This document shows, piece by piece, positions 1 to 64,000 of a stretch of DNA of 64,000 bases (its first letter is position 1; each line of letters begins with the position of its first letter). Below the pieces are notes generated by a model. The model was given only the letters and a program-made list of their open reading frames with translations. It had not been told where the DNA came from and made no database searches. The translations under genes were made by a program, and so were the position numbers. This DNA is from Sinimarinibacterium arenosum (GTDB lineage: Bacteria; Pseudomonadota; Gammaproteobacteria; Nevskiales; Nevskiaceae): NCBI RefSeq assembly GCF_005047655.1, contig NZ_SUKF01000002.1, positions 1 to 64,000 on the forward strand, given 5' to 3'.

Positions 1-63
1 GCGTTCGAGAACTTGGCGGACAGCCTCCTCCTTGAACTCTGGTGTAAATCTCTGGGTACTCAT
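1..63 (-). CDS. IS3-family transposase OrfA, N-terminal fragment
   Basis: Only the first 21 residues are inside the window. They read MSTQRFTPEFKEEAVRQVLE followed by R, the standard opening of the helix-turn-helix OrfA subunit of IS3-family transposases, which binds the element's ends. The start codon is preceded by AGGAGG eight bases upstream, which fixes the start. The rest of OrfA and the frameshift-joined OrfB (DDE catalytic domain) would lie to the left of the window. Whether the copy is intact is unknown. I am confident of the family and cannot give the subgroup. Confidence 0.8.
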   Translation of the reverse strand, partial: MSTQRFTPEFKEEAVRQVLER

Positions 64-138
64 GCACTTCCTCCTATGCTCAAATCATAGGCCGGCGATG
101 CCTACTGCCGCAGGGGAAGTCCAAACTTTATGGACACA
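1..138 (-). mobile_element. End of an IS3-family-like insertion sequence, cut by the window edge
   Basis: The segment holds the first codons of an IS3-type OrfA reading leftwards off the window, preceded by a strong ribosome binding site. About 75 bases further out, near positions 116-138, an AT-richer stretch reads TGTGTCCATAAAGTTTGGAC on the minus strand; it starts with TG and looks like a terminal inverted repeat. The other end lies outside the window, so the inverted repeat and target duplication cannot be confirmed and the outer boundary is approximate. Confidence 0.55.
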
Positions 139-141
139 CCG

Positions 142-258
142 TCCGTGGAAACGGGATCGAACCCGCATGTGTGTAAGCGCCTATGTTCGCTGGCGCGCAG
201 ACACGCGCGACGCAGGCTTGCAAGCTGCTCTACCGCTCTACCGCTCTACCGCTCTACC
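142..258 (-). other. Decayed tRNA-like segment next to the IS end
   Basis: On the minus strand the sequence contains GGTAGAGC (the usual tRNA D-arm half) and, further on, GCGGGTTCGATCCCGT, which resembles a T-arm. It is not a functional tRNA as seen: the T-loop is one base short for a full stem, the distance between D-arm and T-arm is about 60 bases instead of about 28, and the expected anticodon position holds the loopless palindrome GCTTGCAAGC. No clear acceptor stem or CCA end is present. The best reading is a rearranged tRNA gene remnant at a mobile-element insertion site. Confidence 0.3.
227..258. repeat. Four exact tandem copies of an 8-bp unit GCTCTACC
   Basis: The unit GCTCTACC occurs four times without interruption. 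On the minus strand the unit is GGTAGAGC, identical to the conserved D-arm half of many tRNAs, so the array looks like slippage expansion of a tRNA D-arm inside the neighbouring tRNA-like remnant. Eight base pairs is not a multiple of three, so copy-number change would shift any reading frame through it. Confidence 0.75.
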
Positions 259-321
259 GCGGCCAGCTTCCGTACGCAGAAGCCACGCCAGTTTTCGCCG
301 CACTCACAACAGGAGTTCGCT

Positions 322-681
322 ATGCAAACCAAGAACGGCCTCACCGACGGCCAGTTGATCTCGTCATCCACCATCGTCGTGCCTCCCGCAAGCGGTATCA
401 CCAAGGAATTTCACAGCTTCGTCGCCGACGTCGAAGATCTGGTCAAAGCCACGACCTCAATGAGTGGAGAAGACCTTGAGCATGCACGCGCCAAGCTTGT
501 GCAGCGCGTCGCGGACGCCAAGGCGAATCTCGAAAAGGTCGGCGCGACGATCAGCGATCGCGCGCAGCGCTCGGCAACTGCCACCAATGGTTATGTGCAT
601 CAGCAGCCCTGGCAGGCGATCGGCATCGGCGCCTCAGTTGGCATGCTGATCGGCTTCCTGATCGCACGCCGCAGCTCGTAA
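322..681 (+). CDS. DUF883 / ElaB-YqjD family inner-membrane protein
   Basis: This 119-residue protein has the layout of the YqjD/ElaB family: a charged helical region (about residues 25-85) followed by a single C-terminal membrane segment preceded by the signature QQPWQAIGIGASVGMLIGFL and ending in an RRSS tail. E. coli YqjD is a C-tail-anchored, ribosome-associated stationary-phase protein; that role is family knowledge and not shown here. The start was chosen at the ATG preceded by AGGAG seven bases upstream; a longer reading frame exists but would run through the tRNA-like repeats. It leads a three-gene set with a YqjE-like and a YqjK-like protein, as in E. coli. Confidence 0.85.
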   Translation: MQTKNGLTDGQLISSSTIVVPPASGITKEFHSFVADVEDLVKATTSMSGEDLEHARAKLVQRVADAKANLEKVGATISDRAQRSATATNGYVHQQPWQAIGIGASVGMLIGFLIARRSS

Positions 682-737
682 ACTTCGAGCCACGATCGGA
701 GCGTACACAGCGAACTGTGCACGCTCCGCTTCCGCAA

Positions 738-1130
738 ATGGATCCTTCCACGCTGCAGGCATTGGACCTGATGCGCCGACTGCAACCGGCCGCTGGCGCG
801 GTGTACGCACACCTGGCGCTGCACGAGCAGCTCATGCAGATCGAGTGGGCGCAGGAAAAACGGCGCCTGCTGAAGATGCTGTGGCTGACGCTGATCGGTT
901 TCGCATGTCTGCTGTGCATGCTTATATTTGGCGGAGCGCTAGCAATGACGCTGAGCTGGAATACCTCGTATCGAATCCCGACCTTGCTTGCATTGATCGC
1001 CGTCCATGTCCTTGGGTTCAGTATGGCCTGGCGTCGACTGCGGATGCAGTCAGTGCTCGGAGAACGGAGCTTTGCCGCGAGCCGCGAGGCGCTGGCCGCC
1101 GACCTCGCCGTGATCAGGAGCTGCCTGTGA
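738..1130 (+). CDS. YqjE-like phage-holin-family membrane protein
   Basis: The 130-residue product has an amphipathic N-terminus, a helical stretch containing LHEQLMQIEWAQEKRRLLKM, then two hydrophobic segments (about residues 46-66 and 78-97) and a cytoplasmic tail. This is the arrangement of YqjE / holin superfamily III proteins that sit beside DUF883 proteins. The start is uncertain: neither this ATG nor an in-frame GTG 21 bases upstream (717) has a good ribosome binding site. Its stop overlaps the GTG start of the next gene by four bases. The function is unknown; the family is thought to act on membrane integrity under stress. Confidence 0.7.
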   Translation: MDPSTLQALDLMRRLQPAAGAVYAHLALHEQLMQIEWAQEKRRLLKMLWLTLIGFACLLCMLIFGGALAMTLSWNTSYRIPTLLALIAVHVLGFSMAWRRLRMQSVLGERSFAASREALAADLAVIRSCL

Positions 1131-1342
1131 GTGCCGATGCTGACTCTGCACTGCAGACGCAATCGCACGACCTGCAGCAGCGACTGTTCGTGCAGCGCAG
1201 GCTGATCGCCGCGCAACTGCGGCCGGGCTCGAACGGAAATGGTGGATTTCCGCGCAGCGTGACAATGCGCCTGCTGCTCCGCCATCCGCGTGTCGCAACA
1301 CGTCTGTTCGGCGAACTACTGAAGCTGCTGCGCGGGCGCTAA
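1127..1342 (+). CDS. YqjK-like small protein
   Basis: A 71-residue basic, mostly helical protein begins at a GTG overlapping the previous stop codon (GTGA), the usual sign of translational coupling. It contains LQQRLFVQRRLIAAQL near the N-terminus and a hydrophobic-basic C-terminus (RLFGELLKLLRGR). Position after yqjD-like and yqjE-like genes is the main evidence for calling it the third member of that trio; sequence similarity to E. coli YqjK is only general. No membrane segment or signal peptide is apparent. Confidence 0.6.
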   Translation: MSADADSALQTQSHDLQQRLFVQRRLIAAQLRPGSNGNGGFPRSVTMRLLLRHPRVATRLFGELLKLLRGR

Positions 1343-1354
1343 GGCGCTACCGAT

Positions 1355-1894
1355 TCAGCGCGGCAAGCCTTCCAGAAAATCGGCGAGTTCGTCGGCGTGC
1401 TTCTCTTCGACTGCGAGAATGCCTCTGAGCATTTGGTTGGTGGTGGGATCACGGTCGCCGAGGTACTGGATCAGCTCGCGATAGCTGTCGATGGCGATGC
1501 GCTCGGCCACCAGATCCTCCTTGACCATGTCGGCGAGCGATTCGCCGGCGACATATTCGGCGTGGCTACGAGCGCTGAGTCCGTCCGGATTGAACTCGGG
1601 CTCGCCTCGTAATTGCACGATGCGCGCCGCGAGCTGATCAGCGTGGCCCTGCTCTTCGTTGGAATGAACCAGAAACTCGTCAACGATGCTCTTCGCGTGC
1701 ACGCCGCGTGCCATGAAGTGATGCCTCCGATAGCGCAGCACGCACACCAGCTCGGTGGCGAGTGCGTCGTTGAGCAGCTTGAGCAAGATCGCGCGATCGA
1801 CGGTGTAGGTGGCGGTGACGGCGCCTTCGTCGACATGTTTGCGGGCCTGAGCGCGCAGGGTCTTGACGTCGGTCATAGCGGTTGTATGGGTCAT
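1355..1894 (-). CDS. Ferritin-like (bacterioferritin-type) protein
   Basis: The 179-residue protein is a four-helix ferritin-like domain with the di-iron ligand pattern: a Glu in helix 1 (DALATELVCVLRYRRHHF), ExxH in helix 2 (NEEQGHADQLAARI), Glu in helix 3 (VKEDLVAERIAIDSYREL) and ExxH in helix 4 (VEEKHADELADFL). These residues match iron-oxidising bacterioferritins, although the haem-binding Met of classical Bfr is not obvious. It probably stores iron or detoxifies peroxide in the cytoplasm. The start has GGAG about ten bases upstream. It is convergent with the yqj-like genes and appears monocistronic. Confidence 0.85.
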   Translation of the reverse strand: MTHTTAMTDVKTLRAQARKHVDEGAVTATYTVDRAILLKLLNDALATELVCVLRYRRHHFMARGVHAKSIVDEFLVHSNEEQGHADQLAARIVQLRGEPEFNPDGLSARSHAEYVAGESLADMVKEDLVAERIAIDSYRELIQYLGDRDPTTNQMLRGILAVEEKHADELADFLEGLPR

Positions 1895-2057
1895 AACAAT
1901 CTCCGGGCGGCTTAGCCGTCAGATGCGGTGCGGCGAAATGCGCGCAAGGTGATCTACCACCACTGCTATGCGACCGCCGCAGGCGCTGCGCTGATGCGCC
2001 CCGGCTGTTGCCGTCTATGATCAGCGGCTTTTTTAAGCACTGATCAAACCCCGTTGA

Positions 2058-2083
2058 GTCATCCCTGCTTTCGCGGGACTGAC
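2058..2083. repeat. REP-like imperfect palindrome
   Basis: The sequence forms an inverted repeat with arms GTCATCCC and GGGACTGAC around a TTTCGC-containing loop. It resembles the short extragenic palindromes (GTCATTCCCGCGAAAGCGGG type) scattered in many gammaproteobacterial genomes. It lies just downstream of the BON-domain lipoprotein gene, so it may also help stop transcription or protect the mRNA end. Only one copy is recognised in this window. Confidence 0.4.
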
Positions 2084-2096
2084 GTGTTCAGATGCC

Positions 2097-2414
2097 TCAG
2101 TTCGGCTTGTGGATCAGGTCGTTTTTGACGTGCTGGACGCCGCCGACCGAGCTGGCGACCTGCACTGCCTTGTCGATCTGCCACTGCGAATCGACGAAGC
2201 CGGAGAGCTGCACGGTACCGTTGAAGGTCTCGACCTTGATGTCCATTGAGTTGATGTCCTTCTCGCCGAGCAGTGCCGACTTGACCTTGGTCGTGATGAC
2301 CGAGTCGTCGATGACTTCGCCACTGGAGCGTTCGTATCCTTCATGCGCGCAGGCAGTGACCAGTACGGGGCTGCTCGCAATGACGAGCGCGGCCAGCAAC
2401 AATTTTGTGTTCAT
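2097..2414 (-). CDS. BON-domain periplasmic lipoprotein
   Basis: The 105-residue precursor has a signal peptide ending in the lipobox LVTAC (lipidated Cys 22), then one BON domain (about residues 37-103) with the typical VITTKVKSALL, VETFNGTVQLSGFV and VASSVGGVQHVKNDL segments. BON domains bind phospholipid and occur in OsmY- and DolP-like envelope proteins, so a role in outer-membrane maintenance or osmotic stress is likely. Only one BON domain is present, compared with two in OsmY and DolP. The gene is monocistronic, with a 417-base non-coding region upstream. Confidence 0.88.
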   Translation of the reverse strand: MNTKLLLAALVIASSPVLVTACAHEGYERSSGEVIDDSVITTKVKSALLGEKDINSMDIKVETFNGTVQLSGFVDSQWQIDKAVQVASSVGGVQHVKNDLIHKPN

Positions 2415-2831
2415 GTTCGTTTCTCGCTGAGAGGTGCAATCGACATTGCGTCCCGCAGTTTGCGATCAGGGCCGCTCGAGGTCTGTTCGCTGCCGTACTG
2501 ATCCATATCGAGGCCGCCGATTTCCGGCCTGCTGCATGCGATCACACTTGAGGTCGCAGCCTCACGACGCGAAGAAAATCTCCCGATCTGGCAGACACAT
2601 CGCGGAAGGTCCGAACTTTCCCCGCCACGGAGCGCAGAGCCCATTTCGCCCATAGTTGGAAGCAATGGCGGTGAAGAATGAGCAAAGTGGACGGCAGCTC
2701 CCAGAGTAACGAAAGCGGCAAGAACGGTGATTCGGCATCGAAATCTGTGGGAGCGCTCCAGCGGCCCATTTTTAATGTGAATATAGTCAGCATCAGCCGG
2801 GACTTCGGCCACAGCGTCAGGGAGCGCCTTC
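2415..2831. other. Non-coding region between divergent BON and FHA genes
   Basis: No convincing gene is seen here; the open frames present have poor codon character and no ribosome binding sites. The region must carry the divergent promoters of the two flanking genes. The stretch near 2746-2766 (TGTGGGAGCGCTCC) resembles one arm of the TGTGGGAGCG-type REP sequences of Xanthomonadales and pseudomonads and contains the palindrome GGAGCGCTCC. The AT-rich stretch at 2769-2785 could hold a promoter for the FHA gene, but no clear -35/-10 pair is visible. Confidence 0.4.
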
Positions 2832-3632
2832 ATGTGGGTGATTAGCGTACGCAATCGCGCGGGAACATTTCAGCATCAACGGAATATCTACCGAGACAGC
2901 GTGCGCATCGGGCGTACCGCGGATAACGAATTGCAGCTGCCGAATGACCGCGTGTCCCGTCATCACGGCCGCATCGATGTCAGCGACAATCGCCTTGTCT
3001 ACCGCGACCTCGGCAGCACCAATGGCAGCTTCATCCAGCGCAAGAAGGTCGATGCACCGGTGCCTTTGCAGATCGGTTCGGTCATCGAGATTGCGGATTA
3101 TCTGCTCACGGTGGAACCCGACCCGGAATACGGCGGCCCGACCCACATCACCGTAGCGCCGGATCACGAGCCGATCACCACGCCGATTGAACCGCATGAC
3201 CGCAATCTGACCTGGCCCTCGCCGGTCGAGCTGCTGACGACCATCGAGTCCGGCGTTCTGCATACCCAGCACGCGCACCAGCTGATCGAGGAAGAGCGCA
3301 CTCGCAAGGTCGATCACGAATGGTCCCAGCTGCTTGTCGCCGTGACCAAACTGCGCGAACACCTGAAGGCGGACTCACGAATTGCCGCGCTCGACATTTC
3401 CAATGATCATCGGGAAGTGTCTGCGAAAGTCCGTGACATGCGTAAAAACGGGGGGTTTGCGTACCTGATTCTGAGCCGCGGGCATCCGGATGCCGCGAAA
3501 CTCGACATGAACGAAGCATTCTGGTTGCGCGAAATCGGCGCAGAAGACCTTCGTTTCAGCTCGGCACGCGAAGCGCTGGATGCGTTTGTTCGAAGCATTG
3601 GCCAGCATATTGCTTATAGCGGCAAGACCTAG
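2832..3632 (+). CDS. FHA-domain protein
   Basis: Residues 22-98 form a forkhead-associated domain, which binds phosphothreonine peptides: the conserved VRIGRTADNELQLP, VSRHHGRI and DLGSTNGSFI motifs are all present. The remaining 165 residues look helical and carry no domain I recognise; a basic stretch around residue 155 (IEEERTRKVDHEWSQLL) begins it. The start has GGGAG eight bases upstream. There is no Ser/Thr kinase or phosphatase gene beside it, so the phosphorylated partner is unknown. It stands alone between the BON lipoprotein gene and rpoZ. Confidence 0.85.
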   Translation: MWVISVRNRAGTFQHQRNIYRDSVRIGRTADNELQLPNDRVSRHHGRIDVSDNRLVYRDLGSTNGSFIQRKKVDAPVPLQIGSVIEIADYLLTVEPDPEYGGPTHITVAPDHEPITTPIEPHDRNLTWPSPVELLTTIESGVLHTQHAHQLIEEERTRKVDHEWSQLLVAVTKLREHLKADSRIAALDISNDHREVSAKVRDMRKNGGFAYLILSRGHPDAAKLDMNEAFWLREIGAEDLRFSSAREALDAFVRSIGQHIAYSGKT

Positions 3633-3792
3633 AATCACGCCGTGGTAGAAGCCATTCACTCAATTGCCCGCACTTTTCCGTGACGCGACGCGGGCCCTGC
3701 GCCGCAAATCGGGTCCCGGCGCAAATCCCCGATAAAGCAGGGACCTGTATACTGGGTCACCGTGCTCTTGCGGTGATCCCCCGGAATGACCC

Positions 3793-4056
3793 ATGGCACG
3801 AGTAACAGCTGAAGACTGTTTGGTGCGTATTCCCAATCATTTTGACCTCTGTCTGGTGGCCTCCAAGCGCGCACGCCAGTTGGCTCGCGGCGCCGAAGCC
3901 CACCTGCCCTGGGGCACGCACAAGTCGACGGTACTCGCCCTGAAGGAAATGGCCGAGGGCTTCGTCGACCGGACGGTACTTGAAGAGATTGATCTGCCAG
4001 CGGTTCAGGTCTCCCGCGTCGAGCTGGAGCTGCCGGATCTGGCCTCTGATATCTAG
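3793..4056 (+). CDS. rpoZ: RNA polymerase omega subunit
   Basis: The 87-residue protein opens with MARVTAEDCLVRIPNHFDLC, the hallmark N-terminus of omega, followed by ASKRARQLARGAE and the TVLALKEMAEG helix. Omega clamps the beta-prime subunit and aids RNA polymerase assembly and ppGpp response. It is shorter than some relatives, whose acidic tails reach 90-100 residues. It is not next to gmk or spoT, its usual neighbours in enterobacteria. A TATACT hexamer at 3748-3753 could be its -10 element but no good -35 is seen. Confidence 0.82.
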   Translation: MARVTAEDCLVRIPNHFDLCLVASKRARQLARGAEAHLPWGTHKSTVLALKEMAEGFVDRTVLEEIDLPAVQVSRVELELPDLASDI

Positions 4057-4215
4057 CCGCGCGACTGCGGCATAGACAACAACGTCGCCTGGCGCGCTGC
4101 GCCCCACGGCTGATTCAGCACCACACAGACCTCCGGACGCGCCGCATGGCAGGCACACCAAGCCACGCCAGAGTCGGCAACGCACACCCCGGTCCATTTA
4201 CCAGCGGAAGAAAAC

Positions 4216-4392
4216 ATGGCCAGACCCAATTACGGCTTCGATAAACGCCAGCGGGAAATCAAGAAGAATCAGAAGCAGGAAGAAAAGCGCCTGAAGAAGC
4301 TGGCTGCGCGTGAGGGACAGCCCGAAGACGGCGTCACCGAGGCAGCACCTGCTTCGACTGCTGAAGTCATCAAGGAGACTGGCGGTGAGTAA
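4216..4392 (+). CDS. Small conserved lysine-rich protein (MARPNY-type)
   Basis: This 58-residue protein starts MARPNYGFDKRQREIKKNQK and continues with a Lys/Glu-rich helical stretch before a small acidic, Ala-rich tail. I recognise the opening as that of a short conserved hypothetical protein found in many proteobacteria; no function is known to me. AGCGGAAG lies just upstream as a ribosome binding site. Its stop codon overlaps the start of the next tiny gene. It may bind nucleic acid or ribosomes given its charge, which is a guess. Confidence 0.65.
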   Translation: MARPNYGFDKRQREIKKNQKQEEKRLKKLAAREGQPEDGVTEAAPASTAEVIKETGGE

Positions 4393-4486
4393 GGGCATGG
4401 ATCGCAAGAAGGAAACCAAGAAGAAGCCTGCGCAGAATCTTGCGGAAAAGCGCGCAGCCAAGGCCGAGAAGCAGAAGAAACGCTGA
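4385..4486 (+). CDS. Very small basic protein (MSKGMD-type)
   Basis: A 33-residue frame begins at GTG inside the end of the preceding gene (overlap of eight bases, different frame). It reads MSKGMDRKKETKKKPAQNLA and ends in a Lys/Ala-rich tail. Short proteins with the same MSKGMDxKKxxKKxPAK opening are familiar from Pseudomonas-like genomes, which is the main reason for accepting it. GGAG twelve to fifteen bases upstream may serve as the ribosome binding site. Function is unknown; 15 of its residues are Lys or Arg. Confidence 0.6.
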   Translation: MSKGMDRKKETKKKPAQNLAEKRAAKAEKQKKR

Positions 4487-4602
4487 GCTTGAGGCCGCGC
4501 AGGCGCTGCCGCATGAAGCACCGCGCAGCCCGGCTGACTGGTGTTGCGACCGACCTGCGTCGGCGCCGATTCATTTGATTAGATAGGCTCAGGAGCAAAG
4601 CA

Positions 4603-4992
4603 ATGGCCAATCATCCTCGCGCGATCGACCCTCGGGTCCGCGAATCGCGACAACGCGCCTACCTGTCAGTCCCGACGCTGGCGCGACAAATGCCGAGTAT
4701 CTCGGAAATCGCCGTTGAGCTGCGTTTCATGTACGAGACCGGCCAACCGTTCATGTCACCGTACCGCCAAATCTTTGTGCCGGACATGCAGGCCTACTTC
4801 GAATTCCAGTGCCCGGATCGCGACTGCTCCGGTGCTGGATTCGACATGACCCCTGCCATCAGTGCCGCGGTACGCGCCGGCAAGGAAGAAATTTCCGGCA
4901 CGTTGAAATGCCGTGGCAGCAAGAGCCGCACGCCGTGCAGCATCACGCTGGACTACAAGGTCGAAACCCGACTGCGCGAAAGCGGAAACTGA
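4603..4992 (+). CDS. Conserved hypothetical protein with four cysteines
   Basis: The 129-residue protein is preceded by AGGAG at a good distance. An N-terminal basic segment is followed by a segment rich in aromatic residues and then a small domain with two cysteine pairs, CPDRDC (about residues 70-75) and CRGSKSRTPC (about 102-111), separated by about 27 residues. The spacing suits a zinc-ribbon-like fold, but the family is not one I can name. There is no signal peptide or membrane segment, so it is likely cytoplasmic. It is convergent with serS, with 30 bases between the two stop codons. Confidence 0.6.
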   Translation: MANHPRAIDPRVRESRQRAYLSVPTLARQMPSISEIAVELRFMYETGQPFMSPYRQIFVPDMQAYFEFQCPDRDCSGAGFDMTPAISAAVRAGKEEISGTLKCRGSKSRTPCSITLDYKVETRLRESGN

Positions 4993-5022
4993 GGTCGTCA
5001 GGCGGCGCCCACCTTCGTGGCG

Positions 5023-6309
<1,287 letters not shown>

Positions 6310-6364
6310 TCAACAAATGGGTGGGTATTGTAGTCGCAGGCGCGGACTCGGCGACCGCCGGATT

Positions 6365-7600
6365 TCAGCCACGCAGCGGATCGCGCACGCGCAACAACAG
6401 CAGGGCGCCCACCACAAAGAACACCAGCAGCGACAGAATCGCCAGACGCGGATTCCCCGTCAGCTGTGCAGTGACGCCGACCAGCGCTGGTCCCAGCACT
6501 GCAGCAAACTTGCCCATCATGTTGTAGAAGCCAAAGAATTCTCCGGCCTGTGCCGCGGGAATCAGCCGTGCGAAATAAGAGCGCGAGAGCGACTGGATAC
6601 CCCCTTGGACGCATCCGATCGCGGCGGCCATCAGATAGAACTGCATCACCGTCTGCAGGAAGTACGCCCAGACTGTGACGCCGGCGTAGACCGCGAGCGC
6701 GATGAAGATCGCACGCCGCGTACCCAGTCGTTCACCGAGCCAGCCGAACGCGATCGCCGCCGGAAAGCCGATGAACTGCACCATCAGCAGCGCGACGATC
6801 AAATTGTCCGAGGCGAAACCCAGCTTCATCCCGAAATCGATCGCCATCACGATGATGGTGTCGACACCGTCGATGTACAGCCAGTACGCCAGCAAGAACA
6901 TCCACACCGGGCGCAGACTGCGGATGTGACGCAGCGTCTGCCACAATTCGGCCCAACCGGTGGCTCCGTCGCGCGGCGGCGCTTCGCTGACATTGCGAAA
7001 CAGTGGCAGCGCAAAAAGCGCCCACCACAGGGCGACCATCAGAAACGACACCCGCGTCGCCAATGCCGCATCCGGCAGACCGAACAGCGCGGGCTTCAGC
7101 GCCATCGCGACATTGACGGCAAACAGCAAGCCGCCACCGAGATAGCCCAGTCCGTAGCCCAGCGCCGACACCCGATCCATCTGCTTCGGCGCGGCCACGC
7201 TGACCAGCAGCGAGTCGTAAAACGACAACCCACCGAAGAATCCGATGCGCCCCAGCACCGAGAGCGCCAGCGCCCAGGGCCACTGGCCCTGCCCGACCAG
7301 ATACAGCGCCGCCGTGGTGATCACACCGATGGCGGTAAAGCCGGCCAGAAAGTGCTTCTTGGTCCCGCGGCGATCGGCAATCGCACCCAGCCATGGCGCC
7401 AGAAGCATCACCGTCAGGCTCGCTATGGTCGACGTCAGCCCCTGATACAGGGTCTGCGTCTGCGGAGCGACACCGGCCGCCCAGTACTGATTGAAGAAGA
7501 TCGGAAAGAACCCGGCCAGAACCGTGGTGGCAAAGGCGGAATTACCCCAGTCGTACAGCGCCCACGACCATTGCGCGCGACGCTCAGGACTCATCTGCAT
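6365..7600 (-). CDS. MFS transporter, UMF1 (Atg22-like) family
   Basis: The 411-residue protein is almost entirely hydrophobic, with about twelve membrane segments. Its N-terminal WALYDWGNSAFATTVLAGFF is the signature of the UMF1 family, and the loop after the second pair of helices (GAIADRRGTKKHFL) is a variant of the MFS DRxGRR motif. Eukaryotic relatives (Atg22) export amino acids from the vacuole; the bacterial substrates are unknown. It begins 25 bases after the end of rimI and is probably co-transcribed with it. The start ATG follows the end of the acetyltransferase gene closely. Confidence 0.88.
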   Translation of the reverse strand: MQMSPERRAQWSWALYDWGNSAFATTVLAGFFPIFFNQYWAAGVAPQTQTLYQGLTSTIASLTVMLLAPWLGAIADRRGTKKHFLAGFTAIGVITTAALYLVGQGQWPWALALSVLGRIGFFGGLSFYDSLLVSVAAPKQMDRVSALGYGLGYLGGGLLFAVNVAMALKPALFGLPDAALATRVSFLMVALWWALFALPLFRNVSEAPPRDGATGWAELWQTLRHIRSLRPVWMFLLAYWLYIDGVDTIIVMAIDFGMKLGFASDNLIVALLMVQFIGFPAAIAFGWLGERLGTRRAIFIALAVYAGVTVWAYFLQTVMQFYLMAAAIGCVQGGIQSLSRSYFARLIPAAQAGEFFGFYNMMGKFAAVLGPALVGVTAQLTGNPRLAILSLLVFFVVGALLLLRVRDPLRG

Positions 7601-7625
7601 CGACTGCGGCCGTTCACTGCAGGTT

Positions 7626-8090
7626 TCACAGATCCAGACCGAGGACCAGTGCGTCTTCGCGTCCGCCGATCGCCGGGTAGTAACCGCGGCGCTGACCCAG
7701 CGGCTTGTATCCGAGTTGTTCGTACAAACGGCGAGCGGCGCCGTTGGACACCCGCACTTCCAGCAGCATCAGATTCACGCCCCCGGCACGCGCGGTCATC
7801 TCCAGGTGCTGCAGCAGAAACCGTGCAAGCCCCTCGCGACGGTGTTCCGGAGCGACGCAGATATTCAGGATATGCGCTTCACCAACCGCCATGCTCATCA
7901 AGGCGTACGCCAGCACTTCGCCGACGGTATTGGTGACCACCCAGGCGTTGTACCCGACGTTGAGGCAGTCACGGAAGATCAGATCGGTCCACGGAAAGTC
8001 GTAGGACGCAGCCTCGATTTCCAGTACCTGCGGCAGATACATCGGCGTCATCGGATGCAGGCGCCACATCGTCTGCGGTTGTGCGCTCAT
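7626..8090 (-). CDS. rimI: Ribosomal protein S18-alanine N-acetyltransferase
   Basis: The 154-residue GNAT-fold protein contains the acetyl-CoA loop VAPEHRREGLARFLL and the C-terminal GAARRLYEQLGYKPLGQRRGYY that is typical of RimI. RimI acetylates the N-terminal alanine of ribosomal protein S18. The start was placed at the ATG that overlaps the upstream stop codon (ATGA), giving [14 protein letters not shown]; a longer frame would run into the glycosylase gene. Translational coupling with the glycosylase gene is likely. RimI next to a family 4-type uracil-DNA glycosylase is a common gammaproteobacterial and alphaproteobacterial pairing. Confidence 0.9.
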   Translation of the reverse strand: MSAQPQTMWRLHPMTPMYLPQVLEIEAASYDFPWTDLIFRDCLNVGYNAWVVTNTVGEVLAYALMSMAVGEAHILNICVAPEHRREGLARFLLQHLEMTARAGGVNLMLLEVRVSNGAARRLYEQLGYKPLGQRRGYYPAIGGREDALVLGLDL

Positions 8091-8935
8091 GGCGCCCCCT
8101 GCTGCAGCAGCCGGTGGATCTGCTTCAGATCGTCCCAACTCTTGGCTTTTTCCCGCGGACTCCGCAGCAGGTAAGCCGGGTGATAGGTAATCAGCAGCGG
8201 GGTCTGCGTCGGACCATAGTGATGCAGCGGACCGCGCAGACGCGACAGCGGCGCATCGGTATTCAGCAGACGCTGCGCCGCAATCCGGCCCAGCGCGACG
8301 ATCAAGCGCGGCTTGACCAGCTCGATCTGACGGTCCAGATACGGGCGGCAGGCTTCAACTTCGTCGGCCTGGGGATCACGGTTGCCTGGCGGACGGCACT
8401 TGACGACGTTGGCAATGAACACCGACTGAGAGGGCTCTGCCGCAGCACGCCGCCGACCGATGGCGGCCAGCATTTCGTCCAGCAGCTTGCCAGCGCGGCC
8501 CACGAACGGCTCGCCCTGCGCGTCCTCGTCGGCTCCAGGGCCCTCGCCGACGACCATCAGCGGTGCGCTTTCCAGGCCCACCCCGAACACGGTCTGAGTG
8601 CGGGTCATGCACAGCTTGCAGTGCGAGCAGTCACGTACCGCCGCGCGCAAGCCGCTCCAATCCTGCGGCACCACCAACGGTGACGCTGCCACTGCCGGGA
8701 TGATGGCGGCGGGTTCAGCCGGTGGCGGCATCGAAACCTGCGGAGCGCGCGACGGCAGTGGCTCTGCGCGCGCGCGCTCGGCACCCGGGCCCCGCATTGC
8801 GGGCGGCACCGGCGTCGGAGCAGCTGCGGACTGAACGACAGGTTCCGGGGTTGCGGTGACGCCCCCAGCGCCGCGCTGCCGCCATGACTGGATGCCCAGG
8901 GCAGTGAGGTAGCGCTCGCGACGGGACGGATCCAT
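8087..8935 (-). CDS. Uracil-DNA glycosylase, Fe-S (family 4-like)
   Basis: The catalytic half (about residues 90-280) has the family 4 active-site motif [20 protein letters not shown] and the C-terminal [11 protein letters not shown] motif. Four cysteines can hold a 4Fe-4S cluster: [17 protein letters not shown] and [10 protein letters not shown]. It removes uracil from DNA after cytosine deamination. The first 90 residues are a Pro/Ala-rich extension ([13 protein letters not shown] and similar) that is longer than in the thermophile enzymes and probably disordered. The gene leads the udg-rimI-transporter-serS run and is divergent from a surface lipoprotein gene. Confidence 0.9.
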
Positions 8936-9137
8936 GCGCGAATTGTAGGCAATTCATCCCACTGCCCGATACCGGAGCCATCAGCTCCAATGGCTGGCAA
9001 CCGCCGGTAACGCCGCGACGCCCTTATGTCGCCAAGACGTCCCCGCCCCACGGCAAGCGGCATTAGATGGCCTTCAGTCGCAACCAATTTCACAACGCCT
9101 GCACTGCAGGTTTTGACATGTCCTGGAGGGGATATCC

Positions 9138-11330
9138 ATGTTGACTCACCCAATTCGCACCCTGCTTGCTGCGCTGGCCGTCGCCGGCCTGACAGCCTGT
9201 GGATCGTCGTCGCCCGGCAATACGACACCTACGGTCAACACTGCACCGGTCGCGCGGAGCGATTCGCCGACGCTGACCGCCGGAAGCGCGTATTCGCTAC
9301 TGAGCGTCCTGGGTAACGACACCGATGCTGACGGCGATCCGCTGACGATCGTCAACGCCGTCATCACCGGCTCGGTTCCGGCCGGCTACACCGGCATTGT
9401 CACTATCTCGAGTAACGGGCAGTCGCTGCGCTACACGCCACCAGCGGACTTCGTGGGACTGCAGTCGATCAACTACACCATCAGCGACGGCAACGGCGGA
9501 CTCGCGTCAGCGCTGGCGCTGGTGACCGTCACGGCACTGCCGCTGCCCTCGGCCGCAGTGCCCGATCTGATCTCGGTCCCGTCGGAAAGCAGCAACAACA
9601 TACTGACGGTGCTGGCCAACGATATCGACGGCGCCGGCGGCGGCTTGACGCTGACAAGCGCGTCCATCATCGCGTCGGTCCCCAGCGGCAGTACGGGCAC
9701 CGTTGCGATCTCGGGCAGTACCTTGAGTTACACGCCACCGAGTGGTTTTGTTGGCGCGGAAACCATCGAATACACCATCCGCGATGCGAACAGCGCGCTT
9801 TCAACCACCACCGCTGTGGTCAGCGTGCTGCCGATCTCGACGCCGCCGATTGCAACGCCGGACGTCTTTGAACTGTTGCCGGATTCAGTGGCCACGCTGC
9901 TGGATGTTGTCGCCAACGACATCGACCTGAGCGGCACCGGCCTCAGCATCACCAACGTGACGCCGCTGACGACAGTTCCGGATGCCGGCACTTCAGGCAC
10001 GTTCCTGCTGCAGGACGGCAAGATCGCCTATACACCGCCGCCTGGGTTCATCGGCGTCGAAACGGCGACCTATACGTTGACCTCCGGCAGCGGGCAGACC
10101 GCCACTGGCGCCATTGCGATGCTGGTCGCCCCGGCGCAGCTGCAGCAGCCCCTGGCGCTGGCCGATACGCAGCTGGTGGCAGCCAACTCGGTCGGCAACC
10201 TGATCTCAGCGCTGCTGAACGACATTGATCCCGCCGGCGGCGGCCTCACCGTCACCTCCGTCAGCCGCACTGCCGCAGTGCCTGCAACCAGCGGAGACTC
10301 GGTCAGTACTGACGGCACGCAGGTTCTGTATACGCCGGAGCCGGGATACAGCGGCGTGGTCACCTTGGTCTACACCGTCACCGACATCAATGGCGTGACA
10401 TCCAGCGCTCCGATTCTGGTCTCGGTCAGCTCGCTGCCGCTGCCGCCGATCACCGTGGCCGATATCGCCAACGTGGCCCAGGACAGTGGTGCGACTTCGA
10501 TCGACGTACTCGCGAATGATCTCGACGCCAGCGGCACCGGCCTGACGATCACCGCGGTAGCCTCGCTGACGCAGCTGCCCCCGGGCACGCCGTCGACGAT
10601 CGGGACGGACGGCGCAACGGTCAGCTATCAGCCGCCTGCGGGCTACGCCGGCATCGAAACCCTGAGCTACGACGTCACCGACGGCAATGGTGCGACTTCG
10701 ACCGGAGTCATCTCGGTGGTGGTCGGCCCCAATGTTCTGCAACCGCCGCCGCTGGCCCTGCCGGATCTGCTGTCAGTGAATCAGGACTCGGCAGCGAATC
10801 TGCTGAATGTTCTGGCAAATGACGTCAGTGGCTCGGGCTCACCGCTGAGCATCACTGCAGTCAGCGTCAGCAATTCACTGCCGGCCGGGACGCATGTTGC
10901 GGTGATCAACGGCACGCAGATCGAGTTCACCCCGGAAGCAGGCTTCTCGGGCATCGTGACCTTGAGCTACACCATCTCGGACGGCAGCCAGACCGCTGAC
11001 GGCACTGTTGCCGTGACGGTTTCTCCCGCCGTGTTCACCCTGCCGCCGGTTGCCCTGGTCGACACGGCGATCGTCTCGGCTCTGGGTGGTGCCACCTCGA
11101 TTGATGTGCTGGCCAACGACATCGACGGCGCGGGTGGCGGCCTGACCGTCACCTCGGCAACGATCTCGCTGTCGCTGCCTGCCGGTGGCGGCAGTGTGGC
11201 CGTGGTCGGCAATCAGGTGCAGTTCACTCCGACATTGCTCTACGTTGGCACTGTGAACGTGACCTATACGATCCAGGACTCGGTCGGCGCCACGGCCACT
11301 GGAGCGCTGGTGATTACCGTCATCCCCTAG
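9138..11330 (+). CDS. Lipoprotein with seven cadherin-like / Ig-like tandem repeats
   Basis: The 730-residue precursor has a signal peptide with lipobox LTAC (Cys 21), a short Ser/Gly/Thr linker, then seven repeats of about 95 residues. Each repeat carries a version of VLANDIDGAGGGLTVTSA, then QYTPPxGFxGxETxxYTIxD. These match the Ig-like cadherin-type repeats (Big_9 type) of surface proteins; the Asp/Asn-rich NDxDxxG loop may bind calcium. The protein has few charged residues and no enzymatic domain. GGAGGGG lies nine bases before the ATG. It is monocistronic and ends at a strong terminator. Adhesion or surface-layer function is inferred. Confidence 0.85.
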   Translation: MLTHPIRTLLAALAVAGLTACGSSSPGNTTPTVNTAPVARSDSPTLTAGSAYSLLSVLGNDTDADGDPLTIVNAVITGSVPAGYTGIVTISSNGQSLRYTPPADFVGLQSINYTISDGNGGLASALALVTVTALPLPSAAVPDLISVPSESSNNILTVLANDIDGAGGGLTLTSASIIASVPSGSTGTVAISGSTLSYTPPSGFVGAETIEYTIRDANSALSTTTAVVSVLPISTPPIATPDVFELLPDSVATLLDVVANDIDLSGTGLSITNVTPLTTVPDAGTSGTFLLQDGKIAYTPPPGFIGVETATYTLTSGSGQTATGAIAMLVAPAQLQQPLALADTQLVAANSVGNLISALLNDIDPAGGGLTVTSVSRTAAVPATSGDSVSTDGTQVLYTPEPGYSGVVTLVYTVTDINGVTSSAPILVSVSSLPLPPITVADIANVAQDSGATSIDVLANDLDASGTGLTITAVASLTQLPPGTPSTIGTDGATVSYQPPAGYAGIETLSYDVTDGNGATSTGVISVVVGPNVLQPPPLALPDLLSVNQDSAANLLNVLANDVSGSGSPLSITAVSVSNSLPAGTHVAVINGTQIEFTPEAGFSGIVTLSYTISDGSQTADGTVAVTVSPAVFTLPPVALVDTAIVSALGGATSIDVLANDIDGAGGGLTVTSATISLSLPAGGGSVAVVGNQVQFTPTLLYVGTVNVTYTIQDSVGATATGALVITVIP

Positions 11331-11358
11331 CGCAACAAGCTAGTTCTCAGGCAAACAA

Positions 11359-11390
11359 AAGCGGGGGCCATCGGCCCCCGCTTCTTTTTT
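11359..11390 (+). terminator. Bidirectional rho-independent terminator
   Basis: An 11-bp perfect stem, AAGCGGGGGCC / GGCCCCCGCTT, with loop ATC is followed by CTTTTTT on the plus strand. On the minus strand the same hairpin is followed by TTTTGTTTG. It therefore ends transcription of the surface lipoprotein gene and of the convergent leuA gene. Confidence 0.93.
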
Positions 11391-11423
11391 GGGTCAGTGT
11401 GCTGCGCCTCGGCGCAGCAGATC

Positions 11424-13127
11424 TCAGGCGACGCGTCTCTGATCGGAGGTTCCGCTCTGTTCCGCCAGAGCGCGATTGACGCCGGACAGAATCGCCTTCA
11501 TCGATGCCGTAACGATATTGGCATCGCTCCCGGCACCAAACAGCGTGCGACCTTCGCCCACACTCAACTCGATGTAGGTCACTGCCTGTGCGTCCGCGCC
11601 GCTGCCAATCGAGTGCTCGTGATAATCGTGGACCTTGACCGGCATACCGATCACGTCTGACAGCGCATGCGTGAATGCATCGATCGGCCCGTTGCCACGA
11701 CCGGAGAGACGCTGCGCACGACCATCGACACTGATCTCGGTGCTCATCTCCACTTCATCCTTCGTGGAGTCCTCGACCAGATGATGCGCCACGTAACCGT
11801 AGGGCTTCTGCGCCTCCAGATAATGTTCGCGGAAAATCGAGTAGATGTCGCGCGCACTCAGCTCCTTGCCAGTAGCATCGGTCACACCCTGTACCACGCG
11901 GCTGAACTCGATCTGCAACCGACGCGGCAGCACCAGACCAAACTCATGCTCGAGCAGGTAGGTGATACCGCCCTTGCCCGACTGCGAGTTGACCCGGATG
12001 ACGGCCTCGTACGAGCGCCCCAGATCCAGAGGGTCGATCGGCAGATACGGCACGTCCCAGATGTCGTTTGGCCCGCGCGCATTGAATGCCTTCTTGATCG
12101 CATCCTGGTGTGATCCCGAGAACGAAGTGAACACCAGGTCGCCCACATAGGGATGGCGCGGATGCACCGGCAGCTGGTTGCAGTACTCGAAGGTGCGCCG
12201 CACTTCGTCGATATCCGAGAAATCCAGCCCCGGATGCACACCCTGGGTGTACATGTTCAAGGCCATGTTGACGACATCGACATTGCCGGTGCGCTCACCA
12301 TTGCCGAACAGGCAGCCCTCAATACGATCAGCACCCGCCATCAGGGCGAATTCGCCGGCAGCAGTTCCGGTCCCGCGATCATTATGGGGATGGATCGAGA
12401 TCAGGATCGAATCACGCCGCGCCAGATTGCGGTGCATCCATTCGACCATGTCCGCAAAGATGTTCGGAGTCGAATGCTCGACCGTCGCCGGCAGATTGAT
12501 GATGCACTTGTGTTCCGGGGTCGGCTCCCAGACTGCGGTCACCGCATCGACGATGCGCTTGGCAAATGGCAGTTCTGAGCCTGAAAACATTTCCGGCGAG
12601 TATTCGAACGTCCACCGGGTCTCCGGCGCCTCGGCTGCAATGTCCTTGACCATCTGCGCATGCGTCACTGCCAGCTGCAGCACTTCGTCTTCGTTCATGT
12701 TGAAGACGACACGGCGCATCACCGGCGCGGTCGCGTTGTAGATATGCACGATCGCGCTCCTGACACCCTTCAACGCCTCAAAGGTGCGTTTGATCAGATG
12801 TTCGCGCGACTGCGACAGCACCTGGACCGTGACATCGTCCGGAATCAGATTGTTGTCGATCAGGTGGCGGATGAAATCATATTCAGTCTGCGACGCGCTG
12901 GGGAAACCGACTTCGATCTCCTTGAAGCCAATCGCGACCAGCTGCTGGAACAGACGGATCTTGCGCTCGAGATTCATCGGCTCGATCAGCGCCTGATTGC
13001 CGTCGCGGAGATCGACACTGCACCAGATCGGCGCCTGGGTGATCACCGCGTCCGGCCAAGTGCGATCGCTCAAGCGCACCGGCGCAAACGCACGGTATTT
13101 GGTCGATGGGTCTTTCAACATAGTCAT
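11424..13127 (-). CDS. leuA: 2-isopropylmalate synthase
   Basis: The 567-residue enzyme condenses acetyl-CoA with 2-oxoisovalerate, the first step of leucine synthesis. The TIM-barrel catalytic region holds [12 protein letters not shown] near the N-terminus and HPHNDRGTG (metal-binding histidines) near residue 245. The C-terminal third is the LeuA allosteric dimer domain that senses leucine. Its length and the opening ([22 protein letters not shown]) place it in the longer actinobacterial-type LeuA class that many gammaproteobacteria carry. A leucine-rich leader peptide lies about 130 bases upstream, suggesting attenuation control. It shares a terminator with the convergent surface lipoprotein gene. 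Confidence 0.96.
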
Positions 13128-13212
13128 GGTCGTTATCCTGGCCAGTCAGTCCGCGAGGCTCGGCAAAGCGAGACATCCTCGGCGGTTGCGAAGAAGGGAA
13201 ATCGGTTCTTGT

Positions 13213-13296
13213 GCACGGTATGGGCCCCGTGCGGCCGTGCGCGTATGGTCTGCCTTACGGCAGAAGTAGCGCGAGAAGTCGGCGCGCGCACGGCCG
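13213..13296 (-). promoter_or_regulatory. Candidate leucine attenuator with alternative hairpins upstream of leuA
   Basis: Two mutually exclusive stems are possible in the transcript. The segment at 13285-13296 (inside the leader peptide, before its Leu codons) is a perfect 12-base complement of 13232-13243 (just past the leader stop). The downstream copy can instead take part in a shorter hairpin, GCACGG with CCGTGC, at 13227-13232 and 13213-13218. Ribosome stalling at the Leu codons would mask the first arm and switch the pairing. No U-run follows the second hairpin, so control may act through leuA translation instead of intrinsic termination. Confidence 0.5.
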
Positions 13297-13350
13297 GCAG
13301 CGGCAGGACGCCGCAGCAATCGAAGAAACTTGGCCGTATGCAGATCGCAT
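13255..13350 (-). CDS. leuA leader peptide candidate (LLALLL run)
   Basis: The 31-residue frame from ATG ends RRLLALLLP followed by TAA. Five of six consecutive codons near the end are leucine codons, of mixed type (CTT CTC GCG CTA CTT CTG), including CTA, which should be rare at this GC content. The stop codon falls just before the downstream arm of a perfect inverted repeat. Position directly upstream of leuA, short length and the Leu run are the classical features of an attenuation leader. The start codon is the only weak point: no strong ribosome binding site is visible. Confidence 0.55.
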   Translation of the reverse strand: MRSAYGQVSSIAAASCRCRPCARRLLALLLP

Positions 13351-13403
13351 GACTTGGGATGATAGACCATCCGGCGCGATGAAGCCAAGCGTCCCACGAC
13401 CGT

Positions 13404-14168
13404 TCAGGCCGCGGCAGCTGACCGTTTGCGCCAACGCCACAAGGCAACTGCGGGACCGGACAGCGTGTATCCGAAGAAGCACAGGAACAACACCCGCGGC
13501 GGATCCACCAGCACCAGCGTCAACAGACCGATGAACAAAACCATATACAGAAACGGTCCGCGCCGCGACAGCTTGACCTGCTTGAAGCTGCTGTAGCGGA
13601 TGTTGCTGACCATCAGCAGGGCGCACGCAACGGTGATCACGGCGCTGGGCACAATCAGGTTTGCGCCATCGAATCCCCAAGTGTGGGCCGCCCAGACGAA
13701 GAACGCCACGGTCGCCGCCGCCGATGGACTCGGCAGGCCGAAGAAGTCCTTGTCGCTGCCGGCAATCGCGGTCAGCACGTTGAACCGGGCCAGGCGCAAT
13801 GCCGCACAGGCGGTGTAAAGGAACGCCAGCACCCAGCCGAGCTTGCCACCCAGCCAGCGATAGTCGGACAGGTAATGCAGGCTGTACGCATACATGACGA
13901 TTCCGGCGGCAACGCCGAACGCGACCATGTCGCACAACGAGTCATATTCCTTGCCGAAATCGCTCTGCGTATTGGTCAGCCGGGCGATACGGCCATCAAG
14001 TCCGTCGGCAATCATCGCCGCCAGAATGCCGGCGGCCGCGGCGTCGAAATTGCCCTGCATCGCCTGCACGATGGCGTAGAACCCGCCAAACAAGGTCCCG
14101 GTGGTGAACAGATTGGGCAGCAGATAGATGCCTTTGCGGCGCTGCTTGACGGGTGTACTTGAATCCAT
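13404..14168 (-). CDS. pssA: CDP-diacylglycerol--serine O-phosphatidyltransferase
   Basis: The 254-residue membrane protein has the CDP-alcohol phosphotransferase signature D-G-x2-A-R-x8-G-x3-D-x3-D, seen as DGRIARLTNTQSDFGKEYDS followed by LCD. It makes phosphatidylserine, the precursor of phosphatidylethanolamine. The opening KGIYLLPNLFTTGTLFGGFY is typical of the type II, multi-spanning PssA, unlike the soluble E. coli enzyme. About seven hydrophobic segments follow. It sits between ilvC and leuA on the same strand; a terminator hairpin lies between it and ilvC, so it probably has its own promoter. Confidence 0.93.
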   Translation of the reverse strand: MDSSTPVKQRRKGIYLLPNLFTTGTLFGGFYAIVQAMQGNFDAAAAGILAAMIADGLDGRIARLTNTQSDFGKEYDSLCDMVAFGVAAGIVMYAYSLHYLSDYRWLGGKLGWVLAFLYTACAALRLARFNVLTAIAGSDKDFFGLPSPSAAATVAFFVWAAHTWGFDGANLIVPSAVITVACALLMVSNIRYSSFKQVKLSRRGPFLYMVLFIGLLTLVLVDPPRVLFLCFFGYTLSGPAVALWRWRKRSAAAA

Positions 14169-14212
14169 CGGTGGCTTCTCGGCTTTTGCGGCTAGCTTAC
14201 TGTCCGGACTGG

Positions 14213-14244
14213 AAAAACATAAGGGCGCCCGCAGGCGCCCTTAT
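14213..14244 (-). terminator. Rho-independent terminator of ilvC
   Basis: An 11-bp perfect stem, ATAAGGGCGCC / GGCGCCCTTAT, with loop CGCA or TGCG depending on strand, is followed on the minus strand by GTTTTT. It lies 24 bases after the ilvC stop codon. Confidence 0.9.
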
Positions 14245-14267
14245 CTGATCCTCGGCGAATCGCCTGA

Positions 14268-15856
<1,589 letters not shown>

Positions 15857-15865
15857 AGGGCGCGC

Positions 15866-15894
15866 AACATAGCTTTGCTGCACTGCGAAATCAA
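15866..15894 (-). promoter_or_regulatory. Sigma-70-type promoter of ilvN-ilvC
   Basis: On the minus strand TTGATT (-35) is followed by a 17-bp spacer and TATGTT (-10). The -10 ends nine bases before the ATG of ilvN, so transcription would begin at or next to the start codon. The region is only 82 bases wide and must also hold the ilvB promoter. Confidence 0.55.
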
Positions 15895-15938
15895 GCTAAC
15901 ATCACCTGCTTTTTTGGCCTCTAGGATCACAGCCCGCA

Positions 15939-17783
15939 ATGAATGACGCATCCCGCCCCGCTGCTCACCCCCTGGCTGGCAAATCCCTGTCCGGTGCTGA
16001 GATCGTCGTCCAGGTACTGGCCGATGAAGGCGTCGATGTCGTCTTCGGCTACTCCGGCGGCGCGATCCTGCCGACCTACGACGCGGTGTTTCGCCACAAT
16101 CAGGCGCATGCCGTTGGCGGCGTTGACCCGATTCCATTGATCGTTCCGGCCAACGAGCAGGCCGCGGGATTCATGGCCGCCGGCTATTCGCGCGCCTCCG
16201 GCAAGGTCGGCGTTTGCCTGGTGACGTCCGGTCCCGGCGCAACCAACACCGTGACCCCGGTGCGCGACTGCATGGCCGATTCCATCCCGATGGTGGTCAT
16301 TTGCGGCCAGGTTCCCACCGCCGCAGTCGGCACGGACGCCTTCCAGGAAGCCCCTGTCAGCTCGATCATGGGCTCGGCCGCCAAACACGTCTTTCTGGTC
16401 ACCGAACCCAAAAAGCTGGAAGCCACCGTCCGTACGGCCTTCGAAATCGCACGCAGCGGCCGCCCCGGCCCGGTCGTGATCGACATTCCCAAGGATGTGC
16501 AGAACTGGACCGGCCCGTTTCTGGGCGAAGGTACGCTGCCGATTCCGGGCTACCGCGCGCGCCTCAAAAGCGTGAAGGACAACCTGATCTCACCGGATGC
16601 CGCAGCGCGCTTCCATGAGATGTTGAGCCAGGCCAAGCGTCCGCTGATCTATGCCGGCGGCGGCGTGATTCATGGCGAGGCGTCCGCCGCATTGCGCAAG
16701 TTCTCGCAGGCCTACGGCATCCCGGTCACAACGACCCTGATGGGCATTGGCTGCGTCGACACCACCGACCCGCTGTGCCTGCAGATGCTGGGCATGCACG
16801 GCACCGCATTCGCCAATTACGCAGTCGACGACTGCGACTTCCTCATTGCGGTTGGCGCGCGCTTCGACGATCGCGTGGCCGGCGTGCCGGGCAGTTTCGC
16901 GCGCGGCGCCAAATGGATCGCGCATCTGGACGTCGACGCGTCGGAGATCAACAAGGTCAAACGCGTGCATTGGCACCACGTTGGCGAACTCAATCCCGCC
17001 CTCGCGGCACTGCAGAGCCACGCCGAGGCACAGGGCTTCAAGCCCGACTACAGCGAATGGCACGCGCATATTGCCGAGCTGAAGAAGACCTACGCGATGA
17101 ACTACGAGCGTGGCGGCGAGTACATCCAGCCGCACGCCGTGATTGAAGCAATCAACAAGATCACCGGCGGCGAAGCCATTGTTGCCACCGGCGTCGGCCA
17201 GCATCAGATGTGGGCCGCGCAGTATTTCGACTTCAAACAGCCGCGCACCTGGCTGACCTCGGGTTCGATGGGCACGATGGGCTTCGGCCTGCCGGCGGCG
17301 ATCGGCGCGCAGTTCGCCAAGCCGGATCGCATCGTCATCGACATCGACGGCGACGCGTCAATCCGGATGAATCTCGGCGAGCTGGAAACCGTCACCACCT
17401 ACAACCTCCCGGTCAAGGTCGTGGTGCTGAACAATTACGGCGACGGCATGGTCAAGCAGTGGCAGCGTCTGTTCTTCGAATCGCGCTTCTCCGGCTCGGA
17501 CAAATCGCTGCACCGCAAGGACTTCATCAAGGCCGCCGAAGCCGATGGCTACGAATTCGCAAAGCGCGTCAGCAAGAAGGAAGAGCTCGACGCGGTGATT
17601 CGCGAGTTCGTCGAATTCAAGGGCCCGGCGTTCCTGGAAGTGATCATCGACCCGGTCGCTTCGGTCTACCCGATGGTCGGCCCAGGGATGTCCTACGAGC
17701 AGATGATCACCGGCGACTGGATCCCGTCGCGCAACGCCGCAACGCGCGAAAAAATCGATCCGAAATCGACGCAGATGTTCTAG
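15939..17783 (+). CDS. ilvB: Acetolactate synthase large (catalytic) subunit, biosynthetic type
   Basis: The 614-residue ThDP-dependent enzyme forms acetolactate or acetohydroxybutyrate. The ThDP-activating Glu lies in PANEQAAGFMAAGY, the FAD-binding middle domain follows, and the ThDP/Mg motif is GDASIRMNLGELETVTTYNL (GDGS-like, here GDAS). Residues matching the biosynthetic AHAS type (RDCMADSIPMVVICGQV) are present. It is about 30 residues longer than E. coli IlvI, with a short N-terminal extension. Its stop codon overlaps that of the convergent LON-domain gene. The regulatory subunit is encoded divergently, 82 bases away. Confidence 0.95.
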   Translation: MNDASRPAAHPLAGKSLSGAEIVVQVLADEGVDVVFGYSGGAILPTYDAVFRHNQAHAVGGVDPIPLIVPANEQAAGFMAAGYSRASGKVGVCLVTSGPGATNTVTPVRDCMADSIPMVVICGQVPTAAVGTDAFQEAPVSSIMGSAAKHVFLVTEPKKLEATVRTAFEIARSGRPGPVVIDIPKDVQNWTGPFLGEGTLPIPGYRARLKSVKDNLISPDAAARFHEMLSQAKRPLIYAGGGVIHGEASAALRKFSQAYGIPVTTTLMGIGCVDTTDPLCLQMLGMHGTAFANYAVDDCDFLIAVGARFDDRVAGVPGSFARGAKWIAHLDVDASEINKVKRVHWHHVGELNPALAALQSHAEAQGFKPDYSEWHAHIAELKKTYAMNYERGGEYIQPHAVIEAINKITGGEAIVATGVGQHQMWAAQYFDFKQPRTWLTSGSMGTMGFGLPAAIGAQFAKPDRIVIDIDGDASIRMNLGELETVTTYNLPVKVVVLNNYGDGMVKQWQRLFFESRFSGSDKSLHRKDFIKAAEADGYEFAKRVSKKEELDAVIREFVEFKGPAFLEVIIDPVASVYPMVGPGMSYEQMITGDWIPSRNAATREKIDPKSTQMF

Positions 17784-18379
17784 CCCGCACGGCCGCTGCC
17801 GGCACCCAGCGCCGCCAGCGCACCCGCGACCACCGACAACTGCTGCAGCGGATCAGCGCATTCCAGAATGCGCTGACGCGCTGCGACCGGCATCGGCAGC
17901 CGTTCCGCCAGACGCCGCGCGACCCAGGCTGAGTCGTTATAGCGCAGCGGCGGCACCAGCTCCCCCTCGCCCATCTGCTCGACCGCCTGGCGCAGCAGCT
18001 GAACCAGGGGCGCATATTCAGACGGCACTGGCATCGGCGCCGGTCCCGCCAGCCACTCGACCTCGGCGAGAATCAGGCCGTCCGCCTGCGTCTCACGGCG
18101 TTGAATCCGGAATGCCGACTCGCCGATTGCCAGCAGCGCAAACATGTCGGCTTCCAGCACCGTGGAATCAACGATGCGCGCACTGCAGCCAACCGCATGC
18201 GGCACCGCTGGTGCGCCGACTTCCTGCCCGTCCAGGATCAGGCTGACGCCAAACACCGCATCCTCCGCCAGACAGCGTCGCGTCATCGCCACGTAGCGCG
18301 GCTCGAAAATTCTCAGCGGCAGGCGTCCCCCGGGGTACAGCACCGTTCCCAGCGGAAAAATTGGAATCTGCAGACGCAC
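17780..18379 (-). CDS. LON-substrate-binding-domain protein
   Basis: The 199-residue protein is the N-terminal LON domain without protease or AAA parts. It opens RLQIPIFPLGTVLYPGGRLP and continues LRIFEPRYVAMTRRCL, the classical LON-domain start. Such stand-alone proteins are common in proteobacteria; their function is not established. The start was set at a GTG where the domain begins, with GGATGGG 10-16 bases upstream; a longer frame of 28 more residues has no family support. An FNR-type palindrome lies about 90 bases upstream. It converges on ilvB with overlapping stop codons. Confidence 0.82.
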   Translation of the reverse strand: MRLQIPIFPLGTVLYPGGRLPLRIFEPRYVAMTRRCLAEDAVFGVSLILDGQEVGAPAVPHAVGCSARIVDSTVLEADMFALLAIGESAFRIQRRETQADGLILAEVEWLAGPAPMPVPSEYAPLVQLLRQAVEQMGEGELVPPLRYNDSAWVARRLAERLPMPVAARQRILECADPLQQLSVVAGALAALGAGSGRAG

Positions 18380-18461
18380 GACAAAGGCCCATCCAGGATT
18401 AACTTTGCTCAGCCTAGCGCGTTGCCACCTCAGATTCCCGTCCGAAGCCTCCAATATCGGC

Positions 18462-18477
18462 ATTGATCCAGATCAAT
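18462..18477. promoter_or_regulatory. Perfect FNR/ANR-type box
   Basis: The 16-bp palindrome ATTGATCCAGATCAAT contains a perfect TTGAT-N4-ATCAA site, the binding consensus of FNR, ANR and DNR oxygen- or NO-responsive regulators. It lies near the middle of the 189-base space between the divergent LON-domain and PAS-domain genes, so it could serve either. Its centre is about 90 bases from one start codon and 100 from the other. Confidence 0.6.
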
Positions 18478-18568
18478 GCGAACGCACCCGGCAACCCTCA
18501 GATTCCGCGCCTTGACTCGACAGCTGTCATAAGACTCGGTTGATGCGCGGGGGCGCAACCCATTCTTC

Positions 18569-19024
18569 GTGAACAATAGACATCTACCGATTTTCGTCGT
18601 CGGCGACCGCATCGTTGCCGCGAATGCGACGCTGGAAAACGAGCGTCAAACACCACCCGAAATCAGCTTGTCCGGGTTGCAGTCGCTGATCCACGACATG
18701 GACGGCGGCGCGCTGATCGTCGATGCCAGCGGCCAGATCACCTGTGCCAATCCCGCCGCGCGCACGATGTTCGGCATCCCGCGCCTTGAAGGCCGCATGG
18801 TCGAAGAACTGATGCCGACGGCCTTGCGCGACGCCCACCGCGTCTATCGCTCGGTGTATGCATCGATGCCGAACAAACGCCCCATGAGCCGCTATTCGCA
18901 TCTGTGGGCTCAGCATGCCGACGGCACCGAGTTCTGCGTGCAGATCGAACTGACCCCGTTTTCCACCGCAGCCGGCACCTGGATCGCCGCGCTGATCCGC
19001 CACGCACCGCCGGAAGCCGACTGA
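18569..19024 (+). CDS. PAS-domain protein
   Basis: The 151-residue protein has one PAS domain (about residues 36-147) with ALIVDASGQITCANPAARTM and the C-terminal FCVQIELTPFSTAAGTWIAA strands. No kinase, GGDEF, EAL or helix-turn-helix part follows, so it is a stand-alone sensor module or adaptor. The GTG start is uncertain because no ribosome binding site is seen; the first in-frame ATG would begin inside the PAS domain. TTGACT at 18512-18517 could be a -35. The FNR-type box 100 bases upstream hints at oxygen control. The ligand is unknown. Confidence 0.7.
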   Translation: MNNRHLPIFVVGDRIVAANATLENERQTPPEISLSGLQSLIHDMDGGALIVDASGQITCANPAARTMFGIPRLEGRMVEELMPTALRDAHRVYRSVYASMPNKRPMSRYSHLWAQHADGTEFCVQIELTPFSTAAGTWIAALIRHAPPEAD

Positions 19025-19076
19025 TCACTCCGATACGTAGCTCCGCACCCTGATGCGGTACTGACGGGACACGCGA

Positions 19077-20171
19077 TCAGGCCGCCGCGTTGCCGGCCGC
19101 CAGCGGAAAGCTGACGGACTTCACCAAGGCGTGCACCGACAGGCCCGAACGCAGTTGCAGACGCTCTGCCGACAGGCGGGTGACGCGGGCGAGCAGACTC
19201 AGACCGTTGCAGTCCAGGGCCACCATCGCCGTGCTGTCGTCGGCGCGACCGATCGAGGTGATCGTGCCGGTGAGCACGTTCAGCGCGCTGATCTCCTGCG
19301 GTGCCTGCAATGCCAGCGTGACGTCCTGGGCACGCACCCAGACATTGACCTGGGAACCAACGGCGTGGTCCAGCTGCGGCACCCACAGGTCCCCGGCAGC
19401 ACAGTGCAGCCGGGTCAGCCGGTAGTGCGCATCGTGGCCCAGCACCTCTGCCGCGACCACGGCGCCGGCGTCGGGCCGGCGCGCGAACATCGGCAGGTCG
19501 GTGCGCGTCAGCACCGCGGCGGTCGGACCGGTCGCCAGCAGGCGGCCATTGCCGATGCAGACCAGATGCCCGGCAAGGCGTACGACCTCATCCAGTGCAT
19601 GGCTGACGTAGACGATCGGAATCTTCAGTTCGTCACGCAGGCGTTCAACGTACGGCAGGATCTCAGCCTTGCGCGCCGCATCGATCTGGCTCAGCGGTTC
19701 GTCCATCAACAGCAGCTGCGGCGCGCACAACAATGCGCGCCCGATCGCGACGCGCTGGCGTTCGCCACCAGACAGGCTGCCCGGATGCCGCGTCAGCAGC
19801 GGCTCGATGTCCAGCATCTCCACAAGCCGTGCATCGTCAGCCGCCGCGCGCCGGTCCGCTGCAAACCAGCGACCATAGCCAAGGTTCTGGCGCACTGTCA
19901 GATGGGGGAATAGCCGCGGTTCCTGGAACACGTAGCCGATGCGGCGCCGATGGGTCGGCACGAAGACCCCCACCGCGGTGTCGACCAGGACCGTCCCGCC
20001 GACCGTGATGCGCGCCTGCTGCGGTCGCAGCAGGCCGGCAATCGCCCGCACCAGCGTGGTCTTGCCCGAGCCGGACTGGCCGAACAGCGCGGTCAGACCC
20101 TGTGGACTGTCGAACGCGACCTGCAGTTCAAAGTCGCCCTGACGGTGCCGGATGTCGACGTGCAGGCTCAT
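19077..20171 (-). CDS. modC: Molybdate ABC transporter, ATP-binding protein
   Basis: The 364-residue ATPase has Walker A GQSGSGKTTLVRAIAG, signature LSGGERQRVAIGRALL, Walker B LLLMDEPLSQID and the H-loop region VSHALDEV. The last 75 residues form a TOBE/Mop domain (INVLTGTITSIG-like start) that binds molybdate and is diagnostic for ModC. It powers molybdate uptake through ModB. Start overlaps the modB stop (ATGA). It ends the modABC operon; no clear intrinsic terminator follows. Confidence 0.96.
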   Translation of the reverse strand: MSLHVDIRHRQGDFELQVAFDSPQGLTALFGQSGSGKTTLVRAIAGLLRPQQARITVGGTVLVDTAVGVFVPTHRRRIGYVFQEPRLFPHLTVRQNLGYGRWFAADRRAAADDARLVEMLDIEPLLTRHPGSLSGGERQRVAIGRALLCAPQLLLMDEPLSQIDAARKAEILPYVERLRDELKIPIVYVSHALDEVVRLAGHLVCIGNGRLLATGPTAAVLTRTDLPMFARRPDAGAVVAAEVLGHDAHYRLTRLHCAAGDLWVPQLDHAVGSQVNVWVRAQDVTLALQAPQEISALNVLTGTITSIGRADDSTAMVALDCNGLSLLARVTRLSAERLQLRSGLSVHALVKSVSFPLAAGNAAA

Positions 20172-20857
20172 GCGCCGGAGGCCCGCTTGCGCCCGCGCCG
20201 CGCCAGCCACTCGGACGCCATCAGGGCGAGCATCGATACCGCAACGGCCACCGCGGTCAGTCGCAGCGCCTGCGCATCGGCGCCGGGCATCTGCGTATAG
20301 GTGTAGATCGCGCTCGCCAGCGTCTGCGTCTCGCCGGGAATATTGGACACGAAGGTGATGGTGGCGCCGAACTCGCCCATCGCGCGCGCGAACGCCAGGA
20401 TCATGCCGGAAACAATGCCCGGCCCGATCAGCGGCAAGGTCACGGTGGCGAACACCCACAGCGGGCGCGCGCCCAGCGTCGATGCCGCCTCCTCCAGGCG
20501 CGGATCAACCGCTTCCAGCGACAGCCGGATCGCGCGCACCATCAACGGAAAGCCCATCACCGCGGCCGCCAGCGCGGCGCCGGTCCAGCGAAACGCGAAG
20601 ACGATGCCCAGATGCTCGGCCAGGAAGCGGCCGGCGAAGCCCTGCGTGCCGAAGCTGAGCAACAGCAGATAGCCCGTCACCACCGGGGGCAAGGTCAACG
20701 GCAGATGGATCAGGCCGTCGATGACGACGATGCCGGGGAAGCGCCAGCGCGCCAGCAGATAGGCCGCCAGCACCGCGAACGGCAGGCTGGCCAGCACCGC
20801 GACAGCGGCCACGCGCAGGGACAGCGACAGCGCCGTCCATTCGTCCGGACTCAGCAA
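20168..20857 (-). CDS. modB: Molybdate ABC transporter, permease
   Basis: The 229-residue protein has about six membrane segments and the permease EAA loop (EEAASTLGARPLWVFATVTL). Residues LHLPLTLPPVVTGYLLLL and RAMGEFGATITFVSNIPGET are strongly conserved in ModB. The start was placed at TTG (then LSPDEWTALSLSLRV), which gives the usual ModB opening and length, just after the modA stop; a longer ATG frame would overlap modA and encode an Arg-rich stretch with no family support. It is coupled to modC by a four-base overlap. Confidence 0.93.
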   Translation of the reverse strand: MLSPDEWTALSLSLRVAAVAVLASLPFAVLAAYLLARWRFPGIVVIDGLIHLPLTLPPVVTGYLLLLSFGTQGFAGRFLAEHLGIVFAFRWTGAALAAAVMGFPLMVRAIRLSLEAVDPRLEEAASTLGARPLWVFATVTLPLIGPGIVSGMILAFARAMGEFGATITFVSNIPGETQTLASAIYTYTQMPGADAQALRLTAVAVAVSMLALMASEWLARRGRKRASGA

Positions 20858-20861
20858 GGTG

Positions 20862-21743
20862 TCAGGGCTCCGACAGCGCCGGCCGCGGCGCCTCCGTCGC
20901 GACGAAGCCCCAGCGCATGAAGATCTTCTGCGCTGCATCTGCCTCGAGGAACCGCAGCAGCGCGGCGGCCTGTGCGTTGTCCGATTTCGCGATCACGGCG
21001 GCAGGGTAAACGATCGGTTCATGACTGTCCTGCGGAAAGACGTCCAGCACCCGCACCTGCGGATCAGCCACCGCATCGGAAGCGTAGACGATGCCCAGCG
21101 GCATCTCGCCACGGGATACCAGCCTCAGCGCGGCGCGGACGTTTTCCGCCAGAACAGTGTGCGTCTGCACCGCATCCCAGACCGCCAGCGACTGCAGGGC
21201 CTGACGACCGTAGCTGCCCGCCGGCACCGCCGGATTGCACAGCACCAGACGTCCGCCGCCCAGTGCGCCCCTCAGATCGAAGCCCGGCGCAATACGCAGC
21301 TGCAGCGCGGAGACTGACGGGGCCACCAGTACCAGCTGGTTGCGCAGCAGATCGCGCCGGCTGTCCGGGCCGATCAGCCCGCGCTCGCCCACGTAGTCCA
21401 TCCATTGCTGGTTGGCAGAAAAGAAGACATCCGCCGGCGCCCCCTGCTCGATCTGGCGTGCCAGCGTGCTGCTCGCGGCATAGGTATTCAGCGTCTGAAT
21501 GCCGCTGTCGGCAGTCCACGCCGCAGTCGCCTCATCCAGCGCATCCTTCAGGCTCGCCGCGGCAAATACCCGCACCGGCGCAGGTTCCGCCGCAGCGAGC
21601 CCGCTGTACGACAGTACCGGCATCAGACCCAGCATCAGCGCGACGATCCGCAGCTGCTTGCACAGAACACCCTGCAGGCGCAGCCGCCCGCCTGGAGGCG
21701 AACAGACGCTTCGGGTTCGCATTGGATTGAACATTGCGTGCAT
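20862..21743 (-). CDS. modA: Molybdate ABC transporter, periplasmic binding protein
   Basis: The 293-residue precursor has an unusually long N-terminus before the hydrophobic signal core (LRIVALMLGLMPVLSYSGLA), with cleavage likely after AAA near residue 54. The mature part shows ModA features: VRVFAAASLKDALDEA, ADVFFSANQQWMDYV, and NPAVPAGSYGRQAL. It captures molybdate or tungstate in the periplasm. The start chosen has GAGG about seven bases upstream; an internal ATG 21 bases later gives a shorter signal peptide. A ModE-like operator lies 35-58 bases upstream, so the operon should be repressed when molybdate is plentiful. Confidence 0.93.
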   Translation of the reverse strand: MHAMFNPMRTRSVCSPPGGRLRLQGVLCKQLRIVALMLGLMPVLSYSGLAAAEPAPVRVFAAASLKDALDEATAAWTADSGIQTLNTYAASSTLARQIEQGAPADVFFSANQQWMDYVGERGLIGPDSRRDLLRNQLVLVAPSVSALQLRIAPGFDLRGALGGGRLVLCNPAVPAGSYGRQALQSLAVWDAVQTHTVLAENVRAALRLVSRGEMPLGIVYASDAVADPQVRVLDVFPQDSHEPIVYPAAVIAKSDNAQAAALLRFLEADAAQKIFMRWGFVATEAPRPALSEP

Positions 21744-21777
21744 CGGATCGCCTCTACTGCGTGGCCAACGTATCCAC

Positions 21778-21801
21778 CGATAGTATGTCAACTACATAAC
21801 G
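21778..21801 (-). promoter_or_regulatory. ModE-like operator upstream of modA
   Basis: One half reads CTACATAACG and the other CGATAGTATG, with GTC between. Compared with the E. coli modA operator as I remember it (CGTTATAT half, GTC, then CTACATAACG half), 18 of 24 positions agree, including a run of ten. It sits 35-58 bases upstream of the modA start codon, the position expected for repression. The comparison is from memory and was not computed against a matrix. Confidence 0.65.
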
Positions 21802-22098
21802 AGATTGCAGAACCGGATTTAGCAAGGACGATGCCACTGCCCGGCACGGCACTCCGGGCTGCGACAGCAGCATGGCGCCACCGGAGACGCCATAGCACGG
21901 CGCGTCAACGGCGGTGGATTTGTCGGTTTTGCGACACGGGATGTCGTCTTTTCACCAAGCTTGGACGTTGAACTCCACGGCATCTTCCCGGCGTATCGTC
22001 AGGATCGAATTTCAACAGCGGCGGGAACTTAGCGCCGACCCGAACCCGTCCCCGCATAAGGCAACGGCGATTCGGACCCGCTTGGCATCATGGTTGCT

Positions 22099-22131
22099 TT
22101 GACGTTTATTTATATAGTCGACTATATGATT
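22099..22131 (+). promoter_or_regulatory. Promoter overlapped by a ModE-like operator, TonB-receptor operon
   Basis: A -35-like TTGACG at 22099-22104 and a -10-like TATATG at 22123-22128 flank an 18-base spacer. The 16-bp perfect palindrome ATATAGTCGACTATAT (22112-22127) fills most of it. A 24-base window at 22108-22131 matches the remembered E. coli modA operator at 16 of 24 positions, with TTATAT, GTCG and CTA shared. Binding of ModE here would block RNA polymerase. The start codon used for the receptor lies 45 bases downstream. Confidence 0.6.
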
Positions 22132-22175
22132 AAATCGCAATGACCTCCCGCCGCCGCTCTACACAGGATCCCGCC

Positions 22176-24233
22176 ATGCGCGCCGTACCGCCCTTCTCCC
22201 TGCATCGAACCATCACCCTGATCCTGGCGACGTTCGCGATCGGCACCCATGCCGCCGATGACCTGGCGATGGACCCACCCGAACTCCTGGCCAGTGCCGA
22301 AATTCCTGCGGCATTCACACTCGGCAGCATCGAAGTCGAGGCGAGTCGCCCGGAGCTCGACACCGACAGCCAGGTCGAACTCGGCATCGACCAGATCCGT
22401 GCCGAAGACCGCCAGACCGTCGGCGCCGCCATCAGTCTGGCGCCCGGCGTTTACATGGGCCGCGTCGGCGCGCGTAACGAGGAGGTCGCCCACATTCGCG
22501 GCTTCGACCTGCGCCAGGTGCCGCTGTTCATCGACGGCATTCCGGTCTACGTGCCTTATGACGGCTATGTCGACCTTGGCCGCTTCACCACCTCTGACCT
22601 TGCCCGCATCGACATCGCCCGCGGCTTCGGCTCGCTGATCTACGGCGCCAATACGCTGGGCGGCGCGATCAATCTGGTCAGTCGTCGGCCGACCGAAGCC
22701 TTCGAGCTGGACGCCGGTGCGCAGCAGGATTTCAGCGACGACGGCGATGCAATCCGCAGCAATGTCTACGCGAATCTCGGCAGTCGTCAGGGTGCGTGGT
22801 ACGGCCAGCTCGGCGTCGCTTATCGCGATCGGGATCACGATGAGCTGCCGGACGACTACACGCCGACGATGGTTGAGGACGGCGGCGAACGCGACAACAG
22901 TGATTCGAATGACCGCCGGCTATCGATGAAGCTCGGCTGGACGCCGCGCGATGGTGGCGAGTACGTGATCGGCTACAACCGCCAGGACGGCGAGAAGGGC
23001 ACACCGCCTTACGCCGGCACGGTCGACGGCGTGCGTGCGCGCTACTGGCGATGGCCGGCGTGGGACAAGCAGAGCGCCTACCTGATGACGCGTACGGCGC
23101 TCGGCGCGCATGAGCTGAAGCTGCGCCTTTACCACGACACCTTCAAGAACTCGCTGTTCTCGTACGACGACGCCACCTACACCACAATCACCAAGCCCTA
23201 CGCATTCCGCAGCCGGTACGACGACTACACCAACGGCGCCGCCGTCGAGGGCGGCATCCAGGCGGCCGACAGCAATCGCCTGCGCCTGGCCGCAACCTGG
23301 AAGGACGACATCCATCGCGAACACAACGAAGGTGAGCCGGTGCGCCACTTCAAGGACCGCAGCTGGACCATCGCCGCGGAGGACACGCAGGCGCTGGCAC
23401 CGCGCTGGTCGCTGGTCACCGGCCTGGCGCACGAGGCGCGGCAGAGCCTGCAGGCGCAGGACTACAACAGCGGGACCGACACCGTCAGCGACTTCGCCCG
23501 CGACGACAACACCGCGCTCAGCGGCCAGATCGGCGTGTTCTTTGCGGCCTCCAGCGCCACACAGCTGCGTGCGACCTATGCGCATCGCAACCGCTTCCCG
23601 ACGATCAAGGATCGCTATTCCTACCGTCTCGGCACCGCGATCCCGAACGAGTCGCTCAGCACCGAGACCGCCGATCACTTCGAACTCGGATACGTAGCCC
23701 AGCTGCTCAATGCGCTGCACGCGGACATCGCGCTCTACACCAGCGGCATCAGCGATCTGATCCAGCAGGTCAGCATCGACGACAGCGCCTGCAACAGCCC
23801 GCCGTGCTCGCAGCAACAGAACGTCGGCAAGGTGCGCGCACAGGGCGTCGACATGGCACTGCACGGCGGCTGGCACAGCCTGCGCTATGTACTGAACTAC
23901 AGCTATCTGGATCGCAGCAACCGTTCCGATCCCGGCGTCGAGCTGACCGACGCACCACATCATCAGGGCTTCGCTTCGCTAAGCTGGGATGCCACCCCGC
24001 TGTGGTCGCTCAGCGCCAATGCGGACGCCCTGTCCGGACGCTATTCCAGCAGCGATGGCCGCCAGCGCGCCGCCGGCTTCGCCGTGTTCGGGCTGTCGAC
24101 GCGCTATCACCTGACCCCGGAAATCGCGCTGGGCCTGGGCGTGCACAATCTCGCCGATCGCCTGTACGAATACAGCGAGGGCTATCCCGAACCCGGCCGC
24201 AGCTACTTCGTCCGCGTCGAGGCTGCGCTGTGA
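22176..24233 (+). CDS. TonB-dependent outer-membrane receptor, ModE-linked
   Basis: The 685-residue precursor has a signal peptide (HRTITLILATFAIGTHA), a plug domain (about residues 55-165, with RGFDLRQVPLFIDGIPVYVP and SLIYGANTLGGAINLVSRRP) and a 22-strand barrel ending in a C-terminal aromatic-rich strand (GRSYFVRVEAAL). Such receptors import bound metals, siderophores or cofactors using TonB energy. The start chosen has AGGA eight bases upstream and gives a clean signal peptide; an ATG 36 bases earlier directly abuts the operator. It is the first gene of an operon ending in modE, so a molybdenum- or tungsten-related ligand is inferred. A siderophore or iron complex remains possible. Confidence 0.9.
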   Translation: MRAVPPFSLHRTITLILATFAIGTHAADDLAMDPPELLASAEIPAAFTLGSIEVEASRPELDTDSQVELGIDQIRAEDRQTVGAAISLAPGVYMGRVGARNEEVAHIRGFDLRQVPLFIDGIPVYVPYDGYVDLGRFTTSDLARIDIARGFGSLIYGANTLGGAINLVSRRPTEAFELDAGAQQDFSDDGDAIRSNVYANLGSRQGAWYGQLGVAYRDRDHDELPDDYTPTMVEDGGERDNSDSNDRRLSMKLGWTPRDGGEYVIGYNRQDGEKGTPPYAGTVDGVRARYWRWPAWDKQSAYLMTRTALGAHELKLRLYHDTFKNSLFSYDDATYTTITKPYAFRSRYDDYTNGAAVEGGIQAADSNRLRLAATWKDDIHREHNEGEPVRHFKDRSWTIAAEDTQALAPRWSLVTGLAHEARQSLQAQDYNSGTDTVSDFARDDNTALSGQIGVFFAASSATQLRATYAHRNRFPTIKDRYSYRLGTAIPNESLSTETADHFELGYVAQLLNALHADIALYTSGISDLIQQVSIDDSACNSPPCSQQQNVGKVRAQGVDMALHGGWHSLRYVLNYSYLDRSNRSDPGVELTDAPHHQGFASLSWDATPLWSLSANADALSGRYSSSDGRQRAAGFAVFGLSTRYHLTPEIALGLGVHNLADRLYEYSEGYPEPGRSYFVRVEAAL

Positions 24234-25555
24234 GCGGGGTCCGGCCGATCTCGCCGCGCCGACGCCGTCTGCTCGCCGGACTCGGCGGCGCACTGACCTT
24301 GGCGCCGCTGGCCCGCTGCCTCGCGTCAAACGATGCACACGCCCAGACACCGGTCGTCGTCGTCACCGCCTACCCGGACGAAGTGATGTCGCGCATCGAG
24401 GCGGCATTTCACACCACGTACCCGCAGTACCGGCTGCAGTTCGTCTGGCGCATGCCCAACGACGCGCTGCCGTATCTGCTGCAGGATCACCAGGCCGGCG
24501 CCGATGTCTACTGGTCCGCCTCGCCACGCACCTACGCCGCACTGAAGCAGGCCGGCGCGCTGCGACAGCTGCCGCAAACGCTGCGCACGCTGCCGGGACG
24601 CATCGGCGGCGCACAGATCGCGGACGTCGAGGGCCACTTCGTGGCGACAGAAGTCGCCGGCTACGGCTTCGCCTACGACCTCGCACAACTCGACGCGCTG
24701 CACCTGCCGGTGCCGGCGGACTGGGACGCCCTGCGCGATCCGCGCTACGCCGGCCGCGTGGCGTTGCCGATTCCGGCCACGGTCGGCTTTGCCCCGGTGA
24801 TGGTCGACATCGTGCTGCAGGCCTACGGCTGGGATGCCGGCTGGGCGCTGTGGAGCGAGATTGCCGGCAACGCCCAGCTGGTGGACCGCGGCGCAAGCTT
24901 TGTCACCGACAAAGTCGGTCGCGGCGACTGCGCGGTCGGCCTCAGCATCGACTTCTTCGTCGCCTCCGCGATCGCCAACGGCCAGCCGCTGCGCTTCGCC
25001 TACCCGCGCCACAATGGCATCAACCCCGGACAGGTCGCGATCACCACGGACGCCCCCAACCCCGAGGGCGCCGAAGCGTTCACCGCGTTCGTGCTGTCGG
25101 AAGCAGGCCAGCGTGTGCTGCTGCATCCGGACATTCGCAAGCTGCCAGCGCGCCCGGGCGTCTATGCCGACGCGCCGGCCGGCTATTACAACCCCTACGC
25201 GGCCGCCAGGGCCGGCGGTCTCGACTACAACGCTGCGCGCGGACAGCCGCGTCTGGCCCTGAGCGCGGCGCTGTTCCAGCAGATGTGGGTGGAACCGCAC
25301 AAGGAACAGCGTGCCTTATGGCAGCGCGTGCATGCGGCCGAAGCTGCAGGGATTGCGGTCGGCGATGCGCGCGCGGCCCTGAGTGCCGTCCCCTTGTCCG
25401 AAACCCAGGCCGATGCGCTGGCCCCGATGTTCAAGCGACGCCTGGAGGGCAGCGTGGACACAGAACGCTCGACGCTGGAGCGGCGCTGGGCGCGCTTCGC
25501 GGCGCAACAACGCTCGATCGCCGCACGCATCCTCGACACACAAGGTGCCGCATGA
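24230..25555 (+). CDS. Tat-exported periplasmic solute-binding protein (Fe3+-type fold), no permease
   Basis: The 441-residue protein starts at a GTG overlapping the receptor stop (GTGA). Its N-terminus SPRRRRLLAGLGGALTLAPL is a twin-arginine-type signal, with cleavage probable after DAHA. The binding domain resembles ferric-type extracellular binding proteins: VVVVTAYPDEVMSRIEAAFH, LPIPATVGFAPVMV, and FAYPRHNGINPGQVAITTDA. About 100 residues after the usual end form a helical, Arg/Ala/Glu-rich extension with no known match. No ABC permease or ATPase accompanies it, so it may deliver to another transporter or act as a ligand chaperone. It is not ModA-like, so a molybdate ligand is not proven. 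Confidence 0.82.
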   Translation: MSGVRPISPRRRRLLAGLGGALTLAPLARCLASNDAHAQTPVVVVTAYPDEVMSRIEAAFHTTYPQYRLQFVWRMPNDALPYLLQDHQAGADVYWSASPRTYAALKQAGALRQLPQTLRTLPGRIGGAQIADVEGHFVATEVAGYGFAYDLAQLDALHLPVPADWDALRDPRYAGRVALPIPATVGFAPVMVDIVLQAYGWDAGWALWSEIAGNAQLVDRGASFVTDKVGRGDCAVGLSIDFFVASAIANGQPLRFAYPRHNGINPGQVAITTDAPNPEGAEAFTAFVLSEAGQRVLLHPDIRKLPARPGVYADAPAGYYNPYAAARAGGLDYNAARGQPRLALSAALFQQMWVEPHKEQRALWQRVHAAEAAGIAVGDARAALSAVPLSETQADALAPMFKRRLEGSVDTERSTLERRWARFAAQQRSIAARILDTQGAA

Positions 25556-26922
25556 AGACATTGCCTCTGCACATCGCCACCGCGGTGATTGCCGGCCTGA
25601 TCGCGCTGACGGCGCCGGCGCACGCGCACGCGACAGTATCCGTGCAAACCGACGCCCCGACGATCGAACGTTCGGGACGCGATGCCTTCAGTCAGCCGTG
25701 GCCGGATCTGGACACCGACACGCTGCAGACCTTCCTGCGCGGACGCACGCTGTTCCATCAGAGCTGGATCATTGCGCCGGCGCAGGATCAGGCCCACGAC
25801 GGCCTCGGCCCGCTGTACAACCGCCTGGCCTGCATCTCCTGCCATCCGAAGAACGGCCGCGGGCGCGCACCCGATACGCCGCTGGAACGCATGCAGTCGA
25901 TGCTGGTGCGGCTGTCGGTACCCGGACCTGCCGGGCGCGCGCCGCAACCGCATCCGCGTTACGGCGACCAGCTCAACGAAGACGGCGTTCCCGGTGTCGC
26001 CGGCGAAGGTCTGGCCGGCATTGTCTGGCAGTACTCGCACATCCCCCTCGCCGACGGCAGCGTGGTCGAGCTGCGCGCGCCGCAGCTGCAGTTCCGCGAC
26101 CTGGCCTACGGCCCGCTGGACGACGCGCTGACTTCGCCGCGCGTCGGCCCACCGGTATTCGGTCTGGGGCTGATCGACGCTGTCGCCGACGACAGCTTGC
26201 AGGCGCTGGCGGACGAGGCCAAGCCGGACGGCGTGCGCGGACGCGTCAATGTCCTCATAGGGGACGACGGCAGCCGCAGCTTCGGGCGCTTCGGCCTGAA
26301 GGCCAACACGCCCAGCCTGCGCGCACAGATCACCGGCGCGATGATCGGCGATCTGGGCATCACCTCCTCCCTGCATCCGCAAGAGAACTGCACTGCACAA
26401 CAGGCGGCCTGCCGGCAGGCCGGCAGCGGCGGCAGCCCCGAGCTGACCGACGCACAGCTGGACCAGCTGGAAACCTATCTGGCGCTGGTTGCGGTACCGG
26501 CGCGACGCCATGTGGACGATCCCGGCGTGCGCCAGGGCGAGCAGCAGTTCGCCGCCATCGGCTGTGCGCTGTGCCACCGTCCGCAGCTGCAGACCGCGGC
26601 ACAGACGCGCTATCCGCAACTGGCAAACCGCCGCTTCGCGCCGTACTCCGATCTGCTGCTGCACGACATGGGAGACGGCCTGGCCGACGGCCGACCGGAT
26701 TACAGCGCCGGCGGTCGCGACTGGCGCACGCCGCCGCTGTGGGGCCTCGGCCGCTTCGCCGAGATCAACGAGCACACGCAGCTGCTGCACGACGGCCGCG
26801 CGCGCAGTTTCGAGGAGGCGATTCTGTGGCATGGCGGCGAGGCACAGACTGCGCGCGATCGCTACGCCGCACTGCCGCAGCCGCAACGACAAACCCTGCT
26901 GGAGTTTCTCGCGTCGCTGTAA
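25552..26922 (+). CDS. Di-haem oxidoreductase-family cytochrome c (DUF1111)
   Basis: The 456-residue exported protein (signal peptide with AHAHA cleavage region) carries two CxxCH haem c motifs, CISCH at residues 94-98 and CALCH at 338-342. The C-terminal TPPLWGLGRFAEINEHTQLL and LHDGRARSFEEAILWHGGEA are hallmarks of the DUF1111 / di-haem oxidoreductase family, distantly related to MauG and cytochrome c peroxidase. Members often accompany TonB receptors and metal-uptake genes; the reaction is unknown. An electron-transfer step on the incoming ligand, for example metal reduction, is a guess. It overlaps the binding-protein gene by four bases (ATGA), so the two are co-translated. Confidence 0.88.
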   Translation: MKTLPLHIATAVIAGLIALTAPAHAHATVSVQTDAPTIERSGRDAFSQPWPDLDTDTLQTFLRGRTLFHQSWIIAPAQDQAHDGLGPLYNRLACISCHPKNGRGRAPDTPLERMQSMLVRLSVPGPAGRAPQPHPRYGDQLNEDGVPGVAGEGLAGIVWQYSHIPLADGSVVELRAPQLQFRDLAYGPLDDALTSPRVGPPVFGLGLIDAVADDSLQALADEAKPDGVRGRVNVLIGDDGSRSFGRFGLKANTPSLRAQITGAMIGDLGITSSLHPQENCTAQQAACRQAGSGGSPELTDAQLDQLETYLALVAVPARRHVDDPGVRQGEQQFAAIGCALCHRPQLQTAAQTRYPQLANRRFAPYSDLLLHDMGDGLADGRPDYSAGGRDWRTPPLWGLGRFAEINEHTQLLHDGRARSFEEAILWHGGEAQTARDRYAALPQPQRQTLLEFLASL

Positions 26923-26939
26923 TTCGGCAACAATGCCGG

Positions 26940-27818
26940 ATGCCTCGCAAACCGACGTCAAAACCGGCAGCCAAAGCCGTCACCAAGACCCCTGCCCGGA
27001 CGGCGTCGGCGGGGCCGTCAACCTATCGCGGCAGCTTGATGGTCGAGAAGAACGGCGCGCCCTTCCTGGTCGCCGGCCGCATCGACCTGCTCGAGGCGGT
27101 CGATCATCACGGGTCGATCAGTCAGGCGGCCAAGGCCGTCGGCATGAGTTACAAGGGCGCCTGGGATGCCATCGACACGATGAACAACCAGGCCGACGAA
27201 GCCCTGGTTGCGCGTACCCCCGGCGGGCGCCGCGGCGGCGGCACGCATCTGACCGCCTACGGCAAGCGCGTGGTGGCGCTGGTGCGCGCCATCGAACAGG
27301 AATACCAGCAGGCCCTGAGCCTGCTCAATGAGCGCGTCGAGAAGCATGGCCGCGACTTCGCCGAATACCAGCGCCTGCTGCAGCGCTTCTCGCTGCAGAC
27401 CAGCGCGCGCAACCACTGGGTCGGCACCATCACTGCGATCCGCGCCGACCGCGTGCGCACCGAAGTCGAGATCGCGCTCGACGCCAGGCTCAGCATCGTC
27501 GCCCACGTCACCACCGACAGCGCACGCCGGCTTGGCATCCAGCCGGGCGTCGACATCGCCGCGCTGGTCAAGGCCGTAGCGGTGCAGATCGATACCGACA
27601 CCGCGCGCAACACGCCGCCGAACCGGCTGGTCGGCACAATCGCGCGTTGCAGTCAGGAAGGCGGCCGCAGCGAAGTCAGCATCGACCTGCCGGGAGGGCG
27701 CACGATCACCGCGGTGGTCAGCGACGCCGCCGGCGTCAGCCTGCGCGCCGGACGCAAGGTCGTCGCCAGCTTTGAACCCCGCAGCGTGCTGCTGGCCAGG
27801 CTGCCGGGCGTCAGCTGA
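26940..27818 (+). CDS. modE: Molybdate-responsive transcriptional regulator ModE
   Basis: The 292-residue regulator has a LysR-like winged helix-turn-helix (HGSISQAAKAVGMSYKGAWD, about residues 57-76) and two Mop/TOBE molybdate-binding domains starting QTSARNHWVGTITAI (about 149) and PNRLVGTIARCSQ (about 223). The TSARNxxxGTI sequence is characteristic of ModE. With bound molybdate ModE represses modABC and can activate molybdoenzyme genes. It has an N-terminal Lys/Pro/Ala-rich extension of about 28 residues absent from E. coli ModE. It is the last gene of the TonB-receptor operon, 17 bases after the cytochrome gene, so it probably controls its own synthesis. Confidence 0.93.
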   Translation: MPRKPTSKPAAKAVTKTPARTASAGPSTYRGSLMVEKNGAPFLVAGRIDLLEAVDHHGSISQAAKAVGMSYKGAWDAIDTMNNQADEALVARTPGGRRGGGTHLTAYGKRVVALVRAIEQEYQQALSLLNERVEKHGRDFAEYQRLLQRFSLQTSARNHWVGTITAIRADRVRTEVEIALDARLSIVAHVTTDSARRLGIQPGVDIAALVKAVAVQIDTDTARNTPPNRLVGTIARCSQEGGRSEVSIDLPGGRTITAVVSDAAGVSLRAGRKVVASFEPRSVLLARLPGVS

Positions 27819-27831
27819 GCACGCTGCACGC

Positions 27832-28737
27832 ATGAAGTTCCGCCGACTGCCGCCACTGCACACTCTGGAAGCGTTCGAGGCCGCAGCGCGCACCGGCGCG
27901 TTCAAGGACGCCGCACAGCAGTTGCACCTGACACCGTCGGCGATCAGTCATCAGATCAAGGCGCTGGAAGCCCACCTCGAATTCGAGCTGTTCCGCCGCG
28001 GCAACCGCTCGTTGGAACTCACCGATGGAGGCAAGGCGTATCTCGGCGTCGTGCGCGACACCCTGTCCCGGCTGCGCAGCGGCAGCGCCAGGGTCGCGCA
28101 GCAGTACGCCCGCGCTTCGCTGAAGATCAGTGCCGGTCCGTTCATCGCCAGCGAAATCATCGTGCCGGCGCTGCCCTCGTTTCAGGAGGCGCACCCGGAC
28201 ATCGACGTACGCATCGACACCGATCTGCGTACGGTCGATCTGCTGCATGAGGACACCGACCTTGCGCTGCGCTTCGGCAACGGCCACTGGAAACATCTGG
28301 CCGCGGACCGGCTGATGCGGGTTTCGGCGGTCCCGGTCTGCACGCCGGCCATCGCCCGGAAGATTCGCCGTGGCGGCCCAAGCCAGCTACAGGACGTTGC
28401 GCTGATTCACTCGTCACCGATGCCCGAGGGCTGGAAGATGTGGGCCGATGCCACCGCCACGGTGCTGGGCACGCCCAAACGCGACATCTGGCTGGACAGC
28501 TACCTGGCGATCCTGCGCGCCGCCGAGCAGGGTCTGGGGCTCGCGCTGGGGCTTGTTCCGATGGTCAATCCCTGGCTCAAACGGCGCAAGCTGGTGGCCC
28601 CCTGGCCGGACATGCTGGTGAGCGTGCCGCAGGCCTACTATCTGTTGTATCGCCCGGACGATCTCGAACGTCCGGAGGTCGTCGCATTCCGGCGCTGGCT
28701 GAAATCCGTCCTCAAGCGCGACGCCCTGCTCACCTGA
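27832..28737 (+). CDS. LysR-family transcriptional regulator (GcvA-like)
   Basis: The 301-residue protein has the GcvA/AmpR-type opening RRLPPLHTLEAFEAAARTGA and helix-turn-helix LHLTPSAISHQIKALEAHLE, then a periplasmic-binding-protein-like effector domain (from about residue 90). It starts 13 bases after modE ends, but the weak ribosome binding site and change of theme leave co-transcription uncertain. Targets may be the downstream hydrolase-thioesterase genes. GcvA-like regulators control metabolic operons or beta-lactamase genes; the effector here cannot be told from sequence. Confidence 0.88.
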   Translation: MKFRRLPPLHTLEAFEAAARTGAFKDAAQQLHLTPSAISHQIKALEAHLEFELFRRGNRSLELTDGGKAYLGVVRDTLSRLRSGSARVAQQYARASLKISAGPFIASEIIVPALPSFQEAHPDIDVRIDTDLRTVDLLHEDTDLALRFGNGHWKHLAADRLMRVSAVPVCTPAIARKIRRGGPSQLQDVALIHSSPMPEGWKMWADATATVLGTPKRDIWLDSYLAILRAAEQGLGLALGLVPMVNPWLKRRKLVAPWPDMLVSVPQAYYLLYRPDDLERPEVVAFRRWLKSVLKRDALLT

Positions 28738-28848
28738 GGGGCATTTTCGGATGAATTTGACTCATCCGAAGCCGCCGTCGAATTCGTTTGTCGCCGTCCC
28801 CGCGCGCACCTAGGCTGGATGCCGAATCCACCTCTTCGGGAGCGCAGC

Positions 28849-29724
28849 ATGCGCGAAATCCATCTGACGCTGAGCGCGGCGGACGCACATCCGCTTGCGG
28901 CGACCTTGTTCGAGCCCAGTCGCCCGCCACAGGCGGCGGTGCTGATCAACTCAGCCACCGGCGTGCCGCGCGGCTACTACCGCGCCTATGCGCAGTTCCT
29001 CGCCCACCGCGGCTTCGCGGTGCTGTGCTACGACTATCGCGGCATCGGCAACTCGCGTTTTCATGGCGCACGCAACGAGCAGCTGACGATGCGCAACTGG
29101 GGAGAACTCGATGCCGCCGCCGCCATCGACTACCTCGGCACGCGTTACCCCCGTCGATCGCTGCTGGCGATCGCCCATTCGGTCGGCGGCCAACTGATCG
29201 GCCTGGCCGCCAACAATGAGCAGCTGGATGCGGTGCTGTGCGTTGCCGCCCAGTCCGGCTACTGGCGCCACTGGCCGCAGCGTCTGCAGCCGGTGATGGC
29301 GGCCATCTGGCATCTGCTGGTGCCGGTGGCGGCAACGTTGTCCGATCCGCTGCCGCAACGTCTGCTCGGCGCCGAGTTGCCGCGCGGCATCGCCCGCGAA
29401 TGGGCGCGCTGGTGCCGGCATCCGGAGTTCATCGTCGACGCGCAAGGTCGCTCGCTGCACGCCGGCTTCGAGCGCTATCGGGGACGCATGCGCTTCATCA
29501 CGATCAGTGACGACGCGTTCTACGCGCCGCCACAGGCGGGGCAGGCGCTCGCCCGCAAGTATCGCAATGCGCAGGTCGAGCTCAGTCAGCTGACGCCCGC
29601 CATGCTCGGCGTCGAGGCGATCGGCCACTTCGGTTATTTCCGCAACGGTATGGCGCCGGCCTGGCAGGACAGCGCCGACTGGCTGCGCAATGCCATACCC
29701 CATTCCCAGCACAAGGCCGCCTGA
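28849..29724 (+). CDS. Alpha/beta hydrolase
   Basis: The 291-residue protein has an alpha/beta-hydrolase fold with the oxyanion-turn segment NSATGVPRGYYRAYAQFLAH, the strand-turn YDYRGIGNS, and the probable nucleophile elbow AHSVGGQ. The usual G-x-S-x-G elbow has Ala in place of the first Gly. A His near the C-terminus (GHFGYFRNG) could complete the triad. It resembles COG4757-type predicted hydrolases; the substrate is unknown. GGGAGCG lies three to nine bases before the chosen ATG. Two bases separate it from the thioesterase-like gene, so they form a small operon. Confidence 0.83.
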   Translation: MREIHLTLSAADAHPLAATLFEPSRPPQAAVLINSATGVPRGYYRAYAQFLAHRGFAVLCYDYRGIGNSRFHGARNEQLTMRNWGELDAAAAIDYLGTRYPRRSLLAIAHSVGGQLIGLAANNEQLDAVLCVAAQSGYWRHWPQRLQPVMAAIWHLLVPVAATLSDPLPQRLLGAELPRGIAREWARWCRHPEFIVDAQGRSLHAGFERYRGRMRFITISDDAFYAPPQAGQALARKYRNAQVELSQLTPAMLGVEAIGHFGYFRNGMAPAWQDSADWLRNAIPHSQHKAA

Positions 29725-29726
29725 AC

Positions 29727-30209
29727 ATGGCAACCCCCGCAGAACTTTTTGCACGCATGCGTCGCTATCCGATGGGCGATCGCCTGTTCTCCAGAGCCGT
29801 GACCGCGCGCGCACCCTACTTCGCGTCGATCGCGCCGCGCTTCATCGAACTCGAACCGGGACTGTGCGAGGTGACGATCCGCAACCGACGCGCCGTGCAC
29901 AATCACCTTGGCACCGTGAACGCGATCGCCATGTGCGCGATGTGCGAACTGGCGGCCGGCACGATGCTGGAGTCCTCGTTGCCGCGCGAACTGCGCTGGA
30001 TCCCGCGTGGCATGACCGTGCGATATCTGAAGAAGGCCGATACCGATCTGCGGGCGCGCGCCACGCTGGAGGCGCCGGTCGCGGCGGATTTCCAGGGCGA
30101 TGCCATGGTGCCGGTGAAGGTCCGCAATACTGCCGGAGAGGTTGTCATGGAGGCGGATATCGCGATGTACCTGTCACCGCGACCGCGCAACCGCACACGT
30201 TCCGGCTGA
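29727..30209 (+). CDS. Hot-dog-fold DUF4442 (thioesterase-like) protein
   Basis: The 160-residue protein has a hot-dog fold with the conserved RNRRAVHNHLGTVNAIAMCA and CELAAGTMLES segments that characterise DUF4442, a relative of PaaI-type acyl-CoA thioesterases. The HNHLGTVNA stretch contains the likely active-site region. It probably acts on acyl-CoA or acyl carrier substrates, in keeping with the hydrolase upstream and the crotonase downstream, but the substrate is not known. It begins two bases after the alpha/beta hydrolase ends. No signal peptide is present. Confidence 0.82.
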   Translation: MATPAELFARMRRYPMGDRLFSRAVTARAPYFASIAPRFIELEPGLCEVTIRNRRAVHNHLGTVNAIAMCAMCELAAGTMLESSLPRELRWIPRGMTVRYLKKADTDLRARATLEAPVAADFQGDAMVPVKVRNTAGEVVMEADIAMYLSPRPRNRTRSG

Positions 30210-30283
30210 GCCCCTCAAACGGGGTGCACGGGGGCGACTGAACCGTCGAAAGCATTGCGCTCCCACACGCGACATCCGTTGGA

Positions 30284-30309
30284 CTCGACGCCGGACACCC
30301 GGCGTCGAG
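30284..30309. repeat. Perfect 11-bp inverted repeat (hairpin) upstream of the crotonase gene
   Basis: Arms CTCGACGCCGG and CCGGCGTCGAG flank a four-base loop ACAC. There is no T-run on either side, so a classical intrinsic terminator is unlikely; it may separate the hydrolase-thioesterase transcript from the crotonase gene by folding at the mRNA end, or bind a regulator. TAGAAT at 30333-30338 could be a -10 for the crotonase gene. Confidence 0.45.
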
Positions 30310-30383
30310 CCGCGGCAACCGGAACAACGGGCTAGAATCCCGCTCGAAAAATTCCAACCGTTTCCGACCGAAAACCTGCCGCC

Positions 30384-31163
30384 ATGAGCACCGAACACGT
30401 CACCACCGAGCTGCGCGACCGCGTCCTGATCCTGCGCCTGAACCGTCCCGACAAGAAAAACGCGCTGACTCAGGCGATGTACACCGCGCTGGCCGATGAA
30501 CTGAAGCAGGCCAACGAGAATCCGACGGTGCGCTGCATCCTGCTCACCGGCACCGATGACTGCTTCTGCAGCGGCAACGACATCGCCGACTTCCTGCAGA
30601 TGAAGACGATCACGCCGTCGGACGACGTGCCGGTGCTGCGATTCATGAAGACGCTGGCACACGTCGCCAAACCGGTTGTAGCGGCGATCAACGGTCCGGC
30701 GATCGGCGTCGGCACCACGATCCTGCTGCATGTCGACCTCGCCTACGCCGGCGAGAAGACCCGCTTCCAGCTGCCGTTCGTCAACATCGGCATCTGCCCT
30801 GAATACGCCTCGACCTACTTCCTGCCGCGCATGATCGGTCACGTCAAAGCGGCCGAGCTGACGATGCTGGGCGAGCCGTTCACGGCCGCCGAGGCACTGG
30901 ACTACCGGCTGATCAACGCAGTGTTGCCCGACGCCGAGGTCTTCGAGCACGCGCTGGCCAAAGCGCAGCGTCTGGCCCAGCAGCCGCCGGCGGCGCTGCG
31001 CACGACGAAGGCACTGCTGAAGCGCTGGCGCGGCGACCTGGTCGACGAGATCATCCCGGCCGAAGCGGTGCACTTCATGTCGATGCTGCAGGATGCCGAG
31101 GCCAAGGAGGCGCTGGGCGCCTTCCTGCAGAAGCGCAAACCGGACTTCAGCAGCTTCGATTGA
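30384..31163 (+). CDS. Enoyl-CoA hydratase/isomerase (crotonase) family protein
   Basis: The 259-residue crotonase has the CoA-binding and oxyanion-hole segments SGNDIADFLQ and INGPAIGVGTTILLHVDLAY. A Glu in the GICPEYASTYFLPRMIG region sits where catalytic acids of hydratases and of enoyl-CoA isomerases occur; the second hydratase Glu is not evident, so an isomerase-like activity is possible. It acts in fatty acid or aromatic acyl-CoA breakdown. No strong ribosome binding site precedes the ATG, though CGCTCG-rich leader sequence does. It is followed four bases later by a phosphatase gene. Confidence 0.9.
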   Translation: MSTEHVTTELRDRVLILRLNRPDKKNALTQAMYTALADELKQANENPTVRCILLTGTDDCFCSGNDIADFLQMKTITPSDDVPVLRFMKTLAHVAKPVVAAINGPAIGVGTTILLHVDLAYAGEKTRFQLPFVNIGICPEYASTYFLPRMIGHVKAAELTMLGEPFTAAEALDYRLINAVLPDAEVFEHALAKAQRLAQQPPAALRTTKALLKRWRGDLVDEIIPAEAVHFMSMLQDAEAKEALGAFLQKRKPDFSSFD

Positions 31164-31167
31164 TCCC

Positions 31168-31935
31168 ATGTCAGACATCCGGATCGAGGGGCTGAGCAAT
31201 TTCCGCAGTCTCGCCGGCCTGCCCGGCGCCGACGGCCGGCGCATCGACGGTCATGTGATCCTGCGATCGGACCGCCTGAACCGGTTGACCGACGCCGATT
31301 GGACGCAACTTCGCGCGCTCGGCCTGCGCACGGTCTGCGACCTGCGCGGCGCCGATGAGCGCGAGCGCCACCCCAATCGGTATCCGGACGACGGCGGCGT
31401 CGACGAGCTGTGGCTGGAGGTCAAGAACGACCTGCGCGGCAACCCGATGTACCTGCGCATGTTCGCCGAAGACCCAACGCCGGCCGGCGCCGAACGCGTG
31501 ATGCAGCAGATCTATCGCAGCTTTCCGGCCGCGTTCACGACGCAGCTGCCGCAGCTGTTTGCGCTGCTGCACGAGGAGCGCGTGCCGGTGCTGATCCACT
31601 GCGCTGCCGGCAAGGACCGCACCGGCTTCGTCGTCGCGCTGCTGCTGCATGCGCTGGGCGTACCGGAAGCAGTGATTGTCGAGGATTACCTGCGCTCGAC
31701 ACCGCCGGACCCCCATCCCCGTGCCGCCGAAATGATGCGGGAATTCGAGCAGCTGTTCGGCTTCGCCATCGACGCGGCAACGCTGCGTCCGCTGCTGGAC
31801 GTGCGCACCAGCTATCTGACAGCAGCATTCGATGAACTCGATGCGCGGTACGGCTCGATCGGCGAGTACCTGCGCCGCCATGGTGGCCTTGACCATGCTC
31901 AGCGCCGACGTCTGCAGGACCGCTGGCTGCGCTGA
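31168..31935 (+). CDS. Tyrosine-type protein phosphatase
   Basis: The 255-residue protein has the phosphatase P-loop HCAAGKDRTGF (C-x5-R, with catalytic Cys and Arg) in the middle and the family opening GLSNFRSLAGLPGADGRRI. It belongs to the bacterial tyrosine/serine phosphatase group related to LipA of Listeria and Mycobacterium PtpB, which act on phosphoproteins and phosphoinositides. A general-acid Asp is probably in the FAEDPTPAG or LWLEVKND segment. The natural substrate is unknown. It starts four bases after the crotonase stop, so the two are likely co-transcribed. Confidence 0.87.
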   Translation: MSDIRIEGLSNFRSLAGLPGADGRRIDGHVILRSDRLNRLTDADWTQLRALGLRTVCDLRGADERERHPNRYPDDGGVDELWLEVKNDLRGNPMYLRMFAEDPTPAGAERVMQQIYRSFPAAFTTQLPQLFALLHEERVPVLIHCAAGKDRTGFVVALLLHALGVPEAVIVEDYLRSTPPDPHPRAAEMMREFEQLFGFAIDAATLRPLLDVRTSYLTAAFDELDARYGSIGEYLRRHGGLDHAQRRRLQDRWLR

Positions 31936-32028
31936 CGCGGACTACCGCAGGGACTACCGCGGCACCCAAACTGGTTATTATCGCGCCATAAACGGGGCCC
32001 ACCCCGTCGGCAGACAGTGACTAGAGCC

Positions 32029-32679
32029 ATGCAGAAACCCAAGGGAAAACGTGAACTGAACAAGGAGGCCAACCGCGGCGCCATCCTCGAAGCGGCACGG
32101 CGCTGCTTTCTGGAATTCGGTTACGAGGCGGTCACGATTCGCGACGTCATCCGTCGCTCCGGGCTTGCTGCAGGCACGTTCTACAACTACTTCCCGGACA
32201 AGGAATCGCTGTTTCGTGCGCTGGTCGATTCGCGCCTGGCCAAGCTGCAGACGAACATCCATCTGGCCCGCCAGCATGCCCGCGACCCCGAGTCGTTTTT
32301 CTACGGAGCGTTCCTGGCGGCACTTCGCGAGGCCCGCGCGGAACCCGAATTCTTCGAAATGATGTTCCGTAACGAGCCGGTGCTGCGGTCGCTGTACAAC
32401 CACAATGTCTTCGGCCTGATCATGCAGTCATTGAGGTCCGATCTTCAGGAAGCGATCGTGCGCGGTCTGGTGTCGGAGCTGGACGTCGATGCGCTGACGG
32501 CGATCTCATTCGGCGCGGGCTATGAGCTCGTGCGTCTGGTCACCGAACAGCCCAAGCGCGATCTGGAGAAGACGGCGCAGTTTGTGACCCAGCTGTTCCT
32601 GCAGGGCATCCCGACGCAGACCCCGCAACCGCGGCTGATCCGCCTCGGCTCGCGTCTGCTCGGCGGCGCGGCGCGCTGA
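32029..32679 (+). CDS. TetR-family transcriptional regulator
   Basis: The 216-residue protein has the TetR N-terminal helix-turn-helix: ILEAARRCFLEFGYEAVTIR followed by DVIRRSGLAAGTFYNYFPDK. The C-terminal ligand domain is all-helical with no assigned ligand. The start at ATG was preferred over a GTG twelve bases earlier; neither has a good ribosome binding site. TetR regulators commonly repress adjacent lipid or efflux genes, so the crotonase-phosphatase pair is a plausible target. It is convergent with the motility block, with 29 bases between the stop codons. Confidence 0.88.
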   Translation: MQKPKGKRELNKEANRGAILEAARRCFLEFGYEAVTIRDVIRRSGLAAGTFYNYFPDKESLFRALVDSRLAKLQTNIHLARQHARDPESFFYGAFLAALREARAEPEFFEMMFRNEPVLRSLYNHNVFGLIMQSLRSDLQEAIVRGLVSELDVDALTAISFGAGYELVRLVTEQPKRDLEKTAQFVTQLFLQGIPTQTPQPRLIRLGSRLLGGAAR

Positions 32680-32708
32680 AGCCCGCCGCACCGCCTCGCC
32701 CCGACGAA

Positions 32709-33857
32709 TCAGAACAGCTCAACCGCACCTGAATCCATCGACACCTGTTCGACCGGCTTGTGCGTCGGCTGGCGCCAGTCCTCGCGCGGCTTGGACGACA
32801 AGGCACTCGGCGCTTCACCGCCGCTGACCTCGACCACTTCAACATTGATCGACTCAATGCGCTGGGCATGCTTCTGCGCAGTACTGAGCGCCTGCGTCGA
32901 GATATCCTCGAACTGCAGGCAGCGCACCGCGCGGCCCACCGATTCGCTGATGTGATCGCGTGACGCCGACACTTCCTGAATGCCTTCGGCCAGACCGCTG
33001 TTGATACGCTCGACCTGGGACAGCAGACGACTGGCTTCATCGCGTGCGCCTTCGCTGAGGCTGACATCGCGCGACGCCATCTCGCCCACGGTTTCGCGCA
33101 CCGCAGCCACCGCTTCCTTTGAATTCGATACCAGCTTGCGGATCTGTTCGTTGAACGTGGTGGAACGCTCGGACAGGTTGCGCACCTCTTCGGCAACCAC
33201 GGCGAACCCACGCCCGGCTTCTCCTGCACGCGCCGCTTCGATCGCGGCATTCAGTGCCAGCAGATTGGTCTGGTCGGCGATCGACTTCACATCACCCAGA
33301 AGCTCGAAGATCGCATCGAGCTGCTTGACCATCTCGTCGATCTGACGAACCGTCTCTGAGCTCTGTTTGCTGACCTGGGTCAGCGACTGCACCAGACCAT
33401 TCATCAGGCCCGCTGCAGTCTCAGTGAATTTGCGAACATCGAGTCCGTCGCCATCACCGCCGGTCTGGTTGAGAATCCGGGTCACAGCGCTCTGCTGCAA
33501 CTTGGCATGCCGCGACATTTCGGCGAAGGCCTCGCCCAGCTCGTGCACGGCGTCATGGATCAGCCCACGCACCCGCATGATCTCGCGATCGACTCCATTG
33601 ACTTCGTTGCTGAGCCCTTCGCGCAGTTCCGACAACGACTTGCGCCGGTTGCGCGATTGCTCCTCATGCCGCTCGAGCAATGCGCGCGCTGCGCCCAGCA
33701 GCCGGTGTTGCTGCCATGCGACCCAGGCCCAGGCGCCGGCCGTCAGCAGGCCGCTGAGCCAGGCGACGCCGCTGCCAAGCCCGGCGATCAACACCAGGAC
33801 GTGTGCCAGCGTAATGACGACTGGAACGATCAGTGGTTTCCATTGTGCGGCTTGCAT
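32709..33857 (-). CDS. Membrane methyl-accepting chemotaxis protein without ligand domain
   Basis: The 382-residue receptor has two adjacent membrane helices at the N-terminus (about residues 7-45) with almost no periplasmic loop, no HAMP seen, then a coiled-coil signalling domain. The hairpin tip region [20 protein letters not shown] is intact, with the CheA/CheW contact residues. It ends with MDSGAVELF, nearly the same tail as the CheD encoded two genes upstream (DGDVELFD). The start with TGGAG six bases upstream was preferred to an ATG 12 bases earlier. It is the last gene of the chemotaxis operon. Confidence 0.87.
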
Positions 33858-33928
33858 GCTGCGCTCCATTTGAACTGGATGACTCCTGGTACGGGTTATC
33901 GGCCGCTGATTGCAATGCTTGAGCGCAA

Positions 33929-34972
33929 TCAGCGCACCCACTCGAGCAATTGCCCGGCAATATTCTGTAAAGGCAAGACCTGTTCCGCGGCACCGCATCG
34001 GACTGCCGCGCCTGGCATGCCCCAGACCACGCTGGTCGATTCGTCCTGCGCTACGGTGTGGGCACCGATCCGCCGCAGTTCCAGCAGCTGGCGTGCGCCG
34101 TCCTCCCCCATGCCGGTCAGAATCGCGCCCACCGCATTGGTACCGACGTATTCGACGATCGAGCGGAACATGGTGTCGACGCTGGGTCGGTGCCGGTTCT
34201 CTGGCGGCGCGTCGGAGAGCCGACACAGGTAACGTGCGCCGCTGCGTTCGATCAGCAGATGATGACTGCCAGGTGCGATGTAGACGTGCCCCGGCAGGAT
34301 CGGCAGGCGATCGCTGGCTTCGCACACCGACATGGCGCTGACACGATTCATGCGTGCGGCAAATGGCGCGCTGAACATGGCCGGAATGTGTTGCGTGATC
34401 ACGATCGCCGGCGCATCCGGCGGCATGCCCATCAACACGTCCTTGATCGCCTCGGTGCCGCCGGTCGACGCACCAATGGCAATGATTTTTTCAGTTGTAC
34501 TGAACCGGCGCGGACGCGACCGCGGCGGTGCTTCAACGGCGGGTCGCGACTTCAGCGCCGACAATCCGCGGGGCCGCGCCATTGCCGCGGCCTTGACCTT
34601 CTCGCGCAAGGTCTCGGCGTATTCTTCCAGGCCTGCTTTGACGTCCAGCGCCGGCTTGGTGACAAAATCCACCGCGCCCAGTTCGAGTGCCTGCAACGTG
34701 ACTTCCGCACCCTGTGCCGTCAGCGACGACACCATCAAGACCGGCATCGGTCGCAGCCGCATCAGGTTTTCGAGGAAGGTCAGTCCGTCCATGCGCGGCA
34801 TCTCGACATCGAGCGTCAGCACATCGGGCTGCAGTTGCTTGATCTTGTCACGCGCGATCAGCGGGTCGGCTGCAGTACCAACCACCTCGATCTGCGGATC
34901 CTCGGACAGGATTTCGCTGAGCACGCCGCGCACGAGGGCCGAATCGTCAATGATGAGGACTCGAGTAACCAT
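33929..34972 (-). CDS. cheB: Chemotaxis response regulator methylesterase/deamidase
   Basis: The 347-residue protein has an N-terminal receiver domain (phosphoacceptor Asp 55 in [12 protein letters not shown]) and a C-terminal methylesterase domain with the catalytic triad: Ser in [11 protein letters not shown], His in [14 protein letters not shown] and Asp in [10 protein letters not shown]. It removes receptor methyl groups during adaptation, opposing CheR. It overlaps the end of cheD by one base, and its end is 71 bases before the membrane receptor gene. A cheA gene further up the operon would phosphorylate it. Confidence 0.96.
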
Positions 34973-35595
34973 CAGTCGAAGAGCTCCACGTCGCCATCCA
35001 CCGGCTGACTGGAAATCTGCCGGCTGTAGGCCTGCTCGACCGCCAGATCCGCCGCAGTCGCTGCTGTCGGCAGATGCCGCACCAGCACGCGACCGCTGCT
35101 CACCCAGTAGGCCACCTTGCGCGCCGCAGTCCCGCCCAGATCCTGCGCGGCCACAGTGATACCTTCATTTTTCAGATAATCGAGCACGAAGGCGGCGTTG
35201 CGATCGCCAACAGGATTTGCCGAAAGGCCGCGGATCACATTGGCGCCTCCGAATACCTTGGCTTCGAGACGCCGACGGTTGCCACCGCGCTTGATCAATT
35301 CGTTGATCAGCACTTCCATCGCATACGCTCCGTAGCGAGCGTTGCGCGCGCCGCCAAGCGCTTCCGTATCCGGCAGCATGAAATGATTCATGCCACCGAC
35401 CCCGGCCAGCGGATCGCGGATGCACGCGGCAACACAGGAACCGAGCAAAGTCACCAGAGCATCCTCGGAGTCCGTGACTTCGTACTCACCCGGCATGACC
35501 TTGATGACGTCACAACCGAGCTGTCGATCGTGATATCGCGGGGCGATACCCTGATTGATGCGCTCGTTCCACGCGTGTCTGAGCGGTGCATTCAT
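34972..35595 (-). CDS. cheD: Chemoreceptor glutamine deamidase
   Basis: The 207-residue protein has the CheD active-site Cys in [13 protein letters not shown] and His in [10 protein letters not shown], with the conserved KVFGGANVI segment. It deamidates receptor glutamines and in many species interacts with CheC or the CheY phosphatase system; here CheZ is present and CheC is not seen. The C-terminal tail ends DGDVELFD, resembling the end of the receptor two genes downstream. It overlaps cheR by four bases and cheB by one. Confidence 0.94.
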
Positions 35596-36470
35596 CTGCT
35601 CGCGGGTGCCGTCGTGCGTGCCAGCCGGCGGTACACGGTGCGCCCGACCGAACCGTAGAGACTGGCGACATTGAACAGGCTTTCGGAATGGCCCGTGAAC
35701 AGCAGACCGTCCGGACTCAACAATGGCGCAAAACGCTGCAGTATCTTGTGCTGCGTCGGTTTATCGAAATAGATCATCACGTTGCGACAGAAAATCGCGG
35801 TGAACGGCCCCTTCAGACCCCATGCTGAATCCAGCAAATTCAACTGACGAAAGCTCACCAGATTCCGCAACTCGTCAACGACCTTGCATTGCCCCTGGTT
35901 GTCACCGGCGCCGCGGCGAAAGTAACGCCGACGCCGTTCCAGCGAGACTTTTTCGATGCGATCGAGCGGATATACCCCGCGTTGAGCCACCGCCAGGACA
36001 TTGGTATCGATGTCGGTCGCCAGAATCGCCACCGGCGGACGCAGCGTGCCGAAAGCTTCGGCAGCTGCAATTGCAATCGAATACGGCTCCTCACCGGTAG
36101 ACGCCGCGCTGCACCAGATGCGCAGCGTCTCGCCGTGAGGCTGCCGCTGCAGATGTTCCCGCAGCATGTCGAAATGATGGCTCTCGCGGAAGAACGAAGT
36201 CAGGTTGGTGGTGAGCGCATTGACGAACGCCTCCCACTCCGGACTTGCACGGTCCTGCTCAAGAGCATCAAGGTAGGCCGAGAAGACCCGCTCGCCGGTC
36301 GCGCGCAACCTGCGCGCGATCCGGCTGTAAACCAGGTCCTGCTTCGCCGGCGACAACGAAATGCCGGCGCGGTCGTAGATCATGCTGCGGACCCGATTGA
36401 AGTCGCGCTGCGTGAAATGAAACTCGCGGTCACCGTCCTTCGCTGCAAGAGCTTCCATCCCAGCGGCCAT
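35592..36470 (-). CDS. cheR: Chemotaxis protein methyltransferase
   Basis: The 292-residue enzyme transfers methyl groups from S-adenosylmethionine to receptor glutamates. The N-terminal helical domain (about residues 15-85) is followed by the Rossmann methyltransferase with RIWCSAASTGEEPYSIAIAA and later IFCRNVMIYFDKPTQHKIL, both CheR hallmarks. The beta subdomain needed for binding receptor pentapeptides appears present in the C-terminal half. The start is preceded by no perfect ribosome binding site. A four-base overlap couples it to cheD. Confidence 0.95.
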   Translation of the reverse strand: MAAGMEALAAKDGDREFHFTQRDFNRVRSMIYDRAGISLSPAKQDLVYSRIARRLRATGERVFSAYLDALEQDRASPEWEAFVNALTTNLTSFFRESHHFDMLREHLQRQPHGETLRIWCSAASTGEEPYSIAIAAAEAFGTLRPPVAILATDIDTNVLAVAQRGVYPLDRIEKVSLERRRRYFRRGAGDNQGQCKVVDELRNLVSFRQLNLLDSAWGLKGPFTAIFCRNVMIYFDKPTQHKILQRFAPLLSPDGLLFTGHSESLFNVASLYGSVGRTVYRRLARTTAPASR

Positions 36471-36477
36471 TGATCAC

Positions 36478-36585
36478 CTAGATCGCCGGATTCGCAAGAA
36501 TGTCGTACTCATTGCCACCGAATCCGGCAATGCTCAGGCCGAAGTCACCGAAGCTGTGCAGATACTGCATCAGGAACATGCGCAT
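36478..36585 (-). CDS. Possible 35-residue protein between receptor and cheR
   Basis: The frame starts two bases after the stop codon of the large receptor gene and ends eight bases before the cheR start codon. It would encode 35 residues starting MRMFLMQYLHSFGDFGLSIA and rich in Gly and aromatic residues. Third-position GC is about 75 percent, in keeping with genes in this region, but no clear ribosome binding site is present. I do not recognise it. It may be a real small protein, a remnant of a lost gene in the operon, or chance. Confidence 0.35.
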   Translation of the reverse strand: MRMFLMQYLHSFGDFGLSIAGFGGNEYDILANPAI

Positions 36586-36587
36586 GC

Positions 36588-39584
36588 TCAGAATTCCGTC
36601 CAGCGGTCATCGCCGCTACCACCCGTAGCCGGTGACGCATCACCATTACCGCTGCCACGCGCAGCGGCTGTTCCTGCCGACTTGGGCTTGGCCTTAAGGG
36701 CGGGCTTGGCCGTGCTGGCCGCGCGCGGGCGGGCTGCCGGCGGCGGCGTGCTCGATGCAACCGGCATCCGGATCGACTGTGCCTGCTCGGTGTCGAGCCG
36801 GAACACACTGACCGACTGACTCAGACTGACCGCCTGCTCCTCCATCGAGCGCGCTGCTGCCGAAGCCTCTTCGACCAGCGCAGCGTTTTGCTGTGTCACT
36901 TCGTCCATCGAAGTGATGGCCTGGTTGACCTGCTCGATACCCTGACTCTGTTCCAGCGAGGCCGCGGTGATTTCGGACATGATGTCAGTCACGCGCTTGA
37001 CGCTGGTGACGATCTCTTCCATGGTCTTGCCGGCCTGTTCGACCAGCTTGCTGCCGTTCTCGACCTTGTCGACCGAATCGCCGATCAGCGTCTTGATCTC
37101 CTTGGCCGCCGCTGCCGAACGCTGCGCCAGGGAGCGCACTTCGGAAGCCACCACCGCGAAGCCTCGACCCTGCTCGCCGGCACGCGCCGCCTCGACCGCT
37201 GCGTTCAGCGCCAGGATGTTGGTCTGGAACGCGATACCGTCGATGACGCTGATGATGTCGACAATCTTCTTCGACGACTGATTGATCTCGTCCATCGTCG
37301 TGACCACTTCGGAAACGACATGACCACCGCGCCCCGCAACATCGGCAGCGCCGATGGCCAGCTGATTCGCCTGCTTGGCGTTCTCGGCGTTCTGCTTCAC
37401 CGTCGAGGTAAGCTCTTCCATGCTCGACGCGGTCTCCTCCAGGCTGGCAGCCTGCTGCTCGGTACGAGCGGACAGGTCGGTGTTGCCCGAAGCAATCTCG
37501 CGGGATGCCGTGTTGATAGTGTCACTGGCCTGCTTGATCTGCGCCACGATGGTTGCCAGCTGCTCGGAGGTCAGATTGGCATCGTCGCGCAGCTTGCCGA
37601 AGGTGCCCTTGAAGTCGCCCGACATGCGCTGTGTGAGATCACCGGCGGCCAGGGCGCCCAGCATGCGCGCCACCTCGTTGAGGCCAACGTCACTGGTATC
37701 CAGCAAGCGGTTGATGTTCTCCGCCAGCTGCAGGAAGAAGCCCTCCTTGTCCTCGGTCTTGACGCGCTGACTGAAGTCACCGTCGGCTGCCGCTTCAACG
37801 ATTGATCCCACCTCTGCCTCGACCGCGACTTCAGCCGTGCGGTCCTTCCATTCAACCACTGAACCCAGTCGCTCGCCGGCGTCATTGATGATAGGTGCTG
37901 CAATCAATGCAAACGTGCGGTTTGCAATCTTGATCTGAGCGCGATAAGTCTCGCGGAAAGTCGACAGCAGACGAGCCTGATGCTCTGGATTCTTGTGGAA
38001 TACGTCGATTTTCTGGTTGTGCAGCTTGCGCACATCGAAATTCGGCAGTGCCTTGCGGATATCCGCTTCTGCAGTGGTCATCATCTGCAGAACAGCAGCG
38101 TTCAGATAAATGATGTTCCGATCATTGTCAGCAATCATCACGTTAGCTGAAACATTGTCCAATGCATTACGAATACGAAGATTCTCGGAAGCGATCTTCT
38201 GTTCGCGTGCCGTGGATTCCTCGATACCATCCAGCATCGTATTGATACCCTTGCACAAGGCCTCAATTTCGCCCGATTTACCGTCCATGGGAACTCGTTG
38301 GCTGAGATCTCCCTGCGCGGCAGAGTTGAGCACTGCACGGGACTGCTCGACGGCAAGACGCAGCGCCTGTTCTGCGCGCACCTTTTCAGTGATGTCCGTC
38401 GCGTACTTCACGACCTTGAACGGCCTTCCCATCTCGTCACAGATCGGGTTGTAGCTCGCCTGAATCCAGAGTTCCGAGCCATCCTTGCGTATGCGCTTGT
38501 ACTGCCCGGCGTCGTATTCTCCCTTGCCGAGTTTCTCCCAGAATTGTCGGTACTCGGCTGAATTCCGGTACGCCGGATCGACGAACATGCTGTGGTGTTG
38601 CCCCGCCACTTCGTCCTCTGAATAGCCCACAGCCTTGAGAAACAGGTCGTTTGCGTGCGTGACGCTCCCTTTCAGATCAAACTCAACGACCGCTTGCGAC
38701 TTGTTCAGGGCGTTGACAATGCCCTGCATGTTCTGGCGTTCAATCTCAGCATCAGTGATGTCATAACGCACACCCAGATACTTTTCGGGCTTGCCATTCT
38801 TGCCCATGAATGGCGCGATCACTGCGTCAACGTAATACGGCGTCCCATCCTTAGCACGGTTCTTGATGACTCCACGGAACACGTTTCCGCGGCCGATCGT
38901 CGCCCACAGCTTCTTGAAGGTCTCCTTCGGCATGTCCGGATGCCGGGTAATGCTGTGCGGACTACCAAGCAGCTCTTCAGGAGAATACTTCGAAATATCC
39001 AGATACTTCTGATTGAAGGACAAGATGTCGCCCTTCTTGTCCGCCATCGAGACGATGCTCGTCTCGTTCATGATGCGCGTCCGCACTTCGAGCTCGCTGC
39101 GGATCTCGTCCATCTTGCGAGCGTCGGCGCTGATATCGGTGGACAGCTCAATGAATCGCTGCACCTTTCCGTTGGTGTCGCGAACCGGGCTGCACACAAC
39201 CTGAACGACAACGTCCTCGCCCTGCTTATTGACTCGGCGCTGCTGAACTGAAACTTCGTCCCCGCGACGTAGCTGCTCCCAAAACGCCGTATATGCATCA
39301 CCACTGCGGTCAATCACATCGAACAGCAATGAGTGATGCTGACCTGCGATCTCGTCAAGGGAGTAACCCATGACTGATAGAAACTTTCCGTTGGCACTCA
39401 GTATCTTCCCGTCAACCGAGAATTCGACGATCGCCTGTACGTTGTTGATCGATTCAATCTGACTACGCAGCTCTGCAACGACCTGCGGATCCAAGCATTC
39501 AGCCTCACCGAATGCAATTTTCAGACGCTGCAGTAAGCCAGGACGCTTCTGCGCTGCGATGTTGGCGGTTTCTTTGTTGCTCAT
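36588..39584 (-). CDS. Large soluble methyl-accepting protein with PAS domains and CheR-docking tail
   Basis: The 998-residue receptor has no membrane segment. It holds PAS domains at about residues 45-150, 165-285, 290-405 and 475-605 (for example [20 protein letters not shown] and [20 protein letters not shown]), HAMP-like linkers near 415-460 and 610-690, then the signalling domain with [21 protein letters not shown] Pro/Ala/Lys-rich linker of about 65 residues leads to the C-terminal RWTEF, matching the xWxxF pentapeptide that tethers CheR (NWETF in E. coli). It is a cytoplasmic sensor of redox or energy state by analogy with Aer-like receptors. Haem or FAD binding is not evident. Confidence 0.92.
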
Positions 39585-39663
39585 GACGTCCTCACTTTCT
39601 GGACCACACTCTGGCCGGGGCAGACCCGGACGATGGATGAATGACCGTGGCAGCGGTGTGCCA

Positions 39664-40170
39664 TCAGTGAACCTCGAACAGCTGTAGATCCCGGTCCGAC
39701 ACCAGCTTCTCGATGTCGAGGAGGATCAGCATGCGTTCATCGATCGTGCCCAGACCGATGATGTGGTGCGCGTTGACGGTGGACCCGAACTCGGGTGCCG
39801 GCCGGATCTGTTCGGCAGCCAGCTGGATCACGTCGGAGACGCCGTCGACAACGATGCCTACCACGCGATCAAGTACGTTGAGCACGATCATCACAGTGAA
39901 TTCGTTGTAGGCAACGTCGGCCAGCTGGAACTTCAGCCGCAGGTCGACCACCGGCACAATGGTGCCGCGCAGGTTGATCACACCCTTGATGAAGTCCGGC
40001 GCACCGGGAATGCGGGTAACCGTGTCATAGCCGCGGATCTCCTGAACTTTCAGGATATCGACGCCGTATTCCTCGCTGCCGAGCGTAAAAGTCAGATATT
40101 CACTGGCGATGCCTTCCGGCGGCGGCGCCCCGGCCTTGGTTTCGGACGCAGTCTGATTCTGTGGATTCAT
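39664..40170 (-). CDS. cheW: Chemotaxis coupling protein CheW
   Basis: The 168-residue protein has a single CheW (SH3-like) domain beginning [20 protein letters not shown], with the conserved [16 protein letters not shown] loop. It links receptors to CheA. The start at ATG has AGGAG ten bases upstream; the first 30 residues are an unstructured Ala/Pro/Glu-rich lead. It is distinct from the other CheW-like protein of this block and sits between cheA and the soluble receptor, so it probably belongs to the second CheA. Confidence 0.95.
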
Positions 40171-40216
40171 CGGACACTCACTCCTGAGCATTCTGTTGAC
40201 GGTTCGCGGCGCGCTC

Positions 40217-42289
40217 TCATGCGGCGACCGCCATGCTGCAGCGACGGATCACGTCGCCTATATCGACAATCAGTGCGACCCGGCCATCGCCGAGAATCGT
40301 CGCACCGGAGACACCGGACACCCGGCGGTAATTGGCTTCGATCGACTTGATGACCACCTGCTGCTGACCAACCAGCTCATCGACCAACACAGCGATCTTT
40401 CGACCATCGGCTTCGAGCAGAACCAGAATGCCTTTCTCCGGCTCGGTCACAGCCGCGCGGATACCGAACAGTTCGCCGAGGGCGACCAGCGGTACATACT
40501 CGGAACGCACCCGCACAACCTGCCCCTGGTGGGCCACGGTGCGAACCTGATCCCGTTGCGGCTGCAGCGATTCCACCACCGCATTCAGCGGCACGATGAA
40601 GATTTCAGTGCCGACGCGAACCGACATGCCATCCAGAATGGCCAGCGTCAGCGGTAGACGGATGGTGATACGGCTGCCACGCCCGGTTTCAGAGGTGATG
40701 TCGACGCTGCCGGACAACGCTTCGATATTCTTCTTGACCACGTCCATGCCGACACCGCGACCGGACACATCAGTGACCGCTTCAGCGGTGGAAAACCCGG
40801 GTGCAAAAATCAGGCGCCAGACTTCGTCGTCACTAGCGGTATCGCTGATGCTGAGCCCGCGCTCACGCGCCTTGGCCATGATTCGCATGCGATCGAGGCC
40901 TCGGCCGTCGTCCGCCACTTCGATCACGATGTTGCCGCCCTGATGCGAAGCCGAAAGGCGGATCGTACCCACAGCATCCTTGCCGGCAGCGACGCGCTGG
41001 TCCGACGGTTCAATGCCGTGATCCAGTGAGTTGCGCACGAGGTGGGTCAGCGGATCGGCGATGCGCTCGATCACGCTCTTGTCGAGTTCGGTGTGTTCGC
41101 CGGACATCAGCAACCGCGCCTGCTTGCCGAGCTTGCCGGCAAGATCCCGCACCACACGCGGGAAGCGGCTGAAGACGAAATCGACCGGCAGCATGCGGGT
41201 CGACATCACGGCTTCCTGCAAGCTGCGAGTGTTGCGATCCAGCAGAGCGAGCCCATTCAGCAGCTTCTCGTTCTGTACCGGATCCAGCGAAGCGGCGAGC
41301 TGCTGCAGCATCGCCTGCGTAATGACCAGTTCGCCGACCAGATTGATCAGGCCATCGATCTTCTCAGTCGCAACACGAATCGACCCACCTTCGGCGCGTA
41401 CCGGCGCTGCTTTGATTTCTGCGCCAGCAGCCGGCTGCGGCGGACGGGCCGTCGGGGTCACCTCGGACGGGCGCCCGCCTTCGATCAGCTGCAGTTCCGG
41501 TCGCGACGCTGGTTCCACCTTGATGGCGGCCGGCACCGCCGACTCAGTCACCGCCGCGGCGGCATCCGACACCAGCGCCTCGACCTGCAGATCACATTCG
41601 TCTTCCACCCAGGCGAACACCTCGGCGATATCGCCCTGGCTGATGTCCTGCCCCAGCAGTTCGATAGTCCAGCTGAGGTAGCTGCATTCAGGATTGGCTT
41701 CCGGAAGATCCGGGAGCTGTTCTGCGTTGCATTGAACCGTCATCTCGCCGAGCCGGCTCAGCTCCGCGAGAATCCTCAGCGGATCATTGCCACTGGCGAA
41801 CAGACCGGAATACGGCGCAAAGCGGATACGCCACCCGCGCGTCTTCTGCTCTGGGTTCGGCTCAGCGGCAGCGGCGTTTTCGGCAGTCGCGCCGTCAACC
41901 GGGCCTATCAGCACACGCTGCAGTTCAGCGCTGAGGTCGGCGACGGCCTGCGTGTCAACGTCGGTCGCATCGCGCGCCGCATTGAGCAGGCCCCGCAGAA
42001 TATCGACCGAACGCAACAGCACATCGATTTCCACCGGACCGGTCACGCGCTGTCCCGAGCGCATCTGATCCAGCAGGGTTTCGAGCAGGTGCGTGAATTC
42101 GGCGACAGCCATAAAGCCAAAGGTGGCTGAACCACCCTTGATGGAATGCGCGGCGCGAAATATGACGTTGATGGTTTCGGCGTCGGCCGTGTCCGGACTC
42201 AAGCGCAGCAGCGCGGCTTCCATCGCGTCGAGGCCTTCGAAGCTTTCGTCAAAGAAGGTCTGATGAAAACGTGTGATGTCGATGGTCAT
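40217..42289 (-). CDS. cheA: Chemotaxis histidine kinase CheA (second set)
   Basis: The 690-residue kinase has an N-terminal HPt domain with phospho-accepting His 48 in [18 protein letters not shown] second module (about residues 145-240, containing [20 protein letters not shown]) resembles the accessory domain of CheA proteins in other proteobacteria. Dimerisation ([20 protein letters not shown]), ATP-binding N-box ([12 protein letters not shown]), G1 (DDGRGLDRM) and G2 (GRGVGMDVV), and the CheW-like P5 domain follow. It is associated with its own cheY, STAS protein, cheW and receptors; a separate CheA lies nearer the flagellar genes. Confidence 0.95.
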
Positions 42290-42317
42290 GCCCGCTCTCC
42301 CTTGAACGCCGGCGTGC

Positions 42318-42680
42318 TCATCCGATGACCTTGTTGATCGTCGCGATCAGCTGCTCCGGATTGAACGGTTTGACCAGCCAGCCGGTGGCGCCGGCCTGCT
42401 TGCCCTCCTGCTTCTTTTCCGGGCCGGATTCGGTGGTCAGCATCAGCAGCGGCGTGAACTTGTAGTCCGGCAGCTGGCGCAGTTGCTTGACCAGCGTGAT
42501 GCCGTCCATGTTCGGCATGTTGACGTCGCACAACACCAGCTTGAAGCGTTCCTTTTTGGCCAGCTCCAGCGCCGCGACACCATCCTCGGCTTCAGCGACA
42601 TCGAAGCCGGCGGATTTGAGCGTAAACGCGACCATCTGACGCATGGACGTCGAGTCGTCAACAGCAAGAATGCGGTTCAT
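42318..42680 (-). CDS. CheY-type single-domain response regulator (second set)
   Basis: The 120-residue receiver has acidic residues in ILAVDDSTSMRQMV, phosphoacceptor Asp 52 in LVLCDVNMPNMDGITLVKQL, the TT/S switch in LLMLTTES and Lys in GWLVKPFNPEQL. It would be phosphorylated by the adjacent CheA and may signal to the motor or act as a phosphate sink. The start overlaps the stop of the STAS gene (ATGA). A longer frame exists upstream but its residues do not belong to the receiver fold. Confidence 0.93.
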   Translation of the reverse strand: MNRILAVDDSTSMRQMVAFTLKSAGFDVAEAEDGVAALELAKKERFKLVLCDVNMPNMDGITLVKQLRQLPDYKFTPLLMLTTESGPEKKQEGKQAGATGWLVKPFNPEQLIATINKVIG

Positions 42681-43006
42681 TCGGATTCCCGGGAAAGTTC
42701 CAACAAGTTCGTCATACCCAATAGTCCGGCCGAGTCGCACAGGGCCGCGGATGGACGGCGCCATTGCGTGCGATACCCGGCAGCACGGCGATCGCGGAAG
42801 AACATGCCGAGCAGCTGCAGTGCTGCGGTATGCACGCGCGTCACCTCGTGGGCGTCCAGAATCAGCGGCGCCGAATCGTCGAGTGTTGCGGAGAGACGCT
42901 GCTGCAGTTCTCGCGCGGACTCGATGCCTAGGTCCGCCGGAAGTTTGACCGCCGCGCGTCGTGTCGTGGCCTTTGCCTTGCCCGACGCCTTACCTGTCGT
43001 ATTCAT
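42677..43006 (-). CDS. STAS-domain protein
   Basis: The 109-residue protein has a Lys/Thr-rich start followed by a STAS domain (about residues 18-105): VKLPADLGIESARELQQRLS, APLILDAHEVTRVHTAALQL and LLGMFFRDRRAAGY. The conserved Ser of anti-sigma-factor antagonists (normally DxS before the helix) is replaced by Thr in RVHTAAL, which might still be phosphorylated. AGGAGCGGCG precedes the ATG. STAS proteins next to cheY and cheA recur in Xanthomonas-type chemotaxis clusters; their role in signalling is not well defined. It is coupled to the cheY that follows. Confidence 0.85.
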   Translation of the reverse strand: MNTTGKASGKAKATTRRAAVKLPADLGIESARELQQRLSATLDDSAPLILDAHEVTRVHTAALQLLGMFFRDRRAAGYRTQWRRPSAALCDSAGLLGMTNLLELSRESE

Positions 43007-43224
43007 CGCCGCTCCTGCCGCCACTGTTCTGACCGTCGACCCGCCGTCATGCGGGGCTGATGCAGGCGATGGGAGCAACTTCTGTTCCCGCTCCGGCTGG
43101 CCTGCAGGACGCTGCCCCTGGGTTTCAAGGGCAAACGCTTGCCTGTATATCGGCAGCGGCGGAACGGGACTGATCAGGCCCGGGATGGAAGGACGCGTTC
43201 GTCCTGGTGAACGGTTAGCGGCGC

Positions 43225-43698
43225 TCAGCGCTCGCTGAGGCATTGAGCGCCGTTGACCACGGCATCCGGATCGAGCAGCGTCAGCATTTCGCCGTCACGC
43301 AGGTACACCCCGCGCACCGTCCCACCGGATGACGCAGAACCGACGTTTGGTGACGGACGAATGGCGCCGTCGATGACCTTGCGCACTTCGGCCACGCCAT
43401 CAACACGCAGGCCGACGCTTTCAGTGCCGTGTTCGACCACGACAATGCGCGATTCCGCCGAATCCGGCCCTGGCGACAGCCCCAGGCACACCCGCAGATC
43501 GAGCACAGTGACGACATTGCCACGCAGATTGATGACACCGCAGACCTGATTCGTGGTCCCCGGAACCGGCTCGATCGCGGCATTGCCCAGCAGTTCCTGC
43601 ACCTGCAGGATCGGCAGGCCATACAGTTGCGCGCCCAGCCGGAAACAGACCCAGCGGGACACCGCATCGTCGCGGCGGCGCAACGGGATCGCGCTCAT
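43225..43698 (-). CDS. CheW-like coupling protein (first set)
   Basis: The 157-residue protein has a CheW domain with RWVCFRLGAQLYGLPILQVQ and GVINLRGNVVTVLDLRVCL, and a Gly/Ser-rich loop near residue 120 (SASSGGTVRG). It overlaps motD by four bases and thus belongs to the flagellar part of the cluster. In Pseudomonas and Vibrio the corresponding position after motD and the Par genes also holds a cheW. The adjacent 218 bases up to the STAS gene hold no gene. It probably serves the CheA next to cheZ. Confidence 0.9.
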   Translation of the reverse strand: MSAIPLRRRDDAVSRWVCFRLGAQLYGLPILQVQELLGNAAIEPVPGTTNQVCGVINLRGNVVTVLDLRVCLGLSPGPDSAESRIVVVEHGTESVGLRVDGVAEVRKVIDGAIRPSPNVGSASSGGTVRGVYLRDGEMLTLLDPDAVVNGAQCLSER

Positions 43699-44639
43699 GG
43701 TGTTTCTCCTGCAGTAGCGCCGATCGGCGCAGCCAGTTCAGCCGTTGTCGCTGTGGCTCCCGGAGCCAGCTCCAGCGGTGTGGTTTGCGGCGCGCCGTAC
43801 ATAACCTGGGCACCATCCGCTTCAGGTGCCAGCACCACGATCACCACACGCCGGTTACGGTCGCGACCCTGCGCCGTTTCGTTGCTGGCCACCGGGTGGA
43901 ATTCCCCCATGCCGGCAACCGTCATGCGCTTCGCATCGACACCTTCCTGCATGAACAGATGAACCACCGTCGCGGCGCGAGCTGCCGACAACTCCCAGTT
44001 CGACGGAAAGGCCACGGTCGAAATCGGCATGTTGTCGGTATGCCCTTCGATGCGCAGCGGGTGAGGAAAAGGCTTCAGCACACTTGCCAGCCGCGCCAGC
44101 ACCGGACGCGCCGTCGGTGAAATCTGGGCGACGCCGCTGGGGAACAGGATGTCGGTATTGATTTCGATTTCCAGCCACTGCTCGTTGCGCCGCACGATCA
44201 CCAGTTGCTGATCGATCAGGTCACCCATCGCGCTCTGAACCTCGTCGGCCATCTGCTGCAGACTCGCCGCGTTGCCGTCCTCGGCGCTGGCTTCTCCTCC
44301 GGGTTGGACTTCCTTGCCGCCCATGCGCGCACCCGGAGTGTCGGCGGCCAGACCGGACCGTTCCTGCTCGAATCCGCGCAGCGTCACCGTGTTGAACATC
44401 GATTCGGTCTGCGTGCCTTTTTCCGGCTTGTCGCCGATCTGGATCGGCTTGAGCGAACGCGGCGGACCGCCCAGCGCCGAAGACAGCGAATCCGCTAGCA
44501 CGCGATATTTGCCTTCGTTGACCGACGACACTGCGTACATCACCACGAAGAACGCCAGCAGCAGCGTGATCAGGTCGCCGTAGGGAATCGCCCAGGCTTC
44601 ATGGTTGGTGTGATCTTCGTGTTTGTGCTTTCGGGCCAT
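43695..44639 (-). CDS. motD: Flagellar stator protein MotD (MotB-type)
   Basis: The 314-residue protein has a cytoplasmic start MARKHKHEDHTNHEAWAIPY, one membrane helix with the proton-binding Asp in YGDLITLLLAFFVVMYA, and a C-terminal OmpA-like peptidoglycan-binding domain (RIEGHTDNMPIS and NRRVVIVV). It forms a stator with MotC. Start was chosen at the family-typical MARK position; a longer frame adds 14 unsupported residues. It begins ten bases after motC ends and overlaps the cheW-like gene by four. Confidence 0.94.
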   Translation of the reverse strand: MARKHKHEDHTNHEAWAIPYGDLITLLLAFFVVMYAVSSVNEGKYRVLADSLSSALGGPPRSLKPIQIGDKPEKGTQTESMFNTVTLRGFEQERSGLAADTPGARMGGKEVQPGGEASAEDGNAASLQQMADEVQSAMGDLIDQQLVIVRRNEQWLEIEINTDILFPSGVAQISPTARPVLARLASVLKPFPHPLRIEGHTDNMPISTVAFPSNWELSAARAATVVHLFMQEGVDAKRMTVAGMGEFHPVASNETAQGRDRNRRVVIVVLAPEADGAQVMYGAPQTTPLELAPGATATTAELAAPIGATAGETP

Positions 44640-44649
44640 GACGAGCGGT

Positions 44650-45390
44650 CTAGTGCAGATAGCCTTTGAGCTTGGATTCAATGTTGCGCGGGTTTTCGCC
44701 CTGCGAAATCGAGATCAGACCTTCGATGGTCATTTCGCGGATGCGCGTCTGCTCGGCAATCGTCGATTTGAGCTTGGCCGCGATCGGCAAAAAGAACAGA
44801 TTCGCCGAAGCGATGCCGTAGATCGTCGCCGTGAAGGCCGCAGCGATACCGTGTCCGAGCTTGCTGGGATCGGCCAGATTCTTCATGACTGCCATCAGTC
44901 CGAGCACGGCGCCGATGATGCCCAGGGTCGGCGCATAGATGCCCATGCCTTCGAAGACCTTGGCACCCTGCTGATCAAAATGTTCACGCGTCTGCAGTTC
45001 GACTTCGAGGATGTTGCGGATCGCGTCCGGCTCGGCGCCGTCGACCAGCATCTGCAGGCCCTTCTTGATGAAAGGGTCGGATTCCGCCTCGACCGTTCCT
45101 TCAAGCGCCAGCAGCCCCTGCTTGCGTGCGATGCCGCTCCATTCAACGATGCGTTCGATCAGACCCTGCGCGTCATGCTGCGGTGGCTTGAACGTCCAGC
45201 GCACGATTTTCATGGCGTGCTTGAAGGTGCTGACCGGCGTATGCAGCATGATCGCCGCCAGGGTGCCGATCAGCACGATGACGAACGCAGCCGGATTCAC
45301 CAGACCGCCGACACCGGCGCCCTTGAGGATGCTGCCGCCGACGATGGCGAACAGTGCAAGCACCACGCCGATGACGGACAGCTTATCCAT
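44650..45390 (-). CDS. motC: Flagellar stator protein MotC (MotA-type)
   Basis: The 246-residue membrane protein has four helices, with the conserved Pro and charged residues of MotA: the opening LSVIGVVLALFAIVGGSILK and the third-fourth helix segment APTLGIIGAVLGLMAVMKNL. It conducts protons with MotD to drive the motor. It overlaps the end of the cheA gene by eight bases. The motCD pair inside the chemotaxis operon is the secondary stator arrangement of Pseudomonas; whether another motAB exists elsewhere is unknown. Confidence 0.95.
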   Translation of the reverse strand: MDKLSVIGVVLALFAIVGGSILKGAGVGGLVNPAAFVIVLIGTLAAIMLHTPVSTFKHAMKIVRWTFKPPQHDAQGLIERIVEWSGIARKQGLLALEGTVEAESDPFIKKGLQMLVDGAEPDAIRNILEVELQTREHFDQQGAKVFEGMGIYAPTLGIIGAVLGLMAVMKNLADPSKLGHGIAAAFTATIYGIASANLFFLPIAAKLKSTIAEQTRIREMTIEGLISISQGENPRNIESKLKGYLH

Positions 45391-47344
45391 TTGCTGCTTC
45401 CAGCCGGCTGACCGGCGTCATTCCTGTGCGGATCAGCACACGCCGATAGGCATCGACCAGCCCCGGGAACTCAAGAATCAGCGCCACGCGTCCATCCGGC
45501 AACACCGTCGCCGCGGCCACGCCAGGCGTACCACGCAGCGTGCTGCCCAGGGGTTTGATCACGATTTCCTCGCGCCCCACCACTTCGCGCACCACAAATC
45601 CGTAGCGATCCTCACCGACCTGCGCGACGACCACGTGCCGCGGTTCCTGCGTGGACTCGGTCGCCAGCCACGGATCCAGATAAATCAGGCGCAGGGTGTC
45701 GCGCCGCGTCAGCACCACATCCCAGCGGTCCAGCTTGCTGATCTGATCCGGTCGGAGTTCGAACACGTCCTGCACCGGTGCCAGCGGCAAGGCGAACTTG
45801 CGCCCTTCCGCACGCACCATCAGTGCCGACAGGATTGCCAGCGTCAGCGGCACGCGAATATGGACGGAACTGCCGAACCCGATCCGCGACTCGATGCGGA
45901 CGCTGCCATTGAGCGACTTGATCCGCGACATCACCACATCCATGCCGACACCGCGACCAGACAGATCCGATACTTCTTCCTTGGTCGAAAAGCCGGGCAG
46001 GAATACCAGCTGCAGACATTCGTCGTGACTCAGCTGTGCGGCTTCGGCGGCGCCCAGCAAGCCCTTCTCAATGGCCTTGCTGCGGACACGCTCGGAGTCA
46101 ATGCCGGCACCATCGTCACGCACAGTGATCAGGATATGGTCACCCTCCTGCTGTGCCGACAAGGTCAGGTGCCCTGCCGCCGGCTTACCGCGACGCATGC
46201 GCTCTTCCGGCATTTCAATGCCGTGATCGACGCTGTTGCGCACCATGTGCACCAGCGGATCGGCCAGCGCCTCGACCAGGTTCTTGTCGAGATCGGTGTC
46301 CTCGCCCTGCAACTCGACCTCGACCTGCTTGCCCAGACCGCGCGCGACGTCGCGTGCGATCTTCGGGAAGCGAGAGAACACTTTGCGGATCGGCTGCATG
46401 CGCACCTGCATCACCGCGGACTGCAGACCGCGAGTAATGAAGTCCAGCTCACCGACCGCACGGGCAATATCCGCTGCGGTCGCATGACGCTCGCGCAGAT
46501 CCTTCAGTCGGTTGCGCACGAGAACCAGCTCGCCGACCAGATTCATCATCTTGTCGAGGCGCGCGATGTCAACGCGCACGGTGGTCTCGGTCGGCGGGCC
46601 CGCGACTGCCGATGGAGCCGCCACGGGTGTGGATGACGCAGCGGCCGGCTTCGGCTCAGGGCTGATTGCAGGCGCCGCGACAGCGGGCGCAGCTGCAGGC
46701 ACGGGCGCCGGGGCCTCGACCGCTGTCACTGCAACGCCAGGCGCACTGCCCTTGCCGTGCAGCTGATCGAGCAGCGCCTCGAATTCGTCATCAGTGATGG
46801 TGTCGCTGGCAGCCGGGGCTGGCGCCGGTGCAGGCTCAGCCTCCACGGCTTTCGACTTGCTGGACCGGCGCCGCGTCTTCTTCGGAGCGGCGGCGGTGGA
46901 TTCGACGTTGTCGGTCACCTCCACGGGCGCAGCGGGTGCTGCGGCTGCCGGTGGCGTCGGGGCATTGAGGGCACGCAGCCGCTGCAGCAGTGCCGGCGCC
47001 GCCGGTGCCAGCTGCTGTCTCGCGGACACCGCATGCATCATGGACTGCACGGCATCCAGTGCCTGCAGCATTGCGTCCATCAACTCGGCATCGACCTCTC
47101 GTTTGCCGCTGCGCAGCTGATTGAACACATCCTCGGCGACATGACACAACTCGACCAGTTCCGGCAGATCGAGAAAGCCGGCACCGCCCTTGACCGTGTG
47201 GAAAGCGCGAAAGATGTCATTCAGCAGCGCGACGTCGTGCGGCCGGCTCTCCAGCTCGATCAGCTGTTCACCCAGACGCTGCACCAACTCACCGGCTTCG
47301 GTGAGAAAGTCTGCGCGGATCTCGTCGTCGACATCGTGGCTCAT
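45383..47344 (-). CDS. cheA: Chemotaxis histidine kinase CheA (flagellar set)
   Basis: The 653-residue kinase has HPt His 49 in FRAFHTVKGGAGFLDLP, a long Ala/Pro-rich linker (about residues 130-260), dimerisation domain (DIARLDKMMNLVGELVLVRN), N-box (MVRNSVDHGIEMPEERM), G1 (RDDGAGIDSERV), G2 ([13 protein letters not shown]) and CheW-like C-terminus. It controls swimming through CheY and CheZ encoded just upstream. No clear P2 domain is seen in the linker, so CheY docking may differ. A second, independent CheA lies about 3 kb downstream in the same strand order. Confidence 0.95.
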   Translation of the reverse strand: MSHDVDDEIRADFLTEAGELVQRLGEQLIELESRPHDVALLNDIFRAFHTVKGGAGFLDLPELVELCHVAEDVFNQLRSGKREVDAELMDAMLQALDAVQSMMHAVSARQQLAPAAPALLQRLRALNAPTPPAAAAPAAPVEVTDNVESTAAAPKKTRRRSSKSKAVEAEPAPAPAPAASDTITDDEFEALLDQLHGKGSAPGVAVTAVEAPAPVPAAAPAVAAPAISPEPKPAAASSTPVAAPSAVAGPPTETTVRVDIARLDKMMNLVGELVLVRNRLKDLRERHATAADIARAVGELDFITRGLQSAVMQVRMQPIRKVFSRFPKIARDVARGLGKQVEVELQGEDTDLDKNLVEALADPLVHMVRNSVDHGIEMPEERMRRGKPAAGHLTLSAQQEGDHILITVRDDGAGIDSERVRSKAIEKGLLGAAEAAQLSHDECLQLVFLPGFSTKEEVSDLSGRGVGMDVVMSRIKSLNGSVRIESRIGFGSSVHIRVPLTLAILSALMVRAEGRKFALPLAPVQDVFELRPDQISKLDRWDVVLTRRDTLRLIYLDPWLATESTQEPRHVVVAQVGEDRYGFVVREVVGREEIVIKPLGSTLRGTPGVAAATVLPDGRVALILEFPGLVDAYRRVLIRTGMTPVSRLEAANG

Positions 47345-47359
47345 GAATTTTGCAGTGCT

Positions 47360-48079
47360 CTAGAAGCCCAGGCTTGCCAGCAGTTCGTCGGCATCCTGCT
47401 GACTGGCCGATGGATCGGAGCCAGGAACCGCAGGACCCGGCAACTCTCCGGTCAGCGCCTTTATCGGCCGACTCGGGGCTGACTGAAGGCCACCGCCAGC
47501 TGCACGCAGCAATTCCAGAAGAGCGGTCTCAACATTCCGGACAAGCGTGATCACGCGACGGATGATCTGGCCCGAAATGTCCTGATACTCCTGAGCCTGG
47601 GCCAGCTCGGACAGCGTCTGGCGCAGGTAGGCACCATGCGTCCTCAACGTCGCTCCGACCTCGGCGATCAGCACGCCGACGTTCGCCACATCCGGGGGCG
47701 CGACCGCAAGCACGTTCTCGGCTTCGCTCAGATGAGACACCGCCTCTTCCAATCCGACGGTAACGGTGCGCGCCTGATCGACCAGATCCAGCGTGCGGTG
47801 CGCCGCGGTTTCGGTGACCTTCATCACGTAGTCGAGGCGACTGCGCGCATCGGGGATCTCATCACCGGCAAACGTCGCCAGCTGCTCATCCAGCCGAAGA
47901 TTGACCACGGCCTGATGCAGGCCGCGGGTCAGTCGCGCGACGTGGGCAAACAGCGACTCGTCGTGACTGCGCACAAGCGCAACCATGCCGGCGTCAACCG
48001 CGGCATCGTCATCACGATCGATGGCTTCGAGCAGATCGCGCAGCCGGGCTGACAGCTGCGCACGCAGATCCGCGTTCAC
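47360..48079 (-). CDS. cheZ: CheY phosphatase CheZ
   Basis: The 239-residue protein is a long helical hairpin with the catalytic Gln in LAQAQEYQDISGQIIRRVIT and the CheY-binding C-terminal peptide DADELLASLGF. It dephosphorylates CheY-P to terminate the signal. A Pro/Ser-rich linker (about residues 200-225) joins the body to the tail. Its start overlaps the end of cheY by four bases. It restricts CheY control to the CheZ type, without CheC or FliY. Confidence 0.93.
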   Translation of the reverse strand: MNADLRAQLSARLRDLLEAIDRDDDAAVDAGMVALVRSHDESLFAHVARLTRGLHQAVVNLRLDEQLATFAGDEIPDARSRLDYVMKVTETAAHRTLDLVDQARTVTVGLEEAVSHLSEAENVLAVAPPDVANVGVLIAEVGATLRTHGAYLRQTLSELAQAQEYQDISGQIIRRVITLVRNVETALLELLRAAGGGLQSAPSRPIKALTGELPGPAVPGSDPSASQQDADELLASLGF

Positions 48080-48468
48080 GCGGTTTCTGCCGCACGCTGG
48101 AAGATCTTGTCCATCTTCTCCTTCAGCGTCTGCGCGGTAAACGGCTTGATGATGTAGCCGTTGACCCCGGCCTGAGCGGCCTGAATGATCTGATCGCGCT
48201 GCGCTTCAGCCGTGACCATCAACACCGGCGTCTTGGCGATACGGGCATCGCCGCGAATATTGCGCAGTAGATCGATACCGGTCATTCCCGGCATGTTCCA
48301 GTCGGTCACGACAAAATCGAAATTGCCCGACTGCAGCATCGGCCACGCCGTATTGCCGTCGTCGGCTTCGGTCATGTTGGTGAAGCCAAGGTCCGTCAGA
48401 AGATTCTTGACGATTCGCCGCATCGTCGAGAAGTCGTCGACGATGAGAATGCGCATGTTCGTGTCCAT
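48076..48468 (-). CDS. cheY: Chemotaxis response regulator CheY
   Basis: The 130-residue receiver has the acidic pair in RILIVDDFSTMRRIVKNLLT, phosphoacceptor Asp 56 in FVVTDWNMPGMTGIDLL, Thr in VLMVTAEA and Lys in NGYIIKPFTAQTLKEK. These are the standard residues of the flagellar-switch CheY that binds FliM. GGAGGGC lies just before the ATG. It lies between fliA and cheZ, with 64 bases after fliA, where a separate promoter is possible. Confidence 0.96.
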   Translation of the reverse strand: MDTNMRILIVDDFSTMRRIVKNLLTDLGFTNMTEADDGNTAWPMLQSGNFDFVVTDWNMPGMTGIDLLRNIRGDARIAKTPVLMVTAEAQRDQIIQAAQAGVNGYIIKPFTAQTLKEKMDKIFQRAAETA

Positions 48469-48532
48469 CAGCCCTCCATGGGCGCGTCAGCGCCACTGTT
48501 CCAGTTGAAAATCATCATTGCGTCACAGCGGG

Positions 48533-49282
48533 TCAGGCCGCCGCGCCGACTTCACTCCAACCCTGCAGGCGTGCGCGCAACCGCGTCAGCGCCTGGCCGT
48601 GGATCTGGCAGACACGGCTTTCGCTGACATTGAGTACCGCACCGATCTCGCGCAGGTTCAGCTCGTCGTCGTAGTACATCGACAGCACCAGACGCTCACG
48701 CTCCGGCAAGGTGTCGATCTCGGAAGCCAGTACCTGCTGAAACTCGTCGTGCTGCAGATGTTCGACCGGCCCCGCGGCATCGTCGGGCGCATCCAGCGTC
48801 TCGTCGCCGTTGTCACCACCGGCATCCAGACTCAGAACCTGGCAGCGAGCAGCGTCCTGCACGATCTCGCGGTACTCGCCGAGCGAAATCTCCATGCGCT
48901 CGGCCACTTCGGATTCGCGGGCCTCGCGCCCGGTCTCCTGCTCGATCTTGCGGATCGTCTCCGACACCTCGCGCAGACGCCGGTGCACCGATCGCGGCGC
49001 CCAGTCGGTCTGGCGCAGCTCGTCGAGCATCGCACCGCGGATGCGGATGCCGGCGTAGGTCTCAAACGATGCGCCGCGATCACCCGAGTAGTGCCGCGCT
49101 GCTTCGAGCAGTCCGATGACACCCGCCTGGATCAGGTCGTCGACATCGACGCTCGAGGGCAGGCGCGCGGCCAGATGATGCGCGATGCGCTTGACCAGAT
49201 CGGCGTGACGCTTGATCAGATCGGTTTCGGTCATGGGTGCAGCCGCTGCTGCCGCAGCGCTGAATTGCGGATATCCGCTCAT
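48533..49282 (-). CDS. fliA: Flagellar sigma factor 28
   Basis: The 249-residue sigma factor has region 2 (DDLIQAGVIGLLEAARHYSG), region 3 and a region 4 helix-turn-helix (LNLREIGAVLNVSESRVCQI). It transcribes late flagellar and chemotaxis genes. Its start overlaps the stop of flhG (ATGA), the arrangement seen in Pseudomonas and Xanthomonas. The N-terminus MSGYPQFSAAAAAAAPM is longer and Ala-rich compared with E. coli FliA. The anti-sigma FlgM is not in the window. Confidence 0.96.
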   Translation of the reverse strand: MSGYPQFSAAAAAAAPMTETDLIKRHADLVKRIAHHLAARLPSSVDVDDLIQAGVIGLLEAARHYSGDRGASFETYAGIRIRGAMLDELRQTDWAPRSVHRRLREVSETIRKIEQETGREARESEVAERMEISLGEYREIVQDAARCQVLSLDAGGDNGDETLDAPDDAAGPVEHLQHDEFQQVLASEIDTLPERERLVLSMYYDDELNLREIGAVLNVSESRVCQIHGQALTRLRARLQGWSEVGAAA

Positions 49283-50193
49283 GCTGTTGCCTCCATCGCC
49301 GCACCGCCGGAGCCGGCGCTACTGTTGTCGCGCACCAGGCGTTCGACAAAGAATTCGAGATTGCCGCGCGCGCCTTCGGGCAAGGCCCAGCCTGCGGCAC
49401 GCTTGGCCAGGGCGCGGTAGGCCTGGGCACTGGGTGAGCTCGGGTAGGCATCTACCACCGAGCGCTGACGCCGTACCGAGCGCTTGAGCCATTCGTCGTA
49501 CGGAACGGTGCCCATGTTGCTCAGGGTGACATCGAGAAAACGCTCCGACACGCGGCGCAGATTCTCGAAAATCTCCCGTGCTTCGGCGGCGTTGTGCGTC
49601 TGGTTTGGCAGCACGTGGACCCGCTTGATGCCGTAGTCGCGGTTCAGCACCTTGATCAGCGCATAAGCGTCGGTGAGCGACTGCGGGTCGTTGGTGACCA
49701 CGACGATGACTTCCTGCGACGCCTGGCTGAAGGTGATGACACTGTCGGCGATGCCGGCTGCGGTATCGACGATCAGCGTGTCCAGCGGACGATGCAGATC
49801 GGAGAATGCGCGGACCAGACCGACATGCTCGGCCGGCGACAGCTCTGCCATGTTGCGTTTGCCGCTCGAGGCCGGCACCACCATGATTCCGGCAGGCCCC
49901 TCAAGCAGTGTGTCTTCCAGCGTGCACACACCATCGAGCACGTGCGACAGGTTGTAGGTCGGTTGCAGGCCCAGCATCACATCGACGTTGGCCAGACCGA
50001 GGTCGCCGTCGAGCAGCATCACCTTGCGGCCGTCCAGCGCCATCGAGATCGCGAGATTGACCGACGTCGTGGTTTTGCCGACGCCGCCCTTGCCGCTGGT
50101 GACCGCAATCACCTGGACCGGCTTGTTGGCGCGCAGCCGGCGCAGACCGGAGGCCTGCTGACCGCTATGACTGGACATCTCAGAGGCCGGCAT
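49279..50193 (-). CDS. flhG: Flagellar number regulator FlhG (FleN), MinD-like ATPase
   Basis: The 304-residue MinD/ParA-type ATPase has the deviant Walker A VTSGKGGVGKTTTSVNLAIS and switch motif LIVDTAAGIADSVITFSQAS. The first 30 residues include SGLRRLRANKPVQVIAV, the region that stimulates FlhF GTPase. It limits polar flagellar number, antagonising FleQ in relatives. The start was placed at the ATG with GGAG seven bases upstream, which overlaps flhF by 14 bases. A second ATG 15 bases later is possible. Confidence 0.94.
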   Translation of the reverse strand: MPASEMSSHSGQQASGLRRLRANKPVQVIAVTSGKGGVGKTTTSVNLAISMALDGRKVMLLDGDLGLANVDVMLGLQPTYNLSHVLDGVCTLEDTLLEGPAGIMVVPASSGKRNMAELSPAEHVGLVRAFSDLHRPLDTLIVDTAAGIADSVITFSQASQEVIVVVTNDPQSLTDAYALIKVLNRDYGIKRVHVLPNQTHNAAEAREIFENLRRVSERFLDVTLSNMGTVPYDEWLKRSVRRQRSVVDAYPSSPSAQAYRALAKRAAGWALPEGARGNLEFFVERLVRDNSSAGSGGAAMEATA

Positions 50194-51478
50194 GTGCGAC
50201 TCCGAATTGCAGGGCAAGGGTGCTGTCGTCGATCGTCGCCGGCGCCTGACGCGCCAGCTGCATCGCGCGCAGCACAAGTTGGTCGGGTTTGGCTTCGTGC
50301 AGGTCTTCCGGCACGCGCTGGCCATCGCAGAGGTACTGGATCGGCAGGTTGTGCCGGATCATTGCGGACAGTGCGCCCCCGATGCGGGTGGCCTCGTCGA
50401 CCTTGGTCAGCACACAGCATTCAGGACGCGCCACGCCGAAGTGATGCAGCACATCCTCCATGTCGCTGGCCTGCGCGGTTGCCGCGGCGACCAGCCAGGT
50501 GCGAATCGGACGGCGCGCGGCCTTGAGCTCGGCGAACTGCGCGACCAGCTTGCGGTCACGCGGCGCCATGCCGGCGGTGTCGATCAGCACCAGGCGGCGA
50601 TCCGCCAGCCGCGCCAGCACCGTGCGCAATTCCGTGTCGTTGGCGGCGGTCTGCACGGGAACGCCGAGCAGACGGCCGTAGGTGAAAAGTTGTTCCTGCG
50701 CACCGACGCGATAGTGATCGGTGGTCACCAGCGCGAGGTCGCGAGTGCCGTGCTTGGCGGCGTACCGCGCAGCCAGCTTGGCGATCGTTGTGGTCTTGCC
50801 GACACCGGTCGGACCAACCAGGGCGATCACGCCACCGTCTTCGATTCCCTTGCCCTGCGGCACCGGAATGCGACGCGCCAGCAGGCCCAGCGGCAGAAAG
50901 CGAGCGCGCTCGGCATCGGTGTCCGCCGGCAGCTGATCGACAATTTCTCGCGCCAGTTTCGGATGCAGACCGATACTGGTCATCACCCGCAATGCCGCCA
51001 TGCGCTCGGGCTGACGTTCACTGAGATCGCGCCAGACCATGCCGGCAATCTGTTGTTCGAGCATCTTGCGCATGCCGCCAAGTTCGCGGCGCAGCTGCTG
51101 CACCTCCGGAGCCGGCATCGGCAGCGCGGCGGTGCCGGCCGTCGTTGAGGACGGGATCGGCCGCGGAGCAGCACTGGGCGGCGGCGTGGGAGCCGGCTTC
51201 AGCGTCGGCGCAACCGAACGACGGATGCGTGACGCCGGCGCACCGGACTTGTCGGCAGCCGGCGCCGGCGGTGGCGCTGCTGGCGCCGGCGCGGCCGGGG
51301 CTTCTTCGCGACGCATCGCGGCCTGCATCAGTGCCGCGTCGTAATCGGTGGCGGCGACGACTTCGATACCGCCGCTGACCCGCCGGTTCGACAGGATCAC
51401 CGCATCCGCGCCCTGCTCTTCACGCACCATGCGAATCGCTTCCCGCATGCTGCCTGCCACAAACCGTTTGATCTTCAT
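50180..51478 (-). CDS. flhF: Flagellar biosynthesis GTPase FlhF (SRP-like)
   Basis: The 432-residue protein has a short N-domain opening MKIKRFVAGSMREAIRMVRE, an Ala/Pro-rich variable linker (about residues 60-130), and an SRP-type GTPase domain with GPTGVGKTTTIAKLAARYAA, VLTKVDEATRIGGAL and a DTAG-like motif. It sets the polar site of flagellum assembly. It is followed in operon order by flhG, which it overlaps. The flhA-flhF spacing of 27 bases suggests co-transcription. Residues of the GTPase are complete. Confidence 0.95.
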   Translation of the reverse strand: MKIKRFVAGSMREAIRMVREEQGADAVILSNRRVSGGIEVVAATDYDAALMQAAMRREEAPAAPAPAAPPPAPAADKSGAPASRIRRSVAPTLKPAPTPPPSAAPRPIPSSTTAGTAALPMPAPEVQQLRRELGGMRKMLEQQIAGMVWRDLSERQPERMAALRVMTSIGLHPKLAREIVDQLPADTDAERARFLPLGLLARRIPVPQGKGIEDGGVIALVGPTGVGKTTTIAKLAARYAAKHGTRDLALVTTDHYRVGAQEQLFTYGRLLGVPVQTAANDTELRTVLARLADRRLVLIDTAGMAPRDRKLVAQFAELKAARRPIRTWLVAAATAQASDMEDVLHHFGVARPECCVLTKVDEATRIGGALSAMIRHNLPIQYLCDGQRVPEDLHEAKPDQLVLRAMQLARQAPATIDDSTLALQFGVAHAGL

Positions 51479-51505
51479 GTCCCTTGATGCTCCTCGCCGA
51501 CCCGA

Positions 51506-53557
51506 TTAACTGACCGCACCGACCATGCGAATCTGCTTGTCGTCCGGCACCTCGTCGTACGCCAGGACATGCAGTCCCGGAATGGTTTGCCGCGTGAAAC
51601 GCGCCAGCAGCGGCCGCAGCGGCGGCGGAACCAGCAGTACCGCGGGCTGACCCGTGGTCTCCTGTTTGCGTGTCTGATCGCTGAGTGATCGATGCATGCG
51701 TTCCGCCAGTCCTGGTTCAATCGCCGAGCCACCGCTCTTGAGGCTGTCCTGCAACACCTGTTCCAGCGTCGGCGACAAGGTCATGACCGGAATTTCAGGA
51801 GCCAAGCCGTTGATTTCCTGAACGATCTGCCGGCCGAGTGCGATTCGAACCAGGCCTGACAGAACGACGGGATCCTGACTCTTGGGACCATGCTCGGCGA
51901 GGCTTTCGGCGATCACGCGCATATTGCGGATCGGCACCCGCTCGGCCAGCAGGTTCTGCAGCACCTTGACGAACACCGCCAGTGGCAGAACCTTGGGCAC
52001 CAGGTCTTCGGCCAGCTTCGGCGCACTCTTGGCCAGCTGCGTCAGCAGCGACTGCGCCTCGTCATGCCCCATCAGCTCATGCGCGTAGCTCTTGATCACG
52101 TGCGACAGATGCGTGGCGATGACAGTGGAACAATCGACCACGGTGTAGCCCAGCGACTGCGCATGTTCGCGCGCGCCCTTGTCGATCCAGACGGCTTCGA
52201 GGCCGAATGCGGGATCCCGCGTCGCAATGCCATCGACCTTGCCGAACACCCGACCCGGATTCAGCGCCATCTCGCGTTCCGGATAGACCTGGCCTTCCGC
52301 AATCGGCACGCCATGCACCAGCAGGCGGTATCCGGACGGTTGCAGTTCCAGGTTGTCGCGGATGTGGACCGGCGGAATCAGGAAGCCCATCTCCTGCGTC
52401 AGCTTCTTGCGCACACCCTTGATCCGCGCCATCAGCTCGCCACCCTGACGCGTGTCGACCATCGGAATCAGGCGATAGCCGACTTCCAGGCCCAGCACGT
52501 CGTCATTCGGCACGTCCTCCCATGACAGCTCGGCCGGTGGGGCCGGCGGCGCTTCGGGTTCCGGCGCCTCTGCTGCAACCTGACGGCGCCGCACCATGAC
52601 CCAGGCGCTGACACCGCAAACCGCCGCGAGCAGCAGAAACACCACGTTGGGCATACCCGGAATCATGCCGACGATGCCGAGCACGCCGGCGGTCACCGCG
52701 AGTACGCGCGGCGAACTGAACAACTGCGCGACGACCTGTGTGGACATATCGGCCTGACGCGACATGCGCGTAACCAGCACCGCAACCGCGGTCGACACCA
52801 GCAGCGCCGGAACCTGCGCAACCAGACCGTCACCGATGGTCAGCAGCGTGTAGACCTTCGCGGCCTCGCCGATCGCAAGGCCGTGCTGCATCGTGCCGAT
52901 CAGCAGGCCGCCGACGATGTTGATGACCAGAATCAGGATGCCGGCCAGCGCGTCACCGCGGACGAACTTGCTGGCGCCGTCCATCGAACCGTAGAAGTCC
53001 GCCTCCGAGCGCACGTCCTCGCGGCGGATCTTGGCCTCCTCGCGTGTCAATAATCCGGCATTCAGATCGGCGTCAATCGCCATCTGGCGTCCGGGCAGTG
53101 CGTCAAGAACAAAGCGCGCGGAAACTTCCGACACGCGCTCGGCACCCTTGGTGACCACCATGAAGTTGACGATGGTCAGGATGACGAAGACCACCAGACC
53201 GACCGCATAGTTGCCACCGATGACGAATGCGCCGAAAGCCTCGATCACGCGCCCAGCCGCAGCGCCGCCCTCGTGCCCGTTGAGCAGCACCACGCGGGTC
53301 GACGCCACGTTCAGAGCCAGACGCAGCAGCGTGGCGAACAGCATGACCGTGGGGAAGGCGCTGAACTCCAGTGGCCGCATCACGTAGATGACGCTGAGCA
53401 GAATCACGATCGACAGCGTGATATTCATCGTGAACATCAGGTCGAGCACGGCCGGCGCCAGCGGAATCACCATCATCGCCAGAATCGACATCAGCAGCAG
53501 CGGCGCGGCAAGGCCGCTGCGTCTTATCGTTTCCAGTCGTGCCAGAAAGTCAGCCAT
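51506..53557 (-). CDS. flhA: Flagellar type III export protein FlhA
   Basis: The 683-residue protein has eight N-terminal membrane segments with the conserved PTVMLFATLLRLALNVASTR and the cytoplasmic loop DALPGRQMAIDADLNAGLLT (part of the FHIPEP region). The C-terminal half is the FlhA cytoplasmic domain that docks chaperone-substrate complexes. It forms the nonameric ring of the export gate. The length is normal for the family. About 290 non-coding bases separate it from flhB upstream, so a promoter in that gap is possible. Confidence 0.96.
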   Translation of the reverse strand: MADFLARLETIRRSGLAAPLLLMSILAMMVIPLAPAVLDLMFTMNITLSIVILLSVIYVMRPLEFSAFPTVMLFATLLRLALNVASTRVVLLNGHEGGAAAGRVIEAFGAFVIGGNYAVGLVVFVILTIVNFMVVTKGAERVSEVSARFVLDALPGRQMAIDADLNAGLLTREEAKIRREDVRSEADFYGSMDGASKFVRGDALAGILILVINIVGGLLIGTMQHGLAIGEAAKVYTLLTIGDGLVAQVPALLVSTAVAVLVTRMSRQADMSTQVVAQLFSSPRVLAVTAGVLGIVGMIPGMPNVVFLLLAAVCGVSAWVMVRRRQVAAEAPEPEAPPAPPAELSWEDVPNDDVLGLEVGYRLIPMVDTRQGGELMARIKGVRKKLTQEMGFLIPPVHIRDNLELQPSGYRLLVHGVPIAEGQVYPEREMALNPGRVFGKVDGIATRDPAFGLEAVWIDKGAREHAQSLGYTVVDCSTVIATHLSHVIKSYAHELMGHDEAQSLLTQLAKSAPKLAEDLVPKVLPLAVFVKVLQNLLAERVPIRNMRVIAESLAEHGPKSQDPVVLSGLVRIALGRQIVQEINGLAPEIPVMTLSPTLEQVLQDSLKSGGSAIEPGLAERMHRSLSDQTRKQETTGQPAVLLVPPPLRPLLARFTRQTIPGLHVLAYDEVPDDKQIRMVGAVS

Positions 53558-53847
53558 GCCTGCTCATCACCGTGATCGTTCCCGTCGATTTCCGCGGCGC
53601 CAGAACTCCGACGCCGGCTTGCCACTGCGGGGACTTTTGCAAGCCGTGTTCCACGAGGATTGACGCTTGGCGCTGACGAACGGTCGCGTCAACGTGGCTC
53701 GGTGAGCGCAGAGGCCCGACGGCAGCGCCGCGACGACACGAAGCCCGATACACGGCCGCCCCGCGTCAGCAGGACCGGAACAACTACTGCGCCTGACGCT
53801 CAAGAGGGCCTACGGTGGTTTACGCAAGCGCGGTGCGCGTCAACAAC
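53558..53847. other. Non-coding gap between flhB and flhA
   Basis: No gene is supported in these 290 bases; the short frames present lack ribosome binding sites and family likeness. The gap is unusual in an otherwise tightly packed flagellar operon. I looked for sigma-54 (GG-N10-GC) and sigma-28 type promoters on the minus strand and found no convincing match. Confidence 0.4.
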
Positions 53848-55005
53848 TCACCCGTCTGTATCCGGGGGCACTTCCGGATCAGGTTCGCCGCCCGGGACAT
53901 CGTCGATCCGGGGCGGGGTCGGCTTTGCGCCCGTACGCAGCCCCGCCTGCAGGTCGCGCAACTGGTAGACGTAGCTGAGGACCTGGGCAACCGCCGAGTA
54001 CAGCGCGGCTGGAATCTCGTCGCCGATCTGGGTATTGCGATACAGCGCGCGCGCCAGCGGCGGCGCCGACACCAGCGGTATCTTGTGGCGGCTCGCCAGC
54101 TCACGAATGGTCGTGGCGATCAGGTCACGTCCCTTGGCGACGACGCGCGGCGCGCGCATGTTGCGGTCGTATTTCAGGGCGACGGCGTAATGCGTCGGGT
54201 TGACCACCACCACGTCGGCGGTGGGCACGTCTTCCATCATCCGGCGCTGCGCGATTTCCTGCTGAAGGCGCCGCAGGCGGCCCTTCACTTCCGGGCTGCC
54301 CTCGGCTTCCTTGTATTCCTGCTTCAGGTCCTGCTTGGACATGCGCAGTTTCTTGGCGTACGACCACAGCTGGTACGGCGCATCGATCAGCGCCAGCAGC
54401 AGCAGGCCGCCGCACATCCAGCTGAGGCAGTTCAGGCCCAGCTGCAGACCATGCGCCATGGCCGGACCCAGCGGCTCGCGGCCCAGCGCCATGATCTGAT
54501 GCAGGTGCCCGGTGACATAGATCGCGGCGACGGCGCCGAGAAGGGTGGCCTTGGCCAGCGCCTTGCCCAGTTCCACCAGGCTGTTGCTGGAAAAAATCCG
54601 GCCAACGCCGGTAATCGGATTGAGTCGCTTGAAATCGGGATTCAGCGCCTTGCCGGACAGATTCCAGCCGCCGAGCATCAACGGCGCGGCGATGCCCGCA
54701 AGAAATCCCATCGCCAGCAACGGCATGACCAGTGAAAAGGCACGACCGACTTCCGTGCCGAATGCGCCCACCATGCTTCGGGGATTGCGCAGCAGCAACG
54801 GGTCCACCGTCAGCGCCTGTTGCATCCAGTCGGCAGCACCGCCGGCCAGCGATGCGGAGATCGTCATCAGGGTCATCAGACCACTGGCAACCACCACGAA
54901 CGACGCCAGTTCACGCGACCGCGGAACCTCACCACGTTCGCGCGCCTCACGAATGCGTTTGGGTGTGGCGCGTTCGGTTTTGTCCTGGCTGCTGCTGTCG
55001 GACAT
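53848..55005 (-). CDS. flhB: Flagellar type III export switch protein FlhB
   Basis: The 385-residue protein has four membrane segments in the N-terminal half and a cytoplasmic domain with the autocleavage motif NPTHYAVALKYDRN that switches export from hook to filament substrates. The opening QDKTERATPKRIREARERGE is strongly conserved. The C-terminal tail (about 25 residues, Pro/Asp-rich, ending DTDG) is an extra relative to E. coli. It begins about ten bases after fliR ends. Confidence 0.95.
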   Translation of the reverse strand: MSDSSSQDKTERATPKRIREARERGEVPRSRELASFVVVASGLMTLMTISASLAGGAADWMQQALTVDPLLLRNPRSMVGAFGTEVGRAFSLVMPLLAMGFLAGIAAPLMLGGWNLSGKALNPDFKRLNPITGVGRIFSSNSLVELGKALAKATLLGAVAAIYVTGHLHQIMALGREPLGPAMAHGLQLGLNCLSWMCGGLLLLALIDAPYQLWSYAKKLRMSKQDLKQEYKEAEGSPEVKGRLRRLQQEIAQRRMMEDVPTADVVVVNPTHYAVALKYDRNMRAPRVVAKGRDLIATTIRELASRHKIPLVSAPPLARALYRNTQIGDEIPAALYSAVAQVLSYVYQLRDLQAGLRTGAKPTPPRIDDVPGGEPDPEVPPDTDG

Positions 55006-55014
55006 CGGCGTGAC

Positions 55015-55788
55015 CTAGCGTATCCGCAGCAAGGTGGCGAGAACTTCCCAGGCATGATCAAACAGCGCGATCGTGCCCTCCTGGATCGCCGGCATGCCGG
55101 CACGAATCAACATCAGGCCGGCCGCCAGCGTGACCGGAAAGCCGACCGCAAACAGGTTCAGGGTCGGCGCGCTGCGGCTGATCACGCCCATTGCCAGATT
55201 CACCACCAGCAGCGCAATCACCACCGGCAGCGCCAGCTGCAGTCCGCCGGAGAACACGGTACCGCCGAAGCCCAGCAGCATGGCGACATCCGCGCGACCG
55301 AGCCCGGCCGCGACCGGCAACGTCGTGAACGACCGCGCCAGCATTTCAATCAGGATCAGGTGGCCGCCCAGCGAAATGAACAGCAGGGTCGTCAGCAAAG
55401 TCAGAAACGTTCCCAGCACCGGCGTGGTCACACCGCGCAGCGGATCGGCCAGCTGCGCAAAGCCCAGCCCCATGCTGTAGGACACCAGTTCCGCGCCGAG
55501 CACCACCGCTTCAAACACCAGCAGCAGCACAAAACCGGCGGAGACGCCGATCAGCAGTTGCTGCATCATCGTCAGTAGCCAGGCGCCGCCGAAGGTGGCC
55601 TGTGCCGCAGCACCCGGTAGCAGCGGGGCGATGATCAGAGTCAGCAACACGCTGAGCAGCACACGGATCCGCGGCGACACCATCCGCGCGCCGAGGACCG
55701 GAGCGATCGCCATGACGCCGCCGACGCGCACGAAGACCCAGAAGTACTGCTGCATCCAGGCCATCAGCTGGGCTTCGGAGAACTCCAC
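55015..55788 (-). CDS. fliR: Flagellar export gate protein FliR
   Basis: The 257-residue protein has about six hydrophobic segments, with WVFVRVGGVMAIAPVLGARM at the start and the conserved ALLVVNLAMGVISRSAPTLN near the end. With FliP and FliQ it forms the core of the export channel. The start is a GTG (VEFSEAQLMAW region, read as Met), chosen from family alignment and the spacing of 11 bases after fliQ. It has no strong ribosome binding site, so translation may be coupled to fliQ. Confidence 0.94.
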   Translation of the reverse strand: MEFSEAQLMAWMQQYFWVFVRVGGVMAIAPVLGARMVSPRIRVLLSVLLTLIIAPLLPGAAAQATFGGAWLLTMMQQLLIGVSAGFVLLLVFEAVVLGAELVSYSMGLGFAQLADPLRGVTTPVLGTFLTLLTTLLFISLGGHLILIEMLARSFTTLPVAAGLGRADVAMLLGFGGTVFSGGLQLALPVVIALLVVNLAMGVISRSAPTLNLFAVGFPVTLAAGLMLIRAGMPAIQEGTIALFDHAWEVLATLLRIR

Positions 55789-55799
55789 GCGAGGCGCGC

Positions 55800-56069
55800 T
55801 CAGTGCAGCATCGCCGGAATGCCCCGCACCAGCGCCACGGTGTACTCGCTGAGCATGCGCAGGATCCAGGGGCCGGCCAGCACCGCTGCAGCGGCCATGC
55901 CGAGCAGCTTGGGAATGAAGCTGAGCGTCATTTCGTTGATCTGCGTTGCGGCCTGGAACACACCGATCAGCACGCCGACGATCAATGCGGTCAACAGCAG
56001 CGGCGCGGCGATCAGAATGCCCAGCGACAAGGCGTCACGGCCCAGAGTCAGGACTTCTTCCGGCGTCAT
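55800..56069 (-). CDS. fliQ: Flagellar export gate protein FliQ
   Basis: The 89-residue protein has two membrane segments and the conserved QAATQINEMTLSFIPKLLGM loop between them. Its length equals the family norm. The ATG overlaps the fliP stop (ATGA). It is a structural component of the export channel. The start MTPEEVLTLGRDAL is the standard opening. Confidence 0.94.
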   Translation of the reverse strand: MTPEEVLTLGRDALSLGILIAAPLLLTALIVGVLIGVFQAATQINEMTLSFIPKLLGMAAAAVLAGPWILRMLSEYTVALVRGIPAMLH

Positions 56070-56839
56070 GGTGTGTACGCCTGAAAAGAAGCCGCCAGCG
56101 TGCCGGTCACCAGAGACCAGCCGTCCACCAACACGAACAGCATCAACTTGAACGGCAGCGAAATCAGCATCGGCGACAGCATCATCATGCCCATGCTCAT
56201 CAGGACACTGGCCACGACCAGATCGATGATTACGAACGGGATGAACAGCATGAAGCCGATCTGGAACGCGGTCGTCAGCTCGGACGTCAGAAATGAGGCG
56301 GCCAGCACCGGGAACGGTACATCGTCCGGCGAGGCGAATGGACCCTTGCCGGCCATCTTGGCGAAGCTCATCAGATCCGCCTCGCGGGTCTGCGCCATCA
56401 TGAAGTTGCGCAGCGGCTTGGACGCCGCCTGTACTGCCGGCTCGAATGCAAGCTGCCCATCCATGTACGGCTGCACCGCATCGGTGTAGACCCGATCCAG
56501 GACCGGCGACATCACGAAGAACGTCAGGAACAACGACAGGCCGATCAGCACCTGATTGGTCGGCGTCTGTCCGGTGCCGAGTGCCTGGCGCAGCAACCCG
56601 AGCACGATGATGATGCGGGTGAACGCCGTCGTCGCCAGCAGCGCCGACGGCAGCAGCGTGAGCATCGTCATCAGCAACAGCACCTGGATGCTGAGGCTGT
56701 ATTCGGTGCCGCCGCCCGCGCCCGGATTCGCGGTCACTGCCGGCAGACCCGGCACGTTCGCGGCCAGACCGGGTGCGCTCCACAGCAGCAGCGCCGGGAT
56801 CACGGCAAGCAGCGACCATCCCAAGGTACGGCGGCTCAT
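56066..56839 (-). CDS. fliP: Flagellar export gate protein FliP
   Basis: The 257-residue precursor has a cleavable signal peptide (LLAVIPALLLWSAPGLAA), then four membrane segments with the FliP signatures FTRIIIVLGLLRQALGTGQT and PFVIIDLVVASVLMSMGMMM. FliP pentamers form the export pore. Its start overlaps the fliO stop (ATGA) and its stop overlaps fliQ. The length is normal for the family. Confidence 0.95.
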   Translation of the reverse strand: MSRRTLGWSLLAVIPALLLWSAPGLAANVPGLPAVTANPGAGGGTEYSLSIQVLLLMTMLTLLPSALLATTAFTRIIIVLGLLRQALGTGQTPTNQVLIGLSLFLTFFVMSPVLDRVYTDAVQPYMDGQLAFEPAVQAASKPLRNFMMAQTREADLMSFAKMAGKGPFASPDDVPFPVLAASFLTSELTTAFQIGFMLFIPFVIIDLVVASVLMSMGMMMLSPMLISLPFKLMLFVLVDGWSLVTGTLAASFQAYTP

Positions 56840-57222
56840 GAGCGCGGCTCGCGGCGCAACAGCTGATTCAGTTTTTCGGCAAAGGCCGGCGCGACGGTTT
56901 GCGGCGCAGAGGCCTGCACCACCGGCTGCTCGAAGGTATGCAGCAGATTGACACTGCCGCTGGCCACGCCGACCAGGAACTGCTGGCCGCCGGCTTCGAG
57001 GATGACCACACGCTCCTTGGTCCCGAGCTGGATGCCGCCGTGCACGCGCATCAGCGCGCCGCGCGCCAGTGGCGTGGACTGCAGGCGGCGCACCAGATAC
57101 GCCAGTGCGAAGATCACCAGCAGCACGATCACCAGGCTGCCGATCATGCCGATCGCGCTGCTGGCGCTGCCCACCGCGGCTTCCGCTACGGCCGGGGAAC
57201 TTTGAGCCAATGCCGTATCCAT
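56836..57222 (-). CDS. fliO: Flagellar assembly protein FliO
   Basis: The 128-residue protein has one membrane helix (SLVIVLLVIFALAYLVRRL) near the N-terminus and a cytoplasmic domain with VHGGIQLGTKERVVILEAGG, the FliO signature. It assists FliP assembly. It starts 15 bases after fliN ends and overlaps fliP by four bases. Sequence outside the membrane-proximal part is poorly conserved in the family. Confidence 0.92.
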   Translation of the reverse strand: MDTALAQSSPAVAEAAVGSASSAIGMIGSLVIVLLVIFALAYLVRRLQSTPLARGALMRVHGGIQLGTKERVVILEAGGQQFLVGVASGSVNLLHTFEQPVVQASAPQTVAPAFAEKLNQLLRREPRS

Positions 57223-57237
57223 GGCGGGGCCGTCCGA

Positions 57238-57591
57238 TTAGCGCAGCTTGCGGATGCGTTCAGCCGGGCTGACCACGTCGATCAGCCGGATGCCGAACTT
57301 GTCGTTGACCACGACAACTTCGCCGTGAGCAATCAGCGTACCGTTGGCATAGACGTCCAGCGGCTCGCCCGCGGCACGTTCAAGTTCGACCACCGAACCC
57401 TGGTTCAGCTGCAGCAGATTGCGGATCGGCACGCGTGCGCGCCCGACTTCCATCGACAGCGTCACCGGCACATCGAGGATGACGTCGAGATTGACATCGC
57501 CGCCGCTCGGGTTGGGCGTCGACTGGTCATCAAGGTGCTCGAAATTGGCGCGGGCCGGCTCGGCCCCTGCTTTCATGCTCTGGCTGCTCAT
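57238..57591 (-). CDS. fliN: Flagellar switch protein FliN
   Basis: The 117-residue protein has a SpoA/C-ring domain (about residues 37-117): VILDVPVTLSMEVGRARVPI and GIRLIDVVSPAERIRKL. With FliG and FliM it forms the C-ring and docks the export ATPase complex through FliH. The ATG follows GGGAGGCCGC and overlaps the fliM stop (ATGA). The first 36 residues are unstructured. Confidence 0.94.
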   Translation of the reverse strand: MSSQSMKAGAEPARANFEHLDDQSTPNPSGGDVNLDVILDVPVTLSMEVGRARVPIRNLLQLNQGSVVELERAAGEPLDVYANGTLIAHGEVVVVNDKFGIRLIDVVSPAERIRKLR

Positions 57592-58589
57592 GCGGCCTCC
57601 CGGGAAGGTGTGGAAACAGGTTTGCGAATGACTTCGGTGATACGCACAGCGTTGTTGCCGCCGCTGACCCCGAAGGTGCCGCGGAATACCGGCGTGCGCT
57701 CTACGCACAGCTCCAGCGTCTTCGGCATCTGGAACGGAATGACGTCGCCGGCCTTGAGTTGCGCCAGCTTGCGCAGCGAGATCGTGACGCGCGCCAGTTC
57801 GGATTCGAGTTCGACATCGGCGTCCTTCAACTGCTCACGCAGTGCCATGGTCCAGCGCTCGTCCTTGTCGGCGCGGTCGGACTGAATGCCGGCGTCGAGC
57901 AGATCGCGGATCGGCTCCAGCATCGAATACGGGTAAGTCACATGCAGATGCCCGACCCCGCCTTCCAGTTCAATCTTGAACTTGGAGACGACGACGATCT
58001 CGCTGGGCGAGACGATGTTGGCGAAATGCGGGTTGACCTCGGAATTGAGGTATTCGAAGTCGAGCTTCATCACCGGCGACCAGGCTTCCTTCATATCCTC
58101 GAAGGCCTGCTTCATCAGCAACTGCACCACACGCATCTCGGTCGGCGTGAACTCGCGCCCTTCGATCTTGGTGTTGATGCGGCCGTCACCGCCGAAGAAA
58201 TTCTCGACCACGGTGAAGACCAGCCGAGGTTCGAACACGAACAGACCGGTGCCGCGCAGCGGCTTGACCCGGATCAGATTCAGATTGGTCGGCACGAACA
58301 GTGAGTGCGTGTACTCACTGAACTTGGCGGTCTCGATGCCGACCACCGTCAGCTCCGGTGAGCGCCGCAGCATGTTGAACAGCGAAATGCGGAACAGGCG
58401 CGCAAACCGCTCGTTGATCATTTCCAGCGTCGGCATGCGACCGCGCACGATGCGGTCCTGCGACGTGAAATCGAATGTGCGCGCTTCGCCCGGCGCGGAC
58501 GGTGGCGGCCCGGTTTCGACGTTGCCGCTGTCGACGCCATGCAGCAGTGCGTCGATTTCGTCTTGTGACAGCAGGTCTTCGGTGGACAT
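57588..58589 (-). CDS. fliM: Flagellar switch protein FliM
   Basis: The 333-residue protein has the CheY-P binding peptide at the N-terminus (LLSQDEIDALLHGV), a middle CheC-like domain with GRMPTLEMINERFARLFRIS and a C-terminal SpoA domain. It transmits CheY signals to the rotor. The start MSTEDLLSQDEID is the usual one; a longer frame upstream would run into fliL. It starts 13 bases after fliL ends. Confidence 0.96.
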   Translation of the reverse strand: MSTEDLLSQDEIDALLHGVDSGNVETGPPPSAPGEARTFDFTSQDRIVRGRMPTLEMINERFARLFRISLFNMLRRSPELTVVGIETAKFSEYTHSLFVPTNLNLIRVKPLRGTGLFVFEPRLVFTVVENFFGGDGRINTKIEGREFTPTEMRVVQLLMKQAFEDMKEAWSPVMKLDFEYLNSEVNPHFANIVSPSEIVVVSKFKIELEGGVGHLHVTYPYSMLEPIRDLLDAGIQSDRADKDERWTMALREQLKDADVELESELARVTISLRKLAQLKAGDVIPFQMPKTLELCVERTPVFRGTFGVSGGNNAVRITEVIRKPVSTPSREAA

Positions 58590-58602
58590 GGTCGTTACGG
58601 CC

Positions 58603-59139
58603 TCACTGCATGACGAAGCTGGTGAAATACACCGCGTCGATGCCGGTCTTGCCCGTCTCTTCCAGGATGATGCGCTGGACTTCGGCCAGCACATCGGCCT
58701 GCAACTTCTCCTTGCCTTCGCGCGTTGCCAGATCCGCGGCACGCTGCTGACCGAGCAGCAGCAGCAACGCGCTGCGCAGGCGCGGCGCGTGATGTTCCAG
58801 ATCCTTGATCAGATCGGCATCGCGCGTCATCACCTGCACCTGTACCTGCAGGAAGCGCTGCGAACGCGCGTCTTCGAGATTGACCACAAAGGACGGATCC
58901 AGCGCGAAATAGTTTGCCGGCGACTTCGGCACTTCAGGTTTGGCATCGGCATGCTCGGCACCGGGCTCGCCGGATTCCGGAACGGCCTTGTGCAGCACGA
59001 ACCAGCTGACTCCGCCGGCGCCGGCCACTGAAAGCAGTACTGCGAACAGCACCACCCACAACATGCCACGACTTTTCTTGGCAACCGGCTTGGCCGCCGG
59101 TGCGCCGTCATCGTCCATGGAATCGGCTGCTGAGGCCAT
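58603..59139 (-). CDS. fliL: Flagellar basal-body-associated protein FliL
   Basis: The 178-residue protein has one membrane helix (LWVVLFAVLLSVAGAGGVSW) and a periplasmic FliL domain with NYFALDPSFVVNLEDAR and the C-terminal TGKTGIDAVYFTSFVMQ. It supports stator assembly and torque. A 170-base gap lies between it and fliK, so fliL may start a new transcript. It is probably transcribed with fliMNOPQR. Confidence 0.93.
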   Translation of the reverse strand: MASAADSMDDDGAPAAKPVAKKSRGMLWVVLFAVLLSVAGAGGVSWFVLHKAVPESGEPGAEHADAKPEVPKSPANYFALDPSFVVNLEDARSQRFLQVQVQVMTRDADLIKDLEHHAPRLRSALLLLLGQQRAADLATREGKEKLQADVLAEVQRIILEETGKTGIDAVYFTSFVMQ

Positions 59140-59309
59140 CGTGTGTCACTCCCGACTGACTGGTATCTGTCAGGCCTCGGAGCAAGTCCTGTTCCAGGCC
59201 GGGTCAGTCGGTGAAAACCGTCTTGGAACGCGGTTTTGCGTTCAGGGACGGAATTCCGTCAGCGATTTTTGCGCGGGCGGCGCCGGAAAGCCGTCGCCGC
59301 CCCGGCAGC

Positions 59310-60716
59310 TCAGACGTAGGCGTCAACCAGCGCGACGCGGGTGATCCGGCGACGTCCACCCGCGTTCAGCGGCGCTGCTGTGGCGGAACTTGCACGCGCT
59401 TCGGCGTCGGTACTGCTGCGGCGTGCGCCGTCGACCTGCGAACGGGTCAGCTGCAAACCACTGCTGTTCAGAAGTTCTCTCAGCTGGGGCATAGCCTGAT
59501 TCAGCAGGCTTCGCGTCGCTGCTTCCTGCGCGACAAACAGCACCTGCGCCTGATCCCCGCGGGTTTCGATCCGCACGGTCAGCTGTCCCAGCTCCGCCGG
59601 ATGCAGTTCAATGCTGGCTTCGGAGACATCCGCATCGAGCTGCCACAGGATGCGCTCGCCCAGATCGGCCATGGCGTCCGGATGATCCAGCAACAGAGGG
59701 TTTGAAACGTTCGCCATGGTCGGCAGCGTCGGGGTCGGGGTCGGCGCGACATGCACCGGCGCCGAGCTCGCCGCGGCCATCGCCGGCAAGGCACTCATGT
59801 CGACGGCCGCGGCTGGCGTGGCGCCATCCGGACGCAGCGCGGCGGCAAGCTGTTCGATACTGCGGGCGAAATCGGGCAACGCCGGCGCCTCGCCGCCCGG
59901 CTGCGCTGTCGCGGCCAGACGCAGGTCGTCGCCCCTGGGCAGCGCGGGCTTGTCGATGCTGACATCGGTCGGCGGAGACGCTTCCTTGGCGCCGCGGGCG
60001 GACAACGCGACGGCCTGACGCAACGCGGCTTGCAGCGGAGCGCGCAACAGTTCGGTCGGTGCCTGCGCTTCGGCGTCGGTCGTCAGGACTGTAGCGTCCT
60101 GACCCGCCGACGCGGTGCTCGCTGACAACGCACCGAGAATCCACTCCAGCGAACGCACGGCTTCGGCACTGATGTCCAGTGGCGTCTGGGCGGCCGTCGG
60201 AGGCGTCGCAGCGGGTGCGGCGTCGGACTCCCCGGCGGTATCCGCGGCAACGGCGGCGTCGGCAGCAGGCGACGCATCCGCTGCTGCGGCAGGGTCCGCC
60301 GCAGTCGCCGCATCCAGGCCGAGCTGATCTGCAGGCGCGTTCGCGTTGGCATTTTGCGACGGCCCGGCTTGCACACGCTGGCGCCGCCCTGCTGAACCAG
60401 CCGCAGGCTCGGACGATTCGGTCAATCCAGCGGCATCATCCGAGAATGCAGCTGACGTCTCTTCGGACGTCCCCGCAGCAGCGGAGGTTGCTGCCCGGTC
60501 ATCTTCGGCAGCGCCGGGCGCGGTGCTTGGATGGTCCACAGGGGCTTCCGCAGCAGACGTTGCCGCGCGTTTCATGCCGGCATCCGTGCTTGCCGGCCCT
60601 CCCTGCAGCAATGCCGCAAAACTGTCCGGGGCATCGGCCGCGCCGGCACCGCGCTGACCCGCTCCGCGAGCGCCCGTTCCCGCGCCGACCGCAATGCCGC
60701 TGGCGGCGCCGGCCAT
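59310..60716 (-). CDS. fliK: Flagellar hook-length control protein FliK
   Basis: The 468-residue protein is a long Ala/Pro/Asp-rich ruler region (about residues 1-350) and a C-terminal hook-control domain: ASIELHPAELGQLTVRIETR and AMPQLRELLNSSGLQLTRSQ. It measures hook length and triggers the FlhB substrate switch. The start was set at the ATG overlapping the fliJ stop; a GTG three bases earlier is equally possible. The composition of the ruler region is low complexity and Ala-rich, with repeated AADAAAAD-like stretches. Confidence 0.9.
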   Translation of the reverse strand: MAGAASGIAVGAGTGARGAGQRGAGAADAPDSFAALLQGGPASTDAGMKRAATSAAEAPVDHPSTAPGAAEDDRAATSAAAGTSEETSAAFSDDAAGLTESSEPAAGSAGRRQRVQAGPSQNANANAPADQLGLDAATAADPAAAADASPAADAAVAADTAGESDAAPAATPPTAAQTPLDISAEAVRSLEWILGALSASTASAGQDATVLTTDAEAQAPTELLRAPLQAALRQAVALSARGAKEASPPTDVSIDKPALPRGDDLRLAATAQPGGEAPALPDFARSIEQLAAALRPDGATPAAAVDMSALPAMAAASSAPVHVAPTPTPTLPTMANVSNPLLLDHPDAMADLGERILWQLDADVSEASIELHPAELGQLTVRIETRGDQAQVLFVAQEAATRSLLNQAMPQLRELLNSSGLQLTRSQVDGARRSSTDAEARASSATAAPLNAGGRRRITRVALVDAYV

Positions 60717-61177
60717 CACGATGCCGTCTCCGTGTCCGCGTCACTTTCACTGACACAGAACTGGCGCACGGCGAACTCATCCATGCGCTTCTGATCGATA
60801 CGCTCGTCGACCAGGCGTTCGCGCCGCCGGTAGCAGTCGGCCAGCTGATCCAGCGTCGACACATCGCGACGCGTCAGCAGCCAGCGCGCGCGCTCGGCAT
60901 CGCAGTCCCGCCGGGCCTGCTCGACCAGAGTCTGCTGCACCGCAACCGCCTCGCGCAGCCGCCCGACAAACTGATGCCGGTTCAGCAGCAGCACCGTCGC
61001 TGGCGCCGACTGCGGACGGTCGTACTCGGACACGTAGTTCTGCAGTTCACGCAGGCGACGTTCGCGTTCCCCGAGGACGCGCTGACGATCCAGCAGCAGC
61101 TTCGACGCTTCTTCCTCGCGCGACTCCGCGAGCTGCTGCAGGGGTTCGATTCTCTGCGACGCGCGAGCTTGGCTCAT
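60716..61177 (-). CDS. fliJ: Flagellar export chaperone FliJ
   Basis: The 153-residue protein is a coiled coil throughout, with Gln/Arg/Glu-rich heptads (LQQLAESREEEASKLLLDRQ) typical of FliJ. It couples the ATPase FliI to the gate protein FlhA. It starts 21 bases after fliI ends. The identity rests on coiled-coil nature, length and position between fliI and fliK, as sequence conservation is low. Confidence 0.88.
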   Translation of the reverse strand: MSQARASQRIEPLQQLAESREEEASKLLLDRQRVLGERERRLRELQNYVSEYDRPQSAPATVLLLNRHQFVGRLREAVAVQQTLVEQARRDCDAERARWLLTRRDVSTLDQLADCYRRRERLVDERIDQKRMDEFAVRQFCVSESDADTETAS

Positions 61178-61198
61178 GCACGGGCTCCTGGATTCGGG

Positions 61199-62590
61199 TT
61201 AGGACGACTTTGGCGTCGCCGGCTTGGCTTCGGCGCTGGCGAGCAGGTTGAACAGGGCGTTGCGGCCTTCATCGAAAGCCGAGGCCTTGTCCACGCTCTG
61301 GCGCAGGAATTCTTCAATTTGCGGCCACTTGGCGATGGCCATGTCGACACGCGGATCGGCGCCTTTCTGATACGCGCCGATGTTGATCAGATCGCGATTG
61401 CGCTGATACGCCGAGAACAGCGCGCGGAAACGCCGCGCCGCCTGCAACTGCTCGGGCGATACCACGTCCTGCATCACGCGCGAGATCGAGCTTTCGATAT
61501 CCACGGCCGGATACAGGCCGGAGTCGGCGATCGAGCGCGACAACACGATATGTCCATCGAGGATGCCGCGCGCCGCGTCGGCGATCGGATCATTGGGATC
61601 GTCCCCTTCGGTCAGCACCGTATACAGCGCGGTGATCGAACCACTGCCCTCGACGCCGTTGCCGGCACGCTCGACCAGACCCGGCAGCCGTGCGAACACC
61701 GAAGGCGGGTAGCCGCGGGTCGTCGGCGGCTCGCCGACGGCCAGACCGATCTCGCGCTGGGCCTGGGCAAAGCGGGTCAGGGAATCCATCAGCAGCAGCA
61801 CGTGCCGGCCCTGGTCGCGGAAGTACTCCGCGATCGCCGTCGCGGTATACGCCGCACGCAGGCGCAGCATCGGTGAACGGTCGGCCGGAGTGGCCACAAC
61901 GACCGATCGGCGCAGACCTTCGGCGCCGAGGTTGTGATCGAGAAAATCGCGTACTTCGCGACCGCGCTCGCCGACCAGGCCAACCACGATCACGTCGGCG
62001 GCGGTATAGCGCGTCATCATGCCGAGCAGCGTCGACTTACCGACGCCGGTGCCGGCAAACAGGCCAAGGCGTTGGCCGCGTCCAACCGTCAGCAGGGAGT
62101 TGATCACCCGCACGCCGACATCCAGCGGCTTGGTGATCGGATCACGCTCCAGCGGATTGATGGCATGACCATAGAGGCGCTGATGGCGATCGCAGGACAA
62201 GCGGCCGCGGCCATCAATCGGGCGCCCTTCGCCGTCGAGTACGCGTCCCAACAGGGCGTCACCCACCTGGACTTCGGCGGCGCGGCCCGACGGCACCACG
62301 CGCGCATGCGGCATCAGGCCGCGCATTTCGCTGGTCGGCATCAGGAACACGCGATCGCCGGAAAAGCCGACCACCTCGGCTTCGACACCGCTACCGTCGC
62401 TGTTGGCGATCCGCGCGCGTGCGCCGATCGGCAACTGACACCCGGTGGCTTCCAGCGTCAATCCGACCACACGCTGCAGATGCCCTTCGACCACAAAGCC
62501 CGGCGCCTGCTCCGCGAGCATCGCCTGCGCCCGCATCCGCGCGCCGTAGCGGCGGCTTGCGGCCACATTCCATTCATTCGCCGTGCTCAT
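61199..62590 (-). CDS. fliI: Flagellum-specific ATP synthase-like ATPase FliI
   Basis: The 463-residue ATPase has Walker [17 protein letters not shown], Walker B-like [20 protein letters not shown], and SRALYPAVD-like [17 protein letters not shown]. It powers or regulates flagellar protein export with FliH and FliJ. An N-terminal 18-residue stretch precedes the beta-barrel domain. The start overlaps the fliH stop by four bases. Length and motifs are normal. Confidence 0.96.
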
Positions 62591-63219
62591 GCCGAATCCC
62601 CTCCGCTGAGCGCCAGCGCCACCGCCCGCACACGACTGTCGACGCGCGCGTCAATCAGCGCGGATTCGGTGATCACACGGCAGTCGCCGCGTTCCAGCGT
62701 GGTATCCGGCACGATGCGAAAATCCTTGACGTCCGGCGACGGCACGATGCGATCACGCAGCAGCGCTGCATCTTCCGGATGAACCTGCAGGCGCACTTCG
62801 CGCAGCCGCGGCGGCAACGCATTCAGCGCGTCGCGCACCATCTCGACCACGGCTTCCGGCTGCGTCTCCAGTTCGGCGCTGAGGATGCGACGCGCCACGC
62901 TCATGGCCAGTTCGACCAGCGCGCGCTCGACTTCCTCATCCAGATGCGCCAGCGGCCGCGCCATGTGTTCCAGCAGCGACTGCAGCCGCTGCGCCTGCGC
63001 CAGCGCAGCCTTCTGGCCGACCGAATGGCCCTCGCCATGACCGCGCTGAAATCCTTCCTGATACGCCGCTTGTTCGATCTCGTCGAGCTGCGCAGCGGTG
63101 TGCGGCGTTCCCTGCCCTGCGGTCGGAAACACCGGAATTTCCCAGCGTGCTGCCAGATCGCCAACCTGTTCGGCCGACAGCACGCCAACGTCATCGATTG
63201 CAGAAGCTTGTCGGCTCAT
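62587..63219 (-). CDS. fliH: Flagellar assembly protein FliH
   Basis: The 210-residue protein has the FliH layout: a variable N-terminus that docks on FliN, a glycine-repeat-like middle ([16 protein letters not shown]) and a C-terminal domain ([20 protein letters not shown]) that inhibits FliI. It starts at an ATG overlapping the fliG stop by one base and ends overlapping fliI. It anchors the ATPase complex to the C-ring. Confidence 0.93.
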
Positions 63220-64000
63220 CAGACCATCTCGTCGCCTTTGCCGCCGAGCACGATCGTGCCGGCGTCAGCCAGCCGCCGGGCGGCAGCCAGAATTTCCTTC
63301 TGCGCCGCCTCGACGTCGGACACCTTGGCCGGCCCCTTGGCCTCCATGTCTTCAACCAGCATCTCTGCGGCACGCTTGGACATGTTCTTCAGCATCTTTT
63401 CGCGCACGCGCGGATCGGCGCCCTTGAGCGCAAGACCCAGGGTGTCGCCGGCGATCTCGCGCAGCAGCGTCTGGATGCTGCGATCGTCCACTTCCAGCAG
63501 GTCGTCGAACACGAACATCAGATCCTGGATCTGCTGCGACAGCACCTGGTCGGCCTCGCCGATCTTGCCGATGATCGCCTGCTCGGTCTGGGTATCCATC
63601 AGATTCAGAATCGTGGCCGCCACCTTGACGCCGCCGACACTGGACGATTTCAGATTGCTGCCACCGGTGAACTGCTTTTCCATGATCTCGTCGAGCTCGC
63701 GCAGCGCGCTTGGCTGGATTCCGTCCAACCGCGCGATGCGCATCAGCACATCGGTCCTCATGCGTTCTGGCAGTTGCCCCAGAACGTCAGCCGCCTGATC
63801 CGAATCCAGATAGGCCAGCACGATCGCGACGATCTGCGGATGCTCATTGCGCACGATGTCGGCGACTGCGCGCGTTTCCATCCATTTCAGCGCCTCGAGA
63901 CCCTTGCTGTTGCCGCCGAGCAGGATGCGATCGATCACGCCCGAAGCCTTGTCCTGGCCCAGCGCGTTGACCAGGACGCGACGGACATAGTCATCGGCGC
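63219..64000 (-). CDS. fliG: Flagellar motor switch protein FliG, C-terminal part (cut by window edge)
   Basis: About 260 residues are visible; the start lies to the right of the window. The middle domain contains EHPQIVAIVLAYLDSDQAAD, and the C-terminal domain contains MFVFDDLLEVDDRSIQTLLR, where the charged torque residues lie. FliG is the rotor protein that contacts the stator. It is transcribed ahead of fliH with a one-base overlap. The visible part begins ADDYVRRVLVNALGQDKA, which fits the N-terminal domain's end, so fewer than 90 residues should be missing. Confidence 0.95.
   Translation of the reverse strand, partial: ADDYVRRVLVNALGQDKASGVIDRILLGGNSKGLEALKWMETRAVADIVRNEHPQIVAIVLAYLDSDQAADVLGQLPERMRTDVLMRIARLDGIQPSALRELDEIMEKQFTGGSNLKSSSVGGVKVAATILNLMDTQTEQAIIGKIGEADQVLSQQIQDLMFVFDDLLEVDDRSIQTLLREIAGDTLGLALKGADPRVREKMLKNMSKRAAEMLVEDMEAKGPAKVSDVEAAQKEILAAARRLADAGTIVLGGKGDEMV

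Follow-up and report, generated by a model that had tools for sequence, protein, structure and literature searches.

Iron, B12, copper and lanthanides each have dedicated routes across the outer membrane. The passage of molybdenum across this membrane under scarcity draws little attention, to our knowledge, because free molybdate is believed to enter by leakage through porins. Azotochelin and protochelin are molybdophores of Azotobacter, and MolABC is a Haemophilus influenzae transporter, with HI_1472 as its MolA, a molybdate binder. In Pseudomonas aeruginosa, secreted ModA together with outer-membrane IcmP is reported as a molybdate route at the outer membrane (PMC8602904, PMC11734730). A TonB receptor of Azotobacter chroococcum, Achr_39300, lies near modG, modE and modA1B1C1 and is described in the genome paper as "potentially for molybdate" (PMC4465626). 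Our literature search, with most subscription papers outside its reach, found no experimentally tested TonB receptor for molybdate.

We analyzed a 64,000-nucleotide stretch of Sinimarinibacterium arenosum DNA (the window), in which open reading frames and profiles reveal a plus-strand operon for a TonB-dependent receptor, a binding protein (SBP), a di-haem oxidoreductase (DHOR/DUF1111) and ModE, divergent from modABC on the minus strand (Table 1). All genes named in an initial annotation of this DNA, divergent modABC included, are in place by coordinates and profiles; the operon it called overlapping does overlap, by 4 bases each, at the receptor/SBP and SBP/DHOR junctions, while DHOR and ModE are 17 bases apart. 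The modA start codon reads as 21743, and the receptor starts at 22140 or at an in-frame ATG at 22176. We consider it likely that this operon is a ModE-controlled receptor system for molybdenum or tungsten acquisition. It is probably a dedicated route for pulling scarce molybdenum into the cell, because the receptor family is widespread, often adjoins ModE and appears to be switched by it. If the family is truly tied to ModE, molybdenum would gain an outer-membrane route of its own, as iron, B12, copper and lanthanides have, and the use of molybdenum chelates would become testable by single-gene deletion.

Table 1 Features of the modABC–receptor operon region of the window.
Feature	Coordinates	Strand	Evidence
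modC, molybdate ABC transporter ATPase with TOBE domain	19077..20171	-	TIGR02142 442.8 bits, cut-off 285.05
modB, molybdate ABC permease	20168..20860	-	TIGR02141 206.4 vs 182.6; PRK09421 355.9 vs 262
modA, molybdate-binding protein	20862..~21743	-	TIGR01256 177.1 vs 62.5, scored on 20862-21740
Weak ModE-like site upstream of modA	21776..21803	.	13/20 consensus positions
ModE-like palindrome ahead of receptor operon	22106..22133, core 22111-22128	.	core 11/12
TonB-dependent receptor, ModE-linked clade	22140..24233	+	PF07715, PF00593; profile gap and tree
Periplasmic binding protein, SBP_bac_6, AfuA/FbpA fold	24230..25555	+	PF13343 71.3 bits
Di-haem oxidoreductase DHOR (DUF1111), CcP/MauG-like fold	25552..26922	+	PF06537 286.2 bits vs 22
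ModE, molybdate-responsive regulator, HTH and two Mop/TOBE domains	26940..27818	+	TIGR00638

The divergent layout is conserved in a same-genus relative (G010, L011), with 57–72% protein identity over the four operon genes and an additional porin gene. At 81% identity, L024 is the nearest relative; it has the receptor, ModE and modABC and no match to SBP or DHOR, so these two proteins are dispensable; a close SBP homologue occurs in only one among 60 relatives of the S. arenosum genome.

The receptor is a TonB-dependent transporter, scoring above the Pfam cut-offs for both PF07715 (57.7 vs 23.9) and PF00593 (122.3 vs 27). It belongs to a clade that is sharply bounded by a gap in profile scores and by a tree. 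In this quick tree, which has long outgroup branches, 95 clade rows split with an SH-aLRT of 100 from FepA, CirA, BtuB, FhuA, FecA and PqqU, the E. coli receptors for enterobactin, other catecholates, cobalamin, ferrichrome, ferric citrate and PQQ. Three loci (L040, L042 and L046) with in-frame readings shorter than 550 residues from the match start were left off the tree, and its SBP–DHOR label was assigned from the DHOR match alone. Of the 26 NCBIfam receptor models matched, the 25 listed all score the receptor below their cut-offs (best 111.7 vs 223.5). Neither these scores nor the tree place it with the described receptors for siderophores, heme, B12, copper or PQQ.

The SBP begins with PRRRRLLAG, which, compared by eye with the Tat motif, is Tat-like; clearer motifs occur in two homologues, L027 (NRRNFLKG) and L099 (SRRAFVKG). 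The signals of the Pseudomonas homologues look Sec-type. The predicted structure (pLDDT 91.5) matches the folds of AfuA, FbpA and MctA and carries a helical C-terminal extension, and no permease of its own lies beside the SBP gene. The stretch aligned to the His-Asp of AfuA reads D-F-F in 22 of 22 sequences. As the iron ligands of FbpA-type proteins are an adjacent Tyr-Tyr pair, which is missing here, a ferric-iron binding protein of that type was rejected on an alignment made via AfuA. A sugar-phosphate binding protein of the AfuA type was likewise rejected: the Ser-Ser-Gly-Thr loop of AfuA, its phosphate loop, aligns with positions 184-187, a stretch that is T-V-G-F in the window protein and R-V-G-F in most of the 22 sequences. 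Four aromatic residues (W73, W95, F242 and F243) are invariant in the alignment.

The DHOR carries two CxxCH motifs (residues 94-98 and 338-342) that are invariant in 19 sequences and, with its PF06537 score and fold, identify it as a member of its family. Foldseek alone gave no match for the model at E 0.001; a second comparison of the Foldseek candidates placed CcP/MauG first at Z 11.5, well ahead of the following fold at 3.9. In other replicons, DHOR genes adjoin imelysin genes, and the operon described here gives the DHOR/DUF1111 family a functional context besides such clusters. The ModE protein has its Mop/TOBE domains in two stretches by both TIGR00638 (89.1 vs 55) and PF03459 (85.7 vs 22.3). 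Its ModE-type HTH scores 94.6 on TIGR00637, for which the cut-off is 98.5; only 12 of 39 genomes exceed that value.

To follow the clade beyond this genus, we ranked loci by similarity to the window sequence and took the best 80 of at least 548, a phylogenetically non-independent set with many Pseudomonas and Flavobacterium. Of these best 80, 41 have a ModE gene (purpose-built HMM, 60-bit threshold) within 5 kb of the clade receptor, 28 have SBP and DHOR genes after it, 18 have two or more of modABC nearby and 12 have MolBC-like genes there; mod, Mol and SAM-methyltransferase genes were scored as present on BLAST matches to single queries. By the criteria set here, 63 of the 80 loci have some molybdenum link and 17, Azotobacter vinelandii (L033) included, have none. 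Eight of the 28 SBP–DHOR loci lack such a link, and ModE is within 5 kb in only seven of them. Across 39 genomes, drawn from 40 loci chosen after locus contents had been seen, ModE lies no more than 5 kb away from 20 of 41 clade receptors, where 0.14 would be expected, and from 1 of 33 other TonB receptors; the 33 are a subset of all receptors because scoring was limited to at most 29 candidates per genome and to matches of E 1e-20 or better. The association of receptor and modE on which the initial annotation built is thus far above chance. A phylum sample of 200 genomes, with at most five candidates scored in each, yielded at least seven genomes; in six further genomes from it, SBP–DHOR, MolABC-like genes or ModE adjoin the receptor in all six, and ModE boxes of at least 15 occur in three.

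An E. coli gene cluster combines a clade receptor with a 17/20 ModE box, MolA-, MolB- and MolC-like genes, a methyltransferase and ModD (504 bits), and its binding protein matches HI_1472 (1.2e-7). Of 5426 complete E. coli genomes, 2102 have a match to this cluster; the annotation of the records examined gives it no system name. Additionally, a P. aeruginosa clade receptor has a 17/20 box and adjoins moaA and narIJHG. Regulation by ModE is no proof of a molybdenum-containing cargo, and the receptor might bring in some other nutrient that cells starved of molybdenum require, for example chelated vanadium or a cofactor or precursor of the molybdopterin type, with ModE reading demand and the cargo being neither molybdate nor tungstate. 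An organic ligand of this kind would fit the NadC-like enzyme ModD and the methyltransferase near some family members, as well as the invariant SBP aromatics. We nevertheless regard this explanation as very unlikely, given the modABC and MolBC-like genes near receptors among the best 80 loci and the relation of the E. coli binding protein to HI_1472.

The palindrome ahead of the receptor operon is, at its core, the best match in the window to TATATA-N6-TATATA, a score that shuffling the intergenic region 1000 times reached once, and it is the sole site with at most one mismatch across the 4.54-Mb genome. At two mismatches there are seven further genome sites versus six for a reversed control pattern, which is no excess. 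Against all 20 positions of the E. coli consensus the site scores only 13, a value that 27 of 500 shuffles reach too, indicating that its flanks are degenerate. The right half of the modA-side site, CTACATAACG, is the same as in the E. coli K-12 modA site; taken alone, this site is within chance in shuffles, and the 20-position score makes neither window site significant. Of the ModE-like operators that had been proposed in front of both units, the one on the receptor side stands as a genome-unique core and the one before modA as a weaker candidate. A strict 25-base ModE pattern had no match in the window, so the consensus count was used in its place. A scan of the intergenic region for sigma-70-like promoters gave none.

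ModE boxes are enriched upstream of the clade as a whole. Among the best 80 of at least 548 loci, with L081 dropped for its short upstream sequence, a box of at least 15/20 precedes 32 of 79 receptors, compared to 1 of 3160 shuffles and to 13 of 945 other ORFs of at least 250 aa in the same loci, a control that takes in every such ORF, spurious ones and possibly box-sharing neighbors included; a two-strand scan gives 32 of 79 versus 6 of 1580 shuffles. In the same-genus relative (here as locus L025, near-identical in sequence to L011), no site up to 300 bases from the receptor scores above 10/20, and its 14/20 site precedes the porin gene. Distant members in Azospirillum, Paracoccus, Sphingomonas and Novosphingobium have weak boxes of 13/20, and for Bartonella none of the best four sites lies upstream of the receptor. 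A variant box in Bacteroidota (regular expression matched in 5 of 27 versus 40 of 1350 shuffles) is suggestive only. Fur boxes of at least 14 are not enriched upstream of the same receptors (0 of 79 versus 26 of 1580 shuffles), which counts against the iron-siderophore alternative raised in the initial annotation. As we frame it, iron would be the cargo of such a system, and ModE would switch it only because iron and molybdate vie for catechol siderophores. The SBP fold, common to ferric-binding proteins among others, the weak scores that the receptor obtains on models of siderophore receptors and the imelysin genes beside DHOR elsewhere would agree with this. We judge it very unlikely, as the clade lies apart from FepA, CirA, FhuA and FecA and the aligned SBP ligand stretch has no Tyr-Tyr pair. 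The import of molybdenum or tungsten that had first been proposed finds support in part: it withstood two refuting checks set in the initial annotation, on co-occurrence with ModE and on grouping with known receptors, and ModE rather than Fur boxes are enriched.

For this preferred reading we propose the following mechanism. ModE with bound molybdate would very likely repress both modABC and the receptor operon, and the receptor would import a molybdenum species across the outer membrane using TonB energy. There is perhaps an even prospect that the cargo is a Mo(VI) chelate that other microbes produce; free molybdate or tungstate is possible but somewhat unlikely. We favor the chelate over free molybdate because the latter is thought to pass porins and because family searches of the S. 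arenosum genome gave no IucA/IucC (NIS synthetase) match and no NRPS condensation domain over the cut-off (two matches fall below it), which also makes self-made NIS or NRPS chelators unlikely. The SBP, which has none of the AfuA ligand-site residues at the aligned positions, could plausibly hold the ligand in the periplasm. A rather doubtful further step is that the MauG/CcP-like DHOR would oxidize the chelator and release molybdate to ModABC. Other lineages have a FecCD/MolABC-type ABC transporter beside a same-clade receptor, and there this transporter would instead take the ligand on into the cytoplasm. As a whole we offer only tentatively the scheme in which receptor, SBP and MauG-like oxidase import chelator-bound molybdenum, with the metal freed by oxidation of the chelator and not by its own reduction, and in which same-clade receptors of other bacteria, many E. 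coli among them, work with MolABC-like importers and cytoplasmic chelate-processing enzymes.

Each of the described systems resembles the window operon in part. The P. aeruginosa route differs from it in pairing a type VI secreted ModA with an insulin-cleaving metalloproteinase instead of a TonB receptor (PMC8602904, PMC11734730). Achr_39300 is likewise a TonB receptor with an ABC transporter and mod genes as neighbors, yet it is known from an annotation remark, the passages on it mention no SBP or DHOR beside it, and we liken it by description (PMC4465626). The E. coli ModABC–ModE system has the same type of regulator, box and inner-membrane transporter as the window, but the K-12 mod region, viewed over 7 kb, carries no TonB receptor. 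With the Azotobacter molybdophores, the operon would share chelated molybdenum as a nutrient source, although the S. arenosum genome has neither a NIS synthetase nor a condensation domain over the cut-off. Finally, MolABC of H. influenzae is FecCD-type, and its HI_1472 (3psa, 3psh) is matched by the binding protein from the E. coli clade-receptor gene row; the window operon, in contrast, has an FbpA/AfuA-type SBP and a DHOR in place of MolABC.

The locus singled out in the initial annotation is real, and its features are collected in the table below. The four genes and their divergence from modABC stand as first described; the receptor/SBP (periplasmic binding protein) and SBP/DHOR (di-haem oxidoreductase) junctions are 4-base overlaps, while the supposed DHOR/ModE overlap is a 17-base gap. 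The operon is probably a ModE-controlled outer-membrane system for molybdenum, and this central idea is well supported by comparative evidence from ModE linkage, ModE boxes and the separation of the receptor clade.

Features of the window locus and its flanks
Feature	Positions	Strand	Remark
Small PAS-domain protein gene	18569-19024		flank of both operons
modC, modB, modA	19077 to about 21743	-	divergent from receptor operon
ModE-like palindrome	22111-22128		between the two transcription units
TonB-dependent receptor	22140-24233	+	first gene of operon
SBP	24230-25555	+	second gene of operon
DHOR (DUF1111)	25552-26922	+	third gene of operon
ModE	26940-27818	+	fourth gene of operon
LysR-type regulator gene	27844-28737		flank of both operons

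ModE-like operators had been proposed before both units. On the receptor side, the palindrome is the top site of the window and matches the core of the ModE box (TATATA-N6-TATATA) at 11 of 12 positions, a score that 1 of 1000 shuffles of the intergenic region also reaches; nowhere else in the 4.54-Mb genome does a site come within one mismatch of this pattern. Two-mismatch core sites occur genome-wide at background level, and against all 20 positions of the E. coli consensus given in PMC545781 the palindrome scores 13/20, which is not unusual (27/500 shuffles); the K-12 modA site, used as a positive control, scores 16/20. The site ahead of modA is weaker and shares its right half with that K-12 site.

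Boxes recur upstream of related receptors. Among the best 80 of at least 548 receptor loci, with one dropped, the 300 bases upstream of the receptor hold a box of at least 15/20 in 32/79 and of at least 17/20 in 14/79, compared with 1 and 0 of 3160 dinucleotide shuffles and 13 and 4 of 945 other ORFs of at least 250 aa in the same loci; a both-strand scan gives 32/79 receptors versus 6/1580 shuffles. For the iron-siderophore system raised as an alternative, Fur boxes upstream of the same 79 receptors (again from the best 80 of at least 548 loci) show no enrichment, with scores of at least 13 in 6/79 versus 120/1580 shuffles and of at least 14 in 0/79 versus 26/1580. Distant members that do not belong to these loci carry a box before the receptor or its gene row in E. 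coli, P. aeruginosa, Methylorubrum and Shinella (17/20 each) and Proteus (18/20); Paracoccus, Azospirillum, Sphingomonas and Novosphingobium reach only 13/20, and in Bartonella no upstream box is found among the best four sites. The upstream dyad of the Bacteroidota rows is an apparent variant box, reading CAGTATTC...ATACTG in Flavobacterium, the test of the variant pattern being weak. In Methylorubrum extorquens CM4, two additional ModE-like boxes of 16/20 (L015:13048) and 15/20 (L015:14218) lie either side of a DUF2478 gene about 4 kb from the receptor.

A clade profile built from 13 receptors and run on 39 genomes gives 520-900 bits for clade members, the next TonB receptors listed scoring 329, 213 and 204 and the remainder at most 122. 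In a 104-receptor tree built by a quick method, with SH-aLRT support only and long outgroup branches, 95 clade rows split with support 100 from FepA, CirA, BtuB, FhuA, FecA, PqqU and three other receptors, placing the window receptor outside these known groups. Clade rows come from Pseudomonadota, Thermodesulfobacteriota, Verrucomicrobiota, Kiritimatiellota, Bacteroidota and Ignavibacteriota. Co-occurrence with modE is well above chance: genuine-looking ModE genes (TIGR00637, at least 65 bits) lie within 5 kb of 20/41 clade receptors in the 39 genomes (0.14 expected) and within 10 kb of 22/41 (0.26 expected), compared with 1/33 of the other TonB receptors listed at either distance. Of the best 80 of at least 548 loci, 41 have a ModE HTH gene no farther than 5 kb from the receptor, and in 31 of them the distance is at most 1 kb; the nearest is longer in 12 and under 200 aa in 29, which we therefore call HTH-only by length. 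Bacteroidota and Ignavibacteriota rows of this set hold a ModE HTH gene in 18/27, and many Bacteroidota (L058-L103) have a short ModE gene directly 5' of the receptor.

The inner partners vary. Of the same best 80 of at least 548 loci, 28 have SBP and DHOR genes after the receptor and 12 a FecCD-type MolBC pair nearby, with 2 having both; two or more of modABC are near the receptor in 18. The E. coli row (L016:2366-8842, L022:2951-9427), which sits between treA and ymgE with a 17/20 ModE box, encodes a MolA-like binding protein (matching HI_1472 at 1.2e-7), FecCD permease, ATPase, SAM methyltransferase, ModD (504 bits) and clade receptor, and is matched in 2102/5426 complete E. coli genomes, over at least 80% in 2094 of these. 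On the tree, the SBP-DHOR label (assigned from the DHOR match) and the MolABC label require 4 changes each, below all of 500 shuffles, and MolABC rows are nested within SBP-DHOR rows. From this pattern and the gene rows, two different inner modules therefore serve one receptor clade. In a phylum-wide draw the clade occurs in at least 7/200 genomes, our own counted, and SBP-DHOR, MolABC-like genes or ModE adjoin the receptor in all six others: MolABC-methyltransferase-ModD (box 18), ModE (15), ModE-MolABC-methyltransferase (16), MolABC (14), and, with boxes not above 12, SBP-DHOR-receptor-TonB and MolABC. The Azospirillum row is SBP-DHOR-receptor-TonB without adjoining ModE; in the cassette of Azospirillum sp. 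TSH58 the SBP gene is broken into two reading frames (L009:6923-8175). In P. aeruginosa CP109682 (L012:6790-9354), a clade receptor gene downstream of a 17/20 ModE box, near moaA and narIJHG, overlaps a small molybdopterin-dependent oxidoreductase gene.

A same-genus relative has the identical divergent order, with 57-72% protein identity across the four operon genes, and is the only one of 60 relatives with a close SBP homologue. An extra gene between its mod genes and receptor encodes a phosphate-selective porin O/P (PF07396, 209 bits; L011:11887-13266), similar genes occurring elsewhere among the loci only in L048. The porin start carries a 14/20 ModE-like box (L011:13228), and the best ModE site in the 300 bases ahead of the receptor itself is 10/20. 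Because the porin gene leads the receptor operon behind this box, an oxyanion porin and the TonB receptor may be co-regulated in this relative. The closest receptor among the matches listed (81% identity) is from a Nevskiales MAG, flanked by modABC and ModE with neither an SBP nor a DHOR match in the neighbourhood, so a minimal version of the system exists.

With six molybdopterin oxidoreductase matches, the host genome needs molybdenum. One of these adjoins nitrite reductase-like, MobA-like and MoaA-like genes, and next to that group is another ModE-type HTH gene, a short one (contig C23, L122:8809-9294). The genome has one FecCD permease; it has no IucA/IucC match and no condensation domain over the cut-off, and so probably makes no NIS or NRPS chelator of its own. 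Our literature search found no experimental work on a TonB receptor for molybdenum.

The SBP model (pLDDT 91.5) shares its fold with AfuA, FbpA and the metal-citrate protein MctA and has an added helical C-terminal extension. Residues aligned to the AfuA SSGT loop are R/T-V-G-F (184-187), and those aligned to its His-Asp are F242-F243; both template elements presumably have a ligand role. As these positions differ, they point to neither a sugar-phosphate nor bare ferric iron as ligand. W73, D92, W95, E141, D241, F242, F243 and Y258 are invariant in 22/22 sequences. For the DHOR model (pLDDT 74.5), the best structural matches are di-haem cytochrome c peroxidases and MauG (Z about 11; next fold 3.9). 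Since MauG oxidises protein side chains to quinone, we propose, tentatively, that the DHOR could oxidise a chelator and thereby free the metal, though such oxidative release is rather doubtful. On a P. aeruginosa RW109 plasmid, a DHOR gene adjoins an imelysin gene (L018:5890-8374), and IcmP, which we take to be an imelysin-family protein, is a reported ModA partner for molybdate; by this analogy DHOR genes may be more widely linked to molybdenum.

Among known systems, PMC8602904 and PMC11734730 report that P. aeruginosa uses secreted ModA with outer-membrane IcmP as partners for molybdate, and PMC9542535 describes repression of alternative nitrogenase regulators by ModE1 and ModE2 in A. vinelandii.
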